In this document: one piece after another, positions 1-64,000 of the stretch
How the letters are laid out: each line of letters opens with the position of its first letter
Numbering within the stretch: the stretch's first letter is position 1
From: Verrucomicrobiaceae bacterium
Lineage (GTDB): Bacteria; Verrucomicrobiota; Verrucomicrobiia; Verrucomicrobiales; Verrucomicrobiaceae
Direction: 5' to 3'
DNA: 64,000 bases
NCBI GenBank assembly: GCA_019694165.1
Contig: JAIBCL010000007.1
Coordinates: 124,001-188,000 of the forward strand
Position numbers and translations under genes: made by a program
The notes under the pieces: generated by a model
Seen by the model: the letters and a program-made list of their open reading frames with translations, nothing else
What the model was told of the DNA's origin: nothing
The model's database searches: none

Positions 1-1343
1 TAGGCGACGAGTCCCGCCGAGTACCGTTTCTCCGCGAGTTCGACGGTCTTTTGCGCGCCGGCGACGGTTTGCGCCTGCGCCGCGGCCTGGCGGTTCAGGA
101 TCGAAATGCCGCTGAGTGCGTCCTCGACATCACGCACGGCCTTGAGCACGGTCTCGCGATACGATCCGGCCGCCTGGAGATACTTCGCGCGTTGGGCATC
201 GGTCTCGGCGAGGCGCTTGCCGCCATCAAAAACAGGCCATTGAACATCGGGGCCGAGCCCCCACACGTGACTCGCGGCGTCGGCCAGTTTCTTGAGATAA
301 CTGGTCTCGCCGCCGTTCGACAATCCGATCTTCACGCTCGGAAACACGGCGGCACGGGCCACGCCGATGAGTGCGTTCTGCTCGGCCATGGTCCGCTCGG
401 CAGCGGCGATGTCGGGCCTGCGCTCGAGCAAGTCGGACGGCAGCGAGGTCGGCACGGACGGTGGCGTGCCTGAGAGCGGCGACGGCGCGTGCGAGAGCTC
501 AGCGGGCGTCGTGCCCACTAGCAGCGCGATGGCGTGATCCAGCTCGGCGCGCAGCTTTTCCAAACCGATGGCCTCCGAACGGGCGGTGGCGAGTTCCGTC
601 TCGGCCTGCGCCACGTCGAGCTGCGCGGTGTCGCCCTGCTTGAAGCGGGCCTTGGCGAGATCGACCGCCTTCTCGCGCAGTTCGATGGCGCGCTTGAGCA
701 GGGCGATCTCGGCATCCTGCGAACGGAGCGCGAAGTAATTGAGAGCGATCTCGCCTTGCAGCGTCAGCAGCACGCTGCGGTGGTCCGCCTCGGCGGATTC
801 GGCCTTGGAGTTCGCGGCGGCGGATTGATTTCTGAGCTTGCCCCAGAAATCGAGTTCGTACTCGAGATCGAGCGTGCTCTTGATTCGCGTGGTGGTCACG
901 CCACCGGCAAAAGTGTTCGCCAGCGTGCCGGAACCGTGGCTCCGCTTCACCGAGGAATTCCATGCGACGAAAGGAAACAGCCCGGCGCGATCCGCGCGGG
1001 CCAGCGCACGTGCCTCATCGACCTTGTGCATCGCCACTTCGAGCGTGGGGCTGTTTGCTTCCGCGCGCTGCATCAGCGCGGTGAGCCGGCTGTCACCAAA
1101 CAAGCGCCACCAGTTGCCACGCGAGTCGTGGTCACCCGGTTTAGCCTGCCGCCAGGGCCCGCTGGTCTTGAAGTGCGAGGGCAGCGCGACGGCCGGTGGG
1201 TCGTACTTGGGAGCGAGATTGCAGCCGGCGAGTGAAATGACGAACGCAGAGTGCAGAATGACGAATGAAGAGGAGCGGCGCGATGGATTCCTCGATTTGA
1301 AGGCCGCGTCGGCTGGTTTTTCGTCTGGGGTTTTCTTTTTCAT
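1..1343 (-). CDS. RND outer-membrane factor (NodT/OprM-type lipoprotein), C-terminus beyond window edge
   Basis: Outer-membrane channel lipoprotein of a tripartite RND efflux pump. Reading leftward from an ATG at 1343 the frame stays open to base 1, giving about 447 residues of a usual 470-500. It begins MKKKTPDEKPADAA, then a hydrophobic segment ending in a lipobox (SLAGC, Cys near residue 42), then the family hallmark RGNWWRLFGD. The two OEP repeats are recognisable (LDLEYELDFWGKL; LLERRPDIAAAERTMAEQNALIGVARAAVFPS). The signal peptide is unusual because its core is encoded by a dispersed repeat. The matching adaptor and permease are probably those at 14059-18382 on the same strand, but about 12.7 kb of unrelated genes lies between. 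Family assignment is firm; the pairing is inference. Confidence 0.9.
   Translation of the reverse strand, partial: MKKKTPDEKPADAAFKSRNPSRRSSSFVILHSAFVISLAGCNLAPKYDPPAVALPSHFKTSGPWRQAKPGDHDSRGNWWRLFGDSRLTALMQRAEANSPTLEVAMHKVDEARALARADRAGLFPFVAWNSSVKRSHGSGTLANTFAGGVTTTRIKSTLDLEYELDFWGKLRNQSAAANSKAESAEADHRSVLLTLQGEIALNYFALRSQDAEIALLKRAIELREKAVDLAKARFKQGDTAQLDVAQAETELATARSEAIGLEKLRAELDHAIALLVGTTPAELSHAPSPLSGTPPSVPTSLPSDLLERRPDIAAAERTMAEQNALIGVARAAVFPSVKIGLSNGGETSYLKKLADAASHVWGLGPDVQWPVFDGGKRLAETDAQRAKYLQAAGSYRETVLKAVRDVEDALSGISILNRQAAAQAQTVAGAQKTVELAEKRYSAGLVA
1234..1268. repeat. ATGACGAA-type dispersed repeat inside a signal-peptide coding region
   Basis: Two degenerate copies of a GAATGACGAA(T/C)G unit separated by a GCAGAGTGCA spacer. 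They lie within codons about 24-36 of the outer-membrane-factor gene and encode its SFVILHSAFVIS core. The same unit recurs in both orientations at 17181-17285. Confidence 0.7.
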
Positions 1344-1463
1344 TAATTGTCTTTCGGCGCTCGTGACGCAGTGATCATCATCCTCATTCTCCGTCCCTGA
1401 GGCTCATTGGACTTCTTGCCCAGGTTCTACGGCCTGGCAGGACACATTTGTTGTCATTTTCCT

Positions 1464-2897
1464 TCACTCGAGAACCCGCTTCGTGATCGCCGCCTCCATC
1501 GTCTGCGCGAGCACCTCGCACAGGGCTTCACACGCGGCTGCGTCACCATCATGGAAGGCATTGGCTCCCTCCGTCAATTTCACGAGGGAGAAAACGCCTC
1601 GCTTTTCGCCGGCGCAGTAAAACGGCACCGCCACCATCGCATGGGTCGTCTTGCCGAGAATCTGGTCAATGGCCGTCGAGTGCTGCGGCCCGAGATCACC
1701 GGCATCAGCGGAACGAGCGACACAGATGGTTTGCTCGTTTTTGAAACACCAGCTCACGATGCCAGCGCGCAAGGACTGGAGCTGACCGATCATTGCCGGC
1801 TCAGTCGGATTGAAGACGGCCTTGAGCGACATGGTCGCCTCATCCAGCAGCCACAGCGTTCCTGCATCAGCACCCGTCTTTGCCAGAACGCTCTCGTGGA
1901 GGATCGCCTCACGGCTGCCTAGCAAGGCCGCCAGATCGTCGGGTCCATGCCACGCCACCGTGCGTGTCACGGCGCGCTTCAGCCGGCCACGCTGCCCCGC
2001 CAGTACCGCGTCGCGCTCCACTGGCGGCTCGTGACGCCGCACGGCTTTGAGGCACTCCGCCACCCAGTCCTGAGTCGCCTCATCTTCCAGCAGCCTCATC
2101 TGCCACGCGGCCATCGCCGTCTTGTCGCCGGGCGATTCACACAGGGTCAGCAGCGCCTCTCGATCCTCGTCCGTCAGCGGCGGGTGAGAGCTTTTCTCTC
2201 CCGGATGCCGTCCGCACCAGACTTCGGGGAAAGGCTCCGCCACCTGCGCCAGCGCCACCAGGCCCGCCTCCCCGCCAAAGTCATGCATGAGGCTCTGGTT
2301 GATCTTCTTCAGATCGGCGGAGACCTGCGTCTTGTGGATGCCAAAGAGATCACCCGCATCCCCTTGCTGTGCGTCGCGCTGCTGGAGGGCGAGGATCACG
2401 GCATGGCGCGGTTTGGATTCGCCGAGCGCGCGGATCGCGTCCGCAAACCGGCACAGAATCGACAGCGTCAACTCCGACACCTCTTCGCTTGCGGACGCAT
2501 TCTTAGCATCCGCATGGTCGGCTTCGAGTTTCTCAAACTCACCCTCGCCCATGTCGCCGGACGTCAGCGGACCACGTTTGACCCCGCTCTTGTTCCATTC
2601 GAGCACCTGCTGGTAAGCGATCGTTGTCAGATACGCCGCCAGTGGACTCTCCGCCTTCCATGCGGCGATCTTGCACCCCTCGACTCCGGCCAGGAGCTTC
2701 TCCATCGCCTTGTCCACCGCTGCGGGCACCATTCGCTTGAGCAGCGGATTCGAGCGGAACTTCTCCTGCAGCACGCGCGTCGCCGCAGGCTGCAGCTCTT
2801 TCCAAAGCTCCTCCTCCGCCTTCCAGCCGCGCACGATGGCATCACGCCAGGCGCGGTCGCGTTCGATGATTGTTTTGTCTTCGGATGAGGCGGGCAT
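1464..2897 (-). CDS. Sigma-70-like regulator with C-terminal GAF domain
   Basis: Predicted cytoplasmic transcription regulator of 477 residues. Residues about 1-190 resemble an ECF-type sigma factor: a region-2-like segment SPLAAYLTTIAYQQVLEW, an acidic linker, then a region-4-like helix-turn-helix DLFGIHKTQVSADLKKI. Residues about 315-475 read as a GAF sensor domain (ILHESVLAKTGADAGTLWLLDE; TTHAMVAVPFYCAGEKRGVFSLV). I chose the ATG at 2897 (MPASSEDK) because the 51 residues that a longer frame would add have a cysteine- and arginine-rich, non-coding character. It is divergent from the secreted-protein gene at 3089. The GAF ligand is unknown. The sigma assignment is moderate because the -10 recognition helix is poorly conserved. 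Confidence 0.6.
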   Translation of the reverse strand: MPASSEDKTIIERDRAWRDAIVRGWKAEEELWKELQPAATRVLQEKFRSNPLLKRMVPAAVDKAMEKLLAGVEGCKIAAWKAESPLAAYLTTIAYQQVLEWNKSGVKRGPLTSGDMGEGEFEKLEADHADAKNASASEEVSELTLSILCRFADAIRALGESKPRHAVILALQQRDAQQGDAGDLFGIHKTQVSADLKKINQSLMHDFGGEAGLVALAQVAEPFPEVWCGRHPGEKSSHPPLTDEDREALLTLCESPGDKTAMAAWQMRLLEDEATQDWVAECLKAVRRHEPPVERDAVLAGQRGRLKRAVTRTVAWHGPDDLAALLGSREAILHESVLAKTGADAGTLWLLDEATMSLKAVFNPTEPAMIGQLQSLRAGIVSWCFKNEQTICVARSADAGDLGPQHSTAIDQILGKTTHAMVAVPFYCAGEKRGVFSLVKLTEGANAFHDGDAAACEALCEVLAQTMEAAITKRVLE

Positions 2898-3088
2898 GCA
2901 CGCAGTGTGGCGGGAGCACCACGGCCGGCAACACGCGCTTTGAGAAAATATTTCGAGCCAGCTCTCAACTCCGCATTCCCCGCGCCCTCTCCCTGACAAG
3001 CACGCACGTCCGCCTGCCTGCCAGACAGCAGGGCCAGATGAGACGGGCACGCCGGAATCGAACCCTCGACCTCATCACTCCGCTCATC

Positions 3089-3778
3089 ATGAAAACACAT
3101 CGCATCATCATCCTCGCCGCCGTCATCTCGACCTGCGGCTTCTCCATCAGCCAAGCTCAGCCCACCGCAGGTGCCAAAGCAGCGCCGAGCAAAACAGAGT
3201 CCGCGTGGCAGGCGTTCCAGTCCGCCAACCGGATCGGCAGCGTCGGCGATCGCTCGCCCGCTGATCCAGCCGACCTCGCCAGCTACGAGCAGCCCATTCA
3301 GCGGCTCCTCTGCATCTCGCAGAGCCTGCGTGAGATCGACCTCTCAGGTGTCGATCCCATCCTCGCCCGTCACATCAAAGAAAGCGCCGATGCACATCGG
3401 GGCATGGCCGCTGCTTTGCGCGAGGCGCGGCAGTCCCTCGTCCCCGCCTTGATCGGCCTGCAGTCCGAGCTCGCCACCACCGAGCGCGGCCAGATCATTG
3501 CCTGCGAAGCATGCCTCGACCTCGAGCGCGCCGCGCCGGACGAGACGTTGATCCAGCTCGCCGCCCGCTTGCAGAATGATCCCGCGCTATCCGCCGAGTC
3601 CCACTTCCTGCCCAAGCAATGCCGCATCATCGCTGCATTAGCGGACTCCTTCGATCACGCGGAAAAGCGCCTGCGCCGCGCCTATGCCGACCACGAGCAA
3701 ATCGCCACCAAGCTCGGCGTGAAATACGGCTCCGAATTCTCGGCTGGCAATCGCCTCACCACCCTCTGGGCATGGTAG
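3089..3778 (+). CDS. Secreted helical protein of unknown function
   Basis: A 229-residue protein that I do not recognise. The ATG at 3089 gives a clean Sec signal peptide (MKTHRIIILAAVISTCGFS, cleavage after AQA near residue 24). The mature part is helix-rich and charged, with no catalytic motif that I can see and no membrane segment, so it is probably periplasmic. It is the first of a run of plus-strand genes (3089, 4399, 4703, 10768) but is separated from the next by a 620-base spacer with a terminator-like hairpin and a REP-like inverted repeat, so co-transcription is doubtful. Confidence 0.75.
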   Translation: MKTHRIIILAAVISTCGFSISQAQPTAGAKAAPSKTESAWQAFQSANRIGSVGDRSPADPADLASYEQPIQRLLCISQSLREIDLSGVDPILARHIKESADAHRGMAAALREARQSLVPALIGLQSELATTERGQIIACEACLDLERAAPDETLIQLAARLQNDPALSAESHFLPKQCRIIAALADSFDHAEKRLRRAYADHEQIATKLGVKYGSEFSAGNRLTTLWAW

Positions 3779-3810
3779 GCCGTTGTTGATCGCACATACC
3801 GCCGAACGCG

Positions 3811-3844
3811 CGAGCCGGGGTCCCGTGGTGGAGTCCCCGGCTCG
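3811..3844 (+). terminator. Terminator-like hairpin after the 3089-3778 gene
   Basis: Perfect 10-bp arms CGAGCCGGGG and CCCCGGCTCG with a 14-nt loop, 33 bases past the stop codon. The following sequence is only weakly T-rich, so it may be a 3' stability hairpin rather than a classic intrinsic terminator. Confidence 0.5.
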
Positions 3845-3985
3845 TTGCTGTTTGCACGCAATCGTCCTCGTCCTCCTTCTCGCACTCGTCCTCGATAAGC
3901 ACTCGGTCAGCCTCCGAGCCAGCCCGGCAAATACTGTGAAAGATCATAGTCAGGCAAATGAGTGCGTGGGAGCGCCGCACCACTC

Positions 3986-4122
3986 CCCCTCACCCCAGCC
4001 CTCTCCCACAGGGAGAGGGAGCAGAACGAGCTCTCGCTCGAAGCACAATGCACTCATTTTTCACCCTGGCGCGGCAGCGCCATCGTCTCCCTCGCCCACG
4101 GGGAGAGGGCTGGGGTGAGGGG
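3986..4122. repeat. REP/BIME-like inverted repeat
   Basis: Two perfect 22-bp inverted arms, 3986-4007 (starting CCCCTCACCCCAGCC) and 4101-4122 (starting GGGAGAGGGCTGGGG), about 93 bp apart. The left arm also forms its own hairpin, CCCTCTCCC-aca-GGGAGAGGG at 3998-4018. It occupies the non-coding stretch 3779-4398, where I see no other gene. This design matches REP-type intergenic repeats found in many bacteria. Confidence 0.8.
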
Positions 4123-4398
4123 GGTGTTTTCTCGGTGTTCGACGGATTTGCCGGACAGGCTCTCATCGCCGTGCTGCGAGGACGAGCAAGAGGCATCTCG
4201 GTCCCGGCTTCCTGCCCCCAGCTCCCCGCCCACAGCCCCCTGCGCCCTGCAAAAAAAATCTCAACTTTCTTCTCAACTCCCCTCCGCCCGCCCCCTCAGC
4301 CAGGTGAAGACGCTGATCTTCATCACCTCGCCGCGAGTGCGGCACGGGATCCGATGACGCCGACGGCTTCGCCACCACCACTCCACCACCGCATCATC

Positions 4399-4644
4399 AT
4401 GGACACCATCGTTTACCTCGTCATCGGCCTCGTCGCCGTCTCTGTCATCATCCAGCTCGTCATGAAGGCCGTCTCCTTCCTCACCGTCCTCGCCGCGCGC
4501 GCCGCCGTGCTCTTTGCGAAGATCGGCGCCGCCGTCGTCTTCATGCTCATCGTCAAGGGCGCGCTCATGCTCCAGGGCAAGGTCGATGAGATCAAAAAGA
4601 CCCCGCAGGCCCAGGAGATCATGGCGAGCTGGAACGGGCGCTGA
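4399..4644 (+). CDS. Small membrane protein of unknown function
   Basis: An 81-residue protein starting at the ATG at 4399, beginning MDTIVYLVIGLVAVSVIIQL. It has two hydrophobic segments (about residues 3-23 and 35-60) and a short charged C-terminus ending ASWNGR. The stop lies 58 bases before the ATG of the cyclase-kinase gene, so the two may be co-transcribed. The family is unknown. I rejected a longer upstream frame because it runs through the REP-like repeat. Confidence 0.6.
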   Translation: MDTIVYLVIGLVAVSVIIQLVMKAVSFLTVLAARAAVLFAKIGAAVVFMLIVKGALMLQGKVDEIKKTPQAQEIMASWNGR

Positions 4645-4702
4645 TCCCGTCATCTCCAGTTACACCAGCCTTGCATCGACATTCCCAACTCTTCACACTG
4701 CC

Positions 4703-7700
4703 ATGAAACACCAACGCCCAAAGTTCATGAACGAAGTTGCTCCCCACCCACTCACTTTGTTGTTCGGTGACATTGTCGGCTCCGTGGACCTCAAGCGGAC
4801 GCTTGGCGAGGTGAAAGCCGCCCACATGATCGAGCGTGTGGGCGCGATATTCTCCGAGTGCTGCCAAGCTACCAGTGGCGACTACCTCGACAACGCCGGT
4901 GACGGTTACTTCGCCACCTTTACTGCGCCGAGTGCTGCGGTGCATTGCGGCTTGCTGTTTCTCTGGCGTTTGGAACGTGAACCGTGGGAGCATGGTCCTG
5001 TTCAAGTTCGTGTCGCCGCTCATGTTGGCGAGATCAAGGTTCAGGTTCTCGATCACAGCCGCAATCAACGCAAACCCAGTGGCCTAGCTGTGGACATCGC
5101 AGCAAGGGTCATGAATCTCGATGTCCCGGGCCGCTTCTTCCTGACCTATGAAACCTCTGCCATTGCCCGAGGACATGGCAGTCTCCGCACGGAGAGTGAT
5201 GGGCCGCTTGGGATTGGTGAGATTGCAAAATGGGAGCCCTTCAACCACGGCTACTACGGCTTCAAAGGCGGTTTTGTGCCCGGCAGTGAGTCTGCGGATG
5301 GCGGCGCCCTCTTGATTCCGCCCGAGGAACCGCTGCAGATATGCGAGGCAGTCATGGCTGGGCGTCAGCCGCTGCGTCCTTCTCCGACCTCGGAGAAATG
5401 CTGGCCCGTCGATCGTCTGTGGAACCGCCTGACAAAGCCAGAAGACCCTGTCCCCGAGATTCGTGAAGGCCAGTTGGTGCCGGGAAACACCGGTGGCGCA
5501 TGGGTCATCGAGCGTTCGCTTGGGCGGGGCGGCTTCGGTGAGGCATGGTTGGCAGAGGATCGAGATCGCCCTGGCGAATATCGCGTCTTCAAATTCCCCA
5601 ACGACCCTCAGCGCGTCCGTTCCTTCTTCCGCGAGGAGAAGCTCGCACGCATCCTTGACCGCGAAATCAGCGGCCTGAACGATCAGAAGGGCATTGTGAA
5701 GGTTCTCGGCATGTCTCGCGAGAGCCCCATGTGGATCGCCACCGACTTTTATCCACACGGCAGTCTCGTGGATTGGGTGCAGGAAAATCCAGAAGCCTTT
5801 GCTGCATTGCCAAGGCCCGAGCGCATACGTTTCATCATCGAGCTGGCCCGCATCGTCCAGCGTGCGCATGAGGTCGGCGTCATTCACAAAGACATCAAGC
5901 CCAGCAACATCTTCATCCGCATGGATGTCGATGGGACCATCCACCCCGTTCTCGCTGACTTCGGCATCGGCTGCATCGTCCGCCAGGAACTCCTCGACAA
6001 ACACGGCCCCCAGCACAGCGGGAATTCCGGCCTGATCACTGTCATCGGCAGCAGCCGCACCGGCACCAGCATCTATTCACCGCAGGAGTATCTGAAGCCG
6101 GATGCCACTCCCACGGCAAAGGGTGATGTCTTTGCTCTCGGCAAGGTGCTCTACCAGTTCATCATCGGCGACCTCACCGAACCAGCCTACAGCGCCAGGG
6201 AATGCCGCCGCCGTGTTTCGGACGAGTTCTTGTTCCAGGTCATCGACAAGGCGGTGGAAGTCGAGAGCGCGCGTTTTGAGTCTGCTGAGGAGCTTGCCCG
6301 GAAACTGGAGTGTCTCGAAGAGGATCGCGCAGCCTCGCGCGAGGCGGAATTGCGCGAACAGCTAGCCCGGCAGACCAAGCTCAGGGAAGAAGCCGATCAC
6401 CTTGCTTCACTGGCAAAAGAAGCTGAGACGAATGCGAAACTCGCCCAGTCGGAAGCCGAACGCAGAAGCCGCTTGTTTCGTTGGGCGGCCGTTTTGGTCG
6501 GCTGCCTGATGCTCATTGCAGTCGCGCTGGCTGTTACCGCGAAGCAGAGCCAGCTAAAGGAGGCGGAGCAAAAACAACTGGCGGTCAAGGCTCAAGAAGC
6601 TGCTGAGCGCAACCGGCAACGCGCCTCCAGCACGATCGACCAGATGGGCACGCGCCTGATCGAGATGAAGGAAGAGACCTGGAGCGACACCCGGTCAAAC
6701 ATGGCCGCTGACATCGACCAATTTGAGGAAGATCAGCCTGACGACTGGTCCCATCCTGAGTGGATGTTGGAACGGGCGATCCGGCTCAAGCTACGGGCCT
6801 ACGTTGCTTCAAACGTTCTCACGGGTTCGGACGGCGGGACTGTTGAAAGCGGACGGCGGACGAAAGCATTGAATCTGCGCCTGCGGGCGTTGGAGATTCT
6901 CAGGAAGCTGTGTGCATCGAAACCGTCTGATGACCGATGCGCGCAGGAATACGCCGAAGAACTTTTGCTGCTGGCCACAAATGACGGCTTTGACGAGTCA
7001 GCTTTGTTCGATCTCGATAGCGACGGCAAGGATCGGGCAATGCGCCTCGGCTTGCTGGACCCGATGCCGGGACCTCTTCGCTACGCCGATGCTCTGAGCA
7101 TCTTTTCCACCCGTTGCATTCAAGAAGGCCTTCGCCTCGTGCGGTCAAGGCGAGGAGTCAGTTTGGGGCCGCTGCTCGATCCCTGTTCGTGGCGGGTGTG
7201 GGAGGGATATTTCGGGGGGCTGCGGGCTAGCCAGATGCTCACGACAGGCACTGTGGAGATTGATCTTGGCGGCGTCACCGCCTTCTTCGGAGAGAGAAGG
7301 CCTGGATCCCCGGTATTCGCTGGTATCGACATGACAAACCGCAGCCTTGCGTGGCTGAACCTCCAGTTGCCGGCAGATTGGCGATTCAATCACGACTCGC
7401 CCGATTGCCTCCTCATCTCCGCCGCAAACTGTTTTCTCGAGTCACCTAAGGCGACGCGATGGGACTATTGGTCCGATTTGAACCAGGCAGCGAAGGACAA
7501 GGGCCTTTCCCCGTTCGAGCAGCGTGTCTTTGCCCGCAGTTTATTAGTCAAATGCAAGGTGTCGTATCGTGTGTTTCAACAATTGCGAAAGCGCGGCCTT
7601 ACCGATCGAAACGCCTTGCTGCGATTCGCGGCAGATTCGCTAGCCAACGCAATGGCACTCAACCCGAGCGATCCGAAGAAGGGACAGGGGCTCTTTTCCC

Positions 7701-10700
7701 AATCGCTCGATATGGCGGCTTCAGTTGCCGCTGAGTTTCCTCATGACATGGCGGCACATGAGGCGGAGTTGGAGATCGCCCACCAGGCATTGCACGCACA
7801 GCAGGACCCAGCGGAAGCCGCCAAATTCAAGGAGCGCATGGTTGGCGCGGCACGTCGATTGGAATCTCTCGTCCCTGGGCGCCTGTTCCATTGGCTTTCG
7901 CTGGAAGCCAAGGCTGAATCGGATCTCGCAAGGGTTTATGCCAACTTTGATCCCGTTCGGGCGGTCTCGTTATTCAACGGAGCCATCGCTCAGAGACGAA
8001 AGCTGATCGACGCTTTTCCAAACCATGCGAGTGAGATGTATGAGGCAATCGTCATCAGTCAATACGAGCGCACTTTGTGGCACGTCGCGCATCAGGAGTT
8101 CTTCGACGGCGCGGCTCTTGATGAGACAGTACGGGACATGCTCGCCACCACGGCCAAGTGGCTCACTCTGGATGGGTCTCACGACAACATCACCGCACAG
8201 ACCTTTCATGCGTGGGCAGCAGCTTCCAGCGCCGCGCAGGAAGCCGATCATCAGGATCCAGACTGGCCGAAACTCCGCACAACTTTGCTCGCCAACACGC
8301 AGACGCTCGAGCATCTGAAAAACAAGACGATTCAACGCGAGAAGTCTTCGGAGACGACTCAATGCCTTCAAGCGCAACTGGAAGCGCTCGTCGTCAGCTA
8401 CGAAACACTGGCACGCATCCCGGTCACACAGGCAACACCCACCGATGGCGCAACAAGTCCGTTGGATTACTTGAGGATGTATCACGCCGCTGGCAAGGAG
8501 CTTTGGAAAACACAGGGCGTTCAGCACAATTTTTTTGGATGCGAGATGCGCCTCCGATCTTCTGTCTTGCTGGCGCGGATACTGATGGCTGCCGGACTTC
8601 GAGATGAAGGAGATGCCGTAATGAAAGACGTGATGCTCTTGATCCGCGAGGACTTGAAACATGACGCGGCTCTCAATCCCTCTATTTCGAGACTTGTCTT
8701 TGGTGCCTGCAAACTGTGGTCCGACTATTCCATAGATAATTTCACGAGCCACCATTCGATCCCCAGCTCCCATCAAGCACTGTTCACGCTTCAAGCTGGC
8801 ATTTCAGCGGTGTCGAGCTTGCAGAATGTCGGCACTTGGAATCCCGAGGAGGTGTATCGCTTCCTGCCGAATCTCGGATTTTTGGCGTCTGCCCTTTTGA
8901 CTCCTGGCGCCTTGACCGAAGGGGATTTCGAAGGCGCCCACCCCAGGCTTCTGGGACAGGCGATAGTCGGCGCTTACGCGCAGGTCGATGACATGCTGGG
9001 GAGAACGGTGTCATGGCGTAAAATCTCCGGCCAATCTGCCTCGCGTGAAACTTTGCTAAGAGTAAATGAGGCATGGGCCTTCAGCCGCTTTGCTCTCGCT
9101 CTCGTTCTGCTGAAGCTCAATCGCCACGCTGAGGGGCTGTTGATTGACGATACGATTGTTGGCGGCACCTACGATTCTTCCATGCCGCCCGACCAATTGA
9201 ATCAGTTGAAGGTTCTTTCGCGATTTCACATTGCCTGGGATATGGCCGAGATCGAAGGAGGTCCGGTCGCTTTTGAAAAATGGCGTGCAGCGTGGCTGGG
9301 ATATTCCGGCAGGGATGGGGTGGATTCGGGCCTTGCGAAGGCGATAGGAGGCCCCTTGGAAGCATCCGCTGCTGTCTTTGCGGCCTTCGATTCGAGAAAG
9401 CACTATACCGAAGCTCATGCCGTCGCCGAAGCCGTTCTCGACTGGCTGGATGGTTTGATAAAACGCTCCACAGAAAACGAGAGGCGTTCGTTCAACGAGA
9501 TCAAGGCTGAATGGCAGGCCAGGATCGCCGACTACACGCCATCCATTTCTGCTGCTGCCGGAGGTTCCGCTCCCTTGGCGTATGCCAAACGTGCCTCGAA
9601 GCCGGCATTTCCAAAGACGGACAAGCTCATCACAAATGCTGAGGAGCCGCCCGGCGTGAAGCTCCAGGGCGGTGACTCGGCATCCATGACGATCCCATCC
9701 ATCCCCACGACTCGTGGGCCCAGTTACGAGGAAATCATCGCGGGTCTGAAGAAGGGCGGCCTCGCCGAAAAGGCGCTGTCGCTGACACCTCCGGTGGAGA
9801 TCGTCGACGTGGATGAACCGCCGCCGGCTGCCTCCGTCGCGAATCCAGCGACGAAGACTGCCCCCGCTCGATCCGGTGCTGACGGCGATCCCGAGTGGAC
9901 GGTGGTGAACTACGCCTCCTGGAACAACATTAAGGCCGCCGAGGCCGCTGCCAGCAAAGCCATAGACGAGTACGACCGTGACAAGTCCGACTCAAAGCGC
10001 AGCGCCCTTGAGAAGGCGTTGACGAATGTTGTGGACTGGTGTTTCACAACCTCCCAACACTCCGCGGCCGAGGCGTGGTCCCGCAAGCTGCTGGCCCTGA
10101 ATCCCAACAACGTCAATGCGCTCGTAAAACTCACGTCGGCGATGGTGTTCGGCGGCAGGCCTGACCAGGCTCTGAACGAACTGGAACGCCTGGCCCAGAA
10201 TCCTGCCACTTTACTGCCAGTCGCTGAGAGAACCTTGGATTTCTACTCGGAAATGCGCAAACGCGGGGGCGTCTGGGCCGGTCAATCGAAGGTTGTGCGT
10301 TTCATCTTCGACAAGGCAGGGGCAGCCATATCGGAAGCTCGAACAGCCAAACTCACCGCCGCCGAGGCACGGCAGGCCAGCGAGAATTCCATTAACTCGC
10401 AGAGCGCCCTGGCAGGTGAAGAGACATCCGTTTCAGACAAAGCCATGTATCAACGCGATTGGGCGGGCTGCGAAGCTCATGCGCGCAGAGCCATCGAGCT
10501 TGATCCGTCCGAGTCAGGGGCCTACGGCAATCTGGCGAATGCCCTGCTCTTCCAAGGCAGATACGCCGAGGCGCGTCGCATCTACCGTTCTCACTGGCAG
10601 GATTCGTTCAACGGCTGGACTCTCGGTGGCGCGATTCTCGAAGACTTTGACCGGCTCGCTGCCGTCGGCATCACGCACCCGGATGTCGAGCGCGTCAAAG

Positions 10701-10771
10701 CCGAGATGGCGAACCTCAACAAGCCCACCGACAACACCACAAGCGGCAAGACACCACCTCAGAAACCATGA
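4703..10771 (+). CDS. Class III nucleotide cyclase-Ser/Thr kinase-TM-TPR fusion protein
   Basis: A 2022-residue multidomain signalling protein. Residues 17-190 are a class III adenylate/guanylate cyclase-like domain: metal Asp in LLFGDIVGS (D23), second Asp in NAGDGYFATF (D67), a RVAAHVGEI strand, and DIAARV supplying the usual Arg. The Lys before GDG that helps select ATP in many cyclases is absent (LDNAGDG), so substrate and activity are uncertain. Residues about 268-540 are a Ser/Thr kinase: GRGGFGEAW glycine loop, VFKFP lysine, HKDIKPSN catalytic loop (about 394), ADFG (about 417), GTSIYSPQEYL. A coiled coil and one membrane helix (about 594-614) follow, then roughly 1400 residues of largely unassigned helical sequence with TPR-like units near 1796 and 1930. 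The ATG at 4703 is chosen because the cyclase domain begins just after it. The stop overlaps the next gene by 4 bases. Confidence 0.85.
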   Translation: MKHQRPKFMNEVAPHPLTLLFGDIVGSVDLKRTLGEVKAAHMIERVGAIFSECCQATSGDYLDNAGDGYFATFTAPSAAVHCGLLFLWRLEREPWEHGPVQVRVAAHVGEIKVQVLDHSRNQRKPSGLAVDIAARVMNLDVPGRFFLTYETSAIARGHGSLRTESDGPLGIGEIAKWEPFNHGYYGFKGGFVPGSESADGGALLIPPEEPLQICEAVMAGRQPLRPSPTSEKCWPVDRLWNRLTKPEDPVPEIREGQLVPGNTGGAWVIERSLGRGGFGEAWLAEDRDRPGEYRVFKFPNDPQRVRSFFREEKLARILDREISGLNDQKGIVKVLGMSRESPMWIATDFYPHGSLVDWVQENPEAFAALPRPERIRFIIELARIVQRAHEVGVIHKDIKPSNIFIRMDVDGTIHPVLADFGIGCIVRQELLDKHGPQHSGNSGLITVIGSSRTGTSIYSPQEYLKPDATPTAKGDVFALGKVLYQFIIGDLTEPAYSARECRRRVSDEFLFQVIDKAVEVESARFESAEELARKLECLEEDRAASREAELREQLARQTKLREEADHLASLAKEAETNAKLAQSEAERRSRLFRWAAVLVGCLMLIAVALAVTAKQSQLKEAEQKQLAVKAQEAAERNRQRASSTIDQMGTRLIEMKEETWSDTRSNMAADIDQFEEDQPDDWSHPEWMLERAIRLKLRAYVASNVLTGSDGGTVESGRRTKALNLRLRALEILRKLCASKPSDDRCAQEYAEELLLLATNDGFDESALFDLDSDGKDRAMRLGLLDPMPGPLRYADALSIFSTRCIQEGLRLVRSRRGVSLGPLLDPCSWRVWEGYFGGLRASQMLTTGTVEIDLGGVTAFFGERRPGSPVFAGIDMTNRSLAWLNLQLPADWRFNHDSPDCLLISAANCFLESPKATRWDYWSDLNQAAKDKGLSPFEQRVFARSLLVKCKVSYRVFQQLRKRGLTDRNALLRFAADSLANAMALNPSDPKKGQGLFSQSLDMAASVAAEFPHDMAAHEAELEIAHQALHAQQDPAEAAKFKERMVGAARRLESLVPGRLFHWLSLEAKAESDLARVYANFDPVRAVSLFNGAIAQRRKLIDAFPNHASEMYEAIVISQYERTLWHVAHQEFFDGAALDETVRDMLATTAKWLTLDGSHDNITAQTFHAWAAASSAAQEADHQDPDWPKLRTTLLANTQTLEHLKNKTIQREKSSETTQCLQAQLEALVVSYETLARIPVTQATPTDGATSPLDYLRMYHAAGKELWKTQGVQHNFFGCEMRLRSSVLLARILMAAGLRDEGDAVMKDVMLLIREDLKHDAALNPSISRLVFGACKLWSDYSIDNFTSHHSIPSSHQALFTLQAGISAVSSLQNVGTWNPEEVYRFLPNLGFLASALLTPGALTEGDFEGAHPRLLGQAIVGAYAQVDDMLGRTVSWRKISGQSASRETLLRVNEAWAFSRFALALVLLKLNRHAEGLLIDDTIVGGTYDSSMPPDQLNQLKVLSRFHIAWDMAEIEGGPVAFEKWRAAWLGYSGRDGVDSGLAKAIGGPLEASAAVFAAFDSRKHYTEAHAVAEAVLDWLDGLIKRSTENERRSFNEIKAEWQARIADYTPSISAAAGGSAPLAYAKRASKPAFPKTDKLITNAEEPPGVKLQGGDSASMTIPSIPTTRGPSYEEIIAGLKKGGLAEKALSLTPPVEIVDVDEPPPAASVANPATKTAPARSGADGDPEWTVVNYASWNNIKAAEAAASKAIDEYDRDKSDSKRSALEKALTNVVDWCFTTSQHSAAEAWSRKLLALNPNNVNALVKLTSAMVFGGRPDQALNELERLAQNPATLLPVAERTLDFYSEMRKRGGVWAGQSKVVRFIFDKAGAAISEARTAKLTAAEARQASENSINSQSALAGEETSVSDKAMYQRDWAGCEAHARRAIELDPSESGAYGNLANALLFQGRYAEARRIYRSHWQDSFNGWTLGGAILEDFDRLAAVGITHPDVERVKAEMANLNKPTDNTTSGKTPPQKP

Positions 10772-11046
10772 GACTCCCGTTCACACTCATCTTCGTCACG
10801 CTCGCATCCATCGTCAGTTGCACCAGCGAGGTCAAGCCGAAGCCCGCGCGCCCGGACACGAGCGGCATGTCGGCTGATGCCGCCCGGCAGTGGGAGCAGG
10901 CGGTTCAGGTGGGGCCTGTCTCACCGGAGGCAGACTGGCGGGCAAAGCAGGCCGCCAAATCATGGGAACGCGGACCGCCTGTGTGTGAATTGCCCCCCGC
11001 ACAACTACCCGCCTCCCAAAAATTGATCCGACCTCCACAACCATGA
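10768..11046 (+). CDS. Small lipoprotein following the cyclase-kinase gene
   Basis: A 92-residue predicted lipoprotein: MRLPFTLIFVTLASIVSC is a type II signal peptide with Cys at residue 18, followed by a proline- and lysine-rich polar region. Its ATG overlaps the stop of the cyclase-kinase gene (ATGA), which implies translational coupling. No family recognised. A 27-codon frame starts at 11043, overlapping this stop, but it ends inside the next repeat and I do not call it a gene. Confidence 0.6.
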   Translation: MRLPFTLIFVTLASIVSCTSEVKPKPARPDTSGMSADAARQWEQAVQVGPVSPEADWRAKQAAKSWERGPPVCELPPAQLPASQKLIRPPQP

Positions 11047-11121
11047 ACCTCCAGTCATTCTTCCTCGCGAGCTTCGCCGCCATGTCCGAGGGCCTGCGCT
11101 TGAAGAAGGATGGCCAGCATC

Positions 11122-11225
11122 TTTGACAGGATTCCAGGATTGGCAGAATTGACAGGAGGCTTTCTGGCAGGATTTCAGACCAAGGTCTTTCCTGGCATTC
11201 CTGTGATCCTGCAAATCCTGTCAAA
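11122..11225. repeat. GACAGGATT-family inverted repeat
   Basis: Outer arms TTTGACAGGATT (11122-11133) and AATCCTGTCAAA (11214-11225) match perfectly, with further degenerate CAGGAT/ATCCTG units between. It fills most of the non-coding stretch 11047-11371, where I see no gene. Confidence 0.75.
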
Positions 11226-11371
11226 AAAAGCGGCTCCATGACCGACATCTGATTTCATGCGCAAGCCCTGGCCGCACCCGCCCTCACGCGAAGCCACTTC
11301 GCACGGTGTTCGTTGAACCGGCCTCGAAGGAACGGCTGGAGGTCGCAAGGGAGAGGGCGCGGCCGATGCGC

Positions 11372-11746
11372 TCAGGCGGTGGCGAGCAAGCGTTTGAGCA
11401 CCTGTGGCTCGCGCTGCGCCACATGGAGGAGAACGCGCGCAGTGCTGCTGGGATTGCGCCGGCCCAGCTCCCACTGATGCAGGGTGCGGAGGCTGATGCC
11501 GAGGAGGCTCGCGAACTGTGCATGGGTGACGCCAAGCGCGGTGCGCGCACTGGCGACTTCCTGACGCGCATCCCAACGAGCAGACTGACGACGGCGATAA
11601 ACCTCAGGGTCCATCTGCTCGCGCTTCACTCCACCATCAGCCAGACGGGTGAGCCGCCAGACTTTCTTGGGGGCGGTCTTTCCGCGCCGGACCGCACCAG
11701 CCTCGCGGATGGCGGCCTTCAGTTCGTTCAAGGGCTGGTTCTTCAT
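11372..11746 (-). CDS. XRE-family antitoxin (HigA/NadS-like)
   Basis: A 124-residue DNA-binding antitoxin. The N-terminal third is basic (KKVWRLTRL; DPEVYRRRQSARWDARQEV); residues about 66-115 form a helix-turn-helix, ARTALGVTHAQFASLLGI then SLRTLHQWELGRRNPS. It lies second in the pair, its ATG overlapping the toxin stop by 4 bases, which is the toxin-first order of HigBA-type modules. Such antitoxins normally bind the toxin and repress the shared promoter, here expected upstream of 12060. Confidence 0.8.
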   Translation of the reverse strand: MKNQPLNELKAAIREAGAVRRGKTAPKKVWRLTRLADGGVKREQMDPEVYRRRQSARWDARQEVASARTALGVTHAQFASLLGISLRTLHQWELGRRNPSSTARVLLHVAQREPQVLKRLLATA

Positions 11747-12060
11747 GACAGGTGTTGCTGGACAAGCTGGGTGAGTTCCTGGAGCGCGGCTTTGGGCAGG
11801 TCTTCAAGCTCGTTCTTCGCGAAAACATGGAGCAGGAGGATCTGGCCCTCGGCGGTGACATGATAGTAGATGATGCGCAGTCCGCCACGCTTTCCTCTCC
11901 CGCTGCCAGCCCAGCGGAGCTTGCGCAGGCCGTGTGTGCCTGGAATGACCGACCCTGAGTCCGGGTGCTCCATGAGGTGGAGCTGCAACTCCAGATAGTC
12001 GTCATCGTCGCCAATCAGCGACAACGCTCTGGCGAAGGGTTGGAACTCAATAAACTCCAC
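11743..12060 (-). CDS. RelE/HigB-family toxin
   Basis: A 105-residue RelE-superfamily protein, expected to be a ribosome-dependent mRNA interferase. It shows the usual fold landmarks: N-terminal helices, a GLRKLRWAGSGRGKRGGLRIIYYHV strand pair rich in basic residues (written here only to its edges: GTHGLRKLRW and GGLRIIYYHV), and a C-terminal LLLHVFAKNE plus helix. The ATG at 12060 is the only sensible start. It is followed with a 4-base overlap by the XRE antitoxin. Confidence 0.8.
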   Translation of the reverse strand: MEFIEFQPFARALSLIGDDDDYLELQLHLMEHPDSGSVIPGTHGLRKLRWAGSGRGKRGGLRIIYYHVTAEGQILLLHVFAKNELEDLPKAALQELTQLVQQHLS

Positions 12061-12078
12061 TGTACGAGGCTAAAGAGC

Positions 12079-12112
12079 AGCGGGAACGCCCGCAATTTCT
12101 TTTCTGTTTTTA
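12079..12112 (+). terminator. Possible intrinsic terminator, plus strand
   Basis: GCGGG-aacg-CCCGC followed by a T-rich run (aatttcttttctgttttt). It would stop plus-strand transcription leaving the cyclase-kinase operon before the Sel1 gene. The stem is only 5 bp, so confidence is low. Confidence 0.35.
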
Positions 12113-12241
12113 ACTCAACTCTGACACGCCGCCGCCCTCAAGAGGACAAGAAGCACGGCTTCGCTCCTCTCCTGACGCGGGTGCGGCAGGTGGCCAGGGC
12201 GGAGTGGTGCTTCGACACAAATCATCCACCTCACGCATTCC

Positions 12242-14020
12242 ATGAACCATCCCTCGTCATCCAGTGAAACATCCCGCGAAGGCTCGTCGCCGTCGCGCCG
12301 GGTGTGGGTCATTCTCTTCTTTTTTCTTGCGCTGGCGATTCTCGCCGCGTGCGACCGTTCACCGCGAAACGTGCCTCTCCACGAAGCATCGCTTTCCGAT
12401 CTCCAGTCCCGCGTGGCATGCGGCGATGCGGAGGCGCTGGTCCAACTGGCGATACGTCACAACATCGGGCGCGGCGTGCCCTACAGCGTGGCGAAGACAC
12501 AGGAACTCATGCAGCAGGCCGCCACGAAAGGCAGCGTGACGGCCGCGGGCATCTGCGCGCTGAACGGCTGGGGCCCGACCAAAGATCTGGCGCTGGCGTT
12601 TCAATCCTTCGAGAAATCCGCCACAACGGGTGATCCCACGGCGCTGCGCAATCTGGGCCGCTGCCACATGTACGGGCTGGGCTGCACCAAGGACATGAAG
12701 CGCGGCTTTGAACTCTACCAGCAGGCCGCCGGGTCGGGTGATCCTGCGGCGGTCTTTTTCGTCGCCGATGCGCTGCTGAAAGGACTCGGCACGGAAATCC
12801 ATCCAGCGCAAGGCGTGGAGATGCTGGAAAGAGCCTCGTCGGCCGGGAACTTCATGGCGACCGTCCAGCTCGCCGAGTGCTACGACACTGGCGCCGGCTG
12901 CATCAAAGATGCCGCCCGCGCCGCTGAACTCTATGCGCAAGCGGCGGAGGCCGGGCTGGAGTCCGCCATGCGCGGCCTGGGGGTGCTGTATGCGAACGGC
13001 ATCGGCGTCACGAAGGACGCGACCAAGGCGGTCGAACTCTGGACGAAGGCGAGCGATCTCGGTGATACGAGGTCCATGCTGTGGCTGGGGGATTGCCATC
13101 GGCTCGGCATCGGCGTGGCTGCCGACTTTTCAAAATGCGAGGCGCTCTGGCTGAAGGCCGCCGCCGCAGGCCTGGCGGAGGCCTGGCGTCACCTCGGTGA
13201 TGAGTACGAATGGGGCAAGAGGGTGACGAAAAACCAGGCCAGGGCCAATGAACTCTACCTCAAGGCCGGTGAGGCGGGAGACGCGATCGGGTATCGCTAT
13301 CTCGCGATCAACATCTGGAACGGAGCGGGAGTCACCGCGGACAAAGACGCCGCGCTGAAACTGTATCGAAAGGCCGCCGATCTCGGCGATGGGCATAGCT
13401 GGCGGGTGATAGGAACCTGTCTCGCAACGGGCAACGACGGTCTGCCGAAGGACATGAAAGCGGCGTGCGCCTGTTTCCTCAAAGCAGGAGAACTGGGCGA
13501 GTCCGAAGGCTACAACAGCCTGGCGTATTACGGCTACGAAGCAGCATCTCCACCTGATCTGCCGAAAGCAGCCGAGTACTATCTCATCGCCGCCCGCATG
13601 GGCAATGTGATGGCGATGTCGAACTACGCCATGATGCGGATGGAAGGCTCCGGCGTGACAAAAGACCCTGCGGATGCCGTCGAGTGGTATCAAAAGGCCG
13701 CAGCGAAAGGCGACGCGCGGGCGCAGTGGCTTCTCGGCAAGTGTCTCGCCAGCGGGCGCGGCGTTGCCCGTGATCTGGTGAAGGCCGTGGCGCTCTTCAC
13801 CCAGGCAAACGAACAGAACTTCGCCCTCGCCGCCCTTGACCTAGCCTGCTGCTACGAGCAGGGGATCGGCTGCACGAAGGATGCAACCAAAGCTCGCTCG
13901 CTCTTTGAGAAGGCGGCCAGTCTCGGCAATGCCGACGCCAAGGCGAAGCTGGAGGCGTCGCCGACAACAACACCATCATCACCATCCGGAGGAATCACGC
14001 AGCCGCGCGAGGCACCTTGA
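12242..14020 (+). CDS. Sel1-repeat lipoprotein (14 repeats)
   Basis: A 592-residue cell-envelope protein built from Sel1-like repeats. One membrane-targeting segment (VWVILFFFLALAILAAC) ends in a lipobox with Cys near residue 38. From about residue 62 onward I count 14 tandem units of 34-37 residues of the form GD-x-x-A-x-x-x-LG-x-x-Y-x-x-G-x-GV-x-KD-x-x-KA-x-x-x-W-x-x-KAA-x-x-G. Units 10 and 11 are the most divergent. Sel1 solenoids are protein-interaction platforms, often in envelope signalling. It is convergent with the RND permease (38-base gap). Partner unknown; the cyclase-kinase upstream is a candidate by proximity only. Confidence 0.88.
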   Translation: MNHPSSSSETSREGSSPSRRVWVILFFFLALAILAACDRSPRNVPLHEASLSDLQSRVACGDAEALVQLAIRHNIGRGVPYSVAKTQELMQQAATKGSVTAAGICALNGWGPTKDLALAFQSFEKSATTGDPTALRNLGRCHMYGLGCTKDMKRGFELYQQAAGSGDPAAVFFVADALLKGLGTEIHPAQGVEMLERASSAGNFMATVQLAECYDTGAGCIKDAARAAELYAQAAEAGLESAMRGLGVLYANGIGVTKDATKAVELWTKASDLGDTRSMLWLGDCHRLGIGVAADFSKCEALWLKAAAAGLAEAWRHLGDEYEWGKRVTKNQARANELYLKAGEAGDAIGYRYLAINIWNGAGVTADKDAALKLYRKAADLGDGHSWRVIGTCLATGNDGLPKDMKAACACFLKAGELGESEGYNSLAYYGYEAASPPDLPKAAEYYLIAARMGNVMAMSNYAMMRMEGSGVTKDPADAVEWYQKAAAKGDARAQWLLGKCLASGRGVARDLVKAVALFTQANEQNFALAALDLACCYEQGIGCTKDATKARSLFEKAASLGNADAKAKLEASPTTTPSSPSGGITQPREAP

Positions 14021-14058
14021 GTGAAGTTCTCGCCCCCATTCCGTTGCACATCACCAAC

Positions 14059-17000
14059 TCATTCCGCCTTCTTCTTCTCGAGTTCAGCGTGCAACTTGCG
14101 GCTCACATCGCCAATCGAGCCGGTGCGGCGGGCGATGAGGGCGTAAACCATGGGCACGAGGAAGAGCGTGACCACGGTGGCGAGGGACACGCCGTACACA
14201 ATCACGACGCCCACCACTTTCCGCGTCTCGAAGCCCGCTCCGTGACCGAGCATGAGCGGCAGCGCGCCCATGACGGTGGCCAGCGCGGTCATGACGATGG
14301 GGCGCAGCCGCTGCTCGCTCGCCCGCAGGATGGCCTCGCGGAATTCCACGCCGTCGTCCCGGAGCTGGTTGATGAACTCGACAATGAGGATGCCGTTCTT
14401 CGCCGCCAGACCGATGAGCATGATGAGGCCGATCTGGCTGTAGATGCTCTGATTGAGTCCCATGATCTGCAGGCCGAGCAATGCGCCCGCAATGGCCACC
14501 GGTACGCTGAGCATGATGGTCAGCGGATGCACCCAGCTTTCAAACTGTGCGGCGAGCACGAGGAAGGCGATGAGCAGCGCGAGTCCGAAAACAAGACCGC
14601 TGCTGCTGCTGGCCTCCTTAAGCTTCAGCGCGTTGCCTTTGTAGCCGACGACTGCGGACGAGGGCAGGTTCTCGTGGATGAGGTCCTCCATGTAAGTGAT
14701 GGCCTCGCCGAGGCTGTAGCCGGTGGCCAGCTCAGCATCGAAGGTGATGCTCCGCATCCGGTTGTAGCGGTTCAGCGCGCCGCTGTCGGCGAACTCCTCC
14801 ATCTTGATCAGGTTGGAGAGCGGCACGAGCTGCTTGGTGCGCTCGCTCTTCACGAAGATGTTGTTGAGGTCCATCGGGCTGCGTTTGTCGTCGTAGCTGC
14901 CTTCCACGATCACGTCGTACTCCATGCCGCGATGCAGGAAGGTCGTGGCACGACGGCCGCCGAGCAGGGTCTCTAGCGTGCGGCCGATGGCGGCGCTGCT
15001 CACGCCGAGGTCGGCGGCGCGTGACTGATCGATGGTCACCCGCAATTGCGGCTTGGTATCGCGGTAGTCGCAGTCGAAGCCGACGAGCTTCGGATTCTCC
15101 TTGGCCTTCGCCATGATGATGTCCCGCCACTGGGTCAGTTCTTCGTAGGTCGGGCCGCTGAGCACGATTTCGAGCGGCTTGTTCAGACCCCGCATCATTC
15201 CCTGCCGCATGATGACGGAGACTTTTCCGCCGGGCATGTCCGCCGTCTTCGCCCGGATCTCGGCCATGATGTCAAAGCCGTTCCGCCGCGTGCCGAAAGG
15301 CGTGAGCGTGAGCACGGCGATGGATTCGTTGAAATCAGCGGCCGTTCCAAAGTTCCGCGGCGCGCGGGAGTTCACGCGCGTGGCCTCGTGGGTCTCTTCG
15401 ACGAGATACATGAGCCGCTCCGTCAGCTGGTCGAGCGTCTGCATGGTGTTTGCGTAAGTCGTCCCGGGCGGACTGGTGGCGGTGACGAAGAACGAGCCGC
15501 GATCCTCGCGCGGCGTGAATTCATCCGGGATGTGATGCAGCAGCCACCAGCACATCGCCAGCAGGCCGGCGACCACCGGGATCACGGTGGCGGGGAAGTT
15601 GAGGCAGATGTCGAGCATGGCGCGATAACCGCGCTGCACGAAACGGAAGATGGCATCCAGCATCCGTGCGATGAATCCGTCACCATCTCGGCCGCGCAGC
15701 ACTTTGGACGCGAGCATGGGCGAGAGCGTGAGCGCCACGAAGCCGCTGAAGCCGACCGCGATGGCCAGCGCGACGCTGAACTCGGCAAACATGCGGCCCG
15801 TATCGCCCGGCATGAAGGCAACCGGAACGAAGACGGCAAGCAGCACCAGCGTGGTGGCGATGACCGCAAAACCCACCTGCCGCGTGCCGAGGAAGGCTGC
15901 GACTAGAGGCCGCTCGCCCTCCTCGATGCGGCGGTGGATGTTTTCCAGCACGACGATCGCGTCATCGACCACGAGGCCGATGGCGAGCACGAAGGCGAGA
16001 AGTGTGAGCGTGTTCAGCGAGTAATCGAGCGCCAGCAGCACCATGCACGCCCCGAGCACGCTGACGGGCACCGCCACCGTCGGCACGATCACCGCGCGGA
16101 AGCTGCCGAGGAACAGATAGATGATCGCAATGACCAGCACGATGGCGATGGCGAGCGTGCGGTACACCTCCGTGATCGACTCGTCGATGAACTGGCTGAT
16201 GTCGTAGCTGTTCTCCAGCCGCAGGTCCGGCGGCAGGGTGGCGCGGATTCTCTCAGCCTCGGCGCGCACGGCCTTGGCGACCTCCAGCGGATTCGCGCGC
16301 GACTGCCGGATCATGCCGAGCGACACCATGGTGACGCGGTTGCCCTTGAATGACGTGCGTGCCTCGTCGGCGCCCAGCTCGATCTTTGCCACCTCGCCCA
16401 GCCGCACCTGATAGCCGCTCTCGCCGCGCGCGATGACGAGCTTGCTGAAATCCTCCGGCGTTCGGTACTGGCGGTTGATGCGCACGGTGAACTGCCGGTC
16501 GAGCGACTGCACGGTGCCGGCTGGCGGATCGACGTTTTCACGGCGGAGCGCCTCTTCGACATCGTTCGTGGTGAGATGCCGTGCCGCGAGGGCCTCGCGG
16601 TCGAGCCACACTCGCAGTGCATAGCGCGTGCCGCCATTGATGCGCACGCGCGCGATGCCTGGCAGCCGCGAGAAGCGATCCACGAGGTAGCGCTCGGCGT
16701 AGTCTGACAACTCGAGTGGCGTGTGGTTCGCACCCGGTGCATTGGTCAGGTTCAGATACATGAGCACCTCGGCGCTCAACTCCGTCTTGCCGACGTTCGG
16801 AGGCTGCACTTCCTCGGGAAAGGTGGCGAGCACCGGACCCATCGCCTCGCGGATGTCATTGGCCGCCGCGTCGAGGCTGCGTCCGAGATTGAATTCGACG
16901 GTGATCTCCGACTTCCCGTCCGTGCTGACGGATGAGATGTTCTTGATCGCCTCCACCTGCGAGATGCGCTCCTCCAGCCGCTGCGTGATGCGGGCCTCCA

Positions 17001-17175
17001 CCACGCTTGCGGATGCGCCGCGGTAGTAGGTCTCGATCGTGACGATAGGCGGGTCGATGTCGGGGTACTCGCGCACTTGAAGGCGCGTGTAGGCGACCGC
17101 GCCGAATGCCACGAGCAGCAGGTTCAACACTGCGGCGAGCACGGGACGGCGGACGCTGGTGTCAGAGAGCCACAT
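14059..17175 (-). CDS. RND efflux pump inner-membrane permease (HAE1 family)
   Basis: Proton-driven inner-membrane transporter of an RND tripartite pump, 1038 residues, full length. It starts MWLSDTSVRRPVLAAVLNLL (TM1) and has a large periplasmic loop. TM4 carries the proton-relay Asp pair in AIGLVVDDAIVVLEN (about residues 403-408), and TM10 the conserved Lys in LIMLIGLAAKNGILIVEF. The adaptor gene lies just upstream on the same strand (94-base spacer filled by the ATGACGAA-type repeat). No outer-membrane factor follows directly: the Sel1 gene is convergent, and the nearest factor is at 1-1343. Substrate cannot be told from sequence. Confidence 0.95.
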   Translation of the reverse strand: MWLSDTSVRRPVLAAVLNLLLVAFGAVAYTRLQVREYPDIDPPIVTIETYYRGASASVVEARITQRLEERISQVEAIKNISSVSTDGKSEITVEFNLGRSLDAAANDIREAMGPVLATFPEEVQPPNVGKTELSAEVLMYLNLTNAPGANHTPLELSDYAERYLVDRFSRLPGIARVRINGGTRYALRVWLDREALAARHLTTNDVEEALRRENVDPPAGTVQSLDRQFTVRINRQYRTPEDFSKLVIARGESGYQVRLGEVAKIELGADEARTSFKGNRVTMVSLGMIRQSRANPLEVAKAVRAEAERIRATLPPDLRLENSYDISQFIDESITEVYRTLAIAIVLVIAIIYLFLGSFRAVIVPTVAVPVSVLGACMVLLALDYSLNTLTLLAFVLAIGLVVDDAIVVLENIHRRIEEGERPLVAAFLGTRQVGFAVIATTLVLLAVFVPVAFMPGDTGRMFAEFSVALAIAVGFSGFVALTLSPMLASKVLRGRDGDGFIARMLDAIFRFVQRGYRAMLDICLNFPATVIPVVAGLLAMCWWLLHHIPDEFTPREDRGSFFVTATSPPGTTYANTMQTLDQLTERLMYLVEETHEATRVNSRAPRNFGTAADFNESIAVLTLTPFGTRRNGFDIMAEIRAKTADMPGGKVSVIMRQGMMRGLNKPLEIVLSGPTYEELTQWRDIIMAKAKENPKLVGFDCDYRDTKPQLRVTIDQSRAADLGVSSAAIGRTLETLLGGRRATTFLHRGMEYDVIVEGSYDDKRSPMDLNNIFVKSERTKQLVPLSNLIKMEEFADSGALNRYNRMRSITFDAELATGYSLGEAITYMEDLIHENLPSSAVVGYKGNALKLKEASSSSGLVFGLALLIAFLVLAAQFESWVHPLTIMLSVPVAIAGALLGLQIMGLNQSIYSQIGLIMLIGLAAKNGILIVEFINQLRDDGVEFREAILRASEQRLRPIVMTALATVMGALPLMLGHGAGFETRKVVGVVIVYGVSLATVVTLFLVPMVYALIARRTGSIGDVSRKLHAELEKKKAE

Positions 17176-17180
17176 TACGG

Positions 17181-17285
17181 AACGACGAATGTGGAATGAC
17201 GAGTGACGAATGCGGACGGCGCGCGCCCGACGATGCGACGTGCATTCGTCATTCTGAAGTCGTCACATGTCATTTCGCATTCTGC
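17181..17285. repeat. ATGACGAA-type dispersed repeat between adaptor and permease genes
   Basis: Several GAATGACGA(G/A)TGACGAATGC units occur in opposite orientations. TGACGAATGC (about 17204-17213) pairs with GCATTCGTCA (about 17242-17251). The right end overlaps the last codons of the adaptor gene (EQNAK stop). Same family as the unit at 1234-1268. Confidence 0.7.
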
Positions 17286-18382
17286 TCGGGATTGAACGCC
17301 GCCACGGGTCCGGCAAACTCTCCCGTGACCTTCACCGCCATGCCGTCTTGCAGACCGACGAGGCCGTCGGCGATGATCGTCTGCCCCTCGGTGACGCCAT
17401 CAATGACTTCGAGAAAACCCGGCTTGCGGCGGCCGGTCTTCACCTCGATGCGCTTTGCCTTTCCGTTGTCGATGGTGAAAACAAACGCCTTCGCACCCAC
17501 CGGCACGAGCGAGCGCTCGGGGATGGACAGCGATAGGCGCGGCTCCATCGCGAGGCGCACGTTCACCAACATGCCGGGCTTCAGCTCGTGGCCGGGATTC
17601 GGCACCTCGGCGCGTGCGGACACCGAGCGCGTCACGGAATCGATCCGCGAGTCGAGCTGCGAGAGTTTTCCGGTGTAGGCTTTCTCGCGGGCGCCAGCGG
17701 CGTGCGCGCTGATCTCGGTTCCCATCTTCAAATGAGGCAGCGTGGTTTCTGGAACACTGAAGTCGATCTTCACCACGTCGATCTTGTCCAGGGTGGTGAT
17801 CACCGTCGTCGGCGAGACGAGCGCGCCGACGCTGATGCGGCGCAGCCCGAGCACGCCATCGAATGGTGCGACGATCCTGCGGTCGGCGAGCTTCGCCTCG
17901 GCCTCGCGGATCTTCTGCCGCGCGACCTCGGCCATCGTCTGGCGTTCCTGCAGCTTCGCCTCGGGTGCCGCGCCGTCTTTGACCAGCGCGGTGAGGCGCG
18001 CGATCTCGCGCTCCTCCTCGGCGAGCGAGAACTTGGCCGATGCCAGCGTCGCTTGTTCTTCTGCATCGCTCAAGGTGGCGAGCAGGTCTCCTTTCTTCAC
18101 CACCGAGCCGTCATCAAAGCTGAGCGCGGTCACCGTCTCGGTCACGTTTGGCATGATCGAGGTCGATTCATCAGCCAGCACGGTGCCGATGGCTTCGATG
18201 TCGGTCGCGTAGTTGTCTTTTTTGACGGAGGCGGTCGTGACGGATCCCGGTGCTTTTGGAGCCGCGGCTTTCGCGGACGGCGCTTCCGTCTGCTTTTTCC
18301 AAAATAGCCACGCACCTCCTCCAACCACGCATGAGGTCGCAAGGAAGACAAAAAAACGGGCAATCGCGGAAGGGCGGGCCAT
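17270..18382 (-). CDS. RND periplasmic adaptor (membrane fusion protein)
   Basis: A 370-residue HlyD/AcrA-type adaptor. It has an N-terminal membrane anchor (ARFFVFLATSCVVGGGAWLFW), a first lipoyl half (TVTALSFDDGSVVKKGDLLATL), a coiled-coil hairpin (about residues 100-165) and a second lipoyl half (IVAPFDGVLGLRRISVGALV). A beta-barrel and membrane-proximal domain follow (LKPGMLVNVRL; IPERSLVPVGAKAFVFTI). It precedes the permease at 14059-17175 and should form a pump with it. The start at 18382 gives the anchor directly. Confidence 0.93.
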   Translation of the reverse strand: MARPSAIARFFVFLATSCVVGGGAWLFWKKQTEAPSAKAAAPKAPGSVTTASVKKDNYATDIEAIGTVLADESTSIMPNVTETVTALSFDDGSVVKKGDLLATLSDAEEQATLASAKFSLAEEEREIARLTALVKDGAAPEAKLQERQTMAEVARQKIREAEAKLADRRIVAPFDGVLGLRRISVGALVSPTTVITTLDKIDVVKIDFSVPETTLPHLKMGTEISAHAAGAREKAYTGKLSQLDSRIDSVTRSVSARAEVPNPGHELKPGMLVNVRLAMEPRLSLSIPERSLVPVGAKAFVFTIDNGKAKRIEVKTGRRKPGFLEVIDGVTEGQTIIADGLVGLQDGMAVKVTGEFAGPVAAFNPEQNAK

Positions 18383-18550
18383 GAAAACGTGGAAACAAAG
18401 AACGCAGACGGAGAGGCATTCCTTGTTGTGAGTTTGCCCTCAAGTCAACGGAGTGTGCATGCCTGCGGGGGCATTCCGCGATTTCTCATCCCCGATCTTC
18501 CTTCGCTCCTCTCTGTCCTTGATCACGAGGCGTCAAAGGACTGAGAGGAC

Positions 18551-19138
18551 TCAAGGCACGAACTTGCCGGACAAAATGCCGAACTCAGCCAACACTTCGC
18601 TCAGCCGCTCCATCGGCAGCCCCACGATGTTGGACCAAGACCCTTCAGTGTGATCCACGATCATCTGGCCGTGTTCCTGGATCGCGTAGGCTCCGGCTTT
18701 GTCGAGCGGATTGATCTTCGAGTAGTAGTCGCGGATCACCTCGTCAGTCAGCGGCCTGAAAACCACATGGCTGATCACGGCGAACTGCCGGACGATCGCT
18801 CCGTCCCGAGCAAGCGCCATGCCTGTGCAGACGTGATGCGGCTTGCCGGAGAGCTTTTTCAGCATCGACACCGCCTCGGCCATGTCGCGCGGCTTGCCCA
18901 GGGGCTCGCCGTCGAGGTAGACGAGGGTATCAGCACCGATCACGATCGCGCCGGCCCGGAGTCGCGAGCCGGCGACGGCTTTCTGCGTGGCATTGTCGAT
19001 GGTGAGCTGCTCGGGCGTGAGCGCGGCATCGTGCGCTTCGTCCACATCGACCGGCAGCGTTTCAAAGTCATAGCCAGCTCCCTGCATCAACTCCACGCGT
19101 CGCGGCGACTGGGATGCAAGAACGAGCGCGTGCGTCAT
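18551..19138 (-). CDS. maf: Maf-family nucleoside triphosphate pyrophosphatase
   Basis: House-cleaning nucleotide pyrophosphatase (Maf/YhdE/YceF family, 195 residues) that hydrolyses non-canonical or m5 nucleoside triphosphates. It shows the signature LVLASQSPRRVELM near the N-terminus, GADTLVYLDGEPLGKP, HHVCTG, and DKAGAYAIQEHG, with family-typical acidic and lysine residues. I chose ATG 19138; an upstream GTG at 19153 would overlap the preceding stop by 4 bases and add only five residues. It is downstream of the small lipoprotein at 19150-19368, probably one transcript. Confidence 0.92.
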   Translation of the reverse strand: MTHALVLASQSPRRVELMQGAGYDFETLPVDVDEAHDAALTPEQLTIDNATQKAVAGSRLRAGAIVIGADTLVYLDGEPLGKPRDMAEAVSMLKKLSGKPHHVCTGMALARDGAIVRQFAVISHVVFRPLTDEVIRDYYSKINPLDKAGAYAIQEHGQMIVDHTEGSWSNIVGLPMERLSEVLAEFGILSGKFVP

Positions 19139-19149
19139 GCTCGTCACGA

Positions 19150-19368
19150 TCACTGCTGTTCGATGATAAGGACCTCGTCGGCGCGGACGAGCGCATCGCG
19201 CCCGTGCAGATTCTCATACTGATAGTACCCGGTCTTCGTTTGCAGTTCAGGCTTTCCCTTCGAGATGAGCTGACGGCCGTCTTTCAGGGTGATGCTGTAC
19301 ATCGGGCTGCTGCATGAGGTGATCCCAAGGACGAAGACGACGGTGGCGATGAGGCGGACGGCGGCCAT
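19150..19368 (-). CDS. YgdI/YgdR-like small lipoprotein (DUF903)
   Basis: A 72-residue lipoprotein with signal peptide MAAVRLIATVVFVLGITSC (lipobox Cys 19). Its core, YSITLKDGRQLISKGKPELQ then TKTGYYQYEN and LVRADEVLIIEQ, follows the YgdI/YgdR pattern of a small SH3-like barrel that marks a (K/T)DG start and ends in a V-x-x-I strand. Function of the family is not established. Divergent from the methyltransferase gene. Confidence 0.8.
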   Translation of the reverse strand: MAAVRLIATVVFVLGITSCSSPMYSITLKDGRQLISKGKPELQTKTGYYQYENLHGRDALVRADEVLIIEQQ

Positions 19369-19444
19369 GTGGTGGAAACGGGTGATGGAGGAAAATTATT
19401 CGCGCCCATTGTGGGTCAATGTGTTAGCCTGCGCAAATCGTGTC

Positions 19445-20020
19445 ATGTCGGCGGCAGCCTTTTTCAAAGAATACATTCGAAACCGGAAGACCATCGGCGC
19501 CGTCGTGCCGTCGTCGCCGGCGCTCGCCCGACGGATCACGGAGGCGGCCGAGGTTTGGAAAGCCGGTCGAGTGCTGGAACTGGGCCCGGGCACGGGAGCG
19601 CTGACCGCATCCATCGCCGACTCCATGCCTCACACATCGGAGTACCTCGGCATCGAGTTGAATGGTGACTTTGCCGAGCGGCTCCGCATGCGCTTTCCTT
19701 CGCTGCGTTTTGAAAACGCCGCCGCGCAGGAGTTCGACTTCGACTCCATGATGGCTCCTGACGAGCGCTTCGATGTCATCGTCAGCGGACTTCCCTGGGC
19801 CTCTTTCCCGTCGGAATTGCAAACGGCGATTCTTGACCGCGTGCTGCCGCGACTGGCTCCCGGCGGACGCTTTGCGACCTTCGCTTACTGGGGTTTTCAC
19901 AAACTGCCCGCCGGCCGAAAATTTCGCGCACTGCTGCACGAGCGGCTGCACGGAGCGGAGACAACCCGCGTCGTGTGGGGCAATGTGCCGCCGGCTTTCG
20001 TATATGTCGCGAGGGCGTGA
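19445..20020 (+). CDS. SAM-dependent methyltransferase (PmtA / rRNA-dimethylase-like fold)
   Basis: A 191-residue class I methyltransferase. Motif I is VLELGPGTGAL (about residue 41), the acidic loop IELNGDF binds the SAM ribose, and motif IV-like FDVIVSGLPWASFP replaces the NPPY of DNA/RNA N-methylases. The opening FFKEYIRNRKTIGAVVPSSP resembles bacterial phospholipid N-methyltransferases (PmtA type) and KsgA-like proteins. Phosphatidylethanolamine methylation is possible but unproven. The start at 19445 leaves a short N-terminus before the fold. It is convergent with the cysteine desulfurase (8-base gap). Confidence 0.75.
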   Translation: MSAAAFFKEYIRNRKTIGAVVPSSPALARRITEAAEVWKAGRVLELGPGTGALTASIADSMPHTSEYLGIELNGDFAERLRMRFPSLRFENAAAQEFDFDSMMAPDERFDVIVSGLPWASFPSELQTAILDRVLPRLAPGGRFATFAYWGFHKLPAGRKFRALLHERLHGAETTRVVWGNVPPAFVYVARA

Positions 20021-20028
20021 CGCTCCAC

Positions 20029-21171
20029 TCAGGCAGGCTTTCCGCCTTCCGAGAGCTCCCGGTCCACTTCGACAAATGCGTTTGCCAGCGCGAGCCAGTC
20101 GGCTTCGGTGTGATGCCAGCCGCCGCTGATGCGGACGACGCGTTTCAGCTCTTCTGGCGATGCGCCGAGCGCTTGCACGACGACAGACGAGCCTTCCTTT
20201 CCGCTGCTGCACGCAGAGCCGGTGGAGATGCTGAAACCGCGACGGGAGAGACGCGTCAGCCACTTCAAGTTTTCGTGACGCGGCATCACGAGGAGTGTGG
20301 TGTTCCAAAGGCGTTCGGCATCTGCGCTGATGAAGCGGAGATCGAGGAAGTGATCGCGCAGGGCTTCGACGAATCGATCCCGGTAGGAACTCTGCTCGCG
20401 GGCGATGGATGGCAGCCTTGGTTCGAGTTCTTCGAGTGCGGTCACCATGGCTTCGACAGCCGGATAGTTTTCCGTGCCCGCTCGTCTGTCGGCTTCCTGC
20501 GGGCCGCCTCGGAGAAAGTGGAGCGGCTCGTCTTCGTCGCGCAGCACAAGAAAGCCGGTGCCCTTCGGCCCGCCGAATTTGTGGGCGCTGCCGGTTAGGT
20601 AATCGCATAGGCCGAGGCTCGAAGACGGCAGTTTGCCAATCCATTGAGCCGCATCGCAGTGAAATGGAATGTCGGCGCGGTGGCAGATGGCGGCGATGCT
20701 GCTCAAGGGTTGCAATGCACCGCTTTCGTTGTTGGCGGCCATGATCGACACCAGTGCAGGCGTGTGTTTGGCGATTGCTTCGGAAACGGCTTCCGGTTCG
20801 ACGATGCCGTCGGCATTGACGGGGATTCTGACCACGCGGCCTTGAAACGCGGCATGTGCAGCCTCACGCACGCTCGGGTGCTCGATGGTCGAAATGGCCA
20901 CTCGAGCATTAGCAGGCAGTTTCGATGCGAGGCTGGCGAAGAGTGCGTTGTTCGACTCCGTCGCGCCGGAGGTAAAGACGATGCGACCCGCGTCGCAGCC
21001 AAGGAGCGTCGCGAGTCGCTCGCGGGCTTCTTCGAGCTTCTGTTTCGCGAATCCGGCATCGCGGTAAAGGCTGGAGGGATTTTGCCAGTGCTTCTCCGTT
21101 GCTTCGAGCCACGCGCGACGGGCGGCGTCGCTCATCGGCGTGGTGGCGTTGTAATCGAAGTAGCGGTTCAT
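20029..21171 (-). CDS. Cysteine desulfurase (NifS/IscS-like)
   Basis: A PLP enzyme of 380 residues that takes sulfur from L-cysteine as a persulfide. It starts MNRYFDYNATTPM (family N-terminus) and contains FTSGATESNNALFA, IEHPSV, and the PLP Lys in SAHKFGGPKG. RRAGTENYPAVEAM and the mobile-loop persulfide Cys in STGSACSSGKEG are also present. Its ATG overlaps the fdhD stop by 4 bases, so it is translationally coupled to FdhD. In E. coli IscS hands sulfur to FdhD; the coupling here suggests a dedicated donor. No IscU/SufE partner gene is adjacent. Confidence 0.93.
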   Translation of the reverse strand: MNRYFDYNATTPMSDAARRAWLEATEKHWQNPSSLYRDAGFAKQKLEEARERLATLLGCDAGRIVFTSGATESNNALFASLASKLPANARVAISTIEHPSVREAAHAAFQGRVVRIPVNADGIVEPEAVSEAIAKHTPALVSIMAANNESGALQPLSSIAAICHRADIPFHCDAAQWIGKLPSSSLGLCDYLTGSAHKFGGPKGTGFLVLRDEDEPLHFLRGGPQEADRRAGTENYPAVEAMVTALEELEPRLPSIAREQSSYRDRFVEALRDHFLDLRFISADAERLWNTTLLVMPRHENLKWLTRLSRRGFSISTGSACSSGKEGSSVVVQALGASPEELKRVVRISGGWHHTEADWLALANAFVEVDRELSEGGKPA

Positions 21172-21995
21172 GCTTGCTTCAATCGCCGGGGATGCGTGTA
21201 AACATTCATCGTCGAACCGCGAAGAAAGCCGACGAGCGTCTGGTTGGCCGTTTCGGCAAACTCCACCGCGAGACTGCTCGGAGCGGAGATGGCGGCGACG
21301 AGCCCGATGCCGCCAGCGAGCGCCTTCTGGATGATCTCAAACGACACGCGACCACTGACGAGCAGTAGATGCCGGTCGAAAGGAAGCAGACCGTTGAGCA
21401 ATCCGTAGCCGAGAACTTTGTCGAGTGCGTTGTGACGTCCCACGTCTTCACGCAACACGACGAGATTGCCTTCGAGATCGAAGATGGCGCTGGCGTGGAG
21501 CCCGCCTGTTTTTGAAAAGGTCTCCTGCGCAGCGCGCAGTTTTTCAGGCAGCGACCAGATGACTTCAGGGGAAACCCGCCAGTCGCTCGTGACGGGTTGA
21601 AACTTCTGAAACACGGAGTCGATGCTTGTCTTGCCGCACAGGCCGCAGCTCGAGGCGCTGAAGACGTGACGCGTGAGCGAGTCCCAGTTCACCACCGCGC
21701 TGCCGAGCAGCACATCGACGATGTTGCCCTTGCTGTCGGTGGTCACGGGGCACTGTGTGATTTCCAAAACATCGCGTGGCTTCTGCACCACGCCTTCGGT
21801 GACGAGAAATCCGGCGGTCAACTCCGCATCATGTCCCGGCGTGCGCATCACAACGGCCACCGAGCGGCCCTCGACACGGATTTCGAGAGGCTCCTCGCGG
21901 GCGGTCGTGTCTTCGAGCAACTCGGGCTTGCCATGGCGATGCAGGCGCGACATCGACACGCGCATCACCTCGCTTTCAGCGGCTTCCGTGCTCAT
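21168..21995 (-). CDS. fdhD: FdhD sulfurtransferase for formate dehydrogenase
   Basis: A 275-residue FdhD. It transfers sulfur to the molybdenum/bis-MGD cofactor needed for formate dehydrogenase activity. Visible landmarks are EEPLEIRVEGRSVAVVMRTP, DAELTAGFLVTEG, the CGLCGK motif with the two reactive cysteines (about residues 117-120), and REDVGRHNALDKV followed by SGRVSFEI. ATG 21995 overlaps the lpxK stop (ATGA). No formate dehydrogenase gene lies in the window. Confidence 0.95.
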   Translation of the reverse strand: MSTEAAESEVMRVSMSRLHRHGKPELLEDTTAREEPLEIRVEGRSVAVVMRTPGHDAELTAGFLVTEGVVQKPRDVLEITQCPVTTDSKGNIVDVLLGSAVVNWDSLTRHVFSASSCGLCGKTSIDSVFQKFQPVTSDWRVSPEVIWSLPEKLRAAQETFSKTGGLHASAIFDLEGNLVVLREDVGRHNALDKVLGYGLLNGLLPFDRHLLLVSGRVSFEIIQKALAGGIGLVAAISAPSSLAVEFAETANQTLVGFLRGSTMNVYTHPRRLKQA

Positions 21996-23215
21996 ACGGC
22001 TCGCAGCGGTTCGTGCATCAGCGCTCCCGGCGGCACAGGGCGGGGCTCGCACATGACGCGCATGATTTTGTCGAAGATCTCGCGGCCTTTGATGATCTCG
22101 ATCTCGACTCGAAGAAAGCAGATGGGCACATCATACTTTGGCAGGTTTGGGAAGCGGACGAAGTCTTTCTCGGTGGTGACGATGTAGTGGAGGTCGCGGC
22201 GGACACAGCGCTCGACGAATTGGCGCACCTCGGCCTCTTCGAAGCGGTGATGATCGGCGAAGCGGGCGGTGACTTCGACTTTGGCGCCGAGCTTCTTCAG
22301 GCCGGACTCGAAACTCTCGGGAATGGCGATGCCGGAGATGGCGCCGACGTATTTTCCTTCGAGCGCGCTGAGCGGGATGATTTCCTTCGTGTTGATGTCC
22401 ACGAGGTGCAGCGGGCGGTGACGGCATTCGACGATCTCGGCGACCTTGTTGTGCTTGCGGATGCGCTTGATGAGTTTCTCGCTCTCGCCGTCGGACTTCG
22501 TGATGAAGATGTAGCTGGCGCGGCGGAGATTGCGCGGATGCTCGCGCAGGGTGCCGCGTGGCAAAAGATAGCCGGTGCCGAAGGGCGCGGTGCGATCGAC
22601 GAGCACGACATCGTGGCGGTGCTTCAGCTTGAGGTATTGAAGGCCATCGTCGAGCAGCAGCACGTCGGCCCCGAGTTCCTTGATGGCAAAGCGGCCGGCT
22701 TTCACGCGATTGCGATCAACGACAACGGCGACGCCCGGAAGATTGCTCGCGAGCATCCAGGGTTCGTCGCCGGCGATGTGGGAGTCGAGAAGCGGCGTCG
22801 GGCTGTTGCCATCGGACACGACACGCGGTGGCGTGGATGGATAGGTCGTGAGGCCCATCTTTTTGCCGAGTCGCTTCCACCATGGCGGTCGCACGACGCG
22901 TTTGCTTTTGTAGCCTCGGCTGAGCACGGCCACGCGACGACCGCGATCACGGAGAGCCTTGGCGAAGAGTTCGACGACCGGTGTCTTGCCCGTGCCGCCG
23001 ACGGTGAGATTGCCGATGCTGATGACGGGGACGCCGAGATGATGATCGTGAATGAAGCGCTCGCGGTAGAGGTAGAGCCGCGACTCGACTACGCGCGAAT
23101 AGACCTTCGACAGGCACCAGAAGACGCCGCGACACAAGCTCGCGCGAAGGCCGCGTCGATTGTGAATGATCACATCGATCACGAATTTCTCGAAGTCTTC
23201 CAAGGTGTCCTTCAT
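21992..23215 (-). CDS. lpxK: Tetraacyldisaccharide 4'-kinase (lipid A biosynthesis)
   Basis: LpxK phosphorylates the 4' position of tetraacyldisaccharide-1-phosphate at the inner membrane. The 407-residue protein shows the family Walker [68 protein letters not shown], and a C-terminal DHHRF and TTEKDFVR. It is somewhat longer than the E. coli enzyme (about 330), with an N-terminal extension ahead of the GNLTVGG loop. First gene of the lpxK-fdhD-desulfurase overlapping operon. Its presence indicates a lipid A-containing outer membrane. Confidence 0.95.
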
Positions 23216-23860
23216 GGGCCGGGGGGGCGCTGAGAATAGACCTCCGGTCTGTCAATGGAAAGAAGCTTTCGGTCTTTTGCGGAAGGTTTCCCGACTCTGC
23301 GCCGCATCACCCCGGATCTTCCGCAGATCATGCCGCGCCTCGGAATCGCGGAGGAGATGATCTCGAGGAGAACCGAAACCGTGGCGGGTGCACGAGAAGG
23401 GAGGACTGGCCGCGCCGGGCTGAAGGTTAGGGGTGTCTGGCGACGACGATGGCTGCTGACGGTGTGCTACGGACAGGCGTGTCCGTGTGCGGCCCAGCCT
23501 CTCCCGATACTCCAGCACCCACTTCGGCATCTGGCACGCTCTTCTATTGCGTGAGCGCGCTCTTGAGCTGCTCGAGGTGTACGCTGAGCGGGATCGGCCA
23601 GCGCCTCGAGATTGGCGGCGCGGGCGGCTTCTTGTTTGGCAACGGTGTCACGGTGGATCTTGCGCAGGCACTTTCAGGTTCAACGAGACATTCGAAGGAA
23701 TGATCCACCCACCCTCAACCGGCTCTCCATGCTGACAAGCAAGTTGCCCGCTTTGATGAAGACTGAACATCTCGTGAGAAGCATCTGCAATGCCGGTTCC
23801 TTCGATTGGGACGGCAAGAGAAAGAAAGCGGCAAAGCGACCCTGAACGAAAGTTCTCCGC
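23216..23860. other. Non-coding or decayed stretch
   Basis: 645 bases without a supportable gene. Short frames on both strands lack start context and protein-like composition. A 29-codon plus-strand frame from the ATG at 23758 (beginning MKTEHLVRSICNAGSFDWDG, stop just before 23850) has plausible composition but no recognisable family. The regulatory region of lpxK should lie at its left end. Confidence 0.4.
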
Positions 23861-24595
23861 TTACTTCACCGGTGCCGCGTTCCATATCGTGAGATCGTCG
23901 AAGAAGCCGTCCTTCCCCATGCAGCCGAATTCGACCTTGGACTTGGTGAGGTGGGCGATGCCGGGGGATTGGAGGTAGGCGACGGGCTGGCCGTCGATGG
24001 TGGCGCGCATGGTGTCGCCCACGGTTTCGAGCATGAAGGTGTGCCAGATCTGGGGATCGAGGCTGAGCGGGAAGGACACATTCTTGCGGCCTTTGGGCGT
24101 GGGCGGTTCGCCGGTGGCGCCTTCGGGGCGGGCGACGGCGAGGCCTTTCTGGTCCACGAGGATGATCTTGTCTGCCGCGATGCGCGCCATGCAGAGGTGT
24201 CCGTAGTGCGAGCCGTTGAACTTCCGGTCGTCAAACTCCGCCGTGACGGACTGCGCGCCGCCGAGCTTGAAGCGGAACTCGATCACGCTGTCCTTCGTCG
24301 GGATGTCGTTGCCGATGACGGCCTGATGCCCTTTCACCGCGGGCTTGCCATCCTTCGCCGGGGTGTCGAAGCGCATCTGCATGCCCTTCAGCGTGCCGTT
24401 CTCGAGGGCATACGTCGGCACCACGATGGCCCAGCCCTTGTCCTTGCCCAACTCCGCGCGCTCGAAGTCATCGGAGAAGAGCAGTTCCTTCTTTTTCGCG
24501 ATCGGCTCCGTGGGAATGGAGGGCAGCTTCGGCGCATCGGCGGCAAAGGTGGTGGCGGTGACAAGGCAGGCGAGCGTGAGGAAGCGGAGATTCAT
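23861..24595 (-). CDS. Secreted protein with LamG/DUF1080-like fold (tentative)
   Basis: A 244-residue exported protein with signal peptide MNLRFLTLACLVTATTFA-A and a single beta-rich domain. DDFERAELGKDKGWAIVVP opens the domain and KVEFGCMGKDGFFDDLTIW closes it. That is the pattern of concanavalin/LamG-type jelly rolls (DUF1080-like), common in secreted proteins of Verrucomicrobiota and Planctomycetota. No catalytic residues can be assigned. The first 340 bases, from the start codon, are duplicated as a broken copy at 25841-26180 on the other side of a yhcG gene. Confidence 0.7.
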   Translation of the reverse strand: MNLRFLTLACLVTATTFAADAPKLPSIPTEPIAKKKELLFSDDFERAELGKDKGWAIVVPTYALENGTLKGMQMRFDTPAKDGKPAVKGHQAVIGNDIPTKDSVIEFRFKLGGAQSVTAEFDDRKFNGSHYGHLCMARIAADKIILVDQKGLAVARPEGATGEPPTPKGRKNVSFPLSLDPQIWHTFMLETVGDTMRATIDGQPVAYLQSPGIAHLTKSKVEFGCMGKDGFFDDLTIWNAAPVK

Positions 24596-24600
24596 GGGGC
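24260..24600. repeat. Direct repeat, intact copy (5' part of secreted-protein gene)
   Basis: 341 bases matching 25841-26180 in the same orientation with about 17 differences by eye (about 95% identity), including one single-base indel. Homology begins just outside the start codon (TTCATGGGGC on the plus strand) and stops at codon about 113. Confidence 0.9.
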
Positions 24601-24634
24601 AGATGAAACGCCGTTGGATCGGTGGCTTGTCAGC

Positions 24635-25735
24635 TCATTGAGTTTTCCTGGCCGTTCGCTTCTCTGCTTTGACATCGCTCAGAGCGAGTCGTTGTCGTGC
24701 GCGAACTACCGCTTGGTGGAGCTTTTGTTCGAGCTGCTTCTTGGGCAGCAGTTTCGTCCAGTAAGCCGCCACATGGATGCCGCTGCTGGCGAGTTCGAGC
24801 AGTTCGACATGCTCATCGTTCTTGCCCGCGCAGAGGATCATGCCCAGCGGCGCTCCTTCGGCGGGTTCGACGGCGTGGCGTTTGAGCCAGCCGAGATACA
24901 GCTCCATCTGCCCTTTGTCCGCTGCCTCGAAGTCGCCGAGCTTCAGATCAATCGCGACGAGCCGCTTGAGCTTCCGATGGTAGAACAGAAGATCGAGGTA
25001 GTAGTCCTTCGAATCAATCTGCATCCGCTTCTGTCGCTCCAGGAAGGCGAAGCCAATGCCGAGTTCGAGGATGAAGCTCTCCACCTCGCGCAAGATCGCC
25101 GACTCCACGTCCTTCTCGGCATAGGTGTCCTTCAGCCCGAGGAAATCGAGGATGTAGGGATCGCGAAAGACGAGGTCAGGCGTCAGCTTGTCCTCGCTGC
25201 GCAGGGCGGCGAGTTCCTGCTTGATGAGCTTGTCGGGCTTCTTGGAGAGCGCCGTGCGCTCATAGAGCATGCTCTTGATCTTCTGCTCCAGAGTCCGCGT
25301 GCTCCAGTTCTCGATGCGACACATCTCGGCGTAGAAGTCGCGTTGGAGCGGGTCGTCGAGGCGGACGATATGAAGGAAATGTGTCCAGCCCAATTTTGAC
25401 ATCAGTGATGTCAAAATCTGTCGGTCCGGGAATGCCTCGGCAAAGCGGATCATGCGGGCAAGGTTTCGCTCGCCAAACCCACGACCAAACTCGGCCTCCA
25501 ATTTTGCACTCAGTGCGGACAAAATCTGCTCGCCATACTCGGCCCGCTTCTCTTGGAGAATGTCCCGCCGAATGCGAGTGCCAATCTCCCAATAGAGGAG
25601 CGTCAGACCCGCGTTGACGGTCCGGGCGACGGCTTCGCGAGCCGTGAGGATGAGTTCGCGGACATCCGCAAGCAGCGGCACGGCAAGGGCGGCGGGCTTG
25701 GGAGCTAGCGTGCGAGGCTTGGGCTTTGCGGGCAT
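24635..25735 (-). CDS. yhcG: YhcG/DUF1016-family PD-(D/E)xK nuclease, copy 1
   Basis: A 366-residue protein of the YhcG (DUF1016) family. The N-terminal helical domain (about residues 20-150) shows LTLLYWEIGTRI, YGEQILSALSAKL, EFGRGFGERNLARMIRFAEAF and LGWTHFLHIV. The C-terminal PD-(D/E)xK nuclease-like domain (about 205-330) shows ILRELESF-like helix, then DYYLDLLFYHRKLKRLVAIDLKLG and KGQMELYLGWL. Conserved Asp in YLDLLF and the D-x-K in IDLKLG take the usual catalytic positions. The family is associated with mobile and defence loci, but its substrate is not established. The gene sits between two copies of a 341-bp direct repeat, with one perfect palindrome inside it (25394-25418) and another 45 bases upstream. 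Confidence 0.88.
   Translation of the reverse strand: MPAKPKPRTLAPKPAALAVPLLADVRELILTAREAVARTVNAGLTLLYWEIGTRIRRDILQEKRAEYGEQILSALSAKLEAEFGRGFGERNLARMIRFAEAFPDRQILTSLMSKLGWTHFLHIVRLDDPLQRDFYAEMCRIENWSTRTLEQKIKSMLYERTALSKKPDKLIKQELAALRSEDKLTPDLVFRDPYILDFLGLKDTYAEKDVESAILREVESFILELGIGFAFLERQKRMQIDSKDYYLDLLFYHRKLKRLVAIDLKLGDFEAADKGQMELYLGWLKRHAVEPAEGAPLGMILCAGKNDEHVELLELASSGIHVAAYWTKLLPKKQLEQKLHQAVVRARQRLALSDVKAEKRTARKTQ
25394..25418. repeat. Perfect 25-nt palindrome inside yhcG copy 1
   Basis: Arms ATTTTGACATCA and TGATGTCAAAAT around a single central G. It falls in the codons for QILTSLMSKLG, just before the conserved GWTH motif, the same site in the protein as the hairpin array of the second yhcG gene. 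Confidence 0.85.
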
Positions 25736-25779
25736 GGCTCGGTCAGAGTAGCGCGGTCAGGCGGCTTAGGGAAAGGTGA

Positions 25780-25804
25780 ATTGTCTCCGCAGTGCGGAGA
25801 CAAT
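25780..25804. repeat. Perfect 25-nt palindrome upstream of yhcG copy 1
   Basis: Arms ATTGTCTCCGCA and TGCGGAGACAAT around a central G, 44 bases upstream of the yhcG start and 36 bases from the direct-repeat boundary. Same geometry (12-bp arms, one-base centre) as the palindromes inside the yhcG genes. It could be an operator or a mobile-unit end. Confidence 0.85.
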
Positions 25805-25840
25805 CCGCAGCAGAATAGACGGCGGCTATGCCAGTGCGTC

Positions 25841-26180
25841 GCCGAGCTTGAAGCGGAACTCGATCACGCTGTCCTTCGTCGGGATGTCGTTGCCGATGAC
25901 CGCCTGATGCCCTTTTACCGGGGGCTTGCCATCCTTCGCCGGGGTGTCGAAGCGCATCTGCATGCCCTTCAGCGTGCCGTTCTCGAGCGCATACGTCGGC
26001 ACCACGATGGCCCAGCCCTTGTCCTTGCCCAGCTCGGCGCGCTCGAAGTCATCGGCGAAGAGCAGTTCCTTCTTCTTCGCGATCGGCTCCGTGGGAATCG
26101 AGGGCAACTTCGGCGCATCGGCGGCGAAGGCGGTGGCAGTGACCAGGCAGGCGAGCGTGAGAAGCGGACGTTCATGGGGC
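25841..26180 (-). pseudogene. Truncated, frameshifted copy of the 23861-24595 secreted-protein gene
   Basis: On the minus strand the start codon (26175) is kept, but one base is lost in codon 6 (CGCTTCCTCACG in the intact gene, CGCTTCTCACG here). This destroys the signal peptide frame. The correct frame then resumes as LPSIPTEPIAKKKELLF and ends at FKLGDALA, about codon 113, where the homology stops. It keeps about 95% identity to the intact copy, so the duplication is not ancient. Confidence 0.9.
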
Positions 26181-26299
26181 TTCGGGAACGGACACGGTTG
26201 TCTCAGTCATGCAGAAAAGGTAGGCCACATCAATCAGTAGATAGAAGGGAAGAGTTTAACGCTTGAGAGCCTCGAAACTGCTGGGGGGATGACGATTGT

Positions 26300-26315
26300 C
26301 ATGTTTTGCAACATG
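26300..26315. promoter_or_regulatory. Small dyad upstream of TIR-KAP gene
   Basis: CATGTT-ttgc-AACATG dyad, 110 bases before the TIR-KAP start, in an otherwise featureless 245-base spacer (26181-26425). A possible operator; no promoter boxes are convincing. Confidence 0.25.
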
Positions 26316-26425
26316 CCCCTTTTCCAACCTCGATTCTCTGGGAATAACCGAACGAGGTGCGTTCACAACGCGTTGATGGAGCCTAGCCCGGCTGATGTGA
26401 TCTGCCCGAGCGCTAAGAGTCCTTG

Positions 26426-28774
26426 ATGGCAGGCCAAATGCATTCCAAAGATTCATTAATCATGTCCATCCTGAATACTGACACGCCAGAAATTGGTCCG
26501 AGACTCAAGCCGCATGGAAGAGCCAAAGTCTATGTGAGCTATGCTCACCGTGATGCAAAGCATCTGAAGAAGCTGGAGGTAGAACTGACCGTGCTTTTGC
26601 ATCAGGGGTTGATTGAGGCGGTTTGGCATGATCAACACCTGGACCCAGGAGACAAGTGGCACGATCAAATCAACGCTAAACTCGAGGACGCGGATGTGAT
26701 CATTCTGCTTATCAGCGCTGCGTCCCTTGCTTCTAACTACATCACGCAAAAGGAGATACCGCACGCACTTCAAAAGTATGAGCGTCAGAGTGCCATTTTG
26801 ATACCGATCATTCTGGAGCGGTGTTCATGGTCAAGAACGGAACTTGGTAAGTTCTTTGTGCTGCCGACTGGAGGCAAACCTGTTGTGGAGTGGAAGCCTC
26901 AATCAAAAGCCTGGCATAACGTGGGGGGTGAACTGAGACGGGTCTTCGAACTCTTCAATCAAAGGGTGGTCACCGTCGGCGAAGCCGAATTGGATAACGA
27001 GCAGCCGCCCGTGACAGTTGAACCTTCTAGCGAAGACTCTTCAGCCACAAACAGTGAAGTTCGAGTTGGGCCAAGAGGGTCAAATCTGACCGACGGTCGA
27101 GCCATGCAGGATCAAGCTAGCGCAACGGACTCTATGGGGCGCTCTGAAATGATTGTTGCGCTCGCAGATTTCATTTCGTCGAAAGATTCCGTTCCCCCGC
27201 TCTCAGTGACTATCGAAGCCCCGTGGGGCGAGGGTAAGAGCAGTGCCATGGTGCAGCTCAGGCGATACTTGGCTGTTCATAAGCTGAGCCAAACGATTTG
27301 GTTCAACCCATGGCGATACACTGAACCAGAAGCGCTATGGAGCGGATTTTTGGCCGAATTCACTGAACAAATTCAAAAGGGGAAATCTCTCTTCGCCAAG
27401 TTTTTGATACAGCACCGCTACCTGCAGGCGACTTATGGCAGGTGGGTGTTGTTGAGGTGTTTCGGGGCCATTATGGCTGTCCCTATTTTGTTCTATTTGG
27501 TGCGGTGGTGGCTCCTTTCACAATTGCCAAGCCTCGCTGATGGCTGGAGTTCGTGGCTGGGCCAGATTGCTGCTATTGTGGCAGCTTGGGGTTCCTCAGT
27601 TTTCGTCGCCGCAAAGCTTTGGTTCGCATTTCACAAGCCAGTCCGAACGCTTGGCGCTGAACTTAAGGCATACTTCAGTCAACCTGACTACGCCGCCAAA
27701 CGAGGCAGCAGTGAACGTCTCCATCGTGAATTTCGCGCATGGCTCGTCGCTTGTAATAGGCCAGGGGAGCGCATCTTTGTGTTTATCGACGACCTAGATC
27801 GCTGCGCTGGTTCGCGCGCTGCGGAGCTGCTGGATTGGCTGCAACTTATGATGTCCAATATTGGCGATGGGAGCAATGACCCTTTCCCGCTAGTTGTGGT
27901 TGCTGGTTTAGATCGCGAGAAAGTGGCAGCGGCCGTTGCGATGCGCCAAAGTGAAATGATGCCGATCCTTGCTCCAGGCGATACAGCACGCGAGAAAGCC
28001 GAAGCAGCCATTATTTGGGGTTACGGATACTTGGAAAAATTTGTAGATTTGCCTGTTAGATTACCGCCTGGATCAGCGCATGTGTTGGAATCATTTTTGG
28101 CCGATCTCGCGCCAGAGGCAGTCGAATCTGAAAAGCGGTTAATGGAGGTGCAGCGCAAGAATGCAGAGGCCGCTCGCACTCTTCGCCTCGGCAACCTAGC
28201 AAAGACGTTTGACAAAACAATCCCAACACCAGCAAGTGATAACGAGAAACCCGAGGCTGGGGACGGAGTCGAAGCCCCCCTACTGTCTCATGAAGGTGAG
28301 GATTGGAGGGTTCCTGGTCTACTCAGGTCCGCCGCCGTTTGGCTGAATCATAGTCCACGGCGTATCAAACACTTTTTGAACCTTCTAAGATTACGTTGGG
28401 CTGTGCGGAGACGACTTGGAGAAGATCGAATGACACTGGAACTAACGGCGAGGCTTGTTCTGGTTGAAACTGCCCGTCCTACACTTTTTCGAGCTATTGC
28501 TGATCACTCATCAGTTAGAGCGGCCCTTTTTGAGCAGCAAAGTGAAGAGAGCCCCGGAATTTTCCGTCGTGATGGCCGTTGGATGGAAGTATTGGGATCT
28601 CAAGTGTTTGATGCTGACAAGGATTGGTTGAGCAAACATGGCGAAGCTGTCCTGGTTGATGATTGGGATGATATACTGCACGATCACCCTGAAAGCAGTC
28701 CCTCTGAGCGGGATGAGTTTGCTCTTACACGCGACGCACTTGATGCATTGATCGACGGGACACTATACCGCTAG
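26426..28774 (+). CDS. TIR-KAP P-loop NTPase (candidate defence protein)
   Basis: About 782 residues. Residues about 33-165 form a TIR domain: AKVYVSYAHRDAKHLKKLEV, WHDQHLDPGDKWHDQI, VIILLISAASLASNYITQKE. The Glu in the last segment sits at the usual NADase catalytic position. Residues about 240-680 form a KAP-family NTPase: Walker A APWGEGKSSAMV, TIWFNPWRY, two inserted membrane helices (about 348-400), Walker B FVFIDDLDRC, and RRIKHFLNLLRLRW. TIR domains commonly act as NAD+ hydrolases after infection sensing, and KAP NTPases are recurrent in phage defence. The codon and base composition is more AT-rich than the neighbours, suggesting transfer. Start codon uncertain (ATG 26426, 26438 or 26462, all before the TIR fold). 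It is convergent with yhcG copy 2 (5-base gap). Confidence 0.88.
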   Translation: MAGQMHSKDSLIMSILNTDTPEIGPRLKPHGRAKVYVSYAHRDAKHLKKLEVELTVLLHQGLIEAVWHDQHLDPGDKWHDQINAKLEDADVIILLISAASLASNYITQKEIPHALQKYERQSAILIPIILERCSWSRTELGKFFVLPTGGKPVVEWKPQSKAWHNVGGELRRVFELFNQRVVTVGEAELDNEQPPVTVEPSSEDSSATNSEVRVGPRGSNLTDGRAMQDQASATDSMGRSEMIVALADFISSKDSVPPLSVTIEAPWGEGKSSAMVQLRRYLAVHKLSQTIWFNPWRYTEPEALWSGFLAEFTEQIQKGKSLFAKFLIQHRYLQATYGRWVLLRCFGAIMAVPILFYLVRWWLLSQLPSLADGWSSWLGQIAAIVAAWGSSVFVAAKLWFAFHKPVRTLGAELKAYFSQPDYAAKRGSSERLHREFRAWLVACNRPGERIFVFIDDLDRCAGSRAAELLDWLQLMMSNIGDGSNDPFPLVVVAGLDREKVAAAVAMRQSEMMPILAPGDTAREKAEAAIIWGYGYLEKFVDLPVRLPPGSAHVLESFLADLAPEAVESEKRLMEVQRKNAEAARTLRLGNLAKTFDKTIPTPASDNEKPEAGDGVEAPLLSHEGEDWRVPGLLRSAAVWLNHSPRRIKHFLNLLRLRWAVRRRLGEDRMTLELTARLVLVETARPTLFRAIADHSSVRAALFEQQSEESPGIFRRDGRWMEVLGSQVFDADKDWLSKHGEAVLVDDWDDILHDHPESSPSERDEFALTRDALDALIDGTLYR

Positions 28775-28779
28775 ACGGC

Positions 28780-30045
28780 TCAGCGGGAAGCAGCGGCGCT
28801 CCACTCATCAAGCTTCTGCTTCAGCAGTTCTTTGGAGGGCAGGTAGAGCGAATACTCCTTCGCGTGGATGTTGGCGTCTTTCGGCAGGGTGAGTTCGACG
28901 ACGGTCTTTTTGGCGGATTTACAGAGGAGGAGGCCGATGGTGGGGTTTTCGTCGGGGAGCTTCACCTCGCGGTCGTAGTAGTTCACATACATCTGCATCT
29001 GGCCGAGGTCCTGATGCGTGAGCTTGTCGAGCTTGAGATCAATGATGACGTAGCAGCGGAGGAGGCGGTTGTAGAAGACGAGGTCCACGAAGTAGTGGTC
29101 CTCATCGAAGGTGAAGCGCTTCTGCCGGGCCTCGAAGAGGAAGCCTTTGCCAAGCTCCAGGAGGAAGTGCTCGAGGCGTCCGATGATGGCGTGCTCGAGG
29201 TCGGTCTCGGTGTAGCTGGTCTTTTCATCGAGGCCGAGGAACTCGAGCACGAGCGGCTCCTTCAAGAGGTCCTCGGGCCGGGTGATGAGCTGGCCTTCCT
29301 TCGCAAGCCGCCGGATGCCTTCCTTGTCCCGGCTGAGGGCGAGGCGCTCGTAGAGGCAGGAGGCTTTCTGGCGCTTGAGTTCGGGCACGGACCAACCGGC
29401 GTTGGTGGCCTCGATCTCGTAGAAGCTGCGTTCGTCGGGGTCTTTGATGGTGAGGAGCAGGACGTAGTGGGACCAGCTCATTGTGAAGGGGTTTCCCAAT
29501 TTCCGAGAAGCTGTCTCGGAAATCGCCAATTGGTCAGTCGCTGTCTGACCAATTTGGAGCGGCACCAATTTCCCAATAGGTTGTTGGGGAATCTCGATGG
29601 CTTCAGATTTGCCAACAGGCTGCTGGCGAATTTGAATCGGATCCAATTGCCCAGAAGCCTTCTGGGCAATTCGCCCTTCCAAAGATTGCCCAGAAGGCTT
29701 CTGGGCAATTGGGGGAACTCGGTCCTGCCACTCCAGATAGAAGCGCCGCATGTATTCGAGGTTGGCCTTCGAGAACCCTCTCCCGAACTCCTCCGTGAGC
29801 CGCGCTGAAAGCTCCTTCAGCAACTCCGCGCCATACGCCGCGCGCTTGGCTCCCTTTTGCTCGTGCTCGACAATGCGGCGGCCGATTTCGAAGTTGGTCA
29901 TCACCTGGAAGGTGTCCACGACGGTGGAAACGCCGCGTCGGGCGCTCTGGATGAGCTGGCGGACTTCGGTGAGGAGGGAGGTGAGGCCGTCCGGCTTCGT
30001 TTTGGCCGGGGTGATCGCTTTTTTGGAGACGGACGGCTTTTTCAT
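28780..30045 (-). CDS. yhcG: YhcG/DUF1016-family PD-(D/E)xK nuclease, copy 2, with in-frame hairpin array
   Basis: A 421-residue YhcG paralogue, only distantly similar to copy 1. The N-terminal helical domain has FEIGRRIVEHEQKG, YGAELLKELSARL, EFGRGFSKANLEYMRRFYL and MSWSHYVLLLTIKD. The C-terminal nuclease domain has EHFLLELGKGFLFEARQKRF, HYFVDLVFYNRLLRCYVIID, LKLDKL and QMQMYVNYYD. Between RRFYLEW and MSWSHY lies an extra segment of about 75 residues made of six variant units of the form I-x-Q-x-x-S-x-(K/Q)-L (IAQKPSGQ, IAQKASGQ, IRQQPVGK, IPQQPIGK, IGQTATDQ, ISETASRK), each encoded by a DNA palindrome. It is 3 bases from the thiC stop side. Confidence 0.88.
   Translation of the reverse strand: MKKPSVSKKAITPAKTKPDGLTSLLTEVRQLIQSARRGVSTVVDTFQVMTNFEIGRRIVEHEQKGAKRAAYGAELLKELSARLTEEFGRGFSKANLEYMRRFYLEWQDRVPPIAQKPSGQSLEGRIAQKASGQLDPIQIRQQPVGKSEAIEIPQQPIGKLVPLQIGQTATDQLAISETASRKLGNPFTMSWSHYVLLLTIKDPDERSFYEIEATNAGWSVPELKRQKASCLYERLALSRDKEGIRRLAKEGQLITRPEDLLKEPLVLEFLGLDEKTSYTETDLEHAIIGRLEHFLLELGKGFLFEARQKRFTFDEDHYFVDLVFYNRLLRCYVIIDLKLDKLTHQDLGQMQMYVNYYDREVKLPDENPTIGLLLCKSAKKTVVELTLPKDANIHAKEYSLYLPSKELLKQKLDEWSAAASR
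29500..29709. repeat. Regular array of six in-frame palindromes in yhcG copy 2
   Basis: Arms and centres on the plus strand: TTTCCGAGA/TCTCGGAAA (centre 29511); AATTGGTCAG/CTGACCAATT (29541); ATTTCCCAA/TTGGGGAAT (29580, one T-G); ATTTGCCA/TGGCGAAT (29619, one T-G); AATTGCCCAGAAG/CTTCTGGGCAATT (29658); ATTGCCCAGAAG/CTTCTGGGCAAT (29697). Centre spacings are 30, 39, 39, 39, 39 bases, that is 10 or 13 codons, so every hairpin is in the same phase of the frame. Arm sequences differ between units while the pairing is kept. Confidence 0.92.
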
Positions 30046-30048
30046 GGA

Positions 30049-32226
<2,178 letters not shown>

Positions 32227-32418
32227 TTTCGGCGGCCAGTGTGGCGGATGTCACAAGCGCGGTCAATGGCGATGGTGGTGTCACCAGGGACGGTCTCTTG
32301 CCGCCGATGGGCCGCAAATCCCGCACAATCGCGACGCTTGCGGTGGGATGTGTCGTGGGCAAAACTTGGAGCCTTCCGGCGGCACCCCTCCAACCATCCC
32401 GTCGGGACCCATTACTCC

Positions 32419-34251
32419 ATGCTGATCGACCTGAGCGCCCGCATGCGGTCGCCGCTGCAAAAGAGCCTCTACCGCCTCGCCGGCCCGATGTTTGAGAAAA
32501 CATTCGGGCTGCGCGACATGAACGAGGTCTATGCTCGCGCGGTTGAGCTTTATCATGCCCATCCGCAGGGGCCGTCGCCGGTCGCGTGGTTTGACTCCGC
32601 GCTGAAGGCACGAGAGGCGACCTATGATGCGGAGACACCGCCGGACTTCGAGATTCCGAAGAGCGGCCCGCTCATCGTCGTGGCGAATCACCCATTCGGC
32701 ATTCTCGATCCCTGCGTGCTGGCGCATTTCGTGGCGTCGCATCGGCCCGACCTGCGGGTGATGGCCAACAGCCTGCTGGAAATGATGACCGAGGTGAAGC
32801 CGTGGATCATTCCCGTCGATGTGTTCGGCGGCGCGGGCGCCATCGCGCGGAATCTGGGGCCGATGAAGGATGCCATCCGCCACCTCCGCGGAGGCGGCGC
32901 GCTGGCCGTGTTTCCATCGGGCGAAGTTGCGCACTGGAAGCTCGCGCGGGGAATTGAAGAATCGCCGTGGAGTTCGCATATCGGCTCGCTCGTGAGGCGC
33001 ACGGGGGCGACGGTGCTGCCGGTTTATTTTCCTGGCCGCAACAGCGCGCTCTTCCAGGCTGCCGGCCTCGTGCATCCGATGCTGCGCACGGGCATGCTGC
33101 TCCACGAGTTCCGCCGCGGGCGCGACAAGGTGGTGAACATCCGCGTGGGTCACCCGATTCCGTTTTCGCGTCTGAAAAAATTCGAGAACGACGAGGCGCT
33201 CACGAAATACCTGCGCATGCACACTATGGTGCTCGACCGCCGGCAGAAAGCATCCGACACTCAGGCCGCACCCGTCGCCGAATCAGCCAAAGCAATGCCG
33301 CCCGTGGCACCGATGCGGATGCAGCAGCACTTCCGCCAGGAGGTGGACCGGCTGCGCGACCAGGGCGCGCGACTTGTGGGCCAGGGACCGCTCTCGGTTT
33401 ACATGGCGTACTCACACGAGATCCCGCACCTGCTGCGCGAGATCGGCCGCCAGCGCGAGATCACCTTCCGCGCCGTGGGCGAGGGATCGGGCCAGGAGAT
33501 CGACATCGACCGCTTCGATTCATTCTACTTGCACGCGTTTCTATGGGACGACGAGAAGGAGCAGCTCGCCGGCGCCTATCGTCTCGGACGCGCCGATCTC
33601 ATCCTGCGCGAGTACGGGCCGAAGGGACTCTACACCAGCACGCTCTTCCGTTTTGAGAAACCCTTCCTCGCGCATCTCGAGAGCGCCGTGGAACTGGGCC
33701 GCTCATTCATCAGCAGCGCGTATCAACGCAATCTCGTCGCGCTGCCGTTGCTGTGGAAAGGCATCACGCAATGGATGTGCCGGAATCCCCATTACAAAAA
33801 ACTGTTCGGCCCCGTGAGCATCAGCAAGGACTACGACCTGAACTCGCGCCGCATGCTGGTGGAGTTTCTCAAGGACAACAACCTGCACCCCGACCTCGCC
33901 ACGTTCGTCAAGCCGCGCCACCCCTTCCGCTACCGCCGCGGCCGCAAGCTGATGCGCGAGTTCATCAGCGCGAACCTCCAGGATGTGGATGACTGCTCCG
34001 CGCTCATCTCCAGCATCGAGACCGACGGCAAAGGCATCCCCATTTTGCTGAAGCATTACCTCCGCATGAACGGCACGATCCTCAGCTTCAACGTGGACAA
34101 GGACTTCTCGTCTGTCATCGACGGCCTCATCCTCGTCGATCTCACCGAGACCGATCCGAAACTTCTCTCCCGCTACATGGGCGAGGACAACTGCCGCGCC
34201 TTCCTTGCGAAGCACGGCGTCGCCTTCGATCGCGAGCCGGCGGCGAAGTAG
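32419..34251 (+). CDS. Two-domain acyltransferase (PlsC-like plus GNAT/hemolysin-like; OlsF-like)
   Basis: A 610-residue fusion. Residues about 60-275 are a PlsC/LPLAT domain: VANHPFGILDP (H-x4-D), AVFPSGEVAH, VYFPGRNSALF. Residues about 300-600 are a GNAT-type hemolysin-like N-acyltransferase domain: YMAYSHEIPHLLREIGRQRE, EIDIDRFDSFYLHAFLWDDE, ELGRSFISSAYQRNLVALPL, PVSISKDY. The pair resembles OlsF, the bifunctional enzyme that makes ornithine lipids (N-acylation by one domain, O-acylation by the other), or related aminolipid synthases. ATG 32419 is placed just before the conserved region; a longer frame would run across the thiC riboswitch. Exact amino-acid substrate unknown. Confidence 0.8.
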   Translation: MLIDLSARMRSPLQKSLYRLAGPMFEKTFGLRDMNEVYARAVELYHAHPQGPSPVAWFDSALKAREATYDAETPPDFEIPKSGPLIVVANHPFGILDPCVLAHFVASHRPDLRVMANSLLEMMTEVKPWIIPVDVFGGAGAIARNLGPMKDAIRHLRGGGALAVFPSGEVAHWKLARGIEESPWSSHIGSLVRRTGATVLPVYFPGRNSALFQAAGLVHPMLRTGMLLHEFRRGRDKVVNIRVGHPIPFSRLKKFENDEALTKYLRMHTMVLDRRQKASDTQAAPVAESAKAMPPVAPMRMQQHFRQEVDRLRDQGARLVGQGPLSVYMAYSHEIPHLLREIGRQREITFRAVGEGSGQEIDIDRFDSFYLHAFLWDDEKEQLAGAYRLGRADLILREYGPKGLYTSTLFRFEKPFLAHLESAVELGRSFISSAYQRNLVALPLLWKGITQWMCRNPHYKKLFGPVSISKDYDLNSRRMLVEFLKDNNLHPDLATFVKPRHPFRYRRGRKLMREFISANLQDVDDCSALISSIETDGKGIPILLKHYLRMNGTILSFNVDKDFSSVIDGLILVDLTETDPKLLSRYMGEDNCRAFLAKHGVAFDREPAAK

Positions 34252-34333
34252 CACGACCGGCCCGGTCACAACCGTTCATCGTGCGGCCCGCTCGATGAAG
34301 CCCATGCCGGGCGAGGCCGCCCGGCGAACCTTT

Positions 34334-34350
34334 GCGACCCGGCGGGTCGC
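34334..34350. terminator. GC-rich palindrome downstream of the acyltransferase gene
   Basis: Perfect arms GCGACCCG and CGGGTCGC around one base, 80 bases after the stop codon, in the 173-base spacer before the next gene. It could be a terminator stem without a T-tract, or a dispersed GACCCGGCGGGTC repeat unit. Confidence 0.4.
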
Positions 34351-34424
34351 GCTACGGAGCGTCCATCGCGCGCTTCGTCCCGCTGCAAGACGCGTGTCGT
34401 TTTGCACGATTATTGCGCCCCAAA

Positions 34425-36983
34425 ATGATTCGTCGCACCCTTCTCATCAGTCTCATCTCGTCCGCCGCCTTCGCGCAGACGAAGGTCGCGCTCCCGGTCA
34501 CTGCGAAGTCGCCGGAGGAAGAACTCAAAACGATCCAGCTTCCCGACGGCTACTCTCTCGAACTCGTGATGAGCGAGCCAACGGTGAAGGAGCCGATGGC
34601 GTTCGCCTTCGATGGCGATGGCAAGATGTATGTCGCCGAGCTGCGCACCTACATGCAGGACATCGACGGCACGGACGAACTCACGCCACGCTCACGCGTG
34701 AGCCTCCACGAGAGCACGAAGCGCGATGGCGTGTTCGACAAGCACAGCGTGTATCTCGACAACGTCCTGCTGCCCCGCATGGTCCTGCCCCTGGATGACC
34801 GCGTGCTCGTGGGCCTCACCAACACGAACGACATCGTGATGCATCGCGACACAAACGGCGACGGCGTCGCGGATCAAAGCACTCCCTGGTTTGTCGGCGG
34901 CGATCGCGGTGGCAACATGGAGCACCAGCCCAGCGGTCTCGTGTGGGGTTTGGACAACTGGATCTACACCACCTATAACTCGTATCGCCTGCGCTGGGAT
35001 GGCGAGGGCAAGCCCGCGCTCAAAGAGAACACCGCAGCCAACGGCGGCCAGTGGGGACTCGCGCAGGACGACTACGGCAAGATGTGGTGGAGCAACGCCG
35101 GCGGCGAGAAAGGCATCTGGAACTATCAGGCACCGATCCTCTACGCGGCGATCAATGTGAAGCAGCAGAAGAGCGAACTCTTCGACACCGTGTGGCCGGC
35201 GGTCGGCCTCTCCGACGTGCAAGGCGGTCCGAATCGCTTCCGCCCCGAGAACGGCACGCTCAATCACTTCACCGGCTGCGCTGGTCAGACCGTGTATCGC
35301 GGTGACCGCTTGCCGAAGGAACTCTACGGCAATGTCTTCCTGCCCGAGCCAGTCGGTCGTCTCATTCGACGCGCAACCGTCGAGGTCAAAGACGGCATCA
35401 CTGTGGTGACGAATCCGTATGAGGAGCAGCAGAGCGAGTTCATCCGCAGCACTGACCCGCTGTTCCGTCCGGTGAACATGACCACGGGACCCGACGGATG
35501 CCTTTACATCCTCGACACGTATCGCGGCATCATTCAGGAAGGGAACTGGGTAAAGCCCGGCAGCTACCTGCGCGGTGCGATCGAACCTACGGGCCTCCAG
35601 CACAATGTCAGCCACGGCCGCATCTGGCGCTTGGTTCACAAGGACTTCAAGCCCGGCCCACAGCCGCGCATGTTGAGCGAGACACCTGCGCAACTCGTGG
35701 CGCATCTGAGCCATCCGAACGGCTGGTGGCGCGACACCGCGCAGCGCATGATCATTGTCAAAGGTGACAAGTCCGTCGTCCCCTCGCTGACCGAGATGAT
35801 GAAGTCCAACGACAACCATCTCGCGCGACTGCACGCGCTGTGGACGCTCGAAGGTCTCGGCGCAATCACGCCCGACCTCGTGCGCACCGCGATGAAGGAC
35901 ACACACCCAATGGTGCGCGCGAGCGCCATCCGCGTGGCAGAGACCTTGATCAAAAACAACGACATCAATCTCGTCAATGAAGTCAAAACCCTCCGCGCCG
36001 ACAAGGACCCCACCGTGGTGCTGCAAACCCTCTACACCGCGAAGCTCTTCAACTGGCCCAACTGGAAGCTCGACGCGCAGACCACGCTGATGACCAGCAC
36101 CAGCCTGGGTGTGAAGGAGATCGGCGCGCAGTTGCTCGTCGAAGACCCAAAGATCAGCGGCAAGTTTGATCGCGATCAAAAGAAGCAGCTTGAGCGCGGT
36201 CAGGAGATCTTCCGCTCGCTGTGCTTCGCCTGCCACGGCTTCGATGGCAACGGCATGCCCGTGGCTGGCAAAGAAGGCGCAACGCTCGCTCCACCGCTCG
36301 CGGGCTCACGCACAGCGACACAAGGCGACGCCATCATCCGCGTGATGCTCAACGGCCTCACCGGCCCGGTGAACGGCAAGACCTACGAAGCGCAGATGGT
36401 GACGATGGCCACCAACGACGACCAATGGATCGCCGACGTGGCCAGCTACATCCGCCATGCCTTTGGCAACAATGGCAAGTTCATCGAGAAGAAGGACGTC
36501 GCGAAGCTGCGCAAAGACCTCGCGAAGCGCACCACGCCATGGACCATCGAAGAGCTGCGCAGCTTCTCACCGCAGCCGCTCACGAACCGCAAGGAATGGA
36601 AACTCACCGCCAGCCACGGCGAGAAGGACCTCGGCAAGGCCATCGACGGGGACATCTCCACGCGCTGGGACACGCACACGCCACAGAAGCCCGGCATGTG
36701 GGTGCAGATCGAACTGCCGCAAGCCACCGACATCACCGGCCTCTACCTCGACACCGGCAGCTCGCGCAACGACTGGCCGCGTGGCTGGAAGATCGAGCTG
36801 TCGCAAGACGGTGCCGAGTGGGACAAGCCTGTGCTTCAGGGCAAGAGCAACGTGAGCACCACCGAATTCATGTTCCCGAAGGCTGCGAAAGCGAAGTTCA
36901 TCCGCATCACCGACACAGGTGGAGTGAACGGCCTCTTCTGGTCCATCCACGAGCTGGATGTGTTCGCGCCGGTGGTGAAGTAG
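34425..36983 (+). CDS. Secreted propeller-HEAT-cytochrome c-discoidin protein (PVC-type)
   Basis: An 852-residue exported protein with signal peptide MIRRTLLISLISSAAFAQ. Residues about 30-410 form a sorbosone-dehydrogenase-like beta-propeller (LPDGYSLELVMSEPTVKEPM; GPDGCLYILDTYRGIIQ). Residues about 415-560 are HEAT-like repeats. About 585-690 is a cytochrome c domain with a haem-attachment CFACH and a possible Met ligand in YEAQMVTM. About 705-850 is an F5/8-type discoidin domain (SRNDWPRGWKIELSQDG; IRITDTGG). This architecture is expanded in Planctomycetota and Verrucomicrobiota, probably for periplasmic oxidation of sugars with electron transfer to the haem. Substrate unknown. Confidence 0.88.
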   Translation: MIRRTLLISLISSAAFAQTKVALPVTAKSPEEELKTIQLPDGYSLELVMSEPTVKEPMAFAFDGDGKMYVAELRTYMQDIDGTDELTPRSRVSLHESTKRDGVFDKHSVYLDNVLLPRMVLPLDDRVLVGLTNTNDIVMHRDTNGDGVADQSTPWFVGGDRGGNMEHQPSGLVWGLDNWIYTTYNSYRLRWDGEGKPALKENTAANGGQWGLAQDDYGKMWWSNAGGEKGIWNYQAPILYAAINVKQQKSELFDTVWPAVGLSDVQGGPNRFRPENGTLNHFTGCAGQTVYRGDRLPKELYGNVFLPEPVGRLIRRATVEVKDGITVVTNPYEEQQSEFIRSTDPLFRPVNMTTGPDGCLYILDTYRGIIQEGNWVKPGSYLRGAIEPTGLQHNVSHGRIWRLVHKDFKPGPQPRMLSETPAQLVAHLSHPNGWWRDTAQRMIIVKGDKSVVPSLTEMMKSNDNHLARLHALWTLEGLGAITPDLVRTAMKDTHPMVRASAIRVAETLIKNNDINLVNEVKTLRADKDPTVVLQTLYTAKLFNWPNWKLDAQTTLMTSTSLGVKEIGAQLLVEDPKISGKFDRDQKKQLERGQEIFRSLCFACHGFDGNGMPVAGKEGATLAPPLAGSRTATQGDAIIRVMLNGLTGPVNGKTYEAQMVTMATNDDQWIADVASYIRHAFGNNGKFIEKKDVAKLRKDLAKRTTPWTIEELRSFSPQPLTNRKEWKLTASHGEKDLGKAIDGDISTRWDTHTPQKPGMWVQIELPQATDITGLYLDTGSSRNDWPRGWKIELSQDGAEWDKPVLQGKSNVSTTEFMFPKAAKAKFIRITDTGGVNGLFWSIHELDVFAPVVK

Positions 36984-37067
36984 CGGCGTCACTCTGCGCC
37001 CCATCGTGTGCGATCCTCATCTTGCAAACGAACGTGGTTGAGTGCTCACTATCCGCCGTTGATCGCC

Positions 37068-37745
37068 ATGAGCATGCTGCAATCTTTCCGTTCTCGGTGG
37101 CCAGTGCTGCGGACTTTGGTCCTGGGCACATTTGTGTGCTGCGCCCTTCTGGTGGTGCGCTGTTTGCTGATGCATGGTATTTCCAGGGCAGGTATCTGTG
37201 CTAACATTTTTCTGGCATGGGTGCCGTGTCTTCTGGCGATTCCTCTCGATTTCCTCTTGGCGCGTCGGCCAGTCCGAAACGTCGGCGTCTTGCTGCTCGG
37301 TGTCCTGTGGCTGCTGTTTCTGCCGAACGCGGCGTACATCGTAACCGACCTGGTTCACTGGACCAAGGACAAGCAGCTGCCTAGATGGTTCGACTGGATC
37401 TTCGTCACCAGTTGCGCGTGGGTCGGCCTGTTCTTGGGCTACGAGTCGATCGTTCTTCTGCATCGTCGCTTTGCTCGGACGTGGAGCGAAGCGACCGGCT
37501 GGAGTTTTGTTGTCGCAGCCTGCATCCTCAGTTCTGCGGGCATCTATTTTGGCCGGTTCATGCGCTGGAACAGCTGGGATGTCGTCCGCAAACCTGCTGT
37601 GATGATAGGTCAACTCGTGAGTGCAAACTTCGCTGAAGTGGCGGCCTTCTGTGTTGCCTACTCAGTCTTTACCTTCACCGGCTATTGCATGCTCCACGGT
37701 GTCGCTGCGCAAGCTCGAAGAGATGTGAGTGATCCTTCGGGATGA
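37068..37745 (+). CDS. DUF1361 integral membrane protein
   Basis: A 225-residue polytopic membrane protein with about six helices: VLRTLVLGTFVCCALLVV, FLAWVPCLLAIPLDFLL, VGVLLLGVLWLLFLPNAAYI and others. The LPNAAYIVTDLVH and ESIVLLHRRF segments and RFMRWNSWDVV match the DUF1361 pattern. Function of the family is unknown. ATG 37068 follows the cytochrome-protein gene by 84 bases. Confidence 0.8.
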   Translation: MSMLQSFRSRWPVLRTLVLGTFVCCALLVVRCLLMHGISRAGICANIFLAWVPCLLAIPLDFLLARRPVRNVGVLLLGVLWLLFLPNAAYIVTDLVHWTKDKQLPRWFDWIFVTSCAWVGLFLGYESIVLLHRRFARTWSEATGWSFVVAACILSSAGIYFGRFMRWNSWDVVRKPAVMIGQLVSANFAEVAAFCVAYSVFTFTGYCMLHGVAAQARRDVSDPSG

Positions 37746-37953
37746 TCGGCACCCATGCCTGCTCGACATATTACTGTGATCTGTGGCGAACCAAGAATTG
37801 GACATGAGTCCACACCTGCTAGCGTCCAGAGGCAGGCAGGCTTCGATGCTTTGTCCAAGGCGCAAGTCCTGAACTTTCGACGGGCGAAGGCCGTGCCCTC
37901 CGTGAGGCACCGCTTGCGTCGCTCAACGATCACAGCGAACACTTTGGCACGCC

Positions 37954-38901
37954 ATGTCTTGCCGCCATCTGTTCATCGTCTTGATCGCGCTCATGCTTCC
38001 GGCCTGCGAGCGTCCGCCATCGAAAGTGCTGCAAGGTTACGTTGAAGGCGAGTTTGTCTATGTGTCGTCGCCGGCCGGCGGGAAGCTCGCGCGACTGCAT
38101 GTGGTGCGCGGACAGCAGGTGAAGGCGGGCGATCCGCTCTTCGAACTCGAAAACACCTCCGAGAAAGCTGCGCGTGATGAAGCGTCGCATCGTATTGCGC
38201 AGTCGAAGGCCACGCTCGAAGACGCCAGGAAAGGCAGGCGGCCGACGGAGATTGAGTCGTTGCAGGCGCAGTTGAAACAGGCCAACGAGCTGGTGGCGCT
38301 CTCCGAGATCGAACTCGCACGGCAGGAAAAGCTCACGAAGACCGGAGCCGTGGCGGTGGAGACGATCGACCGCGCGCGCAGCACGAACGTGCAGAATCAC
38401 CAGCGCGTGGAGCAGCTCGAGGCCGACTTGAAAACCGCAGCGCTCGGCTTGCGCAGAGATGCAGTGAGCGCGCTGGAAGCTGAAGTGAAAGCTCGTGAAG
38501 CGGTGCTGGCAAAGGCGGAGTGGGACCTCTCGCAGAAGGAGCAGAAGGCTCCGGCTGCCGGACTGGTGAACGACACGCTGTTTCGCGAGGGAGAGTTTGT
38601 CGCTGCGGGAAAACCTGTCGTCTCGCTGCTGCCGCCCGCGAACTTGAAGGTGCGCTTCTTTGTGCCGGAGACGAAGCTGGGCGCCGTGCATGTGGACGAT
38701 GCCGTGAAAATGCGTGTCGATGGCATCGCCGGGCCGCTCATCGGCAAGATCAGCTTCATCGCCCCGCAGGCCGAATACACGCCGCCGGTCATCTACAGCC
38801 AGGAGAACCGCAGCAAGCTCGTGTTCATGATCGAGCTGAAGTTTGCCGACGACATCGCCGCGAAATTGCATCCGGGGCAGCCGGTGGATGTGGAGTTATG
38901 A
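37954..38901 (+). CDS. HlyD-type adaptor lipoprotein of an ABC exporter
   Basis: A 315-residue periplasmic adaptor of the YbhG/HlyD type. It has a lipoprotein signal (HLFIVLIALMLPAC, Cys 18) and a lipoyl half (YVSSPAGGKLARLHVVRGQQ). A long coiled-coil hairpin (about residues 70-190) is followed by a second lipoyl half (APAAGLVNDTLFREGEFV) and a barrel domain. It is linked by function to the ABC ATPase at 39693-40700, but an inverted gene lies between, and no exporter permease (YbhS/YbhR type) is present. Its last 6 bases overlap the end of that inverted gene. The 208-base spacer before it holds no gene that I can support. Confidence 0.85.
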   Translation: MSCRHLFIVLIALMLPACERPPSKVLQGYVEGEFVYVSSPAGGKLARLHVVRGQQVKAGDPLFELENTSEKAARDEASHRIAQSKATLEDARKGRRPTEIESLQAQLKQANELVALSEIELARQEKLTKTGAVAVETIDRARSTNVQNHQRVEQLEADLKTAALGLRRDAVSALEAEVKAREAVLAKAEWDLSQKEQKAPAAGLVNDTLFREGEFVAAGKPVVSLLPPANLKVRFFVPETKLGAVHVDDAVKMRVDGIAGPLIGKISFIAPQAEYTPPVIYSQENRSKLVFMIELKFADDIAAKLHPGQPVDVEL

Positions 38902-39576
38902 AACCGGAAACCGCCGCACTGCTTCCCACTGAAACCCTGGCCGCAAGCGCGGCTGCACGTCAATCGCGACAACCGTGCAGTCGGGTGCGCGGATGAAATT
39001 GCGATCATGCGTATCCGCCAGCACCACGCCATCGTCACGCTCCCACGCCATCGTGGTCTCGCTGTATTCAAAGCCCAGCGCATTCAAGAAACCGGTGATT
39101 TCAACTTCGGTAGGAATGAACCGTTCCGGGTGCGGCTGGATGTAGCTCTGGGAGGTGACGATACTCGGCCCCTCGCGGCGCGACCAGATGCCTTCAAACT
39201 CCACGTCGTCGCCAAAGATCAGATTGCTCAGCCGGAGACGGCGCAGGTAGCCAGCGGGAGTGAAGTAGCCGGATTGACCGAAGCCGGACTGGCCGGGGAA
39301 GGTGGATTTCCAGACTCGACGCTGAACTTCATCGTGATACACGCTCACTTCGCGCCCCGGTTTGATGCAGGTCATCGGCGGCGGCAAATCGCGCTCGCTC
39401 AGAGAACAGCCGCGACTCGACGCAAACTTCTTGAGCGCGGCGAACTGGGCTTTGCATCTTTCTTCCCACTCGGTAACCGGATCCCGTGGCTGACCCACAC
39501 CTGCCATCTCCATGCTTGCGCGAGGAGTTTTTGGTCTGCCGCCGAGAGCGGCGCTTTCTGCTTCTGCAAGGTCCAT
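38896..39576 (-). CDS. Putative polyvalent-kinase-like protein (possible frameshift near N-terminus)
   Basis: Up to 226 residues; the convincing part begins around VTEWEERCKAQFAALKKF. The core, VYHDEVQRRVWKSTFPGQ, TPAGYLRRLRLSNLIFGDDV, SIVTSQSYIQPHPE, EITGFLNALGFEY, VVLADTHDRNFI and VVAIDVQPRL, follows the putative polyvalent protein kinase family. There D-x-H-x-x-N and the later I-D occupy the catalytic-loop and metal positions. The first 20-30 residues of this frame look non-coding. A second minus-strand frame, 39629-39399, starts MNNEPDPQPIGLEDAQRIWT and looks real up to about AQAWRWQ. One gene with a frameshift near 39500 is the simplest reading; two overlapping genes is the alternative. 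Confidence 0.6.
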   Translation of the reverse strand: MDLAEAESAALGGRPKTPRASMEMAGVGQPRDPVTEWEERCKAQFAALKKFASSRGCSLSERDLPPPMTCIKPGREVSVYHDEVQRRVWKSTFPGQSGFGQSGYFTPAGYLRRLRLSNLIFGDDVEFEGIWSRREGPSIVTSQSYIQPHPERFIPTEVEITGFLNALGFEYSETTMAWERDDGVVLADTHDRNFIRAPDCTVVAIDVQPRLRPGFQWEAVRRFPVS

Positions 39577-39629
39577 ATCCTCTGCGCGTCCTCCAGGCCG
39601 ATGGGTTGTGGATCTGGTTCGTTATTCAT
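39399..39629 (-). CDS. Probable N-terminal part of the polyvalent-kinase-like gene in another frame
   Basis: A 76-codon frame whose first 43 residues (MNNEPDPQPIGLEDAQRIWT, then a charged helix to LLAQAWRWQ) look protein-coding. The rest (VSHGIRLPSG onward) has the arginine/serine-rich look of an out-of-frame read. It is divergent from the ABC ATPase gene (63-base gap). See the entry at 38896-39576. Confidence 0.45.
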   Translation of the reverse strand: MNNEPDPQPIGLEDAQRIWTLQKQKAPLSAADQKLLAQAWRWQVWVSHGIRLPSGKKDAKPSSPRSRSLRRVAAVL

Positions 39630-39692
39630 GCGGGAGAGTCCGACGACGGGCGCGCGATGGCAAGCGGCAATTCTCCCGGCACGCTCGAGTGC

Positions 39693-40700
39693 ATGAAAGA
39701 CGAACGGACATTCGCCATCGACGTGCGTGGCATGACGAAGCGGTTCGGCGAGCGCACCGTCGTGAACAGCATCGACTTACAGGTGCGCTCCGGCGAGATA
39801 TACGGCTTCCTCGGGCCGAACGGCAGCGGGAAGACGACGTTCATCCGCATGTTGTGCGGCCTCCTGCGCGCCGATGCCGGGAGCGGCACATGCCTTGGCT
39901 TTGATGTGATCAAGCAGAGCGAAGAGATCAAACGCCAGGTCGGCTACATGACGCAGCGGTTCAGTTTCTGGGAGGACCTCAGCATCCGCGAGAACCTCGA
40001 CTTCGTCGCGCGCATGTATGGCGTGAAAAACCGGCGCGCGACTGTCGCGGACTCCATTGCACGGCTCGGCCTCGCCGGTCGCGAGAAACAGCTTGCGGGC
40101 CAGCTCAGCGGCGGCTGGAAGCAGCGGCTCGCGCTCGCCGCTTGCTTGATTCATCAGCCGAAGCTCCTGCTGCTCGACGAACCGACGGCAGGCGTCGATC
40201 CGAAGGCACGGCGCGATTTCTGGGAGCAAATCCACACGCTCGCAGCGGAGGGTCTCACCTTTCTCATCACCACGCACTACATGGACGAGGCCGAGCGCTG
40301 CCACCGGCTGGCCTACATCTCGTATGGCAATCTCCTCGCGAACGGCACGGTGAAAGACGTGATCGACGCGGCGAAGCTGACGACGTGGAGCGTGAGCGGA
40401 CCGGACTTGTCAAAGCTAGCCGCGCAGCTCCGCCAATGCCCCGGCGTGCTGCACGCCGTCGCCTTCGGCACGACACTGCATGTGAGCGGCGATGATGCGG
40501 CGGCGCTGGAGCGGGCCATCGCACCGTTTCGCACTCCAGGCTACGAGTGGCAGCTCATGCGCTCCGGCCTGGAGGATGTGTTCATCCACTTGATGGATCA
40601 GAGCACGGACAATTTCGGCGGGCAGGCCGGGCCGCCCGGTCACACCGCGACCGCACACGCCCGGTCAGCTGCTGCAAGAAGGCGCGGTGAATCCCGTTAG
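39693..40700 (+). CDS. ABC exporter ATP-binding protein (YbhF/CcmA-like)
   Basis: A 335-residue ATPase: Walker A GPNGSGKTTF, Q-loop GYMTQRFSFW, signature LSGGWKQRLA, Walker B LLLLDEPTAGVD, switch His in TTHYMDEAERC. The C-terminal domain ends EDVFIHLMDQ, typical of drug or polymer exporters. After that, about 25 residues (GGQAGPPGHTATAHARSAAA and on) are low-complexity and unlike the family, so the tail may have been altered by a rearrangement that also removed the permease genes. ATG 39693 fits the family N-terminus; ATG 39657 is possible. Adaptor partner: 37954-38901. Confidence 0.9.
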   Translation: MKDERTFAIDVRGMTKRFGERTVVNSIDLQVRSGEIYGFLGPNGSGKTTFIRMLCGLLRADAGSGTCLGFDVIKQSEEIKRQVGYMTQRFSFWEDLSIRENLDFVARMYGVKNRRATVADSIARLGLAGREKQLAGQLSGGWKQRLALAACLIHQPKLLLLDEPTAGVDPKARRDFWEQIHTLAAEGLTFLITTHYMDEAERCHRLAYISYGNLLANGTVKDVIDAAKLTTWSVSGPDLSKLAAQLRQCPGVLHAVAFGTTLHVSGDDAAALERAIAPFRTPGYEWQLMRSGLEDVFIHLMDQSTDNFGGQAGPPGHTATAHARSAAARRRGESR

Positions 40701-40709
40701 AAGCGGCCC

Positions 40710-41588
40710 ATGAAAATCGCACTCGCATCTCTCACGCTCATCACCGCGCTCGCATCCGCCGCCGTCGCCGCGGAGCCCCTCCCAGAAAGCGCCAAAGTCG
40801 GTTTCTTCTATGCCGGCTGCCAGATTTACACCTTCAAGGAGTTCCCGGTGCTCGAGGCGCTCGATAAGATCGCGCAGTCGGGCGGCAAGACGGTGGAGTT
40901 TTTCCCCGGCCAGAAGCTCAACGGTGGCGACGACAAGACGAAGTTTGACCAGAACACCACCCCCGAGCAGCGCGCGCCGGTGAAGGCGAAACTCAAGGAG
41001 CTGGGCCTCACGCCCGTGGGCTTCGGCGTCGTTGGCGGCCTGGGCAAGGATGAGGAGAGCACGCGGAAGGTCTTCGAATTCTGCAAGGACATGGGCATAG
41101 GCATTGTCGTGGCCGAACCGACCGAGACGAAGGAAGCCTACGATATCATCGAGAAGCTGGTGAAGGAGTTCGACATCAAGATGGCAATCCACAATCACCC
41201 GAAGAATCCGCTCAAGCGCGACTACAAGTACTGGGACCCTGAGTACGTCCTCAGCTGGGTGAAGGATCGCGATCCGCGCCTGGGATCATGCGCCGACATC
41301 GGCCACTTCGTGCGCAGCGGTATCAAGCCTGTGGACGCCATTCGCATCCTCAAAGGCCGCATCTTCGACAGCCATGTGAAGGATCTCGACGCGTTCGGCG
41401 TGCGTGAGGCCAAGGATCAGATCTGGGGTACTGGCAAATCCGACATCCCTGCCGTGCTGAATCTCTACGCCGAGATCGGCTTTCACGGCCCGCTCGATGT
41501 CGAGTGGGAAAAGGACTGGCTTACGAGCCAGCCGGATGTGGCGAAGTGCCTGGAGTGGCTGAAGAATTTCAAGCCGGCAGGCAAGTGA
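40710..41588 (+). CDS. Secreted xylose-isomerase-like TIM-barrel protein
   Basis: A 292-residue protein with a signal peptide (MKIALASLTLITALASAAVA-A) and a sugar phosphate isomerase/epimerase-type TIM barrel. The metal-site pattern is kept in part: KTVEFFPGQK, GIVVAEPTE, MAIHNHPKN, GSCADIGHFVRSG, IFDSHVKD and PLDVEWEKDW. Exported members of this family are frequent in Verrucomicrobiota and Planctomycetota and may act on periplasmic sugars. It starts 9 bases after the ABC ATPase stop but is functionally unrelated to it. Confidence 0.85.
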   Translation: MKIALASLTLITALASAAVAAEPLPESAKVGFFYAGCQIYTFKEFPVLEALDKIAQSGGKTVEFFPGQKLNGGDDKTKFDQNTTPEQRAPVKAKLKELGLTPVGFGVVGGLGKDEESTRKVFEFCKDMGIGIVVAEPTETKEAYDIIEKLVKEFDIKMAIHNHPKNPLKRDYKYWDPEYVLSWVKDRDPRLGSCADIGHFVRSGIKPVDAIRILKGRIFDSHVKDLDAFGVREAKDQIWGTGKSDIPAVLNLYAEIGFHGPLDVEWEKDWLTSQPDVAKCLEWLKNFKPAGK

Positions 41589-42357
41589 CGCGCTGCGGTT
41601 GCCGCAGGGCGTCAGACTTGGAGTGCGGGTGAATGGCCGGCCCGCCGAGTCGACGTTCGACGCGCACTGCCCTCCCGAAGACCGACCATCTCAAGGGCGA
41701 CTCCTGTGCACGTCGCCTGGAGGAAGGCAGGCTGACCTTCACCGAAGAGATGCGACGACATGCTTTGCGACGCGGTGCGGGTGCGGGCTGCCAGACGCCG
41801 AGTTCGAGCGCGATTGGAGTCCACCGATGAAGATTGGGAATGCGGGAGGTGGTCGCGCAGCCAGTGGAGTGGTCCATTCGTGAACGGTGGAAGGGCGTAG
41901 CGCATGCTTCCGCAAGCACCTCCGGGCGAACTTCGAGAGCTTGGATGCTGCGTGTGTCCATGGGGAGACTTCGCGACCTCACGCGCCGAATGCAGGTCCG
42001 TCCGCCCTGCCCTACAATCGTCCAGGCACCGATTGCCAGACCGGCCTTGCCCTCCGGCTCACGGGCAAGGGAGCGAAAATCATCGACTCAGGCGGCGGCA
42101 AGTTGTCTTCACGCGCGGAGGTTTCGTCCGTCCGGGCAGCATCCGACAATAACCGGCGCATCGAAGCCAACGCCAGCATAACGTTCCAGCACAGAAAAGC
42201 CGTTTGATTGCCTGTCTTTAGCGCGCGTGAAGATTCAAGATGTGGGTTGTCTTTGAGAGCTTTGCCCTTAACATGGCGGCTCAAAAAAGCGGCGGAGCTT
42301 CACCGGCACTGCCATCCCTGCATCACCAGCGACTCCGGCCAATTTCACCACCGCACG
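41589..42357. other. 769-base stretch without a supportable gene
   Basis: Frames on both strands are short, arginine/serine-rich and lack a family. A TGCGG-ttg-CCGCA stem-loop follows the isomerase-like gene (about 41593-41605), and an inverted pair TTGCCC/GGGCAA lies near 42045-42070. Overall it looks like decayed coding sequence plus the desaturase promoter region. Confidence 0.4.
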
Positions 42358-43455
42358 ATGACCAACCAACCAGCCCCCGCGACCAACGCCGTCCGATCAC
42401 TGCCCAGCATCTCCGAGTGGAAGGAGATCGTGGCCAAATTCCAAGTCCCCTCGACGGCGCGCGCCATCTGGCAGCTCGTGAATACGCTGGGGTCCTACGT
42501 CGTCCTGTGGTATCTGCTCTATCTGAGTCTTTCGGTTTCATATTGGCTCACCGCGCTGCTGATCGTGGTCACAGGTGGCATTGTGGTGCGCACCTTCATC
42601 ATCTTCCATGATTGCGGGCACGGCTCCTTCCTCGCCTCGAAACGTGCGAACGACATCATCGGGTTTATCACGGGGATGATCGCATTCACCCCCTACCTCC
42701 ACTGGCGTTGGGAGCACTCGGTGCATCACCAGACTTCGGGTGATCTTGACCGCCGCGGGATTGGCGACATCTGGACGCTCACCGTTCAGGAGTACATCGA
42801 GTCCTCCCGCTGGCGCCGCTTTGCCTACCGGCTCGCGCGGAATCCCTTCGTCCTCTTCGTGATCGCCCCCATCGGCCTGTTCCTCGTCTATCAGCGCTTT
42901 CCGAATCCAAAGGCCTCGGCGCGCGACCGCCGCTCGGTGCACTGGATGAACTTCGCGCTCGTTTGCTTGATTGTGACGATGAGCTGGATATTTGGCTTCT
43001 GGACGTACGTCACGCTGCAGCTTCTCATCATGGCAGTGGCCGGCGCGGGCGGCGTGTGGATGTTCTATGTGCAGCACCAGTTTGAGGACGTTTACTGGGA
43101 GCGCCGCGAGAATTGGGATTACACCGCGGCCGCCATCACGGGCAGTTCGTTCTACAAGCTGCCGAAGATTCTCCAGTGGTTCACCGGCAACATCGGCTTC
43201 CACCACATCCACCACCTGAGTTCGCGCATCCCGAATTATAATCTCGAGCGCTGCCACCACTCGCATCCGCTCTTCAGTGAGGTGAAGCCGCTGACCATCC
43301 TCTCAAGCTTGAAGACCCTTTCGCTGCGGCTGTGGGATGAACAGCAGAAAAAGCTCGTGGGCTGGAAGCGGATGCGTGAAGTGCGCCGCGAAATGAAGCT
43401 GCGCCAGCATGACGAGGAACAGGCGGCGGCCTCGATGAGCAGCCATCAGGGTTGA
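42358..43455 (+). CDS. Membrane fatty acid desaturase (delta-12/omega-6 DesA-like)
   Basis: A 365-residue di-iron membrane desaturase that introduces double bonds into acyl chains. The three histidine boxes are present: HDCGHGS (about residue 84), HSVHHQT (about 120) and FHHIHHLS (about 281). Hydrophobic segments flank them (VVLWYLLYLSLSVSYWLTAL; WMNFALVCLIVTMSWIFGFW). ATG 42358 places the first box at the normal distance. The C-terminus is basic and cytoplasmic. A single-gene unit. Confidence 0.92.
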   Translation: MTNQPAPATNAVRSLPSISEWKEIVAKFQVPSTARAIWQLVNTLGSYVVLWYLLYLSLSVSYWLTALLIVVTGGIVVRTFIIFHDCGHGSFLASKRANDIIGFITGMIAFTPYLHWRWEHSVHHQTSGDLDRRGIGDIWTLTVQEYIESSRWRRFAYRLARNPFVLFVIAPIGLFLVYQRFPNPKASARDRRSVHWMNFALVCLIVTMSWIFGFWTYVTLQLLIMAVAGAGGVWMFYVQHQFEDVYWERRENWDYTAAAITGSSFYKLPKILQWFTGNIGFHHIHHLSSRIPNYNLERCHHSHPLFSEVKPLTILSSLKTLSLRLWDEQQKKLVGWKRMREVRREMKLRQHDEEQAAASMSSHQG

Positions 43456-43651
43456 CGGGGGCAGGACCGCCATAACTGCGTTGTGCGGAGTTTCGTTCGA
43501 AATTTCCCCGACGATTTACGTCCAGGCCGGAAAGCAGCCCCTGGACGGGACGAAGCCTCCGCCGTTGCCCACAGGAGATTCTCGGCCGGACGCCAGGCTG
43601 ATTCGGTCCCTCATGCAACTGTGGCGCTCGTAGGGTCGTTTGATGGCGCAT

Positions 43652-44317
43652 ATGAAAACGATCATCTCGATCCTGACGGCGCTGGCCTTCTTGTCAGCGG
43701 TGCATGCCGAAGAGCCGAAGCGCGGGGAGAGCGTCGAAGCGCAGAAACTTACGGAACGCGCACGCGATGCCAAGCAGGCAGGGCGCTACGCTGAGGCGGC
43801 CGAGCTTTCCGAAAAGGCGGAGCACCTGCTCGAAAAGCAGCGCGGGGAAAAACCCGGACCCGGCGGTGTCGATGCCGGGCGGCTGGAGAAAGCGCGCCAT
43901 GAGATCGAAGAACTCCATCGTGCCGGCCGTCATGAGGAGGCCGAACAACTCAAGCGCCATGTCGCCGAAGGAAGGGCCTCCGGACGCGGCGGGCAGCCAA
44001 CAGAAGCGGAAGGCCCGGCGAAGCTGCGCCACATCATGGAAGCCATCCATCATCTGCGCGAGGCCGGCCTTGACGAGCCTGCCGAGGGCCTGGAAAAACT
44101 GGCGCATAAGCTGCGGGAAGACGTGGAGCGCCGCGAGCGAGAACACGCCGGCCGGGGTCGCGAACCAGAAAAACATGATCTGGCACCACGTCCGCCCGCC
44201 GGCGAAATGCATGCCATGCGTGAGCAGATCGAGAAGCTGGGCCGAGCCGTGGACAAACTGCGCGCCCAGCTCAACCGGCGCGGCGGCTCTGAGGAGGTGC
44301 GCCGGCCACGCGAATAA
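43652..44317 (+). CDS. Secreted charged coiled-coil protein of unknown function
   Basis: A 221-residue protein with signal peptide MKTIISILTALAFLSAVHA-E and a highly charged Glu/Arg/Lys/Ala mature part. Repeated helical motifs (AKQAGRYAEAAELSEKAEHL; ELHRAGRHEEAEQLKRHV; HLREAGLDEPAEGLEKLAHK) look like TPR-type helical hairpins. C-terminal coiled coil. No catalytic motif. Likely periplasmic. Confidence 0.65.
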   Translation: MKTIISILTALAFLSAVHAEEPKRGESVEAQKLTERARDAKQAGRYAEAAELSEKAEHLLEKQRGEKPGPGGVDAGRLEKARHEIEELHRAGRHEEAEQLKRHVAEGRASGRGGQPTEAEGPAKLRHIMEAIHHLREAGLDEPAEGLEKLAHKLREDVERREREHAGRGREPEKHDLAPRPPAGEMHAMREQIEKLGRAVDKLRAQLNRRGGSEEVRRPRE

Positions 44318-44442
44318 ACAAGCCGTTCCCGGCAGGCAATTTCTCCGTCCGCCCCTTGTACGTGCGCAGTCTTACGCGTTCTGCGACCGGACAATCCGTA
44401 GGTCCCTCTGAAGTCGAGCAGTTGCGCCAGGGACGAGCGGCC

Positions 44443-45870
44443 CTACCAGCCTCCGCCCAACGCTTTGATCAGTGATACGGTGGCTGCCAGCCGGCGAGCA
44501 CGCAGATCGATGGCGGTGCGCTCGGCCGCCAGCGCGGTGGCCTGGGCGATGGCGACATTGATGTAGCTGAGGGTGCCGGCTTCGTATTGGTTCCGCGCAA
44601 TGCGCTCGCTGTCGCGCGCGGCGCGCACAGCTTCGTCCTGCGCGGCGGATTCTTGCGCGAGGATGCGCAGGGTGGAGAGCGCGTCCTCGGCCTCCTGCAT
44701 CGCGGTGAGCACGGTCTGGCGATAGTCGGCCACGCTTTGCCGCCAGGTGGCCTTGGCCTGCTCGCTTTCGGCGACGCGCTTGCCGCTGTCGAGGATCGGC
44801 TCGGCAACGTCGGCACCGAGCGACCAGAAGCTGTTGGCGTGGGCGAAGAGATCGGTCAGGCCGCGCCAGCCTTTGTCGGCGCTGAGCGTGAGCTTTGGAA
44901 AAAATGCGGCGCGCGCGACGCCGACACGCTCATTGGCCGCAGCCACGCGCCGCTCCGAGGCGGCGATGTCGGGCCGACGCTCGAGCACGGTGGATGGAGT
45001 TGCGGCCGGCAGCGACGGGATGCTCGAAGCGAGCGTGTCGCGCTTCAACGAAAAGTCGGCGGGCATCCGGCCAGTGACCGTGGCGAGCGCGTGCTCGAGG
45101 GTGGCACGCTGGACGCCGGTCTCGATCAGCGCGGCATGTGTGTTTGCGAGCTGCGTCTCGGCTTGTGCCACATCGGCTTTTGATGCGACACCCTGCTTCT
45201 CACGGTTCCGCGTGAGCGCGAGCGACTTCTCATAGCTGGCCACCTCGCCTTCGAGCAAACGCCGCTGCGCATCCGCTGCACGCAAGGAAAAATAGTTTTG
45301 CGCGGCCTGCGTCTGCAGGCTGAGCAGTGTGCTCTCGACATCCGAGTGCGCAGCTTCCACATCCGCCATCGCGGCGCGCGCGCTGTGGCGCAGGCGGCCC
45401 CAGAGATCGATCTCCCAGCCCAGGCTGCCTGAGGATGAATAGATGTCGCGAGGCGATCCCGCTGAAGTTCCGCCACCGCTCGTGAGCGAATTGATGTTCG
45501 ACGAGCCGCCGCTCACGCCGCTTTTGCTGCGCGTTGCCGATCCGGTCACGCTGGCCGTGGGCAGAAAGGCAAGTTTCGCCGACTTCAGCAACGCAGCGGA
45601 CTGCTCGGCCTTGGCAGCCGCGCCTTGCAGCGATTGATTGGAGACTTCGATTCTCTTCAGGATGGAGTCGAGATCGCCGTCGTGAAACACACGCCACCAG
45701 TCGCCACGCGAAGCCGCATCAGATGGATGAGCGATCTTCCAGCCCGATGACTCCTTGAACTTTGGCGGCACTTCCATCCGCGGTGCCTGCGGCTTCGGGC
45801 TGAGCTGGCACGCCACGAGGGCGGCGGCGACGGCGACAAGCGCGGGAATTCTGAGCAAGGAACGAATCAT
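44443..45870 (-). CDS. RND outer-membrane factor lipoprotein (NodT/OprM-type)
   Basis: A 475-residue outer-membrane channel of a tripartite pump. It shows lipobox LVAVAAALVAC (Cys about 19), RGDWWRVFHDGDLDSILKR, and LGWEIDLWGRLRHSARAA. The second repeat is LERRPDIAASERRVAAANER plus VGVARAAFFPKLTL. ATG 45870 overlaps the stop of the upstream permease gene by 4 bases, so the two are translationally coupled. A paralogue of the factor at 1-1343. No adaptor gene belongs to this pair. Confidence 0.93.
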   Translation of the reverse strand: MIRSLLRIPALVAVAAALVACQLSPKPQAPRMEVPPKFKESSGWKIAHPSDAASRGDWWRVFHDGDLDSILKRIEVSNQSLQGAAAKAEQSAALLKSAKLAFLPTASVTGSATRSKSGVSGGSSNINSLTSGGGTSAGSPRDIYSSSGSLGWEIDLWGRLRHSARAAMADVEAAHSDVESTLLSLQTQAAQNYFSLRAADAQRRLLEGEVASYEKSLALTRNREKQGVASKADVAQAETQLANTHAALIETGVQRATLEHALATVTGRMPADFSLKRDTLASSIPSLPAATPSTVLERRPDIAASERRVAAANERVGVARAAFFPKLTLSADKGWRGLTDLFAHANSFWSLGADVAEPILDSGKRVAESEQAKATWRQSVADYRQTVLTAMQEAEDALSTLRILAQESAAQDEAVRAARDSERIARNQYEAGTLSYINVAIAQATALAAERTAIDLRARRLAATVSLIKALGGGW

Positions 45871-48800
45871 GTGGCGGCCGGCAGCGGCGTGGTGGCGGCG
45901 ACATTGTGCGTGCGCCGCCATCTTTTCAAGAACCACACTCTCATGCTGTCGAGCACGAGGTAAACGACTGGCGTGGTGTAAAGCGTGAGCGCCTGGCTGA
46001 CGATCAGGCCACCGACCACGGCGATGCCGAGGGGCTTGCGCAATTCACTGCCAACACCGCTGCCAACGGCAAGCGGCAAGGCACCGAGCAGCGCGGCGAA
46101 CGTGGTCATGAGGATGGGGCGGAGGCGCATCTTGCACGCCTCGAAGATGGCCTGCTCGCTGGTGAGATTGCGCTCGCGCTCGGCTTCGAGGGCGAAGTCG
46201 ATCATCATGATGGCGTTCTTCTTCACGATGCCGATGAGCAGGAAGACACCGATCATCGCGAGCACGCCGAACTCCATGTTGAACGCTGTCAGGGCGAGCA
46301 ACGCACCTGCACCCGCCGATGGCAGGGTGCTGAGAATGGTGAGCGGATGGAGGAAGCTCTCGTAGAGGATGCCGAGCACGAGATAGATCACGAGCAGCGC
46401 GGCGAGGATGAGCAGCGGCATGGAGTTGAGCGAAGATTGGAAAGCGCCTGCTGTGCCTTGGAAAGCGCGCTGCACATCTTCGGGAATGCCGATGCGATCC
46501 ACGGCGGCGGTCACGGCTTCGGTTGCGTCATTGAAGGCAACGCCGGGAGCGAGATTGAAGGAGAATGTCAGAGCCGCGAACAAGCCCTGATGGCTAACGG
46601 ACAGCGGCGCGGGCGTGAATTCCCAGTGCGCGAGTTGCGTGAGTGGCACCAGCTTGCCAGACGTGCTGCGCACCATGACATGCTCGAACACGGAGGGATC
46701 ATCGCTTTGCGAGGCTTCGAGGATCACGCGGTATTGATTCAGCGGCGCGTAAATCGTGCTCACCATCCGCTGACCAAAGGAGCTGTTCAGCGCGGCGTCG
46801 ATGGATTGCATCGTCACACCGACGCGCGCGCAGGCCTCGCGATCGACGACGAGTTTCGTGAGCGAGCCCTTGTCTTCGAAGTCGCTGTTCACATCGGCGA
46901 TCTCCTTCACACTCATCAGCGCGGCCTTCACCTTCGGCTCCCACTTGCGCAGCACGTCGAGGTCGCCGGCTTGCAGTGTGTATTGATACAGCGCCTTGCT
47001 GCTGCGTCCGCCCATGCGCAGGTCGGAGGCGGGCATGAGGAACAAGGATGCGCCCGCGAGCTTGCTGAGCTTCGCACGGAAGCGCGAGAGTACGACGTCG
47101 ATGGAATCGCGTTCGGGCGCGGGCTTGAGCGCGACGAACATCATCGCGTTGTTCTTTGGTCCGCCCATGTGTGTGCCCGAGCCAGTGCTGGCGTTCACAT
47201 TGGCCACGGCGGGGTCGGCTTGCACGATCGCTGCTGCCTGGATCAATTTCTCGCGCATCGCCTGGAAGGAGATGGTCTGGTCCGCATTCAGACCGCCGAT
47301 GAGCAAGCCGGTGTCCTGCTGCGGGAAGAAGCCTTTCGGCACGATGCTGAAGAGCCAGAAGTTGAGCACAATGACGCCTGCGAGCGTGAGCAGCGTGAGC
47401 CAGCGATGCTTCAACGCGATGAAGAGCGTGTCGGCATAAAACGACTGCACCCAGCGGAACACACCATCGGCTGCACGAGCGAAGAAGCCGGGTGGTTTTT
47501 CTTCGCGTGTGCGCTTGAGCAGACGCGCGCACATCATCGGCGTGGTGGTGAGGGAGACGATCAATGAGATGCCGATCGCTGCCGAGAGCACGACGGCGAA
47601 CTCACGGAAGAGCAGGCCGAGGAAGCCGCCCATGAAGAGAATCGGAATGAAGACGGCGACGAGCGAGATACTCATCGAGATCACCGTGAAGGTCACCTCG
47701 CGCGTGCCGCGTCGCGTCGCTTCGAGCACGGGCATGCCTTCCTCGATGTGACGCATGATATTCTCCAGCACGACCACCGCATCATCGACGACGAAGCCCG
47801 TCGCGATCGTAAGCGCCATGAGCGTGAGGTTGTTCACGCTGTAACCGCACAACCACATGACGCCAAAGGTGGCGATCAGTGACACGGGCACCGCGACGCC
47901 AGGAATGAGCGTGGCTCTGAACCGGCGCAGGAAACCGAATACCACGAGCACCACGAGCACGGTGGCGATGATCATCGAGTGCTGCACCTCGCGCACGGAC
48001 GCGCGAATCGTCTGTGTGCGCTCCATCGTGACGGACAGCGTCATCGTCGGTGGCACCAGCGCTTTCAGTTGCGGCATGAGCGCCAGCACCTTGTCCACGA
48101 CTTCGATGATGTTCGCTCCAGCCTGTCGCATCACCACGAACGACACGGACGTCTTACCATTCGTGCTGCCGTAGTTAAAGGTGTCCTGCACGGTGTCCGA
48201 TACGTCCCCGAGGTCGCCGAGACGAATCGCGGCACCATTTTGATAGCGCACGATCACCTTCTGATACTCAGCCGCCTTCGAGAGCTGATCACTCGCCACC
48301 ACCTGCCAGCGTCGCGTGCCATTCTCGACCACGCCTTTGGGCCGATTCACGTTCGCGGCCTGGATGGCGATGCGCGCCTCCTCCATCGTGAGATTCGCTC
48401 GTGTCAGCGCCGGCATGTCCAGCGATGAGCGCACGGCCGGCAAGGACGAGCCGCCGACGCTCACGTTGCCCACGCCGTCGATCTGCGAGATCTTTTGCGC
48501 GAGCACGGTCGAGGCCACGTCATACATCTCGCCCGGCGTGTTCACGTCCGAGGTGAGCGCGAGGATCACGATGGGCGAGTCGGCGGAGTTCGACTTGCGA
48601 TAGCTCGGCTGGCTGGGCAGTCCGGTCGGCAAAAGATTGCGCGCCGCCTGGATCGCCGCCGACACCTCGCGCGCATACGCATCGACGCTGCGACCCATCT
48701 CGAACTGCAAGCTCACACGCGCGCTGCCCATCGACGAATACGACGTCATCTCCGTCACACCCGCGATGCGCCCGAGCGAACGCTCAAGTGGTGTCGCGAC

Positions 48801-48986
48801 GGTGGCCGCCATCGTTTCCGGACTCGCGCCTGGGAGCGAAGCCGACACCGAGATGCTCGGGTAATCTACCTGCGGCAACTGCGACACCGGCAGGTATTGA
48901 TACGCCAGCGCCCCAGCGAACGTCAGCGCCAGCGTCGCCAGCGTGGTGGCGACGGGGCGGTGGATGAAGGTGTCGGTGAAGGACAT
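45867..48986 (-). CDS. RND efflux permease (MdtB/MdtC-like)
   Basis: A 1039-residue RND transporter starting MSFTDTFIHRPVATTLATLA. TM4 has the Asp pair in TGFVVDDAVVVLEN (about residue 400), and TM10-11 has LLIGIVKKNAIMMIDFALEA, the variant seen in the MdtB/MdtC/MuxB branch rather than AcrB. LPQVDYPSISVSASLPGASP follows TM1. It is directly upstream of its outer-membrane factor, but a toxin-antitoxin pair, not an adaptor gene, lies upstream. The closest adaptor is at 58545-59732 beside another permease. Confidence 0.93.
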   Translation of the reverse strand: MSFTDTFIHRPVATTLATLALTFAGALAYQYLPVSQLPQVDYPSISVSASLPGASPETMAATVATPLERSLGRIAGVTEMTSYSSMGSARVSLQFEMGRSVDAYAREVSAAIQAARNLLPTGLPSQPSYRKSNSADSPIVILALTSDVNTPGEMYDVASTVLAQKISQIDGVGNVSVGGSSLPAVRSSLDMPALTRANLTMEEARIAIQAANVNRPKGVVENGTRRWQVVASDQLSKAAEYQKVIVRYQNGAAIRLGDLGDVSDTVQDTFNYGSTNGKTSVSFVVMRQAGANIIEVVDKVLALMPQLKALVPPTMTLSVTMERTQTIRASVREVQHSMIIATVLVVLVVFGFLRRFRATLIPGVAVPVSLIATFGVMWLCGYSVNNLTLMALTIATGFVVDDAVVVLENIMRHIEEGMPVLEATRRGTREVTFTVISMSISLVAVFIPILFMGGFLGLLFREFAVVLSAAIGISLIVSLTTTPMMCARLLKRTREEKPPGFFARAADGVFRWVQSFYADTLFIALKHRWLTLLTLAGVIVLNFWLFSIVPKGFFPQQDTGLLIGGLNADQTISFQAMREKLIQAAAIVQADPAVANVNASTGSGTHMGGPKNNAMMFVALKPAPERDSIDVVLSRFRAKLSKLAGASLFLMPASDLRMGGRSSKALYQYTLQAGDLDVLRKWEPKVKAALMSVKEIADVNSDFEDKGSLTKLVVDREACARVGVTMQSIDAALNSSFGQRMVSTIYAPLNQYRVILEASQSDDPSVFEHVMVRSTSGKLVPLTQLAHWEFTPAPLSVSHQGLFAALTFSFNLAPGVAFNDATEAVTAAVDRIGIPEDVQRAFQGTAGAFQSSLNSMPLLILAALLVIYLVLGILYESFLHPLTILSTLPSAGAGALLALTAFNMEFGVLAMIGVFLLIGIVKKNAIMMIDFALEAERERNLTSEQAIFEACKMRLRPILMTTFAALLGALPLAVGSGVGSELRKPLGIAVVGGLIVSQALTLYTTPVVYLVLDSMRVWFLKRWRRTHNVAATTPLPAAT

Positions 48987-48996
48987 GGGCGGTGCG

Positions 48997-49458
48997 TTAT
49001 GAGGTGCTCCAGTTCTCACACTTCAAGCCCTTCACGCGCTTGAACTCTTTCGTGTTGTTCGTGACGAGCACCGCACCCAATGCGAGTGCATGGGCGGCGA
49101 TGAGCAAATCGTTGGGACCGATGGTCTGGCCGCTCTTCTCCAAGATGAAGCGAGTGTCTCGATAGCATCTCGTCGCATGGCCCGGTTCAAACGCAAAGTG
49201 GAGGAATGGGGCAAAGGTGCGCTCGACTCGCTCTCGCTCCAATTCAGGATCGACAGCTTTGGCGGCACCGAACTCCAACTCGGCGACAGTGATCGCTGAC
49301 AATCCCACCACATGCCCGGACTTGGCCCTGTGCTCGGCCGCGTCAAAGATGCGATTTCCCGTGGCTTGTCGTGCGCGCTGGCTGGCATTGTGCGGCGACC
49401 GGATGTTCATCCCGCGCAGCACCATGACGGCCATGTCAGTGTCGAGCAGATAGATCAT
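48997..49458 (-). CDS. vapC: PIN-domain ribonuclease toxin VapC
   Basis: A 153-residue PIN-domain protein. The acidic site residues are visible: D in YLLDTDMAVM, E in ITVAELEFGAAK, and NDLLIAAHALALG then VTNNTKEF. ATG 49458 touches the vapB stop (TGATG); a TTG three bases earlier is less likely. It ends 10 bases before the RND permease start, so read-through into the pump operon is possible. Confidence 0.92.
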   Translation of the reverse strand: MIYLLDTDMAVMVLRGMNIRSPHNASQRARQATGNRIFDAAEHRAKSGHVVGLSAITVAELEFGAAKAVDPELERERVERTFAPFLHFAFEPGHATRCYRDTRFILEKSGQTIGPNDLLIAAHALALGAVLVTNNTKEFKRVKGLKCENWSTS

Positions 49459-49703
49459 CAATCCCTGCCCCAGTCACGTTGTTCGAGTTTCAGATTCTTG
49501 TTCCGGTTCTCCATCGCCTCGAAGAACGATTCCGACAGTCCCTGGCAAGCTTCTCTCGCCGCCTCCCACGGATCACGCTCTGCGATCAAGATGCCCTCCG
49601 GGACTCTTTTCAAAATGACCTCCGATCCCGTGACACGGAAGCTCTTCGGCAGCCGGATGGCCTGGCTGCGACCGTTCATGAAGACTTTGGCTCTGGCGCT
49701 CAT
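49458..49703 (-). CDS. vapB: AbrB/MazE-type antitoxin VapB
   Basis: An 81-residue swapped-hairpin antitoxin. ARAKVFMNGRSQAIRLPKSF then SEVILKRVPEGILI is the AbrB-like DNA-binding fold; the C-terminal half (WEAAREACQGLSESFFEAM) would wrap the toxin. First gene of the vapBC pair, presumably self-repressing. Confidence 0.92.
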   Translation of the reverse strand: MSARAKVFMNGRSQAIRLPKSFRVTGSEVILKRVPEGILIAERDPWEAAREACQGLSESFFEAMENRNKNLKLEQRDWGRD

Positions 49704-50033
49704 GGCGTGATCTATACCAGTTGATGGATACCGAGACTAGCTGGAATTCATCGCATTCCCGAGGTGCTGACACCAAGCTGACAGTGCGCGTATTCATGCG
49801 CTTGAGCGCGTGACGGCACCGCAGCGTGATGCGCGATCGTTGTGGCCGATTGACGCCCGTGCGCGCTAAAGCGCGGCACTCCTGCTCTCCTTGCGCGCCA
49901 GCCGCGCCTTCCGTAGCGTCCGCCCCATGCCCGAGCAGGAGCACTCCACACATCCCGCCACGCTGCGCACGCGCCCGACGGCGTCTGCCCTGCCTGCCTG
50001 TTCCGCGATGCCATCCACCAGGGCGATGCCGAG

Positions 50034-51215
50034 TTGCCGCCGCCACCACCGCCGCCCATCGACGACGTGCGCCGCGCATTCCCCGAATTCGATGATCTCC
50101 ACCACCTCGTCAGCGGCGGCATGGGCCACGTCTATCGCGGCACCTACAAGCCCCAGGGCGTCACGCAGATATTGAAACTCATCTGCCTCGACGACATCCT
50201 GCTCTCGCTGGCCGATCTCATCCGCCGCTTCGAGGCCGAGGCCAAAGCCGCCAGCCAGCTCGACCCCGAGCACATCGTCATCGTCCACGACGCCGGAGCC
50301 AGCGCCTGCGGCACCTACCGCTACATCCGCATGGAATACCTCCCCGGCGGCAATCTCCAGCAAGCCCTCGACAACGGCACGCTCACCCCGCAGGCCGCGC
50401 TCGGCCTCATGCCCGGACTTCTCGCGGGACTCCAGCACGCGCACGATCACTGCATCGTGCATCGCGACATCAAGCCCTCGAATTTGCTTTTGAATGCCGC
50501 GCACACCGCGCTCAAGCTCGCTGACTTCGGCATCGCCAAATCACCGCGCCCCGTGCAAACCGAAACCCACACCCGCACGGGCTTGCAACTCGGCACGCCG
50601 ACCTACACCGCGCCCGAACTCCTCATCGACTCCGCCAGCGCCAGCCCGCGCAGCGACATCTACTCGCTTGGCGTCGTGCTCAAAGACATCCACCAAGCCG
50701 CCGCCAAAACCAAGACCCCACTCCCCGCCGCCCTCAGCCAGATCGCCGACAAAGCCACCGCCCAGCAACCCCAGCACCGCCACCAAACCGCCCGCGAACT
50801 TCAGCAAGCCCTCGAAGCCCTCCTGCAAAACCGCGCGTCCGAAGCCAGCGCGCTGAGTGCGTCTGCTCCGCCTGCCAAGCCTGTGCATCATCCCGATTGG
50901 GAAACGCTCTCGCCCGAGCACCAGCAACTCTTGCGTGGCACCTATCGCGACCACGGTGATCCAAGCCGGATCAAGATCGAGTTCGATGATGAGCGCATCA
51001 CGATTGAGGGGTTTGATTTGTCACTCAACGCGACATTAGCAGATGTTCAATTTGTATTGGGTCGCGGCCGGATGCTTGAGATCAACCTCGGAGCAAATCG
51101 ATCAACTGGTCAGTATCATTTGCGCTCCTTGCTTTGTGTTTGGGATGAACTTGGCATTATTAATCCGGCAACAAGAAAGCGCGTCAAGCGGCGTAGCGGG
51201 TGGAGTTGGAATTGA
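50034..51215 (+). CDS. Ser/Thr protein kinase, 3' end replaced by IS630 insertion, 5' end possibly frameshifted
   Basis: Cytoplasmic Ser/Thr kinase. VSGGMGHVYRG glycine loop, Lys in ILKLI, YIRMEYLPGGNLQQAL, catalytic loop IVHRDIKPSN, ADFGIAK, GTPTYTAPEL, SDIYSLGVVL. A second domain follows (about residues 290-375). The last 18 or so residues (NPATRKRVKRRSGWSWN) come from the IS end. The only start in this frame is a TTG at 50034, but the frame is open back to 49917 and encodes CPACLFRD, a Cys pair common at the start of such kinases. An ATG at 49927 lies in another frame, so a frameshift before 49985 is likely. Without the IS the gene would continue to 53060. Confidence 0.85.
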   Translation: MPPPPPPPIDDVRRAFPEFDDLHHLVSGGMGHVYRGTYKPQGVTQILKLICLDDILLSLADLIRRFEAEAKAASQLDPEHIVIVHDAGASACGTYRYIRMEYLPGGNLQQALDNGTLTPQAALGLMPGLLAGLQHAHDHCIVHRDIKPSNLLLNAAHTALKLADFGIAKSPRPVQTETHTRTGLQLGTPTYTAPELLIDSASASPRSDIYSLGVVLKDIHQAAAKTKTPLPAALSQIADKATAQQPQHRHQTARELQQALEALLQNRASEASALSASAPPAKPVHHPDWETLSPEHQQLLRGTYRDHGDPSRIKIEFDDERITIEGFDLSLNATLADVQFVLGRGRMLEINLGANRSTGQYHLRSLLCVWDELGIINPATRKRVKRRSGWSWN

Positions 51216-52335
51216 AGAACGCGCGAACCTGTTCAGGCTGCTTTTGGCATGAGCGCATCTGGCCGATGATCTGCTCTTGGAGCTCGCGCTCATTGCGTGC
51301 GGCTGGCAGCTGGCCGAGCCTGCTTTTGAGCGAGCGATTGAGCCGCTCGTCGGGGTTGAGTTCCGGGCTGTAGCTGGGCAGGTGATGCACCACGATCTGC
51401 TCGCGATGCTGCATCAGCCATTCCTTCACAGGCTTGCTGTGATGCACTCGCAGGTTGTCGAGGATGAGATAGACTTTTCGGCCTTGCATCGAGCGCACCA
51501 GCCGCTCCAGGAACCTGATGAGCAACGCGGAGTTCAACGCGCCCTTGTATACCATCCAGCGTGAGCTGCCCCGGTTGCTCACCGCGCTCATCATCGAACT
51601 GCCAAAGCGTTTGGACATCTGCCTGACCTCGGGTGTCTCTCCGCGCGGCGCATAGCCGCGCACGGCGTTGGGCTGGTTGTTGACCCCGGTCTGGTCTCCC
51701 CAGTAGATTTCGGCTCCTTCGGCCTTCGCCTGGGCCGCGATCTGCGGATACTGTTGCTCCAGCCACGCCTTGACCTCCTTGGGGCGCTGCTCGTAGGCCC
51801 GCTTCAACGGCTTCTGCGGTGTGAGCCGAGCGAAGCGAGACAGCCAGCCGCAGGCTGCCCCGCAGGGGTGAGCGTAGCGAAGCAACCCCCAGCGCTTCAA
51901 ATACAGCCCCATCGTGCGCACCGGCAGCTTCAGGCCGAAGCGTTTCGCCAGCAGTTGGGCCACAGCTTTGCGCGTCCACAGGGCGAAGGGCAGCTTCAAC
52001 TGCTCGGGCAGCCTGTCGGTGATGAGCCTTCTGATCTCCCTCTCCTGTGCGGCGCTCATGCGCCGCTTTTCCCCGTGTTTGCGGCCACGTTCGTCACGCA
52101 GCAGCGCCTGGGTTCCGTGCTCATGCTGGTGCTGCTTCCACTGCTGCACGGTGCGTGGATGCACGCCCACCGCCTCGGCGATGTCGTGTGCCTTCCAGCC
52201 TTTCTTGACCAGAAGCATCGCCCGACGGCGTGCCTCCACCTGTTGCTCTTTGCTGAGTTTGCGTCCGTCTTCCTTCATGTGGACGCTCCTATAGCCTACC
52301 CAAGGACTACGCGCTATCTATTTGCCGTATTAATA
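51158..52335. mobile_element. IS630-family insertion sequence inserted in a kinase gene
   Basis: Ends are 27-bp imperfect inverted repeats, 51158-51184 and 52309-52335 (23 of 27 identical, both reading TATTAAT-n-CGGCAA-n-n-AGA-n-AGCGCGT inward). The outermost TA on each side fits the TA target duplication of IS630/Tc1-mariner elements, leaving an element of 1174 bp with a single transposase gene filling nearly all of it. Confidence 0.9.
51184..52278 (-). CDS. IS630-family DDE transposase
   Basis: A 364-residue transposase. Its N-terminal winged helix-turn-helix is AHDIAEAVGVHPRTVQQWKQ, with a second DNA-binding part LPFALWTRKAVAQLLAKRFG. The DDE catalytic core has IYWGDQTGVNN (D1), VYLILDNLRVHHSK (D2), and LPSYSPELNPDERLNRSLK (E). 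Single open frame, so the element may be active; the stop codon overlaps the inner edge of the left inverted repeat by one base. Confidence 0.95.
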   Translation of the reverse strand: MKEDGRKLSKEQQVEARRRAMLLVKKGWKAHDIAEAVGVHPRTVQQWKQHQHEHGTQALLRDERGRKHGEKRRMSAAQEREIRRLITDRLPEQLKLPFALWTRKAVAQLLAKRFGLKLPVRTMGLYLKRWGLLRYAHPCGAACGWLSRFARLTPQKPLKRAYEQRPKEVKAWLEQQYPQIAAQAKAEGAEIYWGDQTGVNNQPNAVRGYAPRGETPEVRQMSKRFGSSMMSAVSNRGSSRWMVYKGALNSALLIRFLERLVRSMQGRKVYLILDNLRVHHSKPVKEWLMQHREQIVVHHLPSYSPELNPDERLNRSLKSRLGQLPAARNERELQEQIIGQMRSCQKQPEQVRAFFNSNSTRYAA

Positions 52336-53060
52336 GCTGCGCGGCGTGTCGTCACGGACTGCATGTCATTCGATTTTTCATTTGGCTCGATCCTTCTCCG
52401 CTCGCTCCACTACCGAAGAAATCGCCAGGGCGTTGGTTGTGGGAGGTGGATGCGGTTGCTCATCCAACGGCAAAGGCGTTTGCGGGGAAGCTTTGGCTTC
52501 ACAATCATGAGTGGCAGGAATGCCCAACGCTCAATTCACCCGACGTTGCGTCCAACCCAACTGCATGGCACCAGTATGACACCTATTCAGTCTCCCAAAA
52601 ACGAGAGCAGGACTTTGCAACGCATAACGATTATCCGATCGAAGACGAGCCATTCGAGTTCGAAGTCAGATCGAGTCCATCATGGGCGCACGAACGTTGG
52701 GATACGTCGGCCACGTTGGACGATTTCCGCAAGACTGGTCGCAATTGCTTTGGATTCTACCGCTCACGTAAACAGGCAACATCAAGTTCCCTCGGTTGTG
52801 TTTTTTTGGCTCCTGTTACCGCGATGAAGAGGACGGTATTTGACGGTGCATTCAGCGCGGGAGGCAATGCGCCCGAAGAAACCATGGATCAGATGACTCC
52901 AGATGAGAGAGTTGTCCTTCGACTTCGGAGCGCACATTCCAATTATCGATGGTCGTCGTATGCTGACGCAGTATTGACCGACAGAAGGCTGTTTGTGAAG
53001 CCACAAGGAAGCAAGGCACAAGGAGGCAAGGACTACCAAGTAAAAAGATTAGCCTCCTAA
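52336..53060 (+). pseudogene. 3' remnant of the IS-interrupted kinase gene
   Basis: Reading on from the IS junction in the kinase phase gives an uninterrupted frame to the TAA at 53058-53060: CAACRHGLHVIRFFIWLDPS, WEVDAVAHPTAKAFAGKLWL, DEPFEFEVRSSPSWAHERWD, DDFRKTGRNCFGFYRS, ending KRLAS. Alone it has no proper start (a TTG at 52437 is the first). Base composition is less GC-rich than the kinase domain. Removing the IS plus one TA joins it in frame to 50034-51159 as a 617-codon gene. Confidence 0.85.
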
Positions 53061-53714
53061 TGCAATGGTGAGCGCGACCAGTCCGCTGCCGAGCAGCATC
53101 ATCGACAGCCCCATTCGCCAGAGCCGATGCTCCGCGTAGCGTCCGAGCGAATAGCCCGCGAGGAACAGCATGATCAGCGCGATGCCGTTCGACACCCGCA
53201 ATGCCTCCAGCGCATTTTTCATGAACATGAAGGGAATGACGACTGGAAAGGTGGCGAGGAAGCACAGGGGAAAAACGCCGACTGCGCCGAGGACATCATC
53301 CTTGCCGAGTCGAGGCACGGCGGGCAGGTCGGAGATCTGGCCCAGCTTCCGGCGCAGGCCTTCAAAGTCATCGTCGCTCATGGTTTGTCCGACCACGGGC
53401 GGCAGGGCATCGGAGATGATGGCGCGCGTCTCGCGAGGATCAGTGGTGTTTCGCAGAGTGCGCAGGATGGCCAGTCCATGGGCGCGCTGTGTCAGATTTC
53501 CGATCAGGTAGATGACGCCATCGATCAATCCCCACGCGATGTTGCAGCCGATGGCTCCGATCAGCATTGTCTTCACCTCCTCCTTCCCGGACTCGGCGGC
53601 GCTCATGGCACAGGTGAAGGAGAGAGCCATGATCAGCCCAAAGAGCACTTCAGATATGCGCTCGATGGGGTCGAGAAGGCGTTTGCGTGGCTTCGACGGA
53701 AGGTTCGTGTTCAT
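53049..53714 (-). CDS. VIT1/CCC1-like membrane transporter
   Basis: A 221-residue membrane protein. The N-terminus LLDPIERISEVLFGLIMALS is the family signature of VIT/CCC1-type proteins (iron or manganese transporters). Further helices are MLIGAIGCNIAWGLIDGVIY, VLGAVGVFPLCFLATFPVVI, GIALIMLFLAGYSLGRYA and MGLSMMLLGSGLVALTIALGG. A soluble insert (about residues 75-140) lies between TM2 and TM3. ATG 53714 overlaps the Cax stop by 4 bases. It is convergent with the kinase remnant, overlapping by 12 bases. Confidence 0.8.
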   Translation of the reverse strand: MNTNLPSKPRKRLLDPIERISEVLFGLIMALSFTCAMSAAESGKEEVKTMLIGAIGCNIAWGLIDGVIYLIGNLTQRAHGLAILRTLRNTTDPRETRAIISDALPPVVGQTMSDDDFEGLRRKLGQISDLPAVPRLGKDDVLGAVGVFPLCFLATFPVVIPFMFMKNALEALRVSNGIALIMLFLAGYSLGRYAEHRLWRMGLSMMLLGSGLVALTIALGG

Positions 53715-54850
53715 GGTGATGACATCTGCCCGGAACCAGGTTTCGAATTTGCCGGCGGATGGGCTTGCGGCGGCAGGAGATAAAGCAGCATGGCGAAGAT
53801 CAGGTAAACCATCAGCGCCAGCACGCCGACGAACCACGCAGAGCGGCCGCTGTTGGTGACGAGCGAGGCGGTCAGCGTGGCGATCATCATCATCACCACG
53901 GCACCGGGCCAGAACCGCAGATCCATAGGTGTTGGTCCCATCACATGACTCAGGAGCACGAGCACAGGCGCCACGAAGAGCGCGATCTGCGAGGCGCTTC
54001 CGAGAGCGATGCCGACGCTGAGGTCCAGCCGGTTCTTCCGCGCACCGGATAAGGCCGATGCCATCTCCGCAGCACCGCCGACGAGCGCCACGACGATGAA
54101 GCCGACGAACGCCTGCGACATCCCGAGCGACAGCGCAGCCTCCTGCACGGACTCGACGAAAATCTCGCTGACCAGTGCGACTAGCAGCGTGATACCCGCC
54201 AGCGTCGCCATTGCTGTCTTGATCGGCCACGGCTCCTCGGCCTCGTGATCGTGCGACTCGCTGACAAAAAGCTCGCGGTGCGTCTTGAGAGAAAACAGCA
54301 TGCCCAGCGCGTAGGCACTGATGAGCAGGACTGCGAGGCCGACGCTCAGCTTGTTTGTGAAGGCCGCCACGGATGCGGAGTCAGCCCCGGCGACGGCGGA
54401 CGGCACTGCGAGCGCGATGGTGGCGAGAAAAAGCAATCCAGCCTGCATCCGTGCGTTCACCCGGTTGAACTCCTGCGTGTGGTGCTTCAATCCACCGAGC
54501 AGAAAAGATGCGCCGAGCATGAACAGCGTGTTGGTGACGATCGCTCCGGCGAGAGAGGCCTTCACGAGCATGTATTCTCCCGCCCGCAAAGCGGTGAGGC
54601 CGATGACCAGCTCGGTCAGGTTGCCGAGCGTCGCGTTGAGCAGGCCGCCGACCGCGTCACCCGTCTTGGCTGCGACCGATTCGGTGGCGTGGCTCAGGAG
54701 CGCGGCCAGCGGAATGATCGCGAGCACGGACAAAACGAACAACAGGGTGGATGCATGGGGCGCCGCCTTCTCAGCGATAAAAACGACGGGCACGAAAACC
54801 AGCAGCCACAGCAGCGGATTGTGCCGGACCTCTTTGAGAAGGACGTTCAT
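53711..54850 (-). CDS. cax: Ca2+/H+ antiporter (CaCA/Cax family)
   Basis: A 379-residue cation/proton exchanger with about 11 membrane helices in two homologous halves. The alpha-repeat motifs are GNLTELVIGLTAL (first half) and LVGGAAEMASALSGARKNRL (second half), with the conserved Asn/Glu acidic residues. A His-rich cytoplasmic loop (SESHDHEAEEPW) separates the halves. It sits between a basic H1-like protein and the VIT-like transporter, all minus strand and tightly spaced, which suggests a divalent-cation handling operon. Confidence 0.93.
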   Translation of the reverse strand: MNVLLKEVRHNPLLWLLVFVPVVFIAEKAAPHASTLLFVLSVLAIIPLAALLSHATESVAAKTGDAVGGLLNATLGNLTELVIGLTALRAGEYMLVKASLAGAIVTNTLFMLGASFLLGGLKHHTQEFNRVNARMQAGLLFLATIALAVPSAVAGADSASVAAFTNKLSVGLAVLLISAYALGMLFSLKTHRELFVSESHDHEAEEPWPIKTAMATLAGITLLVALVSEIFVESVQEAALSLGMSQAFVGFIVVALVGGAAEMASALSGARKNRLDLSVGIALGSASQIALFVAPVLVLLSHVMGPTPMDLRFWPGAVVMMMIATLTASLVTNSGRSAWFVGVLALMVYLIFAMLLYLLPPQAHPPANSKPGSGQMSSP

Positions 54851-54854
54851 GGCG

Positions 54855-55319
54855 TCATGCAGGCGTAGCTTCCTCCGGCACGGTTGTCGGAATCGTCACG
54901 GCCTCGACTGGCGGCGGCTCATCCGCAACGAGCGGGACGATGGAAACGATGGGTGAAGGGCGCGGCGCTCTCTTGCGTTTGACTGGCAATCGACGTTTTG
55001 CAGGAGCCGGTTCATGCGCGGCGCTTGTCGCGGCGGCGCGGAATTCTGCGGCGGTTTTCTTTGCCGATGCTTCAGATTTCCCATCGGCTTTGCTGATCGC
55101 TTTCTCGAATGCGTGCTGCAAGGCCTTCACATTCTTCCGAGCGGCCTTTGCCGCTTTGCGAGCGAGCTTGAATGCCTTGCGGGCTTTCTTCAGCACTTCC
55201 TTCGCCTCGGCTGCCTTGGATTTCGCGACATCGGCTTTCCGGATCGCCTCCTCCAGGCGCACGCTGATGGCCTTGGATGTTGAAGAAGTTTTTCTGCTGG
55301 CTGGTTTTGTCTTCTTCAT
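54855..55319 (-). CDS. Lys/Ala-rich histone H1-like protein
   Basis: A 154-residue very basic protein: MKKTKPASRKTSSTSKAIS, then a Lys/Ala/Glu helical middle (KSKAAEAKEVLKKARKAFKL; ARKAAKAARKNVKALQ), then a Pro/Arg stretch and an acidic hydrophobic tail. The composition matches bacterial H1-like or alanine/lysine-rich nucleoid proteins, but such composition is weak evidence of DNA binding. The stop is 4 bases before the Cax ATG. Confidence 0.6.
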   Translation of the reverse strand: MKKTKPASRKTSSTSKAISVRLEEAIRKADVAKSKAAEAKEVLKKARKAFKLARKAAKAARKNVKALQHAFEKAISKADGKSEASAKKTAAEFRAAATSAAHEPAPAKRRLPVKRKRAPRPSPIVSIVPLVADEPPPVEAVTIPTTVPEEATPA

Positions 55320-55391
55320 GGGTTCGCAGGTTGGTTGGTGACTGTCTGTTCGGAGATCGCACTCGTCGGCGAGCGTGCGACCAGCCGCTCA

Positions 55392-58300
55392 TCAAGGCTC
55401 TGGCGGCTTGGAGCTCTCGTTCGAAGGTGCGGTTTTCCGTCCGCCTCTTTCGATCAATCCCTGCACGATCACATAGCAGCCGGGAATCAAAAGAAGGCCG
55501 ACGACGGTGGCGATGGTCATGCCATAGACGACGCCGGTGCCCATCGTGCTGCGCGATGCCGCGCCGGAGCCGGTGGCGAGCATGAGCGGTATGCAGCCGA
55601 GGATGAAGGCAAAGGAAGTCATCAAGATGGGTCGCAGACGAAGTCGCGATGCTTCCACAGCAGCGTCGATGATCGACATGCCTTCGTCGTGTTTCATCTT
55701 CGCGAACTCGACGATGAGGATCGCATTCTTTGCCGCGAGACCGATGAGCATCACCAAGCCGATCTGCGCATAGACGTTCATGTCGAAGCTGCGCAGGAAC
55801 ATGCCAGCCATGAGGCCGAGGATGACGGTTGGCGTCGCGAGCAGCACGGCAAAGGGAAGTCCCCAGCTTTCATATTGCGCTGCGAGCAGCAGGAAGACGA
55901 AGAGCACGGCCGCGCCGAAGATGATCGTGGCCTGGCCTTCCGATTTCTTTTCCTGAAGCGTGAGGCCCGACCACTCGTAACCGACCTCGGAGGGCATCGT
56001 CTTCATCACTTCCTCGATCGCCTTGATCGCCTGACCGGAGCTGTAGCCGGGTGCTGCAGCGCCAATGATCTCGGCGGCGTTGTAGAGATTGAAGCGCGAG
56101 ACAAAGTTCGGCCCCGACATCTTGCTGACCTTCACCAGCGTTTCGAGCGGCACCATCTTGCCGCCATTGCTGCGCACATGGAATTTGCCGATGCCATCCG
56201 GCTGATTCGTGAAGTCCGACTCGGCCTGAAGGAAGACTTTGTACACTTTGCCGAAGCGCACGAAGTCGTTCACATACATGCCGCTGAGATAGGCCTGCAT
56301 TGTCTGGAAGACGCTGTCCACCGGCACGCCAAGTGTGCGCGCCTTTTCGCGATCGAGTTCCACCTTCACCTGCGGCGTCGCGGGATTGAAGGTCGTGCTG
56401 ACGCTGGAGATTTCGGGCCGCTTTGCCGCTTCCTGCTGGAGCTGCTGGATGTAACTCGCGAGCTGCCCGATGCTACCGCCAGAGCGATCCTGCAACTGCA
56501 TCGAGAAGCCGGACACATTGCCGTAGCCGGGCAGGGCAGGCGGCCCGAAGGCCATTGCGCGCGCGCCAGGAATGGCGGCAAACTTTTTCGTCCACTCGCG
56601 CGCGATCGCCTTCGCGTGCAGCTCGGGCGACTTCCGCTCCTCCCACGGTTCGAGACCGACGAACATCATCGCTGAGTTCGGGAAATTGAGGCTGTTGAGA
56701 ATGTTGAAACCCGCCAGACCGAGCGCGGAGCGCACGCCAGGGGTGCTCTCGACGATGTCTTCGACCTGCTTCAGCACTTCGTCGGAGCGTTGCAGCGAAG
56801 CGCCTTCCGGCAACTGCACGGCCACGAAGAGGAAACCTTTGTCTTCATCGGGAATGAAACCACCCGGCACATGTTTGCCCAGCGCCCAGATGCCGGCGAG
56901 CACGGCGGCGAGAATGATGATCGAGCGCACCGCCTTGCGCACCAGACCGGCGACGATGTTGCCGTATGTCGTGCTCAGCCAGTCGAAGAAGCGATTGAAG
57001 ACGCGGAAGAAGGCGGCGATCGGGCCACGACCTGGCGTCGGCTTTTTCAAAAGCATCGCGGAGAGCGCGGGACTCAGCGTGAGTGCATTGATGACGGAGA
57101 AGACGACCGCAATGGCAATCGTGAGCGCGAACTGGCTGTAAAGCTGTCCGGTGACGCCGCCCATAAAGGCGACCGGCACGAACACCGCGCACAGCACAAG
57201 ACCGATGGCCACGACAGGGCCGGACACTTCCTTCATCGCGAGCCGCGTGGCTTCGACGGGCTCCTTGCCGTGCTCGAGATGATGCTGCACAGCCTCGACG
57301 ACGACGATCGCGTCATCGACCACGATGCCGATGGCGAGCACGAGGCCGAACATCGTGAGCACATTCACGCTGAAGCCCATCGCGGGGAAGAGAATGAAGG
57401 CACCGAGCAGCGACACGGGCACGGTGCACATCGGAATGAGCGTGGCGCGGAAGCTCTGGAGGAATATGTAAACCACGAGCAGCACGAGGATCACCGCCTC
57501 GAAGAGCGTGTGCACGATCTCTTCCATCGATGCCTTGATCGGCAGCGTGGAGTCGAGCGTGATCTCGTACTTCATGTCCGGCGGGAAGCGCGTCTTCGCC
57601 TCTTCGAGGATATTCTTCACGTTGTCCGCCGTCTCGATCGCGTTCGCGCCGGGCGCGAGGTAGATGCCGATGGCGCCTGCGGGCGACTTATTGAGCCTCG
57701 CGCGCATGTCGTAGGTCTGCGCGCCGAGTTCCACACGCGCCACGTCTTTGATCTTCACCTGCGAGCCGTTCGCATTGGAGCGGATGATGATGTCCTCGAA
57801 CTCGGCTGGCTCCTTGAGCAATCCGGCGGCGCGCACATTGAATTGCATCTCTTGATTCGGCGGAGCGGGCTCCGCGCCGACACGACCCGCGGGTGACTGC
57901 GCGTTTTGCTCCTTGATCGCATTCGCGATGTCCTGCGGTGTGATGCCGAGCAGTTCGAGCTTGTCAGGCCGCAGCCAGATGCGCATGGCGTAATCTTGCG
58001 CGGTGAAGTTTTTCACGTCGCCCACGCCTTTCACGCGCTTGATGGCATCCACGAGATTGATGTCGCAGTAATTGCCGAGGAAGGTCGCGTCGTAGGTGCC
58101 GTTCGGCGAACTGAGGCCGATCACCATCAGGATGTCGGGACTGGAGCGGTTGACGATCACGCCTTCCTTCTTCACCGCCTCGGGCAGCATCGCCTCGGCC
58201 TGGCCCACGCGGTTCTGCGCATTGACCTGCATGATGTCCACGTCGGTGCCAACGTCGAAATACATGTTCAGCGTCATCTTGCCGTCGTTGGCATTGTAGG

Positions 58301-58538
58301 ACTGCATGTAGAGCAGCTTGTCCACGCCATTGACCTTTGATTCGATGGGCGTGGCGACGGATTCCATCACCGCCTCCGCCGCCGCACCGCGATACGTGGT
58401 GGTGGCCTGGATCATCGTCGGACTCACCGGCGGATACTCCGCGATGGGCAATCGAACGAGCGAGATGGAGCCAACGATCACCGTCAGAATGGCGATGACC
58501 ATCGCAACGATGGGACGGCGGATGAAGAAGTCGGCCAT
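55392..58538 (-). CDS. RND efflux permease (AcrB/MexB-type HAE1)
   Basis: A 1048-residue proton-coupled exporter starting MADFFIRRPIVAMVIAILTV. TM4 has AIGIVVDDAIVVVEAV (Asp pair about residues 407-408), TM10 has VMLIGLAAKNAILIVEFA. RLPIAEYPPVSPTMIQATTT follows TM1, and the drug-pocket and docking regions are full length. It lies 6 bases downstream of the adaptor gene, so they form one operon; no outer-membrane factor follows. Confidence 0.96.
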   Translation of the reverse strand: MADFFIRRPIVAMVIAILTVIVGSISLVRLPIAEYPPVSPTMIQATTTYRGAAAEAVMESVATPIESKVNGVDKLLYMQSYNANDGKMTLNMYFDVGTDVDIMQVNAQNRVGQAEAMLPEAVKKEGVIVNRSSPDILMVIGLSSPNGTYDATFLGNYCDINLVDAIKRVKGVGDVKNFTAQDYAMRIWLRPDKLELLGITPQDIANAIKEQNAQSPAGRVGAEPAPPNQEMQFNVRAAGLLKEPAEFEDIIIRSNANGSQVKIKDVARVELGAQTYDMRARLNKSPAGAIGIYLAPGANAIETADNVKNILEEAKTRFPPDMKYEITLDSTLPIKASMEEIVHTLFEAVILVLLVVYIFLQSFRATLIPMCTVPVSLLGAFILFPAMGFSVNVLTMFGLVLAIGIVVDDAIVVVEAVQHHLEHGKEPVEATRLAMKEVSGPVVAIGLVLCAVFVPVAFMGGVTGQLYSQFALTIAIAVVFSVINALTLSPALSAMLLKKPTPGRGPIAAFFRVFNRFFDWLSTTYGNIVAGLVRKAVRSIIILAAVLAGIWALGKHVPGGFIPDEDKGFLFVAVQLPEGASLQRSDEVLKQVEDIVESTPGVRSALGLAGFNILNSLNFPNSAMMFVGLEPWEERKSPELHAKAIAREWTKKFAAIPGARAMAFGPPALPGYGNVSGFSMQLQDRSGGSIGQLASYIQQLQQEAAKRPEISSVSTTFNPATPQVKVELDREKARTLGVPVDSVFQTMQAYLSGMYVNDFVRFGKVYKVFLQAESDFTNQPDGIGKFHVRSNGGKMVPLETLVKVSKMSGPNFVSRFNLYNAAEIIGAAAPGYSSGQAIKAIEEVMKTMPSEVGYEWSGLTLQEKKSEGQATIIFGAAVLFVFLLLAAQYESWGLPFAVLLATPTVILGLMAGMFLRSFDMNVYAQIGLVMLIGLAAKNAILIVEFAKMKHDEGMSIIDAAVEASRLRLRPILMTSFAFILGCIPLMLATGSGAASRSTMGTGVVYGMTIATVVGLLLIPGCYVIVQGLIERGGRKTAPSNESSKPPEP

Positions 58539-58544
58539 GACGGT

Positions 58545-59732
58545 TTATTTCGTGGCGGGTTTTGCTTCTGACTTCGCCGCGTCAGCCGCGGGTGCTTTCG
58601 CTGCGGCGGATGCCGCAGCAGCGAGTTCCGTCGCCGTGACCGGCTTTGCGACCACGCCCTCGCGCAGTTTGTTGACGCCTTCGACGACGACGCGCTCGCC
58701 GGCTTCGAGTCCCTTTGTGACCACAGCCTCTGCGCCGACCCGCGATGCCATCACCTCGACGGGTCGCTGGTGGGCTTTGTTCTCACCGTCGATCACCCAA
58801 ACGAAACTGCGTCCCTGCAATTCCACCAGCGCACGCTCGGGAATGACGATGGTCTCATCGCGAGCTGGCGCGCTCAGCTTCACGCGGGCGAACATGCCGG
58901 GCCGCAGGATCTTTCTCGGATTCGGAAACTCAGCACGCACACGGATCGTCGCGGTCGTCGCATCGATGATGCGATCAATGAAGACCCACTTGCCGGGTTC
59001 CGGATGTTCCGTGCCGTCGGCGAGCAGAAGAGTCACGGGGAGCTGGCCCATCTCCCGGCCTGCTTCGCGGGCGAGGCGGTCGAAGTTGAGGAAGTCCACT
59101 TCGCTGATCGAGCAGTAGCACCACATGGGATCGACTTTGGAAATCGTCGCCAGCAGCGTTGGCTCGCCCTTGCCGACGAGACTGCCCACCGCGACCTGTC
59201 TCGCGCCGATGCGGCCATCGATTGGCGCACGAATGTCACAGTAGCTGAGTTCGATCTCCGCCGTCTTCACTTTTGCCTCCGCGGCGGCGACGCTGGCTTC
59301 GTTTCCTTGTGTGGCGATGACGGCGTCGTCGAGATCACGTTTTGCAACGGCGTTCTGAGCCACGAGCGGCGTCAGTCGCGCGACATCCTGCTTGCTCTTT
59401 GCCAGCGCAGCCTGCGCCTCGGCCAGCTGGCCTTTCGCGGCTGCGAGCTTTTCTTGATTCGGCCGTTTGTCGAGTTCGAAGAGCGGATCGCCCGCCTTCA
59501 CCTCGTCACCTTCCTTGAAGAGCATCTTCTCGATGAACGATTCCACCCGCGCGCGGATCTCGACGTTCTCCGGCGAGTCGAGCTGGCCGACAAAGGCGGT
59601 CGAGTTGGTGACTTTCTTCTTCACCGTCTCCATCACCTGCACGACCGGCGGTGGCATGGCAGCGGGAGCCGGGGCTTTTTTGCAGGCCGGGAGCAGCATC
59701 ATGAACAGGAGAATCGGGAAATGCGTTTTCAT
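58545..59732 (-). CDS. RND periplasmic adaptor lipoprotein (AcrA/MexA-type)
   Basis: A 395-residue adaptor with lipobox FMMLLPAC (Cys 17). Lipoyl half 1 is ARVESFIEKMLFKEGDEVKA; the coiled-coil hairpin covers about residues 90-160. Lipoyl half 2 is YCDIRAPIDGRIGARQVAVG; the barrel and proximal domain include LRPGMFARVKL and IPERALVELQGRSFVWVI. It ends in an Ala/Lys-rich tail (about residues 365-395). First gene of the adaptor-permease pair. Confidence 0.95.
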   Translation of the reverse strand: MKTHFPILLFMMLLPACKKAPAPAAMPPPVVQVMETVKKKVTNSTAFVGQLDSPENVEIRARVESFIEKMLFKEGDEVKAGDPLFELDKRPNQEKLAAAKGQLAEAQAALAKSKQDVARLTPLVAQNAVAKRDLDDAVIATQGNEASVAAAEAKVKTAEIELSYCDIRAPIDGRIGARQVAVGSLVGKGEPTLLATISKVDPMWCYCSISEVDFLNFDRLAREAGREMGQLPVTLLLADGTEHPEPGKWVFIDRIIDATTATIRVRAEFPNPRKILRPGMFARVKLSAPARDETIVIPERALVELQGRSFVWVIDGENKAHQRPVEVMASRVGAEAVVTKGLEAGERVVVEGVNKLREGVVAKPVTATELAAAASAAAKAPAADAAKSEAKPATK

Positions 59733-59877
59733 GCGGGTCTACGACTAGATCACGGCGCGTTAGCTGCCGTCAATGTCCAAGTCAGTGCCGCGATTGACCT
59801 CTCTGCCGAGTATTCGCCCCGAAGTGCGCAGGATCGGCGTGGCATCAAACCGCGTTTCGCCGTGAATTGAAGGAGAC

Positions 59878-60885
59878 ATGAAAACACGCTTTTACTCAGC
59901 CGTCGTTGCGCCAGTCGCTGTGTTGTTTTTTTCAAACCTGCACGCGCAGACTGCCGAACCCGCCGCTGCTCAACCATCTCGCGAGGATGTGGAAAGCTAC
60001 GTCAAGGAAATGACCCACTACATCGCGGGCCGCGAGGAACGGGCGACGAAGATCGTGAACCAGATCGTCGAACTCGACGAGAGCTTGAAGACCGAGGTCA
60101 CGGGCGTGCTCACCAAACTAAAGTCGATCACCGACAGCAAGGATTCGAAAACCAAGGTCACCCGGATCAAGCGAGACGTGATCGAGCGCATCGGCAAGGC
60201 GGCTCAATACTACGCCAGCGAGCGGGCGAAGCTGGAGGAGGCGCTGCGCGTGACGCGTAATGACTACAAGCGCGAGGATCTCTTCAAGGAGCGGAAGCAG
60301 TTCGACGAGAAGATCGACAATATGGTGAACGCCGTGGTCGATCTCGCGCTGAGCATGGACACGCACAAAGACTACGAGAAATACATTTATGAGCACGGCT
60401 CATCGTTCGGTGGCTTTGACACCACGATCCGCAAGAACCCGGACTATGACCAGAACCGCCGCACAACCACTCAAGCTGATGCAGCGCGCAAGGATGTGAC
60501 GCAGTCGATCCAGCAGTCACTCGACCGCCTGAAGACCAAGCAACGCGATCTTGAGCAGCAGATCGCTAACCCAAAGCTGGACGAAAAGCAGGCGAAGAAT
60601 CTCGAAGCCGAGCTGGATCGCATCCGGACGATTCGGAATGAGCGCCTCGAGCAGCTCTATGCACTCACTTCAGGCGAGCATAAGTTCACCACTCCCGTGA
60701 GTCAGCGCGATGCGATGCAGCTCGAAGACGTGATCGAACTCGTCGCCGCCGATGCGCGTCGCGACATGTCGAATCTCTTCGCCCGCTATCGCGAACTGCG
60801 CGCCGAGCGTGATGCCATCGCCGATCAGAAGGCGCGTCTGGCTCGCGCACAAAACTGGCTGAAGGAGCACGCGGAAGGCAAGTGA
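59878..60885 (+). CDS. Secreted coiled-coil protein of unknown function
   Basis: A 335-residue exported protein with signal peptide MKTRFYSAVVAPVAVLFFSNLHA-Q (given to residue 20: MKTRFYSAVVAPVAVLFFSN). The mature part is almost wholly helical and charged, with long coiled coils (KQRDLEQQIANPKLDEKQ; LEAELDRIRTIRNERLEQLY). A good ribosome-binding site AAGGAG lies 5-10 bases before the ATG. No family recognised. Divergent from the adaptor gene at 58545-59732. Confidence 0.7.
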   Translation: MKTRFYSAVVAPVAVLFFSNLHAQTAEPAAAQPSREDVESYVKEMTHYIAGREERATKIVNQIVELDESLKTEVTGVLTKLKSITDSKDSKTKVTRIKRDVIERIGKAAQYYASERAKLEEALRVTRNDYKREDLFKERKQFDEKIDNMVNAVVDLALSMDTHKDYEKYIYEHGSSFGGFDTTIRKNPDYDQNRRTTTQADAARKDVTQSIQQSLDRLKTKQRDLEQQIANPKLDEKQAKNLEAELDRIRTIRNERLEQLYALTSGEHKFTTPVSQRDAMQLEDVIELVAADARRDMSNLFARYRELRAERDAIADQKARLARAQNWLKEHAEGK

Positions 60886-60897
60886 ACGAGAGGGCGG

Positions 60898-61803
60898 CTA
60901 TTTCCCACCGTTCAGCGTCTTCTTCGCTTCAGCGAGCAGCTTGAGTTCTTCCGCGCCGACTTTTGGATAATGAAGATCAAGCGACGCGAGACCGTCGATC
61001 ACAGCTCCAGCGACGACGACGCGGGTAAACCATTTGTTATCCGCCGGCACCACATACCACGGCGCATCCTCGGTCGAAGTGTGCCGGATCATGTCTTCGT
61101 AGGCGTCCTGATATTCGTCCCAGTAGCCGCGCTCTCGGCAGTCGGCGGATGAGAACTTCCAGTTCTTCTCCGGGTTGTCGATGCGCTCCATGAAGCGCTT
61201 TTTCTGCTCGTCCTTCGAGACGTGGAGGAAGAACTTGCGGATCAGCACGCCGTTGCGGCTGAGGTAGCGCTCAAAGGCACGGATGTCGTGGAAACGCTCC
61301 TTCCAGATGTCCTTCGTGACCAGCTTCGGCGGAAGCTTCTGCTTCTTCAGCAGTTCCTCGTGCACGCGCACGACGAGCGTCTCCTCGTAGTAGCTGCGGT
61401 TGAAGATGCCGATGCGTCCACGCTCGGGCAGGCACTTCATGCAGCGCCAGAGAAAATCGTGATCGAGATCCTCGCTCGTCGGCGCCTTGAACGAATAAAC
61501 CTGACAGCCCTGCGGATTCACGCCGCTCATCACGTGCTTGATGGCTCCGTCTTTGCCGGCGGCATCCATCGCCTGGAAGATCAGAAGCACGGCCCACTTG
61601 TCCTGGGCGTAGAGCATGTCCTACAGTTCGGCCAGCGCCTCGACACCGGTTTGCAGCGCCTCCTTCGCGCGCGGCTTGTCTTCGGACCCATATCCCAGCG
61701 TTTCTCCGGGATCGATGTCCTTGAGGCGGAATTTGTCGCCGTCGGTGACGCGAAACGGTTTCGAGAATTTGTGGGCCCTTTTGATGATCTCCTTCAGTTT
61801 CAT
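60898..61803 (-). pseudogene. ppk2: Polyphosphate kinase 2 gene with one in-frame amber codon
   Basis: PPK2 uses polyphosphate to phosphorylate nucleotides. From ATG 61803 (MKLKEIIKRAHKFSKPFRV) the frame runs 60 codons to TAG at 61623-61621. It then continues without shift as DMLYAQDKWAVLLIFQAMDA to a normal stop at 60898. Family landmarks after the stop are Walker A QAMDAAGKDGAIKHV and Walker B/lid GRIGIFNRSYYEETLVVRVH. In relatives the segment reads ALAELQ-DMLYAQ, so a CAG-to-TAG change explains the break. The downstream part could restart at ATG 61617 but would lack the N-terminal lobe. Sequencing error is possible. Confidence 0.9.
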
Positions 61804-61866
61804 GGCGTGAGGCTGGTTGAGGTTGGCTTCCGTGCGATGAGCCGGTTTGAAGGTGTCGCGACGCAC

Positions 61867-62286
61867 CTAATGCCCGCCGCTGGCTTCGAGGCGCTTTTTG
61901 TAAACGTCCCGCAGATTCTGAATTCGCTGGGCCGCATCCAGGTTTGCCGTGCGATTGAGCCATGACTCGATGGCAGCAGCGGTGAGTTCGATCTTCTTCA
62001 CCTCGACCGTGGAGCCGAGCTTGTCGAGCAGCGCGAGCACCTGGCTGGAGTTGTCGAAGAGAACTTCGTCCCACAATTTGGCATCCGTTGAAGAGACGAG
62101 TGCCACGACATCCACCCACGCGCCGTCGCGACAGAGGAGAAACATCTTTTGCTTAACGGTCATGTCGCCCGGAGCGACACCGTTTTGCACAGCGATGACC
62201 GGACCGGGCTTGCCGGAGTCATTGCCGAGATTGAGGACATGCGCGTTCGTGTAGTGGTTGGTGATGGTAGGCATGGCTGCGACCAT
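61867..62286 (-). CDS. Protein of unknown function, start uncertain
   Basis: About 139 residues from ATG 62286 (MVAAMPTITNHYTNAHVLNL). It contains DMTVKQKMFLLCRDGAWVDV and a helical C-terminus (ESWLNRTANLDAAQRIQNLR). I recognise no family. The frame is open further upstream to a stop near 62386 and encodes a hydrophobic stretch (CAWIVLLALLLRQSFGG) that looks like a signal peptide, but no ATG or GTG precedes it. It lies between ppk2 and a secreted-protein gene on the same strand. Confidence 0.5.
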   Translation of the reverse strand: MVAAMPTITNHYTNAHVLNLGNDSGKPGPVIAVQNGVAPGDMTVKQKMFLLCRDGAWVDVVALVSSTDAKLWDEVLFDNSSQVLALLDKLGSTVEVKKIELTAAAIESWLNRTANLDAAQRIQNLRDVYKKRLEASGGH

Positions 62287-62405
62287 GGTAGAGTCGCCGC
62301 CAAAGGACTGTCGAAGCAAAAGTGCCAGGAGGACAATCCAGGCACAGCATTTGCCGATCCTACGGGACCGGTTTCCGGGCTAGTGGGCAAACCTTGTTCG
62401 CCGAT

Positions 62406-63674
62406 TTAGTTGAGCGGCCCTTTGATCAGCTTGTCCTGAACGCGGAAGCCGCGCTCATCGAGTTGCTGCCTGAGCGTCGGTGACATGGCTCCCGTGAGGA
62501 CGACGGTGACGGAAGGCGCTTTCACGCCGTTGATCTTCACGTTCTCGAGTCCGTTGGCGAAGCTCTCGGAACGCGGGGACCACATGGCGTAGTCCCATTG
62601 CAAAGCGACCATCACGCCGCCATCGGGTGCGATGCAGACGGGGAAGCCGTTCAGGAGCACGATGTGATCGACGGTGAGTCCGTGTGCGTGTGCATGGCCG
62701 ATGAGTCGCGCGGTCTGTTCGTAAAAGGTGGCGTCGGCTTCGTTCTCGCACATGGCGGTGGCGTCACGAATGATGATGTCGCGGCCTTTGACTCCGGTCA
62801 TTTTCTCCAGCGCGGTGACGATGCGCGTCTGATGCGTCGGTGAGAGATGGGGATTCGCAAGGAAGGCTTCGGCATCCTTCGCGCTGATGCCCATGTCCTT
62901 GAGTTTGCCGAGGTTCACTTTGCGCAGATCGAGTGGCGAGCTGGTGGCGACGAGCGAGGTTGTCGCATCGATCGCTGACACGGCGGAGATGGCTGAGCCT
63001 GCGGCGCCGCCGACAGGCAGGGTCGCGGCCTTCACCGTCAGTTTACCCGCGAAAATTACCCAGGCGACGCGATCCAACTCGGCCTGCAGGACCTCGTTAG
63101 AGCTGTACGGGTTCACGCCCAGTTCCGCGCATAGTTCGCGCTTCGTTTGCGAGACGCCGGCGGCATTCTTCACGAGTCCGCCTTCACCTGTGCTGCGATC
63201 ACGGCCTGAGACGGCTTCTTTGGTGCCACGGCCGATGCGACCGATGAACTTGCCCACGCCTTTGGGTACCCCAACGACGGTATCGACCGGAGCGGTGAGA
63301 AAGTCTCCCGCCACATCGAACGGCAGTTTGGCCGCTTCCTTGAATCCTTCCGCATACTGACTCGTGTTCGACATTTCACGCAGCTTCGCCAGCGCCTGAA
63401 TCTCGCGCACGCGGTCTTCGAGCATCTGATTGCCCTGAGCGACGAACGTTCCGAACTGCGAGTCGATGATGAAGCGGTTCGCGCCCATGTAGGGCACGAC
63501 TTCATCGCGCACATTGTGATTCGGGCTGGCTAGATAGGGCAGTTGAAGAATCTCACCGGCTTTCAGCGCAGGCACGTCGTAGCCGGCGGCGTCGGTGGGG
63601 GCTGATTGCGCGGAGGCAGTCGAACTGATCAGGAGGAGAGGAGCGGACGCGAATGCGATGAACGGGAGTTTCAT
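62406..63674 (-). CDS. Secreted protein of unknown function
   Basis: A 422-residue exported protein with signal peptide MKLPFIAFASAPLLLISSTA (cleavage after ASA). A helical middle carries a Gly-rich region (VGVPKGVGKFIGRIGRGTKE) and a hydrophobic stretch (KAATLPVGGAAGSAISAVSA). The C-terminal domain contains GRDIIIRDATAMCENEADAT, GHAHAHGLTVDHIVLLNGFP and MVALQWDYAMW. I recognise no family. It follows the outer-membrane protein gene at the right edge by 37 bases and may share its transcript. Confidence 0.6.
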   Translation of the reverse strand: MKLPFIAFASAPLLLISSTASAQSAPTDAAGYDVPALKAGEILQLPYLASPNHNVRDEVVPYMGANRFIIDSQFGTFVAQGNQMLEDRVREIQALAKLREMSNTSQYAEGFKEAAKLPFDVAGDFLTAPVDTVVGVPKGVGKFIGRIGRGTKEAVSGRDRSTGEGGLVKNAAGVSQTKRELCAELGVNPYSSNEVLQAELDRVAWVIFAGKLTVKAATLPVGGAAGSAISAVSAIDATTSLVATSSPLDLRKVNLGKLKDMGISAKDAEAFLANPHLSPTHQTRIVTALEKMTGVKGRDIIIRDATAMCENEADATFYEQTARLIGHAHAHGLTVDHIVLLNGFPVCIAPDGGVMVALQWDYAMWSPRSESFANGLENVKINGVKAPSVTVVLTGAMSPTLRQQLDERGFRVQDKLIKGPLN

Positions 63675-63711
63675 GGAAACGATATTGTTGGGTCGATGGG
63701 GGAAAAGATAA

Positions 63712-64000
63712 TTAGAACTTCTTGGCGATGTTCAGCACGAACATGTCGCCTTTGAAGCGGTCGCGGGCGGCATACTCGTGCATCCAGCGCATGGTGAGAG
63801 CGGCGTTCCACTTCACCTGCGCGAGGCCGAGCTGCACGCCGAAGGCATGAACTTCGTCATGCACATTGGCATCATAAGTGACGTCGCTGCCGCGATCGTC
63901 AGAGACCTGCCAGATGTCATAACCGCCGACGCCGATGTCAGCGAGCCAGGTCATGTTCTTGTTCAGCGGCACATACTGGCTGACGCCCCAGTTCACCGTG
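63712..64000 (-). CDS. C-terminal part of an outer-membrane beta-barrel protein, truncated by window edge
   Basis: The last 95 or so residues of a longer protein: alternating aromatic/polar strands (GVSQYVPLNKNMTWLADIGV; VQLGLAQVKWNAALTMRWMH; DRFKGDMFVLNIAKKF) ending in a terminal Phe, the outer-membrane insertion signal. The ending resembles MetA-pathway phenol degradation/transporter-type barrels, but that name is tentative. Its start lies beyond base 64000. Confidence 0.6.
   Translation of the reverse strand, partial: TVNWGVSQYVPLNKNMTWLADIGVGGYDIWQVSDDRGSDVTYDANVHDEVHAFGVQLGLAQVKWNAALTMRWMHEYAARDRFKGDMFVLNIAKKF

Follow-up and report, generated by a model that had tools for sequence, protein, structure and literature searches.

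In-frame palindromes of about 25 bp in genes of the YhcG nuclease family are maintained at the DNA level

Palindromes that are translated as part of a protein are a known kind of sequence, and three described systems come closest to the one considered here. Rickettsia palindromic elements (RPE) lie in frame inside protein-coding genes, PARCEL is made up of coding repeats in tandem that have dyad symmetry and vary in sequence, and in the mitochondria of Nematomorpha coding palindromes keep a protein and a strict inverted repeat together, in each case according to the accessible portions of the respective papers (PMC4316617; PMC2996958; PMC6649704). The palindromes described below, found in genes for YhcG, resemble the first in lying in frame within coding genes, the second in forming coding arrays with dyad symmetry and variable sequence, and the third in that protein and inverted repeat are kept jointly. 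As far as the same portions of these papers go, there are also differences. RPE are about 100-150 nt long and occur across genes as well as between them (PMC4316617), whereas the yhcG palindromes measure about 25 nt and are, among the matches listed, essentially confined to yhcG loci; neither the dispersal over one genome nor the length that characterizes RPE was seen. PARCEL is a 75-nt repeat of DUF285/TIGR02167, often in membrane proteins, while we deal with a 25-nt palindrome of one nuclease family, and neither YhcG protein studied here contains a DUF285/TIGR02167 repeat. The nematomorph palindromes reach 284 bp, are spread over several mitochondrial genes of four species and have no link to a nuclease in the accessible text (PMC6649704). 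REP and REPIN sequences, finally, are extragenic and present in high copy number, in contrast to the in-gene palindromes confined to yhcG. What sets the latter apart is that they keep to a fixed place in a single nuclease family, show no dispersal and also occur as copies at cassette edges. The accessible parts of the literature on YhcG/DUF1016 do not mention DNA palindromes, and no description of palindromes in yhcG was found among the open-licence papers searched, so that one may be in print elsewhere.

YhcG is widespread, being encoded in thousands of genomes, and is listed by PADLOC as a candidate phage-defence protein without known function. The window, i.e., the whole 64-kb stretch of DNA that was analysed, contains two yhcG genes, termed copy 1 and copy 2 (Table 1), which are the only genes with a YhcG_C domain in the genome. 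By sequence both are ordinary members of the YhcG/DUF1016 family (PDC-S02), with PF17761 in the N-terminal and PF06250 in the C-terminal part above the cut-off; for copy 1 the E values are 1.7e-47 and 8.8e-45, respectively, and PADLOC assigns it to PDC-S02.

Table 1. Coordinates of the yhcG genes, their palindromes and the neighbouring gene copies in the window.
Feature	Position	Strand	Paired positions	Remarks
yhcG copy 1	24635-25735	-		366-aa ORF; DUF1016_N and YhcG_C (putative PD-(D/E)XK nuclease)
Site B	25393-25417		12/12	Perfect 25-nt palindrome in copy 1; codes ILTSLMSK(L) directly before GWTH
Site A	25501-25525		9/12	Imperfect palindrome in copy 1; codes ILSALSAK(L)
Upstream palindrome	25780-25804		12/12	Perfect; 44 nt 5' of the copy 1 ATG; left edge of the homologous cassette
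yhcG copy 2	28780-30045	-		421-aa ORF; YhcG by Pfam and PADLOC
Array unit 1	29685-29709		12/12	IAQKPSGQ
Array unit 2	29646-29670		12/12	IAQKASGQ; exact reverse complement of unit 1
Array unit 3	29607-29631		10/12	IRQQPVGK
Array unit 4	29568-29592		9/12	IPQQPIGK
Array unit 5	29529-29553		10/12	IGQTATDQ
Array unit 6	29499-29523		10/12	ISETASRK
Full copy of 244-aa gene	23861-24595	-		Without Pfam or NCBIfam assignment at E 0.001
Partial copy of 244-aa gene	25836-26180	-		346 aligned columns, 95% identical to 24255-24600

Two perfect palindromes, each with 12-bp arms and a single-nucleotide centre, mark copy 1: site B (ATTTTGACATCAGTGATGTCAAAAT) and the upstream palindrome (ATTGTCTCCGCAGTGCGGAGACAAT). 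An initial annotation of this DNA had already pointed to the pair, placing one just before the codons for GWTH and the other 44 nt upstream of the gene. Both are real and both positions are borne out, except that the former begins at 25393 and its start had been given one nucleotide off. The accompanying judgement that such sites are very unlikely to arise by chance agrees with Markov-1 shuffles of the window, which yielded 0.03 palindromes with arms of at least 11 and none with arms of 12 in 30 runs, as against four with arms of at least 11 in the window itself; none of the four lies away from yhcG, copy 1 and copy 2 accounting for two each. The pair is not the complete set; site A and an in-frame array of six palindromic units in copy 2 (29499-29709) had been overlooked. 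A search of the genome for more such palindromes, proposed at that time, brought up four matches to the pattern ATT-N7-CANTG-N7-AAT in 7.8 Mb, three of them at copy 1, while the pattern typical of copy 2, ATT-N3-CAR-N7-YTG-N3-AAT, has five matches, all within copy 2.

Pattern scans were extended to 57 relatives (75 distinct sites among the matches listed) and nine distant genomes (47 sites). Among the matches listed, the palindromes are essentially confined to yhcG loci: 18 of the 20 sites with at least 11 pairs are no farther than 1.5 kb from a YhcG_C match, one resides in a truncated yhcG (L210), and one at a contig end (G022:C82) reads ISQQTAGKS and resembles the array units. Dispersal through the genome was found neither in the organism itself nor, among the matches listed, in the relatives and distant genomes. 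These observations bear on the idea that we are looking at a dispersed palindromic mobile element of the RPE, REP or PARCEL kind that merely happens to favour yhcG. Such an element could well appear as arrays, inverted copies, in-frame coding units and flanking copies, but its failure to spread to other genes (among the matches listed), its length of 25 nt and the constant length of the site A segment among the relatives of copy 1, which is thus not an added insert, render this origin quite improbable.

The occurrence of palindromes throughout the family was surveyed for 195 loci with a YhcG-like ORF, made up of 80 from a species-genome scan, those of the genome under study and its relatives, and E. 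coli K-12. Loci were located by BLAST, as a gene finder that depends on an SW[ST]H-like motif overlooks half of them (56 of 112), and gene starts are estimates. Removal of 15 ORFs under 280 aa left 180, and removal of 36 copies at least 90% identical left 144 representatives. In 90 of these, a total of 146 25-mers with 11 or 12 of 12 positions paired was detected, 137 of them in frame 0, while the number in 50 synonymous-codon shuffles that keep the protein averaged 0.86 and never exceeded 3; for perfect palindromes the corresponding figures are 57 observed and 0.02 in the synonymous shuffles. At least ten pairs in frame 0 are present in 122 of the 144 genes, and several of the other 22 have a palindrome in a different register or with a different loop. 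If loops of 0-7 nt are permitted, 108 of the 144 genes reach 11 of 12 pairs, compared to 13 of 432 shuffled genes, and this is a safer figure than one based on at least ten pairs, a level frequently attained by chance under these conditions (137 of 432 shuffled genes). Six of the 144 genes stay below ten pairs even then, so that some members of the family can do without the feature, a point against the functional reading favoured below. Sites are either single or arranged in arrays with a period of about 39 nt. Nine plasmid- or phage-borne yhcG genes from Actinobacteria, Cyanobacteria, Deinococcus, Proteobacteria and Wolbachia phage WO, chosen for taxon variety among 54 listed matches before the sequences were inspected, all have a stem of at least ten pairs at coding nt 249-350. 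Seven of the nine have 11 or 12; the genes from Legionella and Rhodococcus, with ten pairs each, show no excess over their own shuffles.

Within the copy-1 clade, sites A and B were placed by protein alignment alone and were not chosen for symmetry. Site B has an orthologous site across the clade with 9-12 pairs, and site A retains 8-12 of 12 pairs in 12 orthologues, the exceptions being one truncated gene (6 pairs) and one misaligned row. The letters themselves drift. Genes that differ by 6-13% of nucleotides in their other codons mostly differ by 15-42% in sites A and B, apart from three of the closest pairs, which have identical sites, and two pairs involving the broken row L120, which differ more; for two E. 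coli alleles the differences amount to 5 of 50 positions inside the palindromes and 34 of 1063 outside. Among the 19 distinct A and B sites, 88.6% of the cells are paired, and both sides of a pair have changed 30 times, affecting six of the 12 pairs, as compared to 13.0 times in shuffled data (a value reached in 0 of 500 shuffles). Covariation is 0.334 versus 0.116 after shuffling and at most 0.139 when partners are slid. A further count of paired versus single changes over close pairs (1418 vs. 683) is biased, as both sites had to have at least ten pairs and the pairs are non-independent, and is not relied on. The palindromes are maintained at the DNA level, with a symmetry far above what the peptide requires, and the combination of changing letters and kept symmetry points to a DNA-level role that has so far gone unrecognised.

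Chance together with coding constraint was considered as a source of the palindromes and is ruled out by the Markov-1 shuffles, the synonymous shuffles and the covariation.

Any palindrome of this sort can fold in RNA as well, and hairpins controlling translation or decay of the yhcG mRNA have to be weighed for that reason. G.U pairs, though, are not tolerated: where a second codon position pairs with a third, transition mismatches that give G.U in the mRNA (36 of 649) are no more abundant than those that do not (62 of 1015), which makes selection on folding of the sense mRNA unlikely. Since the centre base is also constrained although unpaired, and an extragenic copy in E. coli K-12 lies on the gltD side, about 7 kb away from yhcG, mRNA hairpins are a highly improbable explanation. 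At first-codon-position pairs of the frame-0 palindromes family-wide the asymmetry is the opposite one: A.C mismatches number 40 and G.T mismatches nine.

At the protein level, the structural models (based on alignments of 37 sequences for copy 1 and 59 for copy 2) place sites A and B in or beside predicted helices 65-83 and 105-111 of copy 1. For copy 2, residues 119-152 and 157-182, which comprise most of the array, have pLDDT values below 50 and hardly any secondary structure except for a short helical turn at the end; they are located between two confident helices. One and the same DNA feature would thus be read as a helix or as a disordered stretch, depending on the clade. The predicted disorder of the copy 2 array stretch and the existence of an E. 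coli O157 allele that has lost 78 nt of its array in frame, keeping one site, both argue that the palindromes are not there for the protein. While a sequence search of YhcG against solved structures gave no useful match, fold comparison (Foldseek/VIA, residues 195-329 of the predicted model) identified EndoMS/NucS as nearest to the C-terminal domain (2vld: Z 12.0, rmsd 2.3 over 108 residues; 5gke: Z 12.0, rmsd 2.9 over 113 residues). The model accordingly displays a PD-(D/E)XK fold, in keeping with the available part of the study by Kosinski et al. (2005; PMC1189080), in which YhcG was predicted to be a PD-(D/E)XK nuclease related to Holliday-junction resolvases. Compared to EndoMS/NucS, the predicted nuclease YhcG has an extra helical DUF1016_N domain.

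With confidence that falls a little short of even, we favour the reading that the yhcG palindromes act as DNA, probably as hairpins or cruciforms, that cassettes recombine at them and that the putative nuclease YhcG acts on them. YhcG genes keep inverted repeats of about 25 bp at a fixed N-terminal coding place, sometimes also at cassette edges, and the in-gene copies are written in frame such that the protein is not broken. The palindromes may extrude as hairpins or cruciforms, and once folded could be where cleavage, inversion and recombination take place; by this route yhcG cassettes might insert, get lost, or gain and lose array units. The acting enzyme would be YhcG itself, by virtue of a nuclease domain resembling the structure-reading endonuclease EndoMS/NucS. 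The suggestion of the initial annotation that the palindromes are recognition sites for the encoded protein is plausible, and they may be regarded as candidate sites. Simple sequence-specific recognition is a poor fit, as units within one gene differ (left-arm identity of array units is 0.74 within and 0.51 between genes), and this counts against the favoured reading, as does the fact that we know of no binding or cleavage by YhcG. A wider version is possible but doubtful: YhcG and its palindromes could constitute an unrecognised self-targeting system of many bacterial phyla, some archaea and phages, in which the gene for a structure-reading nuclease carries its own substrate in frame, cassettes insert, excise and diversify at the palindromes, E. 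coli K-12 included, and the in-gene copies represent an autogenous switch or a mobility site instead of protein-coding information. A DNA feature kept in yhcG genes across phyla, among them that of E. coli K-12, provides a concrete substrate for tests; it is a rare case of coding sequence constrained as DNA, and could account for the movement and diversification of yhcG cassettes.

The main rival to a functional role is mutational drive without function. Template switching between the arms during replication would repeatedly perfect quasi-palindromes that originate in the peptide motif I-x-Q-(4 residues)-K/Q-L, the codons of which are partly self-complementary at the outer pairs. According to the accessible portions of two papers, template switching homogenises the arms of inverted repeats and inverts spacers in coding DNA (PMC8604942), and can create and maintain stems (PMC8794818). 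Matching traces are present in yhcG, and they equally fit the inversion assumed in the favoured reading. The centre base is C in 135 cases, G in 77, A in five and T in four; leucine codons at the centre are CTG 47 times and TTG twice, with 12.9 TTG expected from the same genes. Wherever sites have equal arms and unequal centres the difference is C versus G (seven of seven). Inverted copies are apparent in L179, where a pair of units has two differences when one is inverted and five in direct comparison, and in L008 (three and six, respectively). Among all pairs with up to three differences 14 are closer in direct and 16 in inverted orientation, and among within-gene pairs with up to six differences 59 are closer direct and 35 inverted, the centre base alone deciding the call for most pairs; the latter numbers indicate that tandem duplication occurs too. 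The G to C flips and inverted copies, the outer pairs almost fixed by the peptide, and the faster divergence of the sites than of the remaining gene all speak for template switching. Set against this, outside the yhcG loci the same genomes have essentially none of these palindromes (among the matches listed), so that a general mutational bias fails to explain a family-specific feature in many phyla, and the extragenic copies beside E. coli yhcG lack the peptide motif. Overall, drive without function appears unlikely, but it is the strongest of the rivals, and template switching may keep the arms equal even if the sites are functional.

Palindromes outside the gene are rare except in E. coli and the copy-1 clade, which counts against recombination of cassettes at palindromes as the favoured reading. 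Only three with at least 11 of 12 pairs were found when the 400 nt preceding each of 143 representative genes were scanned, and six lie downstream of 144 genes, not all of them of the ATT...AAT type. The refuting observation named in the initial annotation, a lack of palindromes at orthologous positions, does not apply to the in-gene site, which is family-wide, but largely applies to the upstream site, which mostly has no counterpart. The upstream numbers weigh on the autoregulatory operator that had been suggested and, more widely, on the possibility that YhcG, or else a regulator of the host, attaches to the palindromes in duplex form and controls transcription of yhcG. A palindrome 44 nt before copy 1, its core kept upstream of relatives, and two further upstream palindromes in L054 are what an operator would predict; yet upstream palindromes occur in just those three instances whereas within the gene they are the norm, the leader is conserved in the clade over its entire length and not at the palindrome alone, half-sites differ inside a gene, and no sigma-70-like promoter was found near the upstream palindrome. 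As a general role, control of transcription is not supported and is improbable. An intrinsic terminator, i.e., a G+C-rich stem followed by a T run, was not found in 25300-26300 either. The extragenic ATT...AAT palindromes of L054 are located 106 and 160 nt upstream of yhcG, and L096 has several of this type 37, 214 and 325 nt after the gene. The yhcG flanks of L009 and L012 contain perfect palindromes of a different type (AACTGTCAAGGA.., AGTTGTCCGGAA..), which may belong to a separate repeat family.

Escherichia coli offers the clearest view of palindromes at the borders of a yhcG segment. By blastn, 4,417 of 5,426 E. coli genomes match yhcG, 3,310 of them across 80% or more of its length. The K-12 gene has three in-frame sites with 11, 10 and 11 pairs, spaced by 39 nt. 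In one allele type nt 250-400 depart from K-12 by 41% and the rest by about 3%, and this type carries palindromes of its own; the difference starts before the first palindrome, indicating that the whole segment was exchanged. An extragenic palindrome 15 nt 3' of the yhcG stop is present at all 13 loci with an intact 3' end (15 examined), three of which show a compensated change of a G-C to a C-G pair, and in K-12 a further one follows 15 nt after gltD. The 8.3 kb between these two flanking palindromes comprise gltF, yhcA, yhcD, yhcE (interrupted by IS5), yhcF and yhcG. Over 22 kb of K-12 the two flanking palindromes and the three inside yhcG are the only ones, with 0.05 expected at 11 or more pairs. 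In the yhcG-less strains ST131 and MS21324, the gap between gltD and nanQ is 67 nt long and contains one perfect (12/12) palindrome; its left flank equals that of K-12 (one base differs in MS21324), its right flank resembles the right flank of K-12, and 944 of the 5,426 genomes cover at least 80% of this empty-site query (the two strains named were inspected). Strains without the genes gltF to yhcF lack the left palindrome in the intact loci inspected. These arrangements can have arisen in two ways, by entry of the segment at a palindrome, which became duplicated, or by deletion between two palindromes, of which one stayed behind. Against the favoured reading, the lone palindrome might be the product of a deletion or act as a shared terminator. 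The broken alleles L194, L195, L201 and L235 have their junction within or at the third of the internal palindromes (coding nt 382-406), and among 60 sampled rows this applies to 12 of 15 partial alleles, ten of which end at nt 406 and two of which start at nt 385 beside IS1; these junctions probably go back to few independent events.

At copy 1, the homologous alignment of the cassette begins at the upstream palindrome, beyond which the flanks of the relatives differ. The gene is enclosed by a long direct repeat formed by the partial and the full copy of the 244-aa gene, and five relatives exhibit a like arrangement around yhcG, their partial copies being truncated at different positions. Insertion with long target duplication is known for restriction-modification genes. 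Flanked by one partial and one full copy of a single gene, copy 1 is reminiscent of such an event; with copies that are 95% identical, duplication upon insertion and import from a relative are indistinguishable. Beside the orthologues of the 244-aa gene at yhcG-less loci, no solo palindrome was found in four relatives, which counts against recombination of cassettes at palindromes and means that copy 1 does not reproduce the E. coli picture on both of its sides. In comparison with homing-type elements, the E. coli empty site has one palindrome and the K-12 insert two, which is compatible with either direction of the event, and copy 1 has none at the four yhcG-less loci. The third suggestion of the initial annotation, that the palindromes are ends of a mobile unit, has gained support: the upstream palindrome is the left edge of the cassette and the K-12 insert is flanked at both ends, although the four relatives have no solo palindrome at their yhcG-less loci.

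The region between the two yhcG copies (26423-28774) is occupied by a 783-aa gene with TIR and KAP NTPase domains and ThsB- and QatA-like PADLOC matches, and together with the two yhcG genes it looks like a defence island. In L222 and L231 yhcG adjoins what we take, from an HsdS-like reading and from an hsdM annotated on the Deinococcus plasmid, to be type I restriction-modification genes.

Follow-up and report, generated by a model that had tools for sequence, protein, structure and literature searches.

Genes for YhcG (DUF1016) nucleases were shown to carry short in-frame palindromes that are real, family-wide within our sample, rare elsewhere and maintained by a constraint at the level of DNA. 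The window, that is, the whole stretch of 64,000 nucleotides analysed from a Verrucomicrobiaceae genome, contains two such genes, yhcG1 (24635..25735, minus strand, 366 aa) and yhcG2 (28780..30045, minus strand, 421 aa). Both products matched DUF1016_N and YhcG_C above the curated cut-off, with E-values of 1e-37 to 3e-50, and by profile they are ordinary members of the YhcG/DUF1016 PD-(D/E)XK family. The two had been described as unrelated in sequence, which proved wrong: they are homologues with 37% identity.

The palindromes of the window are 25 nt long, with two in frame in yhcG1, one more upstream of it and six in frame in yhcG2. In yhcG1, the palindrome at 25393..25417 (minus strand) encodes ILTSLMSKL and pairs at 12 of 12 positions, and the second, at 25501..25525 (minus strand) and 108 nt from the first, encodes ILSALSAKL and pairs at 9 of 12. 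The non-coding palindrome (25780..25804) lies 45 nt upstream of yhcG1 and is again paired at 12 of 12 positions. The six palindromes of yhcG2 form an array at 29499..29709 (minus strand), with starts at 29499, 29529, 29568, 29607, 29646 and 29685, so that the units are 39 nt except for one step of 30, and their stems differ. The in-frame palindromes of both genes had been missed in the preliminary description.

To survey the family, identical ORFs were removed from 171 yhcG ORFs, leaving 162 distinct ones. Palindromes were found in 134 of these, and the ATT..AAT form was absent from the other 28. They are located in frame, in the codons directly preceding the W-S/T-H motif of DUF1016_N, often recur at a distance of 39 or 108 nt, and in some cases also adjoin the gene. 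The synonymous-shuffle test covered 133 genes, since 29 of the 162 ORFs, several of them with palindromes, have no W-S/T-H anchor and were left out. The palindromes beat all 60 synonymous-codon shuffles in 102 of the 133 genes and failed to do so in 31; the palindrome score averaged 9.7, compared with 4.6 for the shuffled sequences and 4.4 elsewhere in the gene. The result was replicated on 47 distinct yhcG genes of phages and prophages (two of 49 viral ORFs were dropped as duplicates) spanning GC contents of 29-66%, where all shuffles were beaten in 33 genes and not in 14. In both gene sets, the shuffles ruled out that the palindromes result from constraint on the peptide. Palindrome density was 0.75-2.6 per kb within yhcG versus 0.03-0.18 per kb outside. 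No description of these palindromes was found in the sections available from the open-licence PMC literature on YhcG/DUF1016 and palindromes. The gene yhcG is still unexplained in E. coli K-12, and its family is a large set of candidate defence nucleases. A strong, family-wide DNA constraint inside the gene offers a direct handle on function, predicts a substrate and allows clean synonymous mutants.

Stem sequences vary between genes and within one gene, with self-complementarity kept. Covariation at stem pairs 4-11 far exceeded that of permuted data, being observed in 60-82 of 83 representatives where the shuffles reached maxima of 37-66. Palindromes of the same gene are more similar (0.716) than those of different genes (0.543; 0 of 2000 shuffles). 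When neighbouring palindromes within a gene were compared, 553 stem pairs agreed, 137 differed and were Watson-Crick in both, and 142 differed with at least one mismatch. A single sequence-specific dimer would not need stems that differ and yet stay largely symmetric, as those within yhcG2 do; they suggest a role of structure, or units that are copied whole.

Whether such a structure would act as RNA can be judged from the pairs themselves. An RNA copy of the palindromes, with its arms of 9-15 bp and relaxed centre, would fold, and the arrays of 39-nt units are reminiscent of the repeats that make up toxI of type III toxin-antitoxin systems, so that the palindromes could be hairpins of the yhcG mRNA that govern translation or decay and are perhaps cut by YhcG. 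Among silent third-base transitions, however, G.U pairs were found in 18 of 506 cases and A.C pairs in 26 of 702, where about 50% was expected; with a detection scheme that treated the two pair types equally, the counts were 216 G.U versus 260 A.C. Since G.U was no commoner than A.C, whichever of the two data sets or two detection schemes was used, the constraint lies on DNA, not RNA; palindromes also occur in non-coding DNA, upstream or downstream. The RNA reading was disfavoured in three tests, and we consider it quite improbable. The same equality of G.U and A.C fits a process of template switching in replication, which brings the arms into agreement on both strands and does not favour G.U, so that the palindromes would have been perfected without selection on pair changes and kept without function. 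Any near-palindrome should then be affected, yet the density is about 10 to 50 times lower outside yhcG, and the palindromes persist over GC contents of 29-66% and very different peptides, which makes this origin improbable as well.

The protein itself may be a reader of DNA. Judged from sequence profiles and structural models, YhcG seems to combine a DNA-binding domain of ParB type with a nuclease of NucS/EndoMS type. The nuclease domain resembled NucS/EndoMS with Z-scores of 9.3 and 9.0 and a Foldseek E-value of 4.7e-5. For the N-domain (residues 40-162, model pLDDT about 80), ParB/Noc/Spo0J DNA-binding domains were among the VIA rows, with Z-scores of 6.0-6.5, values that, being below 8, may mean a common helical arrangement. 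Comparison of YhcG with the ParB helix-turn-helix by hhalign gave 89% and 67%, falling to 0.7% with a narrow alignment, with reversed controls at 0.3-0.4%. The HTH_ParB HMM matched a YhcG ORF of genome G010 at 8e-4 and five of 40 members at E<=1; the ParB likeness of the N-domain is modest. A PDB sequence search with YhcG returned no useful match. We take DUF91 to be the NucS/EndoMS family. In the portion of Kosinski 2005 that is accessible, the DUF1016 nuclease domain is linked to DUF91 and YraN-like Holliday-junction resolvases, and in-gene palindromes are not mentioned there (PMC1189080).

The reading we tentatively favour, at slightly under an even chance, is that the palindromes, set in a hotspot locus, are YhcG's own putative DNA sites. 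The ParB-like helix-turn-helix domain would read two-fold symmetric DNA, as a duplex or in the form of an extruded cruciform, and the NucS/EndoMS-like part would be the predicted nuclease half. If YhcG bound or cut the gene that encodes it, it might keep its expression low and label the element that carries it, and similar palindromes on DNA entering the cell would be its targets. ParB/Spo0J offers a parallel: ParB binds short DNA palindromes, the parS site of B. subtilis is located inside spo0J, and YhcG may likewise have a ParB-type helix-turn-helix domain. Unlike ParB, YhcG has a PD-(D/E)XK nuclease in place of the CTPase clamp, and compared with parS its palindromes are longer, variable between and within genes, and arranged in in-frame arrays. 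Several observations weigh against own sites. Stems that differ within yhcG2 are more than one sequence-specific dimer calls for; the likeness to ParB is modest (Z<8, 0.7% with the narrow alignment, 5/40 at E<=1); and the palindrome is not universal, with exceptions in 31/133, 28/162 and 14/47 of the gene sets. In addition, four relatives with the DUF1080-like gene described below but without yhcG1 adjoining it (L253-L256) have no such palindrome there, and E. coli strains without yhcG keep one, so an adjoining gene is not needed.

A stronger form of own sites would make yhcG self-addressed, with predicted sites inside its coding sequence at largely degenerate positions, sites and reader co-evolving, and border palindromes steering the insertion, loss and exclusion of competing yhcG elements. 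If true, the same bases of yhcG would encode both the reader and its site, and each gene copy would carry its target. We regard this form as possible, with doubt outweighing belief.

Comparisons between E. coli strains bear on whether the palindromes instead move. The yhcG gene of K-12 has three in-gene palindromes, that of O157 FDAARGOS_293 has one and is 78 nt shorter, and that of 2022N21-074-17 has two with other sequences, which indicates that in-frame 39-nt units are gained and lost. In strains that lack yhcG, the empty site has one palindrome, with exactly the sequence of the in-gene palindrome of other strains, and at the same non-coding place both arms change jointly between strains (ATTCTGCAG.. 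versus ATTCTCCAG..). All three observations would fit small mobile or copied units, of the REP or Rickettsia palindromic element type, for which yhcG is a safe in-frame home and which YhcG moves or merely tolerates. Such units would be expected to be dispersed, but similar palindromic places number a median of 3 and a maximum of 6 per E. coli genome, and all nine ATT..AAT palindromes in 400 kb of the window's own genome are located inside or beside the two yhcG genes; a transposase-like tag was not seen either. We therefore hold mobile units to be rather unlikely. A dispersed REP-like repeat was ruled out in both the 400-kb sample and E. coli.

REP/RAYT systems (REPtrons) and yhcG do share short palindromes tied to the gene of a DNA-acting enzyme, and the portion of one report that is accessible places some REPs inside genes (PMC3733652). 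The palindromes of yhcG, in contrast, are bound to that gene rather than dispersed in the genome and have ATT..AAT ends in place of a GTAG or CGTC tag; the HUH tyrosine transposase of REP/RAYT is absent, and the palindrome-bearing genes are YhcG nucleases by Pfam. Rickettsia palindromic elements, as far as the accessible text of a second report goes, are palindromic DNA in coding sequence that leaves the frame intact, with about 100-150 nt and many insertion places (PMC4316617), whereas the yhcG palindromes have 25 nt, one gene family and one position.

The E. coli intergenic palindrome was also considered as a mere two-way terminator between the convergent gltD/yhcG and nanQ. Convergent genes do flank it in 7 of 8 strains with the yhcG locus and in all three yhcG-less strains examined, but a T-run is not clear and the exact 25-mer is common to the intergenic and the coding yhcG palindrome, so that we give this reading hardly any weight. 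A filled site between two palindromes is not the rule, being found only in the K-12 type, in 2 of 8 yhcG-locus strains (L197 and L216). In the GF47 type there is a single palindrome, on the nanQ side only. Palindrome recombination as the source of truncated E. coli yhcG alleles was rejected, as the alleles examined are linked to IS elements or transposases.

Gene context shows where the two yhcG genes of the window reside. The interval from thiC (30049..32175, minus strand) to a DUF1080-like gene (23861..24595, minus strand, 244 aa), its two chromosomal edges, is a cargo hotspot that looks ordinary among those for defence-type genes. Of 35 family genomes, 31 have relatives of the latter gene; it has no Pfam family match, and its likeness to DUF1080 is our presumption. 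The hotspot runs from thiC through variable defence-type cargo, here the TIR-KAP NTPase gene (26423..28774, plus strand, 783 aa) and yhcG2, to yhcG1, the resident gene, and a repeated gene fragment. This fragment, at 25836..26180 (minus strand), duplicates the 5' portion of the DUF1080-like gene on the far side of yhcG1 over 346 nt at 94.8% identity with gaps, with an ungapped core of 300 nt at 96% (25836-26135), and bears out the signs of duplication suggested earlier. The same arrangement of yhcG1 and flanking fragment is common to relatives and is therefore older than the TIR-KAP cargo; yhcG1 is an old resident of the slot. Between thiC and yhcG1, relatives carry differing defence-type genes (RelA/SpoT, HEPN, Mrr, GmrSD), in agreement with the defence-type island that had been proposed. 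The island had also been called AT-rich, which holds for the TIR-KAP gene with its margins (at 26-29 kb, GC is 0.52-0.54 versus about 0.60-0.64 around) but not for the yhcG genes, whose GC is near 0.60.

Profile matches confirmed that the TIR-KAP gene is flanked by two YhcG (DUF1016) genes and that both domains are in one chain, with TIR_2 at residues 36-139 (E 9e-15) and KAP_NTPase at residues 240-655 (E 1e-19). Walker A (GEGKS) is at 269 and Walker B (FVFIDDLDR) at 452, and hydropathy placed putative membrane segments between them, at about 341-366 and 379-403; the domain, the Walker motifs and the inserted segments are together those of a KAP NTPase. Glu 111 occupies what we take to be the position catalytic in bacterial TIRs. 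A single-sequence structure prediction had a mean pLDDT of 36, too poor to use. The TIR part matched PADLOC ThsB1/ThsB of Thoeris (E 2.2e-33), with Pfam ThsB_TIR under its cut-off, and the KAP part matched QatA and PifA models. Despite this domain likeness to Thoeris ThsB-type TIRs and Qat/KAP NTPases, the protein differs in fusing both domains in one chain and fails the QatA equivalog threshold (65.6 versus 600 bits), and no adjoining ThsA or QatBCD gene was noticed among the ORFs listed at 20-35 kb.

Across 387 genomes of the phylum, the KAP part matched only its own genome and G088 at E<=1e-8, and no ORF of 36 KAP-type loci, that of G088 included, matched a TIR domain. Exact short-peptide scans of the genome and viral contigs found no relative, and none of 44 plasmid records reached a coverage of 80%. 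With a second full-length case absent from the genomes, viral contigs and plasmids searched, TIR-KAP as a conserved system was dropped; it is one more fusion in a defence hotspot, a single case with no sign of a YhcG partnership.

A new abortive-infection system of TIR-KAP with one or both YhcG proteins would draw on the adjoining genes, the resemblance of the domains to ThsB and QatA/PifA, and the listing of YhcG (yhcG1) as PADLOC candidate PDC-S02. The pairing found no support, as in at least four relatives that have no TIR-KAP there (G027, G032, G025 and G459) yhcG1 keeps its place beside other cargo; moreover, TIR-KAP is encoded on the opposite strand from the yhcG genes, and co-occurrence has no second example, so that such a system is very improbable. 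The module array suggested as its alternative came nearer to the findings: the genes do not form an array, but the palindromes inside yhcG do.

The two YhcG genes, yhcG1 (24635-25735, minus strand) and yhcG2 (28780-30045, minus strand), both contain DUF1016_N and YhcG_C domains and match the PADLOC candidate class PDC-S02, and between them lies the gene for a 783-aa TIR-KAP protein (26423-28774, plus strand) that carries TIR_2 at its N-terminus together with a KAP_NTPase domain. These matches bear out the preliminary description of TIR and KAP NTPase domains in one chain flanked by two YhcG genes; on reading of the sequence, hydrophobic stretches lie between the Walker A and Walker B motifs of this protein. 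The YhcG proteins, previously called unrelated in sequence, share 37% identity and are thus homologues. The suspected duplication was confirmed by a 346-nt repeat (94.8%), through which the 5' part of a gene (23861-24595) that we take to be DUF1080-like, and to which Pfam assigns no family, occurs again beyond yhcG1. The AT-richness described for the region held over the TIR-KAP gene (GC 0.52-0.54), the dip being confined to that gene.

Comparison with relatives showed that the order thiC, cargo, gene fragment, yhcG1 and DUF1080-like gene is common to genomes G027, G032 and G459; G025 has thiC, cargo, fragment and yhcG1 in this order, and in G022 a short contig that lacks thiC holds yhcG1 and pieces of genes. 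The cargo between thiC and the fragment was AT-richer in the relatives (GC 0.47-0.53) and consisted of RelA/SpoT (PDC-S33) in G027, HEPN and a PCMT-like protein in G025, Mrr, HEPN, GmrSD/NsnA and a 23S-IVP-like protein in G459, and unassigned genes in G032. HNH was found in G004 and G006, both lacking yhcG1, and the G004 slot also holds a yhcG2 relic. Because relatives keep yhcG1 while the cargo varies, yhcG1 is the resident of the slot, and this genome carries TIR-KAP and yhcG2 as its cargo. The Mrr-type protein of G459 (L257:11046-12050) also matches PDC-S02 models, with Mrr_cat as its only Pfam family.

Own genome aside, the KAP part had a sole match among 387 phylum genomes (G088, E 1e-10, 28%), KAP proteins as such being common (71/288 genomes). 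No ORF matching the TIR domain was found in any of 36 KAP-type loci, plasmids gave partial matches only, and exact-peptide scans of genome_contigs and viral_contigs returned no relatives, so that TIR-KAP is a singleton within the data searched. Other large TIR-containing ORFs (~1000 aa), matched by the TIR part only, occur in the same genome (G000:C38, L002) and in relatives. The proposed defence island is real in outline, whereas a new TIR-KAP/YhcG defence system is unsupported, given a singleton TIR-KAP and cargo that varies around a resident yhcG1.

More interesting than that proposed system are palindromes within the YhcG genes, for which we found no description in the literature searched. 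Repeat finding in yhcG2 first revealed short, near-identical inverted units, namely six 25-nt palindromes in frame, each of ATT..AAT form, with differing stems (29499-29709), whose encoded peptides include IAQKPSGQ, IRQQPVGK and IGQTATDQ. yhcG1 carries two in-frame palindromes at a spacing of 108 nt, and a third lies 45 nt upstream of it. Across a 400-kb sample of the same genome, all nine ATT..AAT windows with at least 9/12 pairs were yhcG-linked (eight inside the two genes, one upstream), and a mononucleotide shuffle of this sample gave none. With any ends and at least 10/11 pairs, 15 palindromes lay outside yhcG ORFs, the upstream one included, corresponding to 2.1/kb inside yhcG vs 0.038/kb outside. 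In the slot region of two loci (L119:1553 and L257:12080), a near-identical palindrome of the type ATTAGAATRAC..GTYATTCTAAT lies outside yhcG.

The palindromes are a property of the YhcG family. Among the window and the best 80 of 350 yhcG1 relatives in genome_contigs, which by record title span Verrucomicrobia, Planctomycetes, several proteobacterial groups, Acidobacteria, Nitrospira, Omnitrophota and others, 78/81 carried a palindrome of 8 bp or more within 60 codons before the W-S/T-H motif of DUF1016_N. This anchor motif was present in 133 of the 162 distinct ORFs gathered from all sources, and the mean best palindrome score of these 133 was 9.7, vs 4.6 in synonymous shuffles (60 per gene) and 4.4 in the rest of the gene; 102/133 scored above all 60 shuffles. 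The 248 ATT..AAT windows, in 134/162 ORFs, encode 158 different 9-mers, and 236 share a common codon phase. Viral contigs, scanned independently, yielded 50 loci with 47 distinct ORFs (GC 29-66%), 33 of which exceeded all shuffles, with perfect arms reaching 15 bp. Density in all seven sets was 0.75-2.6/kb in yhcG vs 0.03-0.18/kb outside. YhcG genes without a palindrome exist, for example on Granulicella and Adhaeribacter plasmids.

Stem positions paired far above shuffles (permutation, 83 representatives), with the innermost pair relaxed. The axis sits on a codon first base in 289/339 cellular and 56/69 viral palindromes, which sets second codon positions opposite third ones, and silent transitions at these third bases would be expected in about half of the cases counted. 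Those making G.U were found in 3.6% (18/506; viral 5/96) and those making A.C in 3.7% (26/702; viral 12/150); detection that counted both alike gave 216 G.U vs 260 A.C (viral 57 vs 76). An RNA stem should tolerate G.U, which was no commoner than A.C, and the constraint thus acts on DNA.

In an AlphaFold model of YhcG with 40 relatives (mean pLDDT 67), the predicted nuclease domain best matched NucS/EndoMS (Foldseek E 4.7e-5; VIA Z 9.3 and 9.0), and residues 40-162 matched the DNA-binding domains of ParB, Noc and Spo0J with VIA Z 6.0-6.5, a range of which the tool warns for helical folds. When profiles were compared with 22 ParB HTH regions from relatives, two diverse alignments gave 89% (E 2e-6) and 67% (E 5e-5), and a narrow one gave 0.7%; reversed controls gave 0.3-0.4% in the two alignments so tested. 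HTH_ParB also matches one YhcG ORF (G010), and the palindrome-coding segment sits between the HTH and a GHA-like motif in the YhcG/ParB alignment. One idea that fits these parts is that YhcG acts at its own sites: the N-domain may be a ParB-like reader of palindromic DNA, the nuclease may be structure- or site-directed, and the palindromes in and beside yhcG would be where it acts. Palindromes were more alike within a gene than between genes (0.716 vs 0.543), which is compatible with a shared reader, but common descent and duplication would equally produce this. Stem differences within one gene were two-sided, with pairing kept, in 137 cases vs 142 with a mismatch, and such differing yet often paired stems fit either sites defined by structure or palindromes copied as units.

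At the E. coli locus, K-12 yhcG has three palindromes spaced 39 nt; in other strains the number is one or two, or the sequences differ. A non-coding palindrome follows yhcG in 7/8 strains compared, with a two-arm change between alleles (ATTCTGCAGACAGTGTCTGCAGAAT in K-12 vs ATTCTCCAGACACTGTCTGGAGAAT in 21F61) and an altered centre in O157. The yhcG-less site, a 201-nt gltD-to-nanQ stretch, was matched over at least 80% by 944/5,426 genomes, and the three strains read have one palindrome each, identical to the in-gene one of GF47 and O157 FDAARGOS_293. K-12 and one further strain (L216) have an additional palindrome after gltD; the median count of similar palindromes per genome is 3 and the maximum 6. 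Three E. coli alleles (L216, L217 and L218) are broken by IS- or transposase-linked events, the gene ending at nt 385 or 406, with break points in or at the third yhcG palindrome.

On plasmids, YhcG genes were observed within a type I restriction operon, flanked by M and S (Aeromonas media, L199), directly after a site-specific integrase with a 4-nt overlap (E. coli, L198), directly after a recombinase gene (Cetobacterium, L202), and close to radC and a gene for reverse transcriptase (Pseudomonas pBYT1-1, L203).

Follow-up and report, generated by a model that had tools for sequence, protein, structure and literature searches.

Genes of the DUF1016/YhcG family, which ranges over bacteria at large and some archaea, carry within their coding sequence one to seven 25-nt palindromes of the form ATT-n9-S-n9-AAT, located in the stretch that encodes the linker or helix ahead of the (S/G)W(S/T)H motif. 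These palindromes are an inherited, position-specific part of the genes. What is conserved in them is the DNA pairing and not the peptide, because the excess of hairpins is found with the protein held fixed, arms pair with their own partners, and in some Bacteroidales the palindrome lies in another reading frame. Letters that change while the ability to fold back is kept probably point to a hidden function at the level of DNA, as a site of recombination or mobility.

A multi-copy form is seen in the window, the 64,000-nt stretch of a Verrucomicrobiaceae genome that was analysed here. Both yhcG copies of the window contain DUF1016_N and YhcG_C domains above the Pfam cut-offs and retain the family-invariant residues. 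For copy 2, which hosts the array, the matches are to PF17761 (E 4e-37), PF06250 (E 3e-50) and the PADLOC entry PDC-S02 (E 1e-136). A sequence search of solved structures returned no relative, and an NCBIfam search gave no match. Six 25-nt palindromes occupy positions 29499-29709 of the minus strand, in the linker-coding stretch of copy 2 (Table 1). Their centres lie at 29697, 29658, 29619, 29580, 29541 and 29511, at spacings of 39, 39, 39, 39 and 30, and the centre base is the first position of a codon in all six; the array is made of multiplied 39-bp units, each consisting of a palindrome and a four-codon spacer. The insert of about 75 residues in the copy 2 protein is predicted to be disordered, with pLDDT <50 at residues 138-181. 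A direct recount bore out the number, spacing, shared codon phase and insert size given in an earlier note on this DNA, and its remark that the arms differ between units yet remain self-complementary also held: 63 of 72 arm positions are paired, as compared with 33.3 (sd 3.4, max 45) in 5000 synonymous-codon shuffles of the gene. The array strand folds 10.5 sd more stably than dinucleotide shuffles (z -10.5). Copy 1 has its single palindrome at the same protein site, as had been claimed. The array itself is thus real, but it had been taken as a feature of one gene copy, and the hairpins are a hallmark of the whole DUF1016/YhcG family. An assembly artefact as the source of the hairpins was ruled out by independent genomes.

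Table 1. Hairpins and host genes in the window. Arms are given on either side of the centre base, which stands in square brackets; pairing is the number of paired arm positions of 12.
Feature	Positions	Strand	Sequence or description	Pairing
yhcG copy 2, host of the array	28780..30045	minus	421 aa, DUF1016_N + YhcG_C PDDEXK nuclease gene	
Array hairpin 1	29685..29709	minus	ATTGCCCAGAAG[C]CTTCTGGGCAAT	12/12
Array hairpin 2	29646..29670	minus	ATTGCCCAGAAG[G]CTTCTGGGCAAT	12/12
Array hairpin 3	29607..29631	minus	ATTCGCCAGCAG[C]CTGTTGGCAAAT	10/12
Array hairpin 4	29568..29592	minus	ATTCCCCAACAA[C]CTATTGGGAAAT	9/12
Array hairpin 5	29529..29553	minus	ATTGGTCAGACA[G]CGACTGACCAAT	10/12
Array hairpin 6, closest to the MSWSHY codons	29499..29523	minus	ATTTCCGAGACA[G]CTTCTCGGAAAT	10/12
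yhcG copy 1	24635..25735	minus	366 aa, classical DUF1016 gene without the long insert	
Copy 1 single hairpin	25393..25417	minus	ATTTTGACATCA[C]TGATGTCAAAAT (whole: ATTTTGACATCACTGATGTCAAAAT)	12/12
Copy 1 weaker palindrome	25501..25525	minus	second classical site (about -126)	9/12 by direct reading
Non-coding class hairpin	25780..25804	minus	ATTGTCTCCGCA[C]TGCGGAGACAAT; 45 nt 5' of the copy 1 start	12/12

DUF1016 genes were taken from genome contigs, Verrucomicrobiota and Bacteroidota genomes, viral contigs and plasmids, and 249 non-redundant ORFs were kept; two plasmid-derived sequences were left out of the structure-prediction set. In the 241 genes with a mapped anchor, which come from many phyla, we scored the best hairpin at most 300 nt upstream of the invariant W codon of (S/G)W(S/T)H, and used as control 50 rounds of synonymous shuffling in which each protein was kept constant. 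Hairpins with at least 11 of 12 positions paired were found in 172 genes, where 3.3 were expected (max 8), and perfect hairpins in 98, where 0.12 were expected; 28 of the 241 lack a hairpin of at least 10/12. Downstream of the W codon, the same genes contain a total of 8 hairpins within 600 nt, which is near expectation. The excess holds when one representative is taken per 50%-identity cluster (18/24) or per 40% cluster (8/9), and hairpin density is 1.19/kb inside family ORFs versus 0.14/kb in the flanking DNA of the same loci. A family-wide excess of self-complementarity beyond what the repeated peptide brings, which the earlier note had singled out as the point to check, was therefore found. 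Of 20 classical genes, 13 have the single hairpin 18 nt ahead of the W codon, across phyla; unit number is variable even between close relatives, over the full range from 1 to 7. In a DUF1016 gene of another subfamily (L165:2520-2714), a single perfect palindrome (ATTCGCGGGACA/TGTCCCGCGAAT) occurs four times in tandem, at intervals of about 54-57 nt.

Conservation within the hairpins is unevenly distributed. The outer ATT/AAT is nearly fixed (82-95%), and the inner arms are diverse, with 209 different 8-nt cores among 332 hairpins. Left arms pair with their own right arm at 7.36 of 8 positions, as compared with 5.32 for another hairpin of the same gene and 3.22 for a hairpin of another gene. 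Changes that keep a pair while replacing two residues are seen between close relatives: T>G with A>C (L>W and Q>P) in L058/L061, and G>C with C>G (V>L and Q>E) in L135/L138. About 30 of the 332 hairpins, mostly from Bacteroidales, have the palindrome in another codon phase and encode unrelated peptides, such as NLVNTVDQI. Hairpins in the usual frame steer clear of the base opposite a TAA stop, and a compromise with coding can be seen in this. Selection on pairing itself rather than on one sequence, as the earlier note had supposed for the array, is strongly supported across the family by the excess over shuffled genes, the preference of arms for their own partners and the paired changes. Arms that are free to change while their pairing is kept would be the mark of structure-based recognition.

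RhuM (PF13310), whose genes are often near DUF1016/YhcG genes, shows the same phenomenon, a covarying and position-fixed coding hairpin. Its palindrome is its own, ending in CAACT/AGTTC or CAGTT/AACTG (loci L300-L329 and L026), and the site is fixed: in most genes with a recognised WL motif, the palindrome lies 116 nt from that motif. At least 11 of 12 positions are paired in 20 of 31 RhuM genes, where 0.83 were expected, and arms pair at 8.33 of 9 positions with their own partner versus 4.21 with those of other genes. Both families are listed by PADLOC as single-gene phage-defence candidates (DUF1016 as PDC-S02, RhuM as PDC-S05), and the parallel suggests a principle common to the two.

Comparison of E. 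coli genomes places the hairpins at the junctions of natural rearrangements, which may be insertions or losses. The yhcG gene of K-12 has three hairpins (11, 10 and 11 of 12 paired) and a degraded SWSH motif, with W changed to R; of 5,426 complete E. coli genomes, about 4,400 have the gene or a part of it. At the gltD-nanQ locus, 944 genomes have no yhcG and one class hairpin left between the flanks. In K-12 the same left flank and hairpin are followed by gltF-yhcADEF-yhcG, a second hairpin and the right flank, and both borders of the gltF-yhcG island thus bear hairpins. One genome, HH97, is cut at yhcG hairpin 1 and fused to the right flank, with a single hairpin remaining, and in 716 genomes (B type, including E. 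coli B) yhcG turns into foreign DNA exactly past hairpin 3. In these 716 genomes a foreign 101-aa ORF, annotated as a transposase, takes the place of the 3' part of yhcG (L331:3997-4302 in E. coli B). The intergenic hairpin at gltD-nanQ itself differs between strains by a compensated change, CTG/CAG versus CTC/GAG. These junctions, or some of them, could have arisen at short direct repeats, by slippage during replication or by homologous recombination. Deletions at hairpin 3 that are linked to IS1 (L332) were set aside as support, since IS1 explains them.

In the window, the copy 1 hairpin has its centre where classical genes usually have it, 18 nt from the W codon. The block shared with a related genome (L175/L367) ends at about 25800-25806, at the non-coding hairpin upstream of copy 1. 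Both in the window and in L367, the copy 1 unit lies between two versions of one neighbouring gene, a truncated and a full one, and the truncation points differ; in the window, a direct duplication of the start of the neighbouring gene (24255-24600 and 25836-26180, 346 bp, 94.8% identical) flanks yhcG copy 1. The arrangement at the 5' hairpin resembles the border of a unit that may be mobile or recombining. Between the two yhcG copies, positions 26423-28774 hold a gene with a TIR domain and a KAP P-loop NTPase, ThsB- and QatA-like in PADLOC, and because of it the stretch around both copies looks like a small defence island.

We tentatively favour a reading in which the hairpins would be hairpin or cruciform sites that are recognised by their structure and that the encoded nuclease, a junction-type PDDEXK enzyme, would use for recombination or mobility. 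The palindromes would act as DNA, extruded as hairpins from single-stranded and as cruciforms from double-stranded DNA; a cruciform formed by a perfect palindrome is a four-way junction. Recognition would be by shape plus the fixed ATT/AAT base, an arrangement that would leave the inner arms free to drift in pairs. The most likely recogniser would be the encoded protein, whose PDDEXK domain appears nearest to junction- and flap-type nucleases, though another protein could take this part. We infer that such sites may let the gene and adjoining DNA be excised, joined or inserted at the hairpins; the E. coli junctions, the internally deleted DUF1016 miniatures of a prophage contig (L353) and the block edge 5' of copy 1 speak for this. 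The top Foldseek matches of the YhcG nuclease domain are NucS/EndoMS (E 1.6e-4) and Bax1, and earlier fold recognition had placed YhcG near YraN and archaeal Holliday-junction resolvases (PMC1189080); the junction-nuclease character of YhcG is putative, a matter of fold resemblance. Of the readings offered in the earlier note, the best fit is a nuclease marking its own gene, or making use of it, as a putative role. A broader generalisation, which we regard as possible but doubtful, is that DUF1016/YhcG and RhuM are both 'self-sited' genes, each protein recognising by shape a family-specific hairpin in its own reading frame for recombination or mobility.

Autoregulation at the DNA level is an unlikely alternative. 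Here the helical N-terminal domain of YhcG would bind hairpins or cruciforms within its own gene and close to it, repressing or modulating transcription, and copies would multiply since more sites tighten control. The sites are found in the 5' half of the gene and in some cases in its 5' UTR (the non-coding hairpin of the window, and L026), the hairpins are specific to the gene family, and a potentially harmful nuclease would need control. However, the arms vary within one gene and remain self-complementary, which a dimeric operator does not need, and neither the E. coli junctions nor the miniature copies described below are explained.

The confinement of the hairpins to the family is strong, but not absolute beyond the genomes examined. 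In the 7.8-Mb genome from which the window comes, pattern matches were found only in yhcG, and the array is present in one copy. When 20 related genomes were scanned with the pattern and ten extra palindromic sites were opened, DUF1016 genes accounted for nine of the ten and a contig end for the other. Among 2.9 million viral contigs, 18 stretches matched the CAGAC-type pattern. Several of these belong to DUF1016 genes, two stand immediately 5' of RhuM, and one (L353) consists of two DUF1016 miniatures with internal deletions; the others lie elsewhere or are unassigned, and some viral contigs have class hairpins that do not adjoin a DUF1016 gene. In L353, a prophage contig, the two near-identical, MITE-like fragments with hairpins (4700-4880 and 6022-6200) flank a toxin-antitoxin-like gene pair. 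Another viral contig has two abutting class palindromes outside any recognised DUF1016 gene (L351:9938-9985), and L026 has detached hairpin arrays of about 100 bp, 83% identical, 5' of RhuM and of yhcG (1094-1175 and 2264-2348), which read in frame like a DUF1016 array. A dispersed REP/RPE element was rejected on the absence of further copies in the own genome and on the opened matches in related genomes, which are DUF1016 genes; the true palindromes opened there likewise leave a self-propagating in-frame hairpin, in the sense of a free element, unsupported.

An independent selfish palindromic element, REP/RPE-like, inserting in frame and specialised on DUF1016 (with another on RhuM), is quite improbable. 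It would suit the variation from 1 to 7 units between close relatives, the detached arrays of L026 and the isolated class hairpins in some viral contigs, but the classical hairpin is fixed at one distance from the W codon across phyla and not scattered, and palindrome matches in the own and related genomes fall in DUF1016 genes. No more probable is maintenance by mutation, in which template switching in quasi-palindromes repairs the arms, tandem slippage builds the arrays and the hairpin has no function. Such a process would produce paired two-sided changes like those of L058/L061, and variable copy number without selection; it does not account for recurrence at one site of one family in many phyla with near-background density elsewhere, and the near-fixed outer ATT/AAT is left unexplained.

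Hairpins in the mRNA that control translation, RNA decay or transcript stability are very improbable, even though the hairpins are on the coding strand and the RNA strand folds strongly. A helix in the sense RNA should favour G-U pairs over A-C mismatches, and a sense-mRNA role is disfavoured because the opposite was seen: at stem offsets 2-12 of the coding strand, DUF1016 hairpins have 48 G.T/T.G versus 84 A.C/C.A mismatches, and RhuM hairpins 2 versus 7, counts that codon constraints could bias. Watson-Crick pairing without an excess of wobble suits DNA better, and control of translation by mRNA structure, which the earlier note had also put forward, found no support. A peptide feature (the I-x-Q-x-x-S-x-K-L linker repeat) with the palindrome as a by-product of codon use deserves practically no credence, for although one frame and a loose peptide motif are common to most units, the peptide as sole cause is refuted by hairpins that vanish in synonymous shuffles preserving it, by the unrelated peptides of other frames and by paired changes that replace two residues together, and the linker is predicted to be disordered.

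The preferred reading, of sites recognised by structure, supplies a concrete substrate hypothesis for YhcG, a long-uncharacterised nuclease. If the broader, doubtful generalisation to 'self-sited' genes is true, DUF1016/YhcG and RhuM, catalogued as single-gene candidates for phage defence, would represent selfish or domesticated recombination genes of a new kind. A widespread family, E. coli K-12 included, bears a conserved DNA structure within its coding sequence, and K-12 yhcG makes direct testing possible. We found no description of such a structure in DUF1016/YhcG genes in the open PMC literature, in which Rickettsia palindromic elements (RPEs), REPs, PARCELs and the palindromes of Nematomorpha were found and nothing on DUF1016 or RhuM hairpins; subscription papers and preprints are mostly outside this coverage.

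Among known systems, IS200/IS605 elements and integron attC sites involve single-stranded DNA hairpins that are recognised by structure and not by sequence in recombination; these sites are at element ends and are acted on by HUH transposases or tyrosine recombinases. DUF1016 sites, in contrast, are mainly within coding sequence. At E. coli gltD-nanQ and at copy 1 of the window, hairpins are at the edges of putatively mobile units. REP/REPIN sequences with their RAYT (TnpA-REP) enzymes are similar in being short DNA hairpins, partly recognised by shape by a dedicated enzyme, and in having miniature derivatives; REPs are mostly extragenic, high in copy, tagged with GTAG or CGTC and served by an HUH enzyme (PMC8266576, PMC3116915). 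DUF1016 hairpins are few and intragenic, lying inside a nuclease gene, their consensus is untagged and the encoded enzyme is of the PDDEXK type. RPEs likewise are palindromic DNA inserted in frame in protein-coding genes that remain unbroken, but they are about 100-150 nt long and occur in many unrelated genes, intergenic DNA and RNAs (PMC4316617, PMC3733652); DUF1016 palindromes are 25 nt long, occupy a single site in a single gene family and change in sequence while staying paired, and spread over many unrelated genes and intergenic sites of one genome was seen neither in the own genome nor in 20 further ones. PARCELs (palindromic amphipathic repeat coding elements) are tandem in-frame coding repeats with dyad symmetry, found across phyla, which encode a conserved 25-residue amphipathic helix (PMC2996958), whereas DUF1016 units encode 13 residues (39 nt) of a linker predicted to be disordered, and their peptide and frame vary. 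The mitochondrial coding palindromes of Nematomorpha are also stringent and kept alongside protein coding, but they are long perfect repeats that occur in several mitochondrial genes within a single group of animals (PMC6649704), and those of DUF1016 are short, covarying and belong to one bacterial family.
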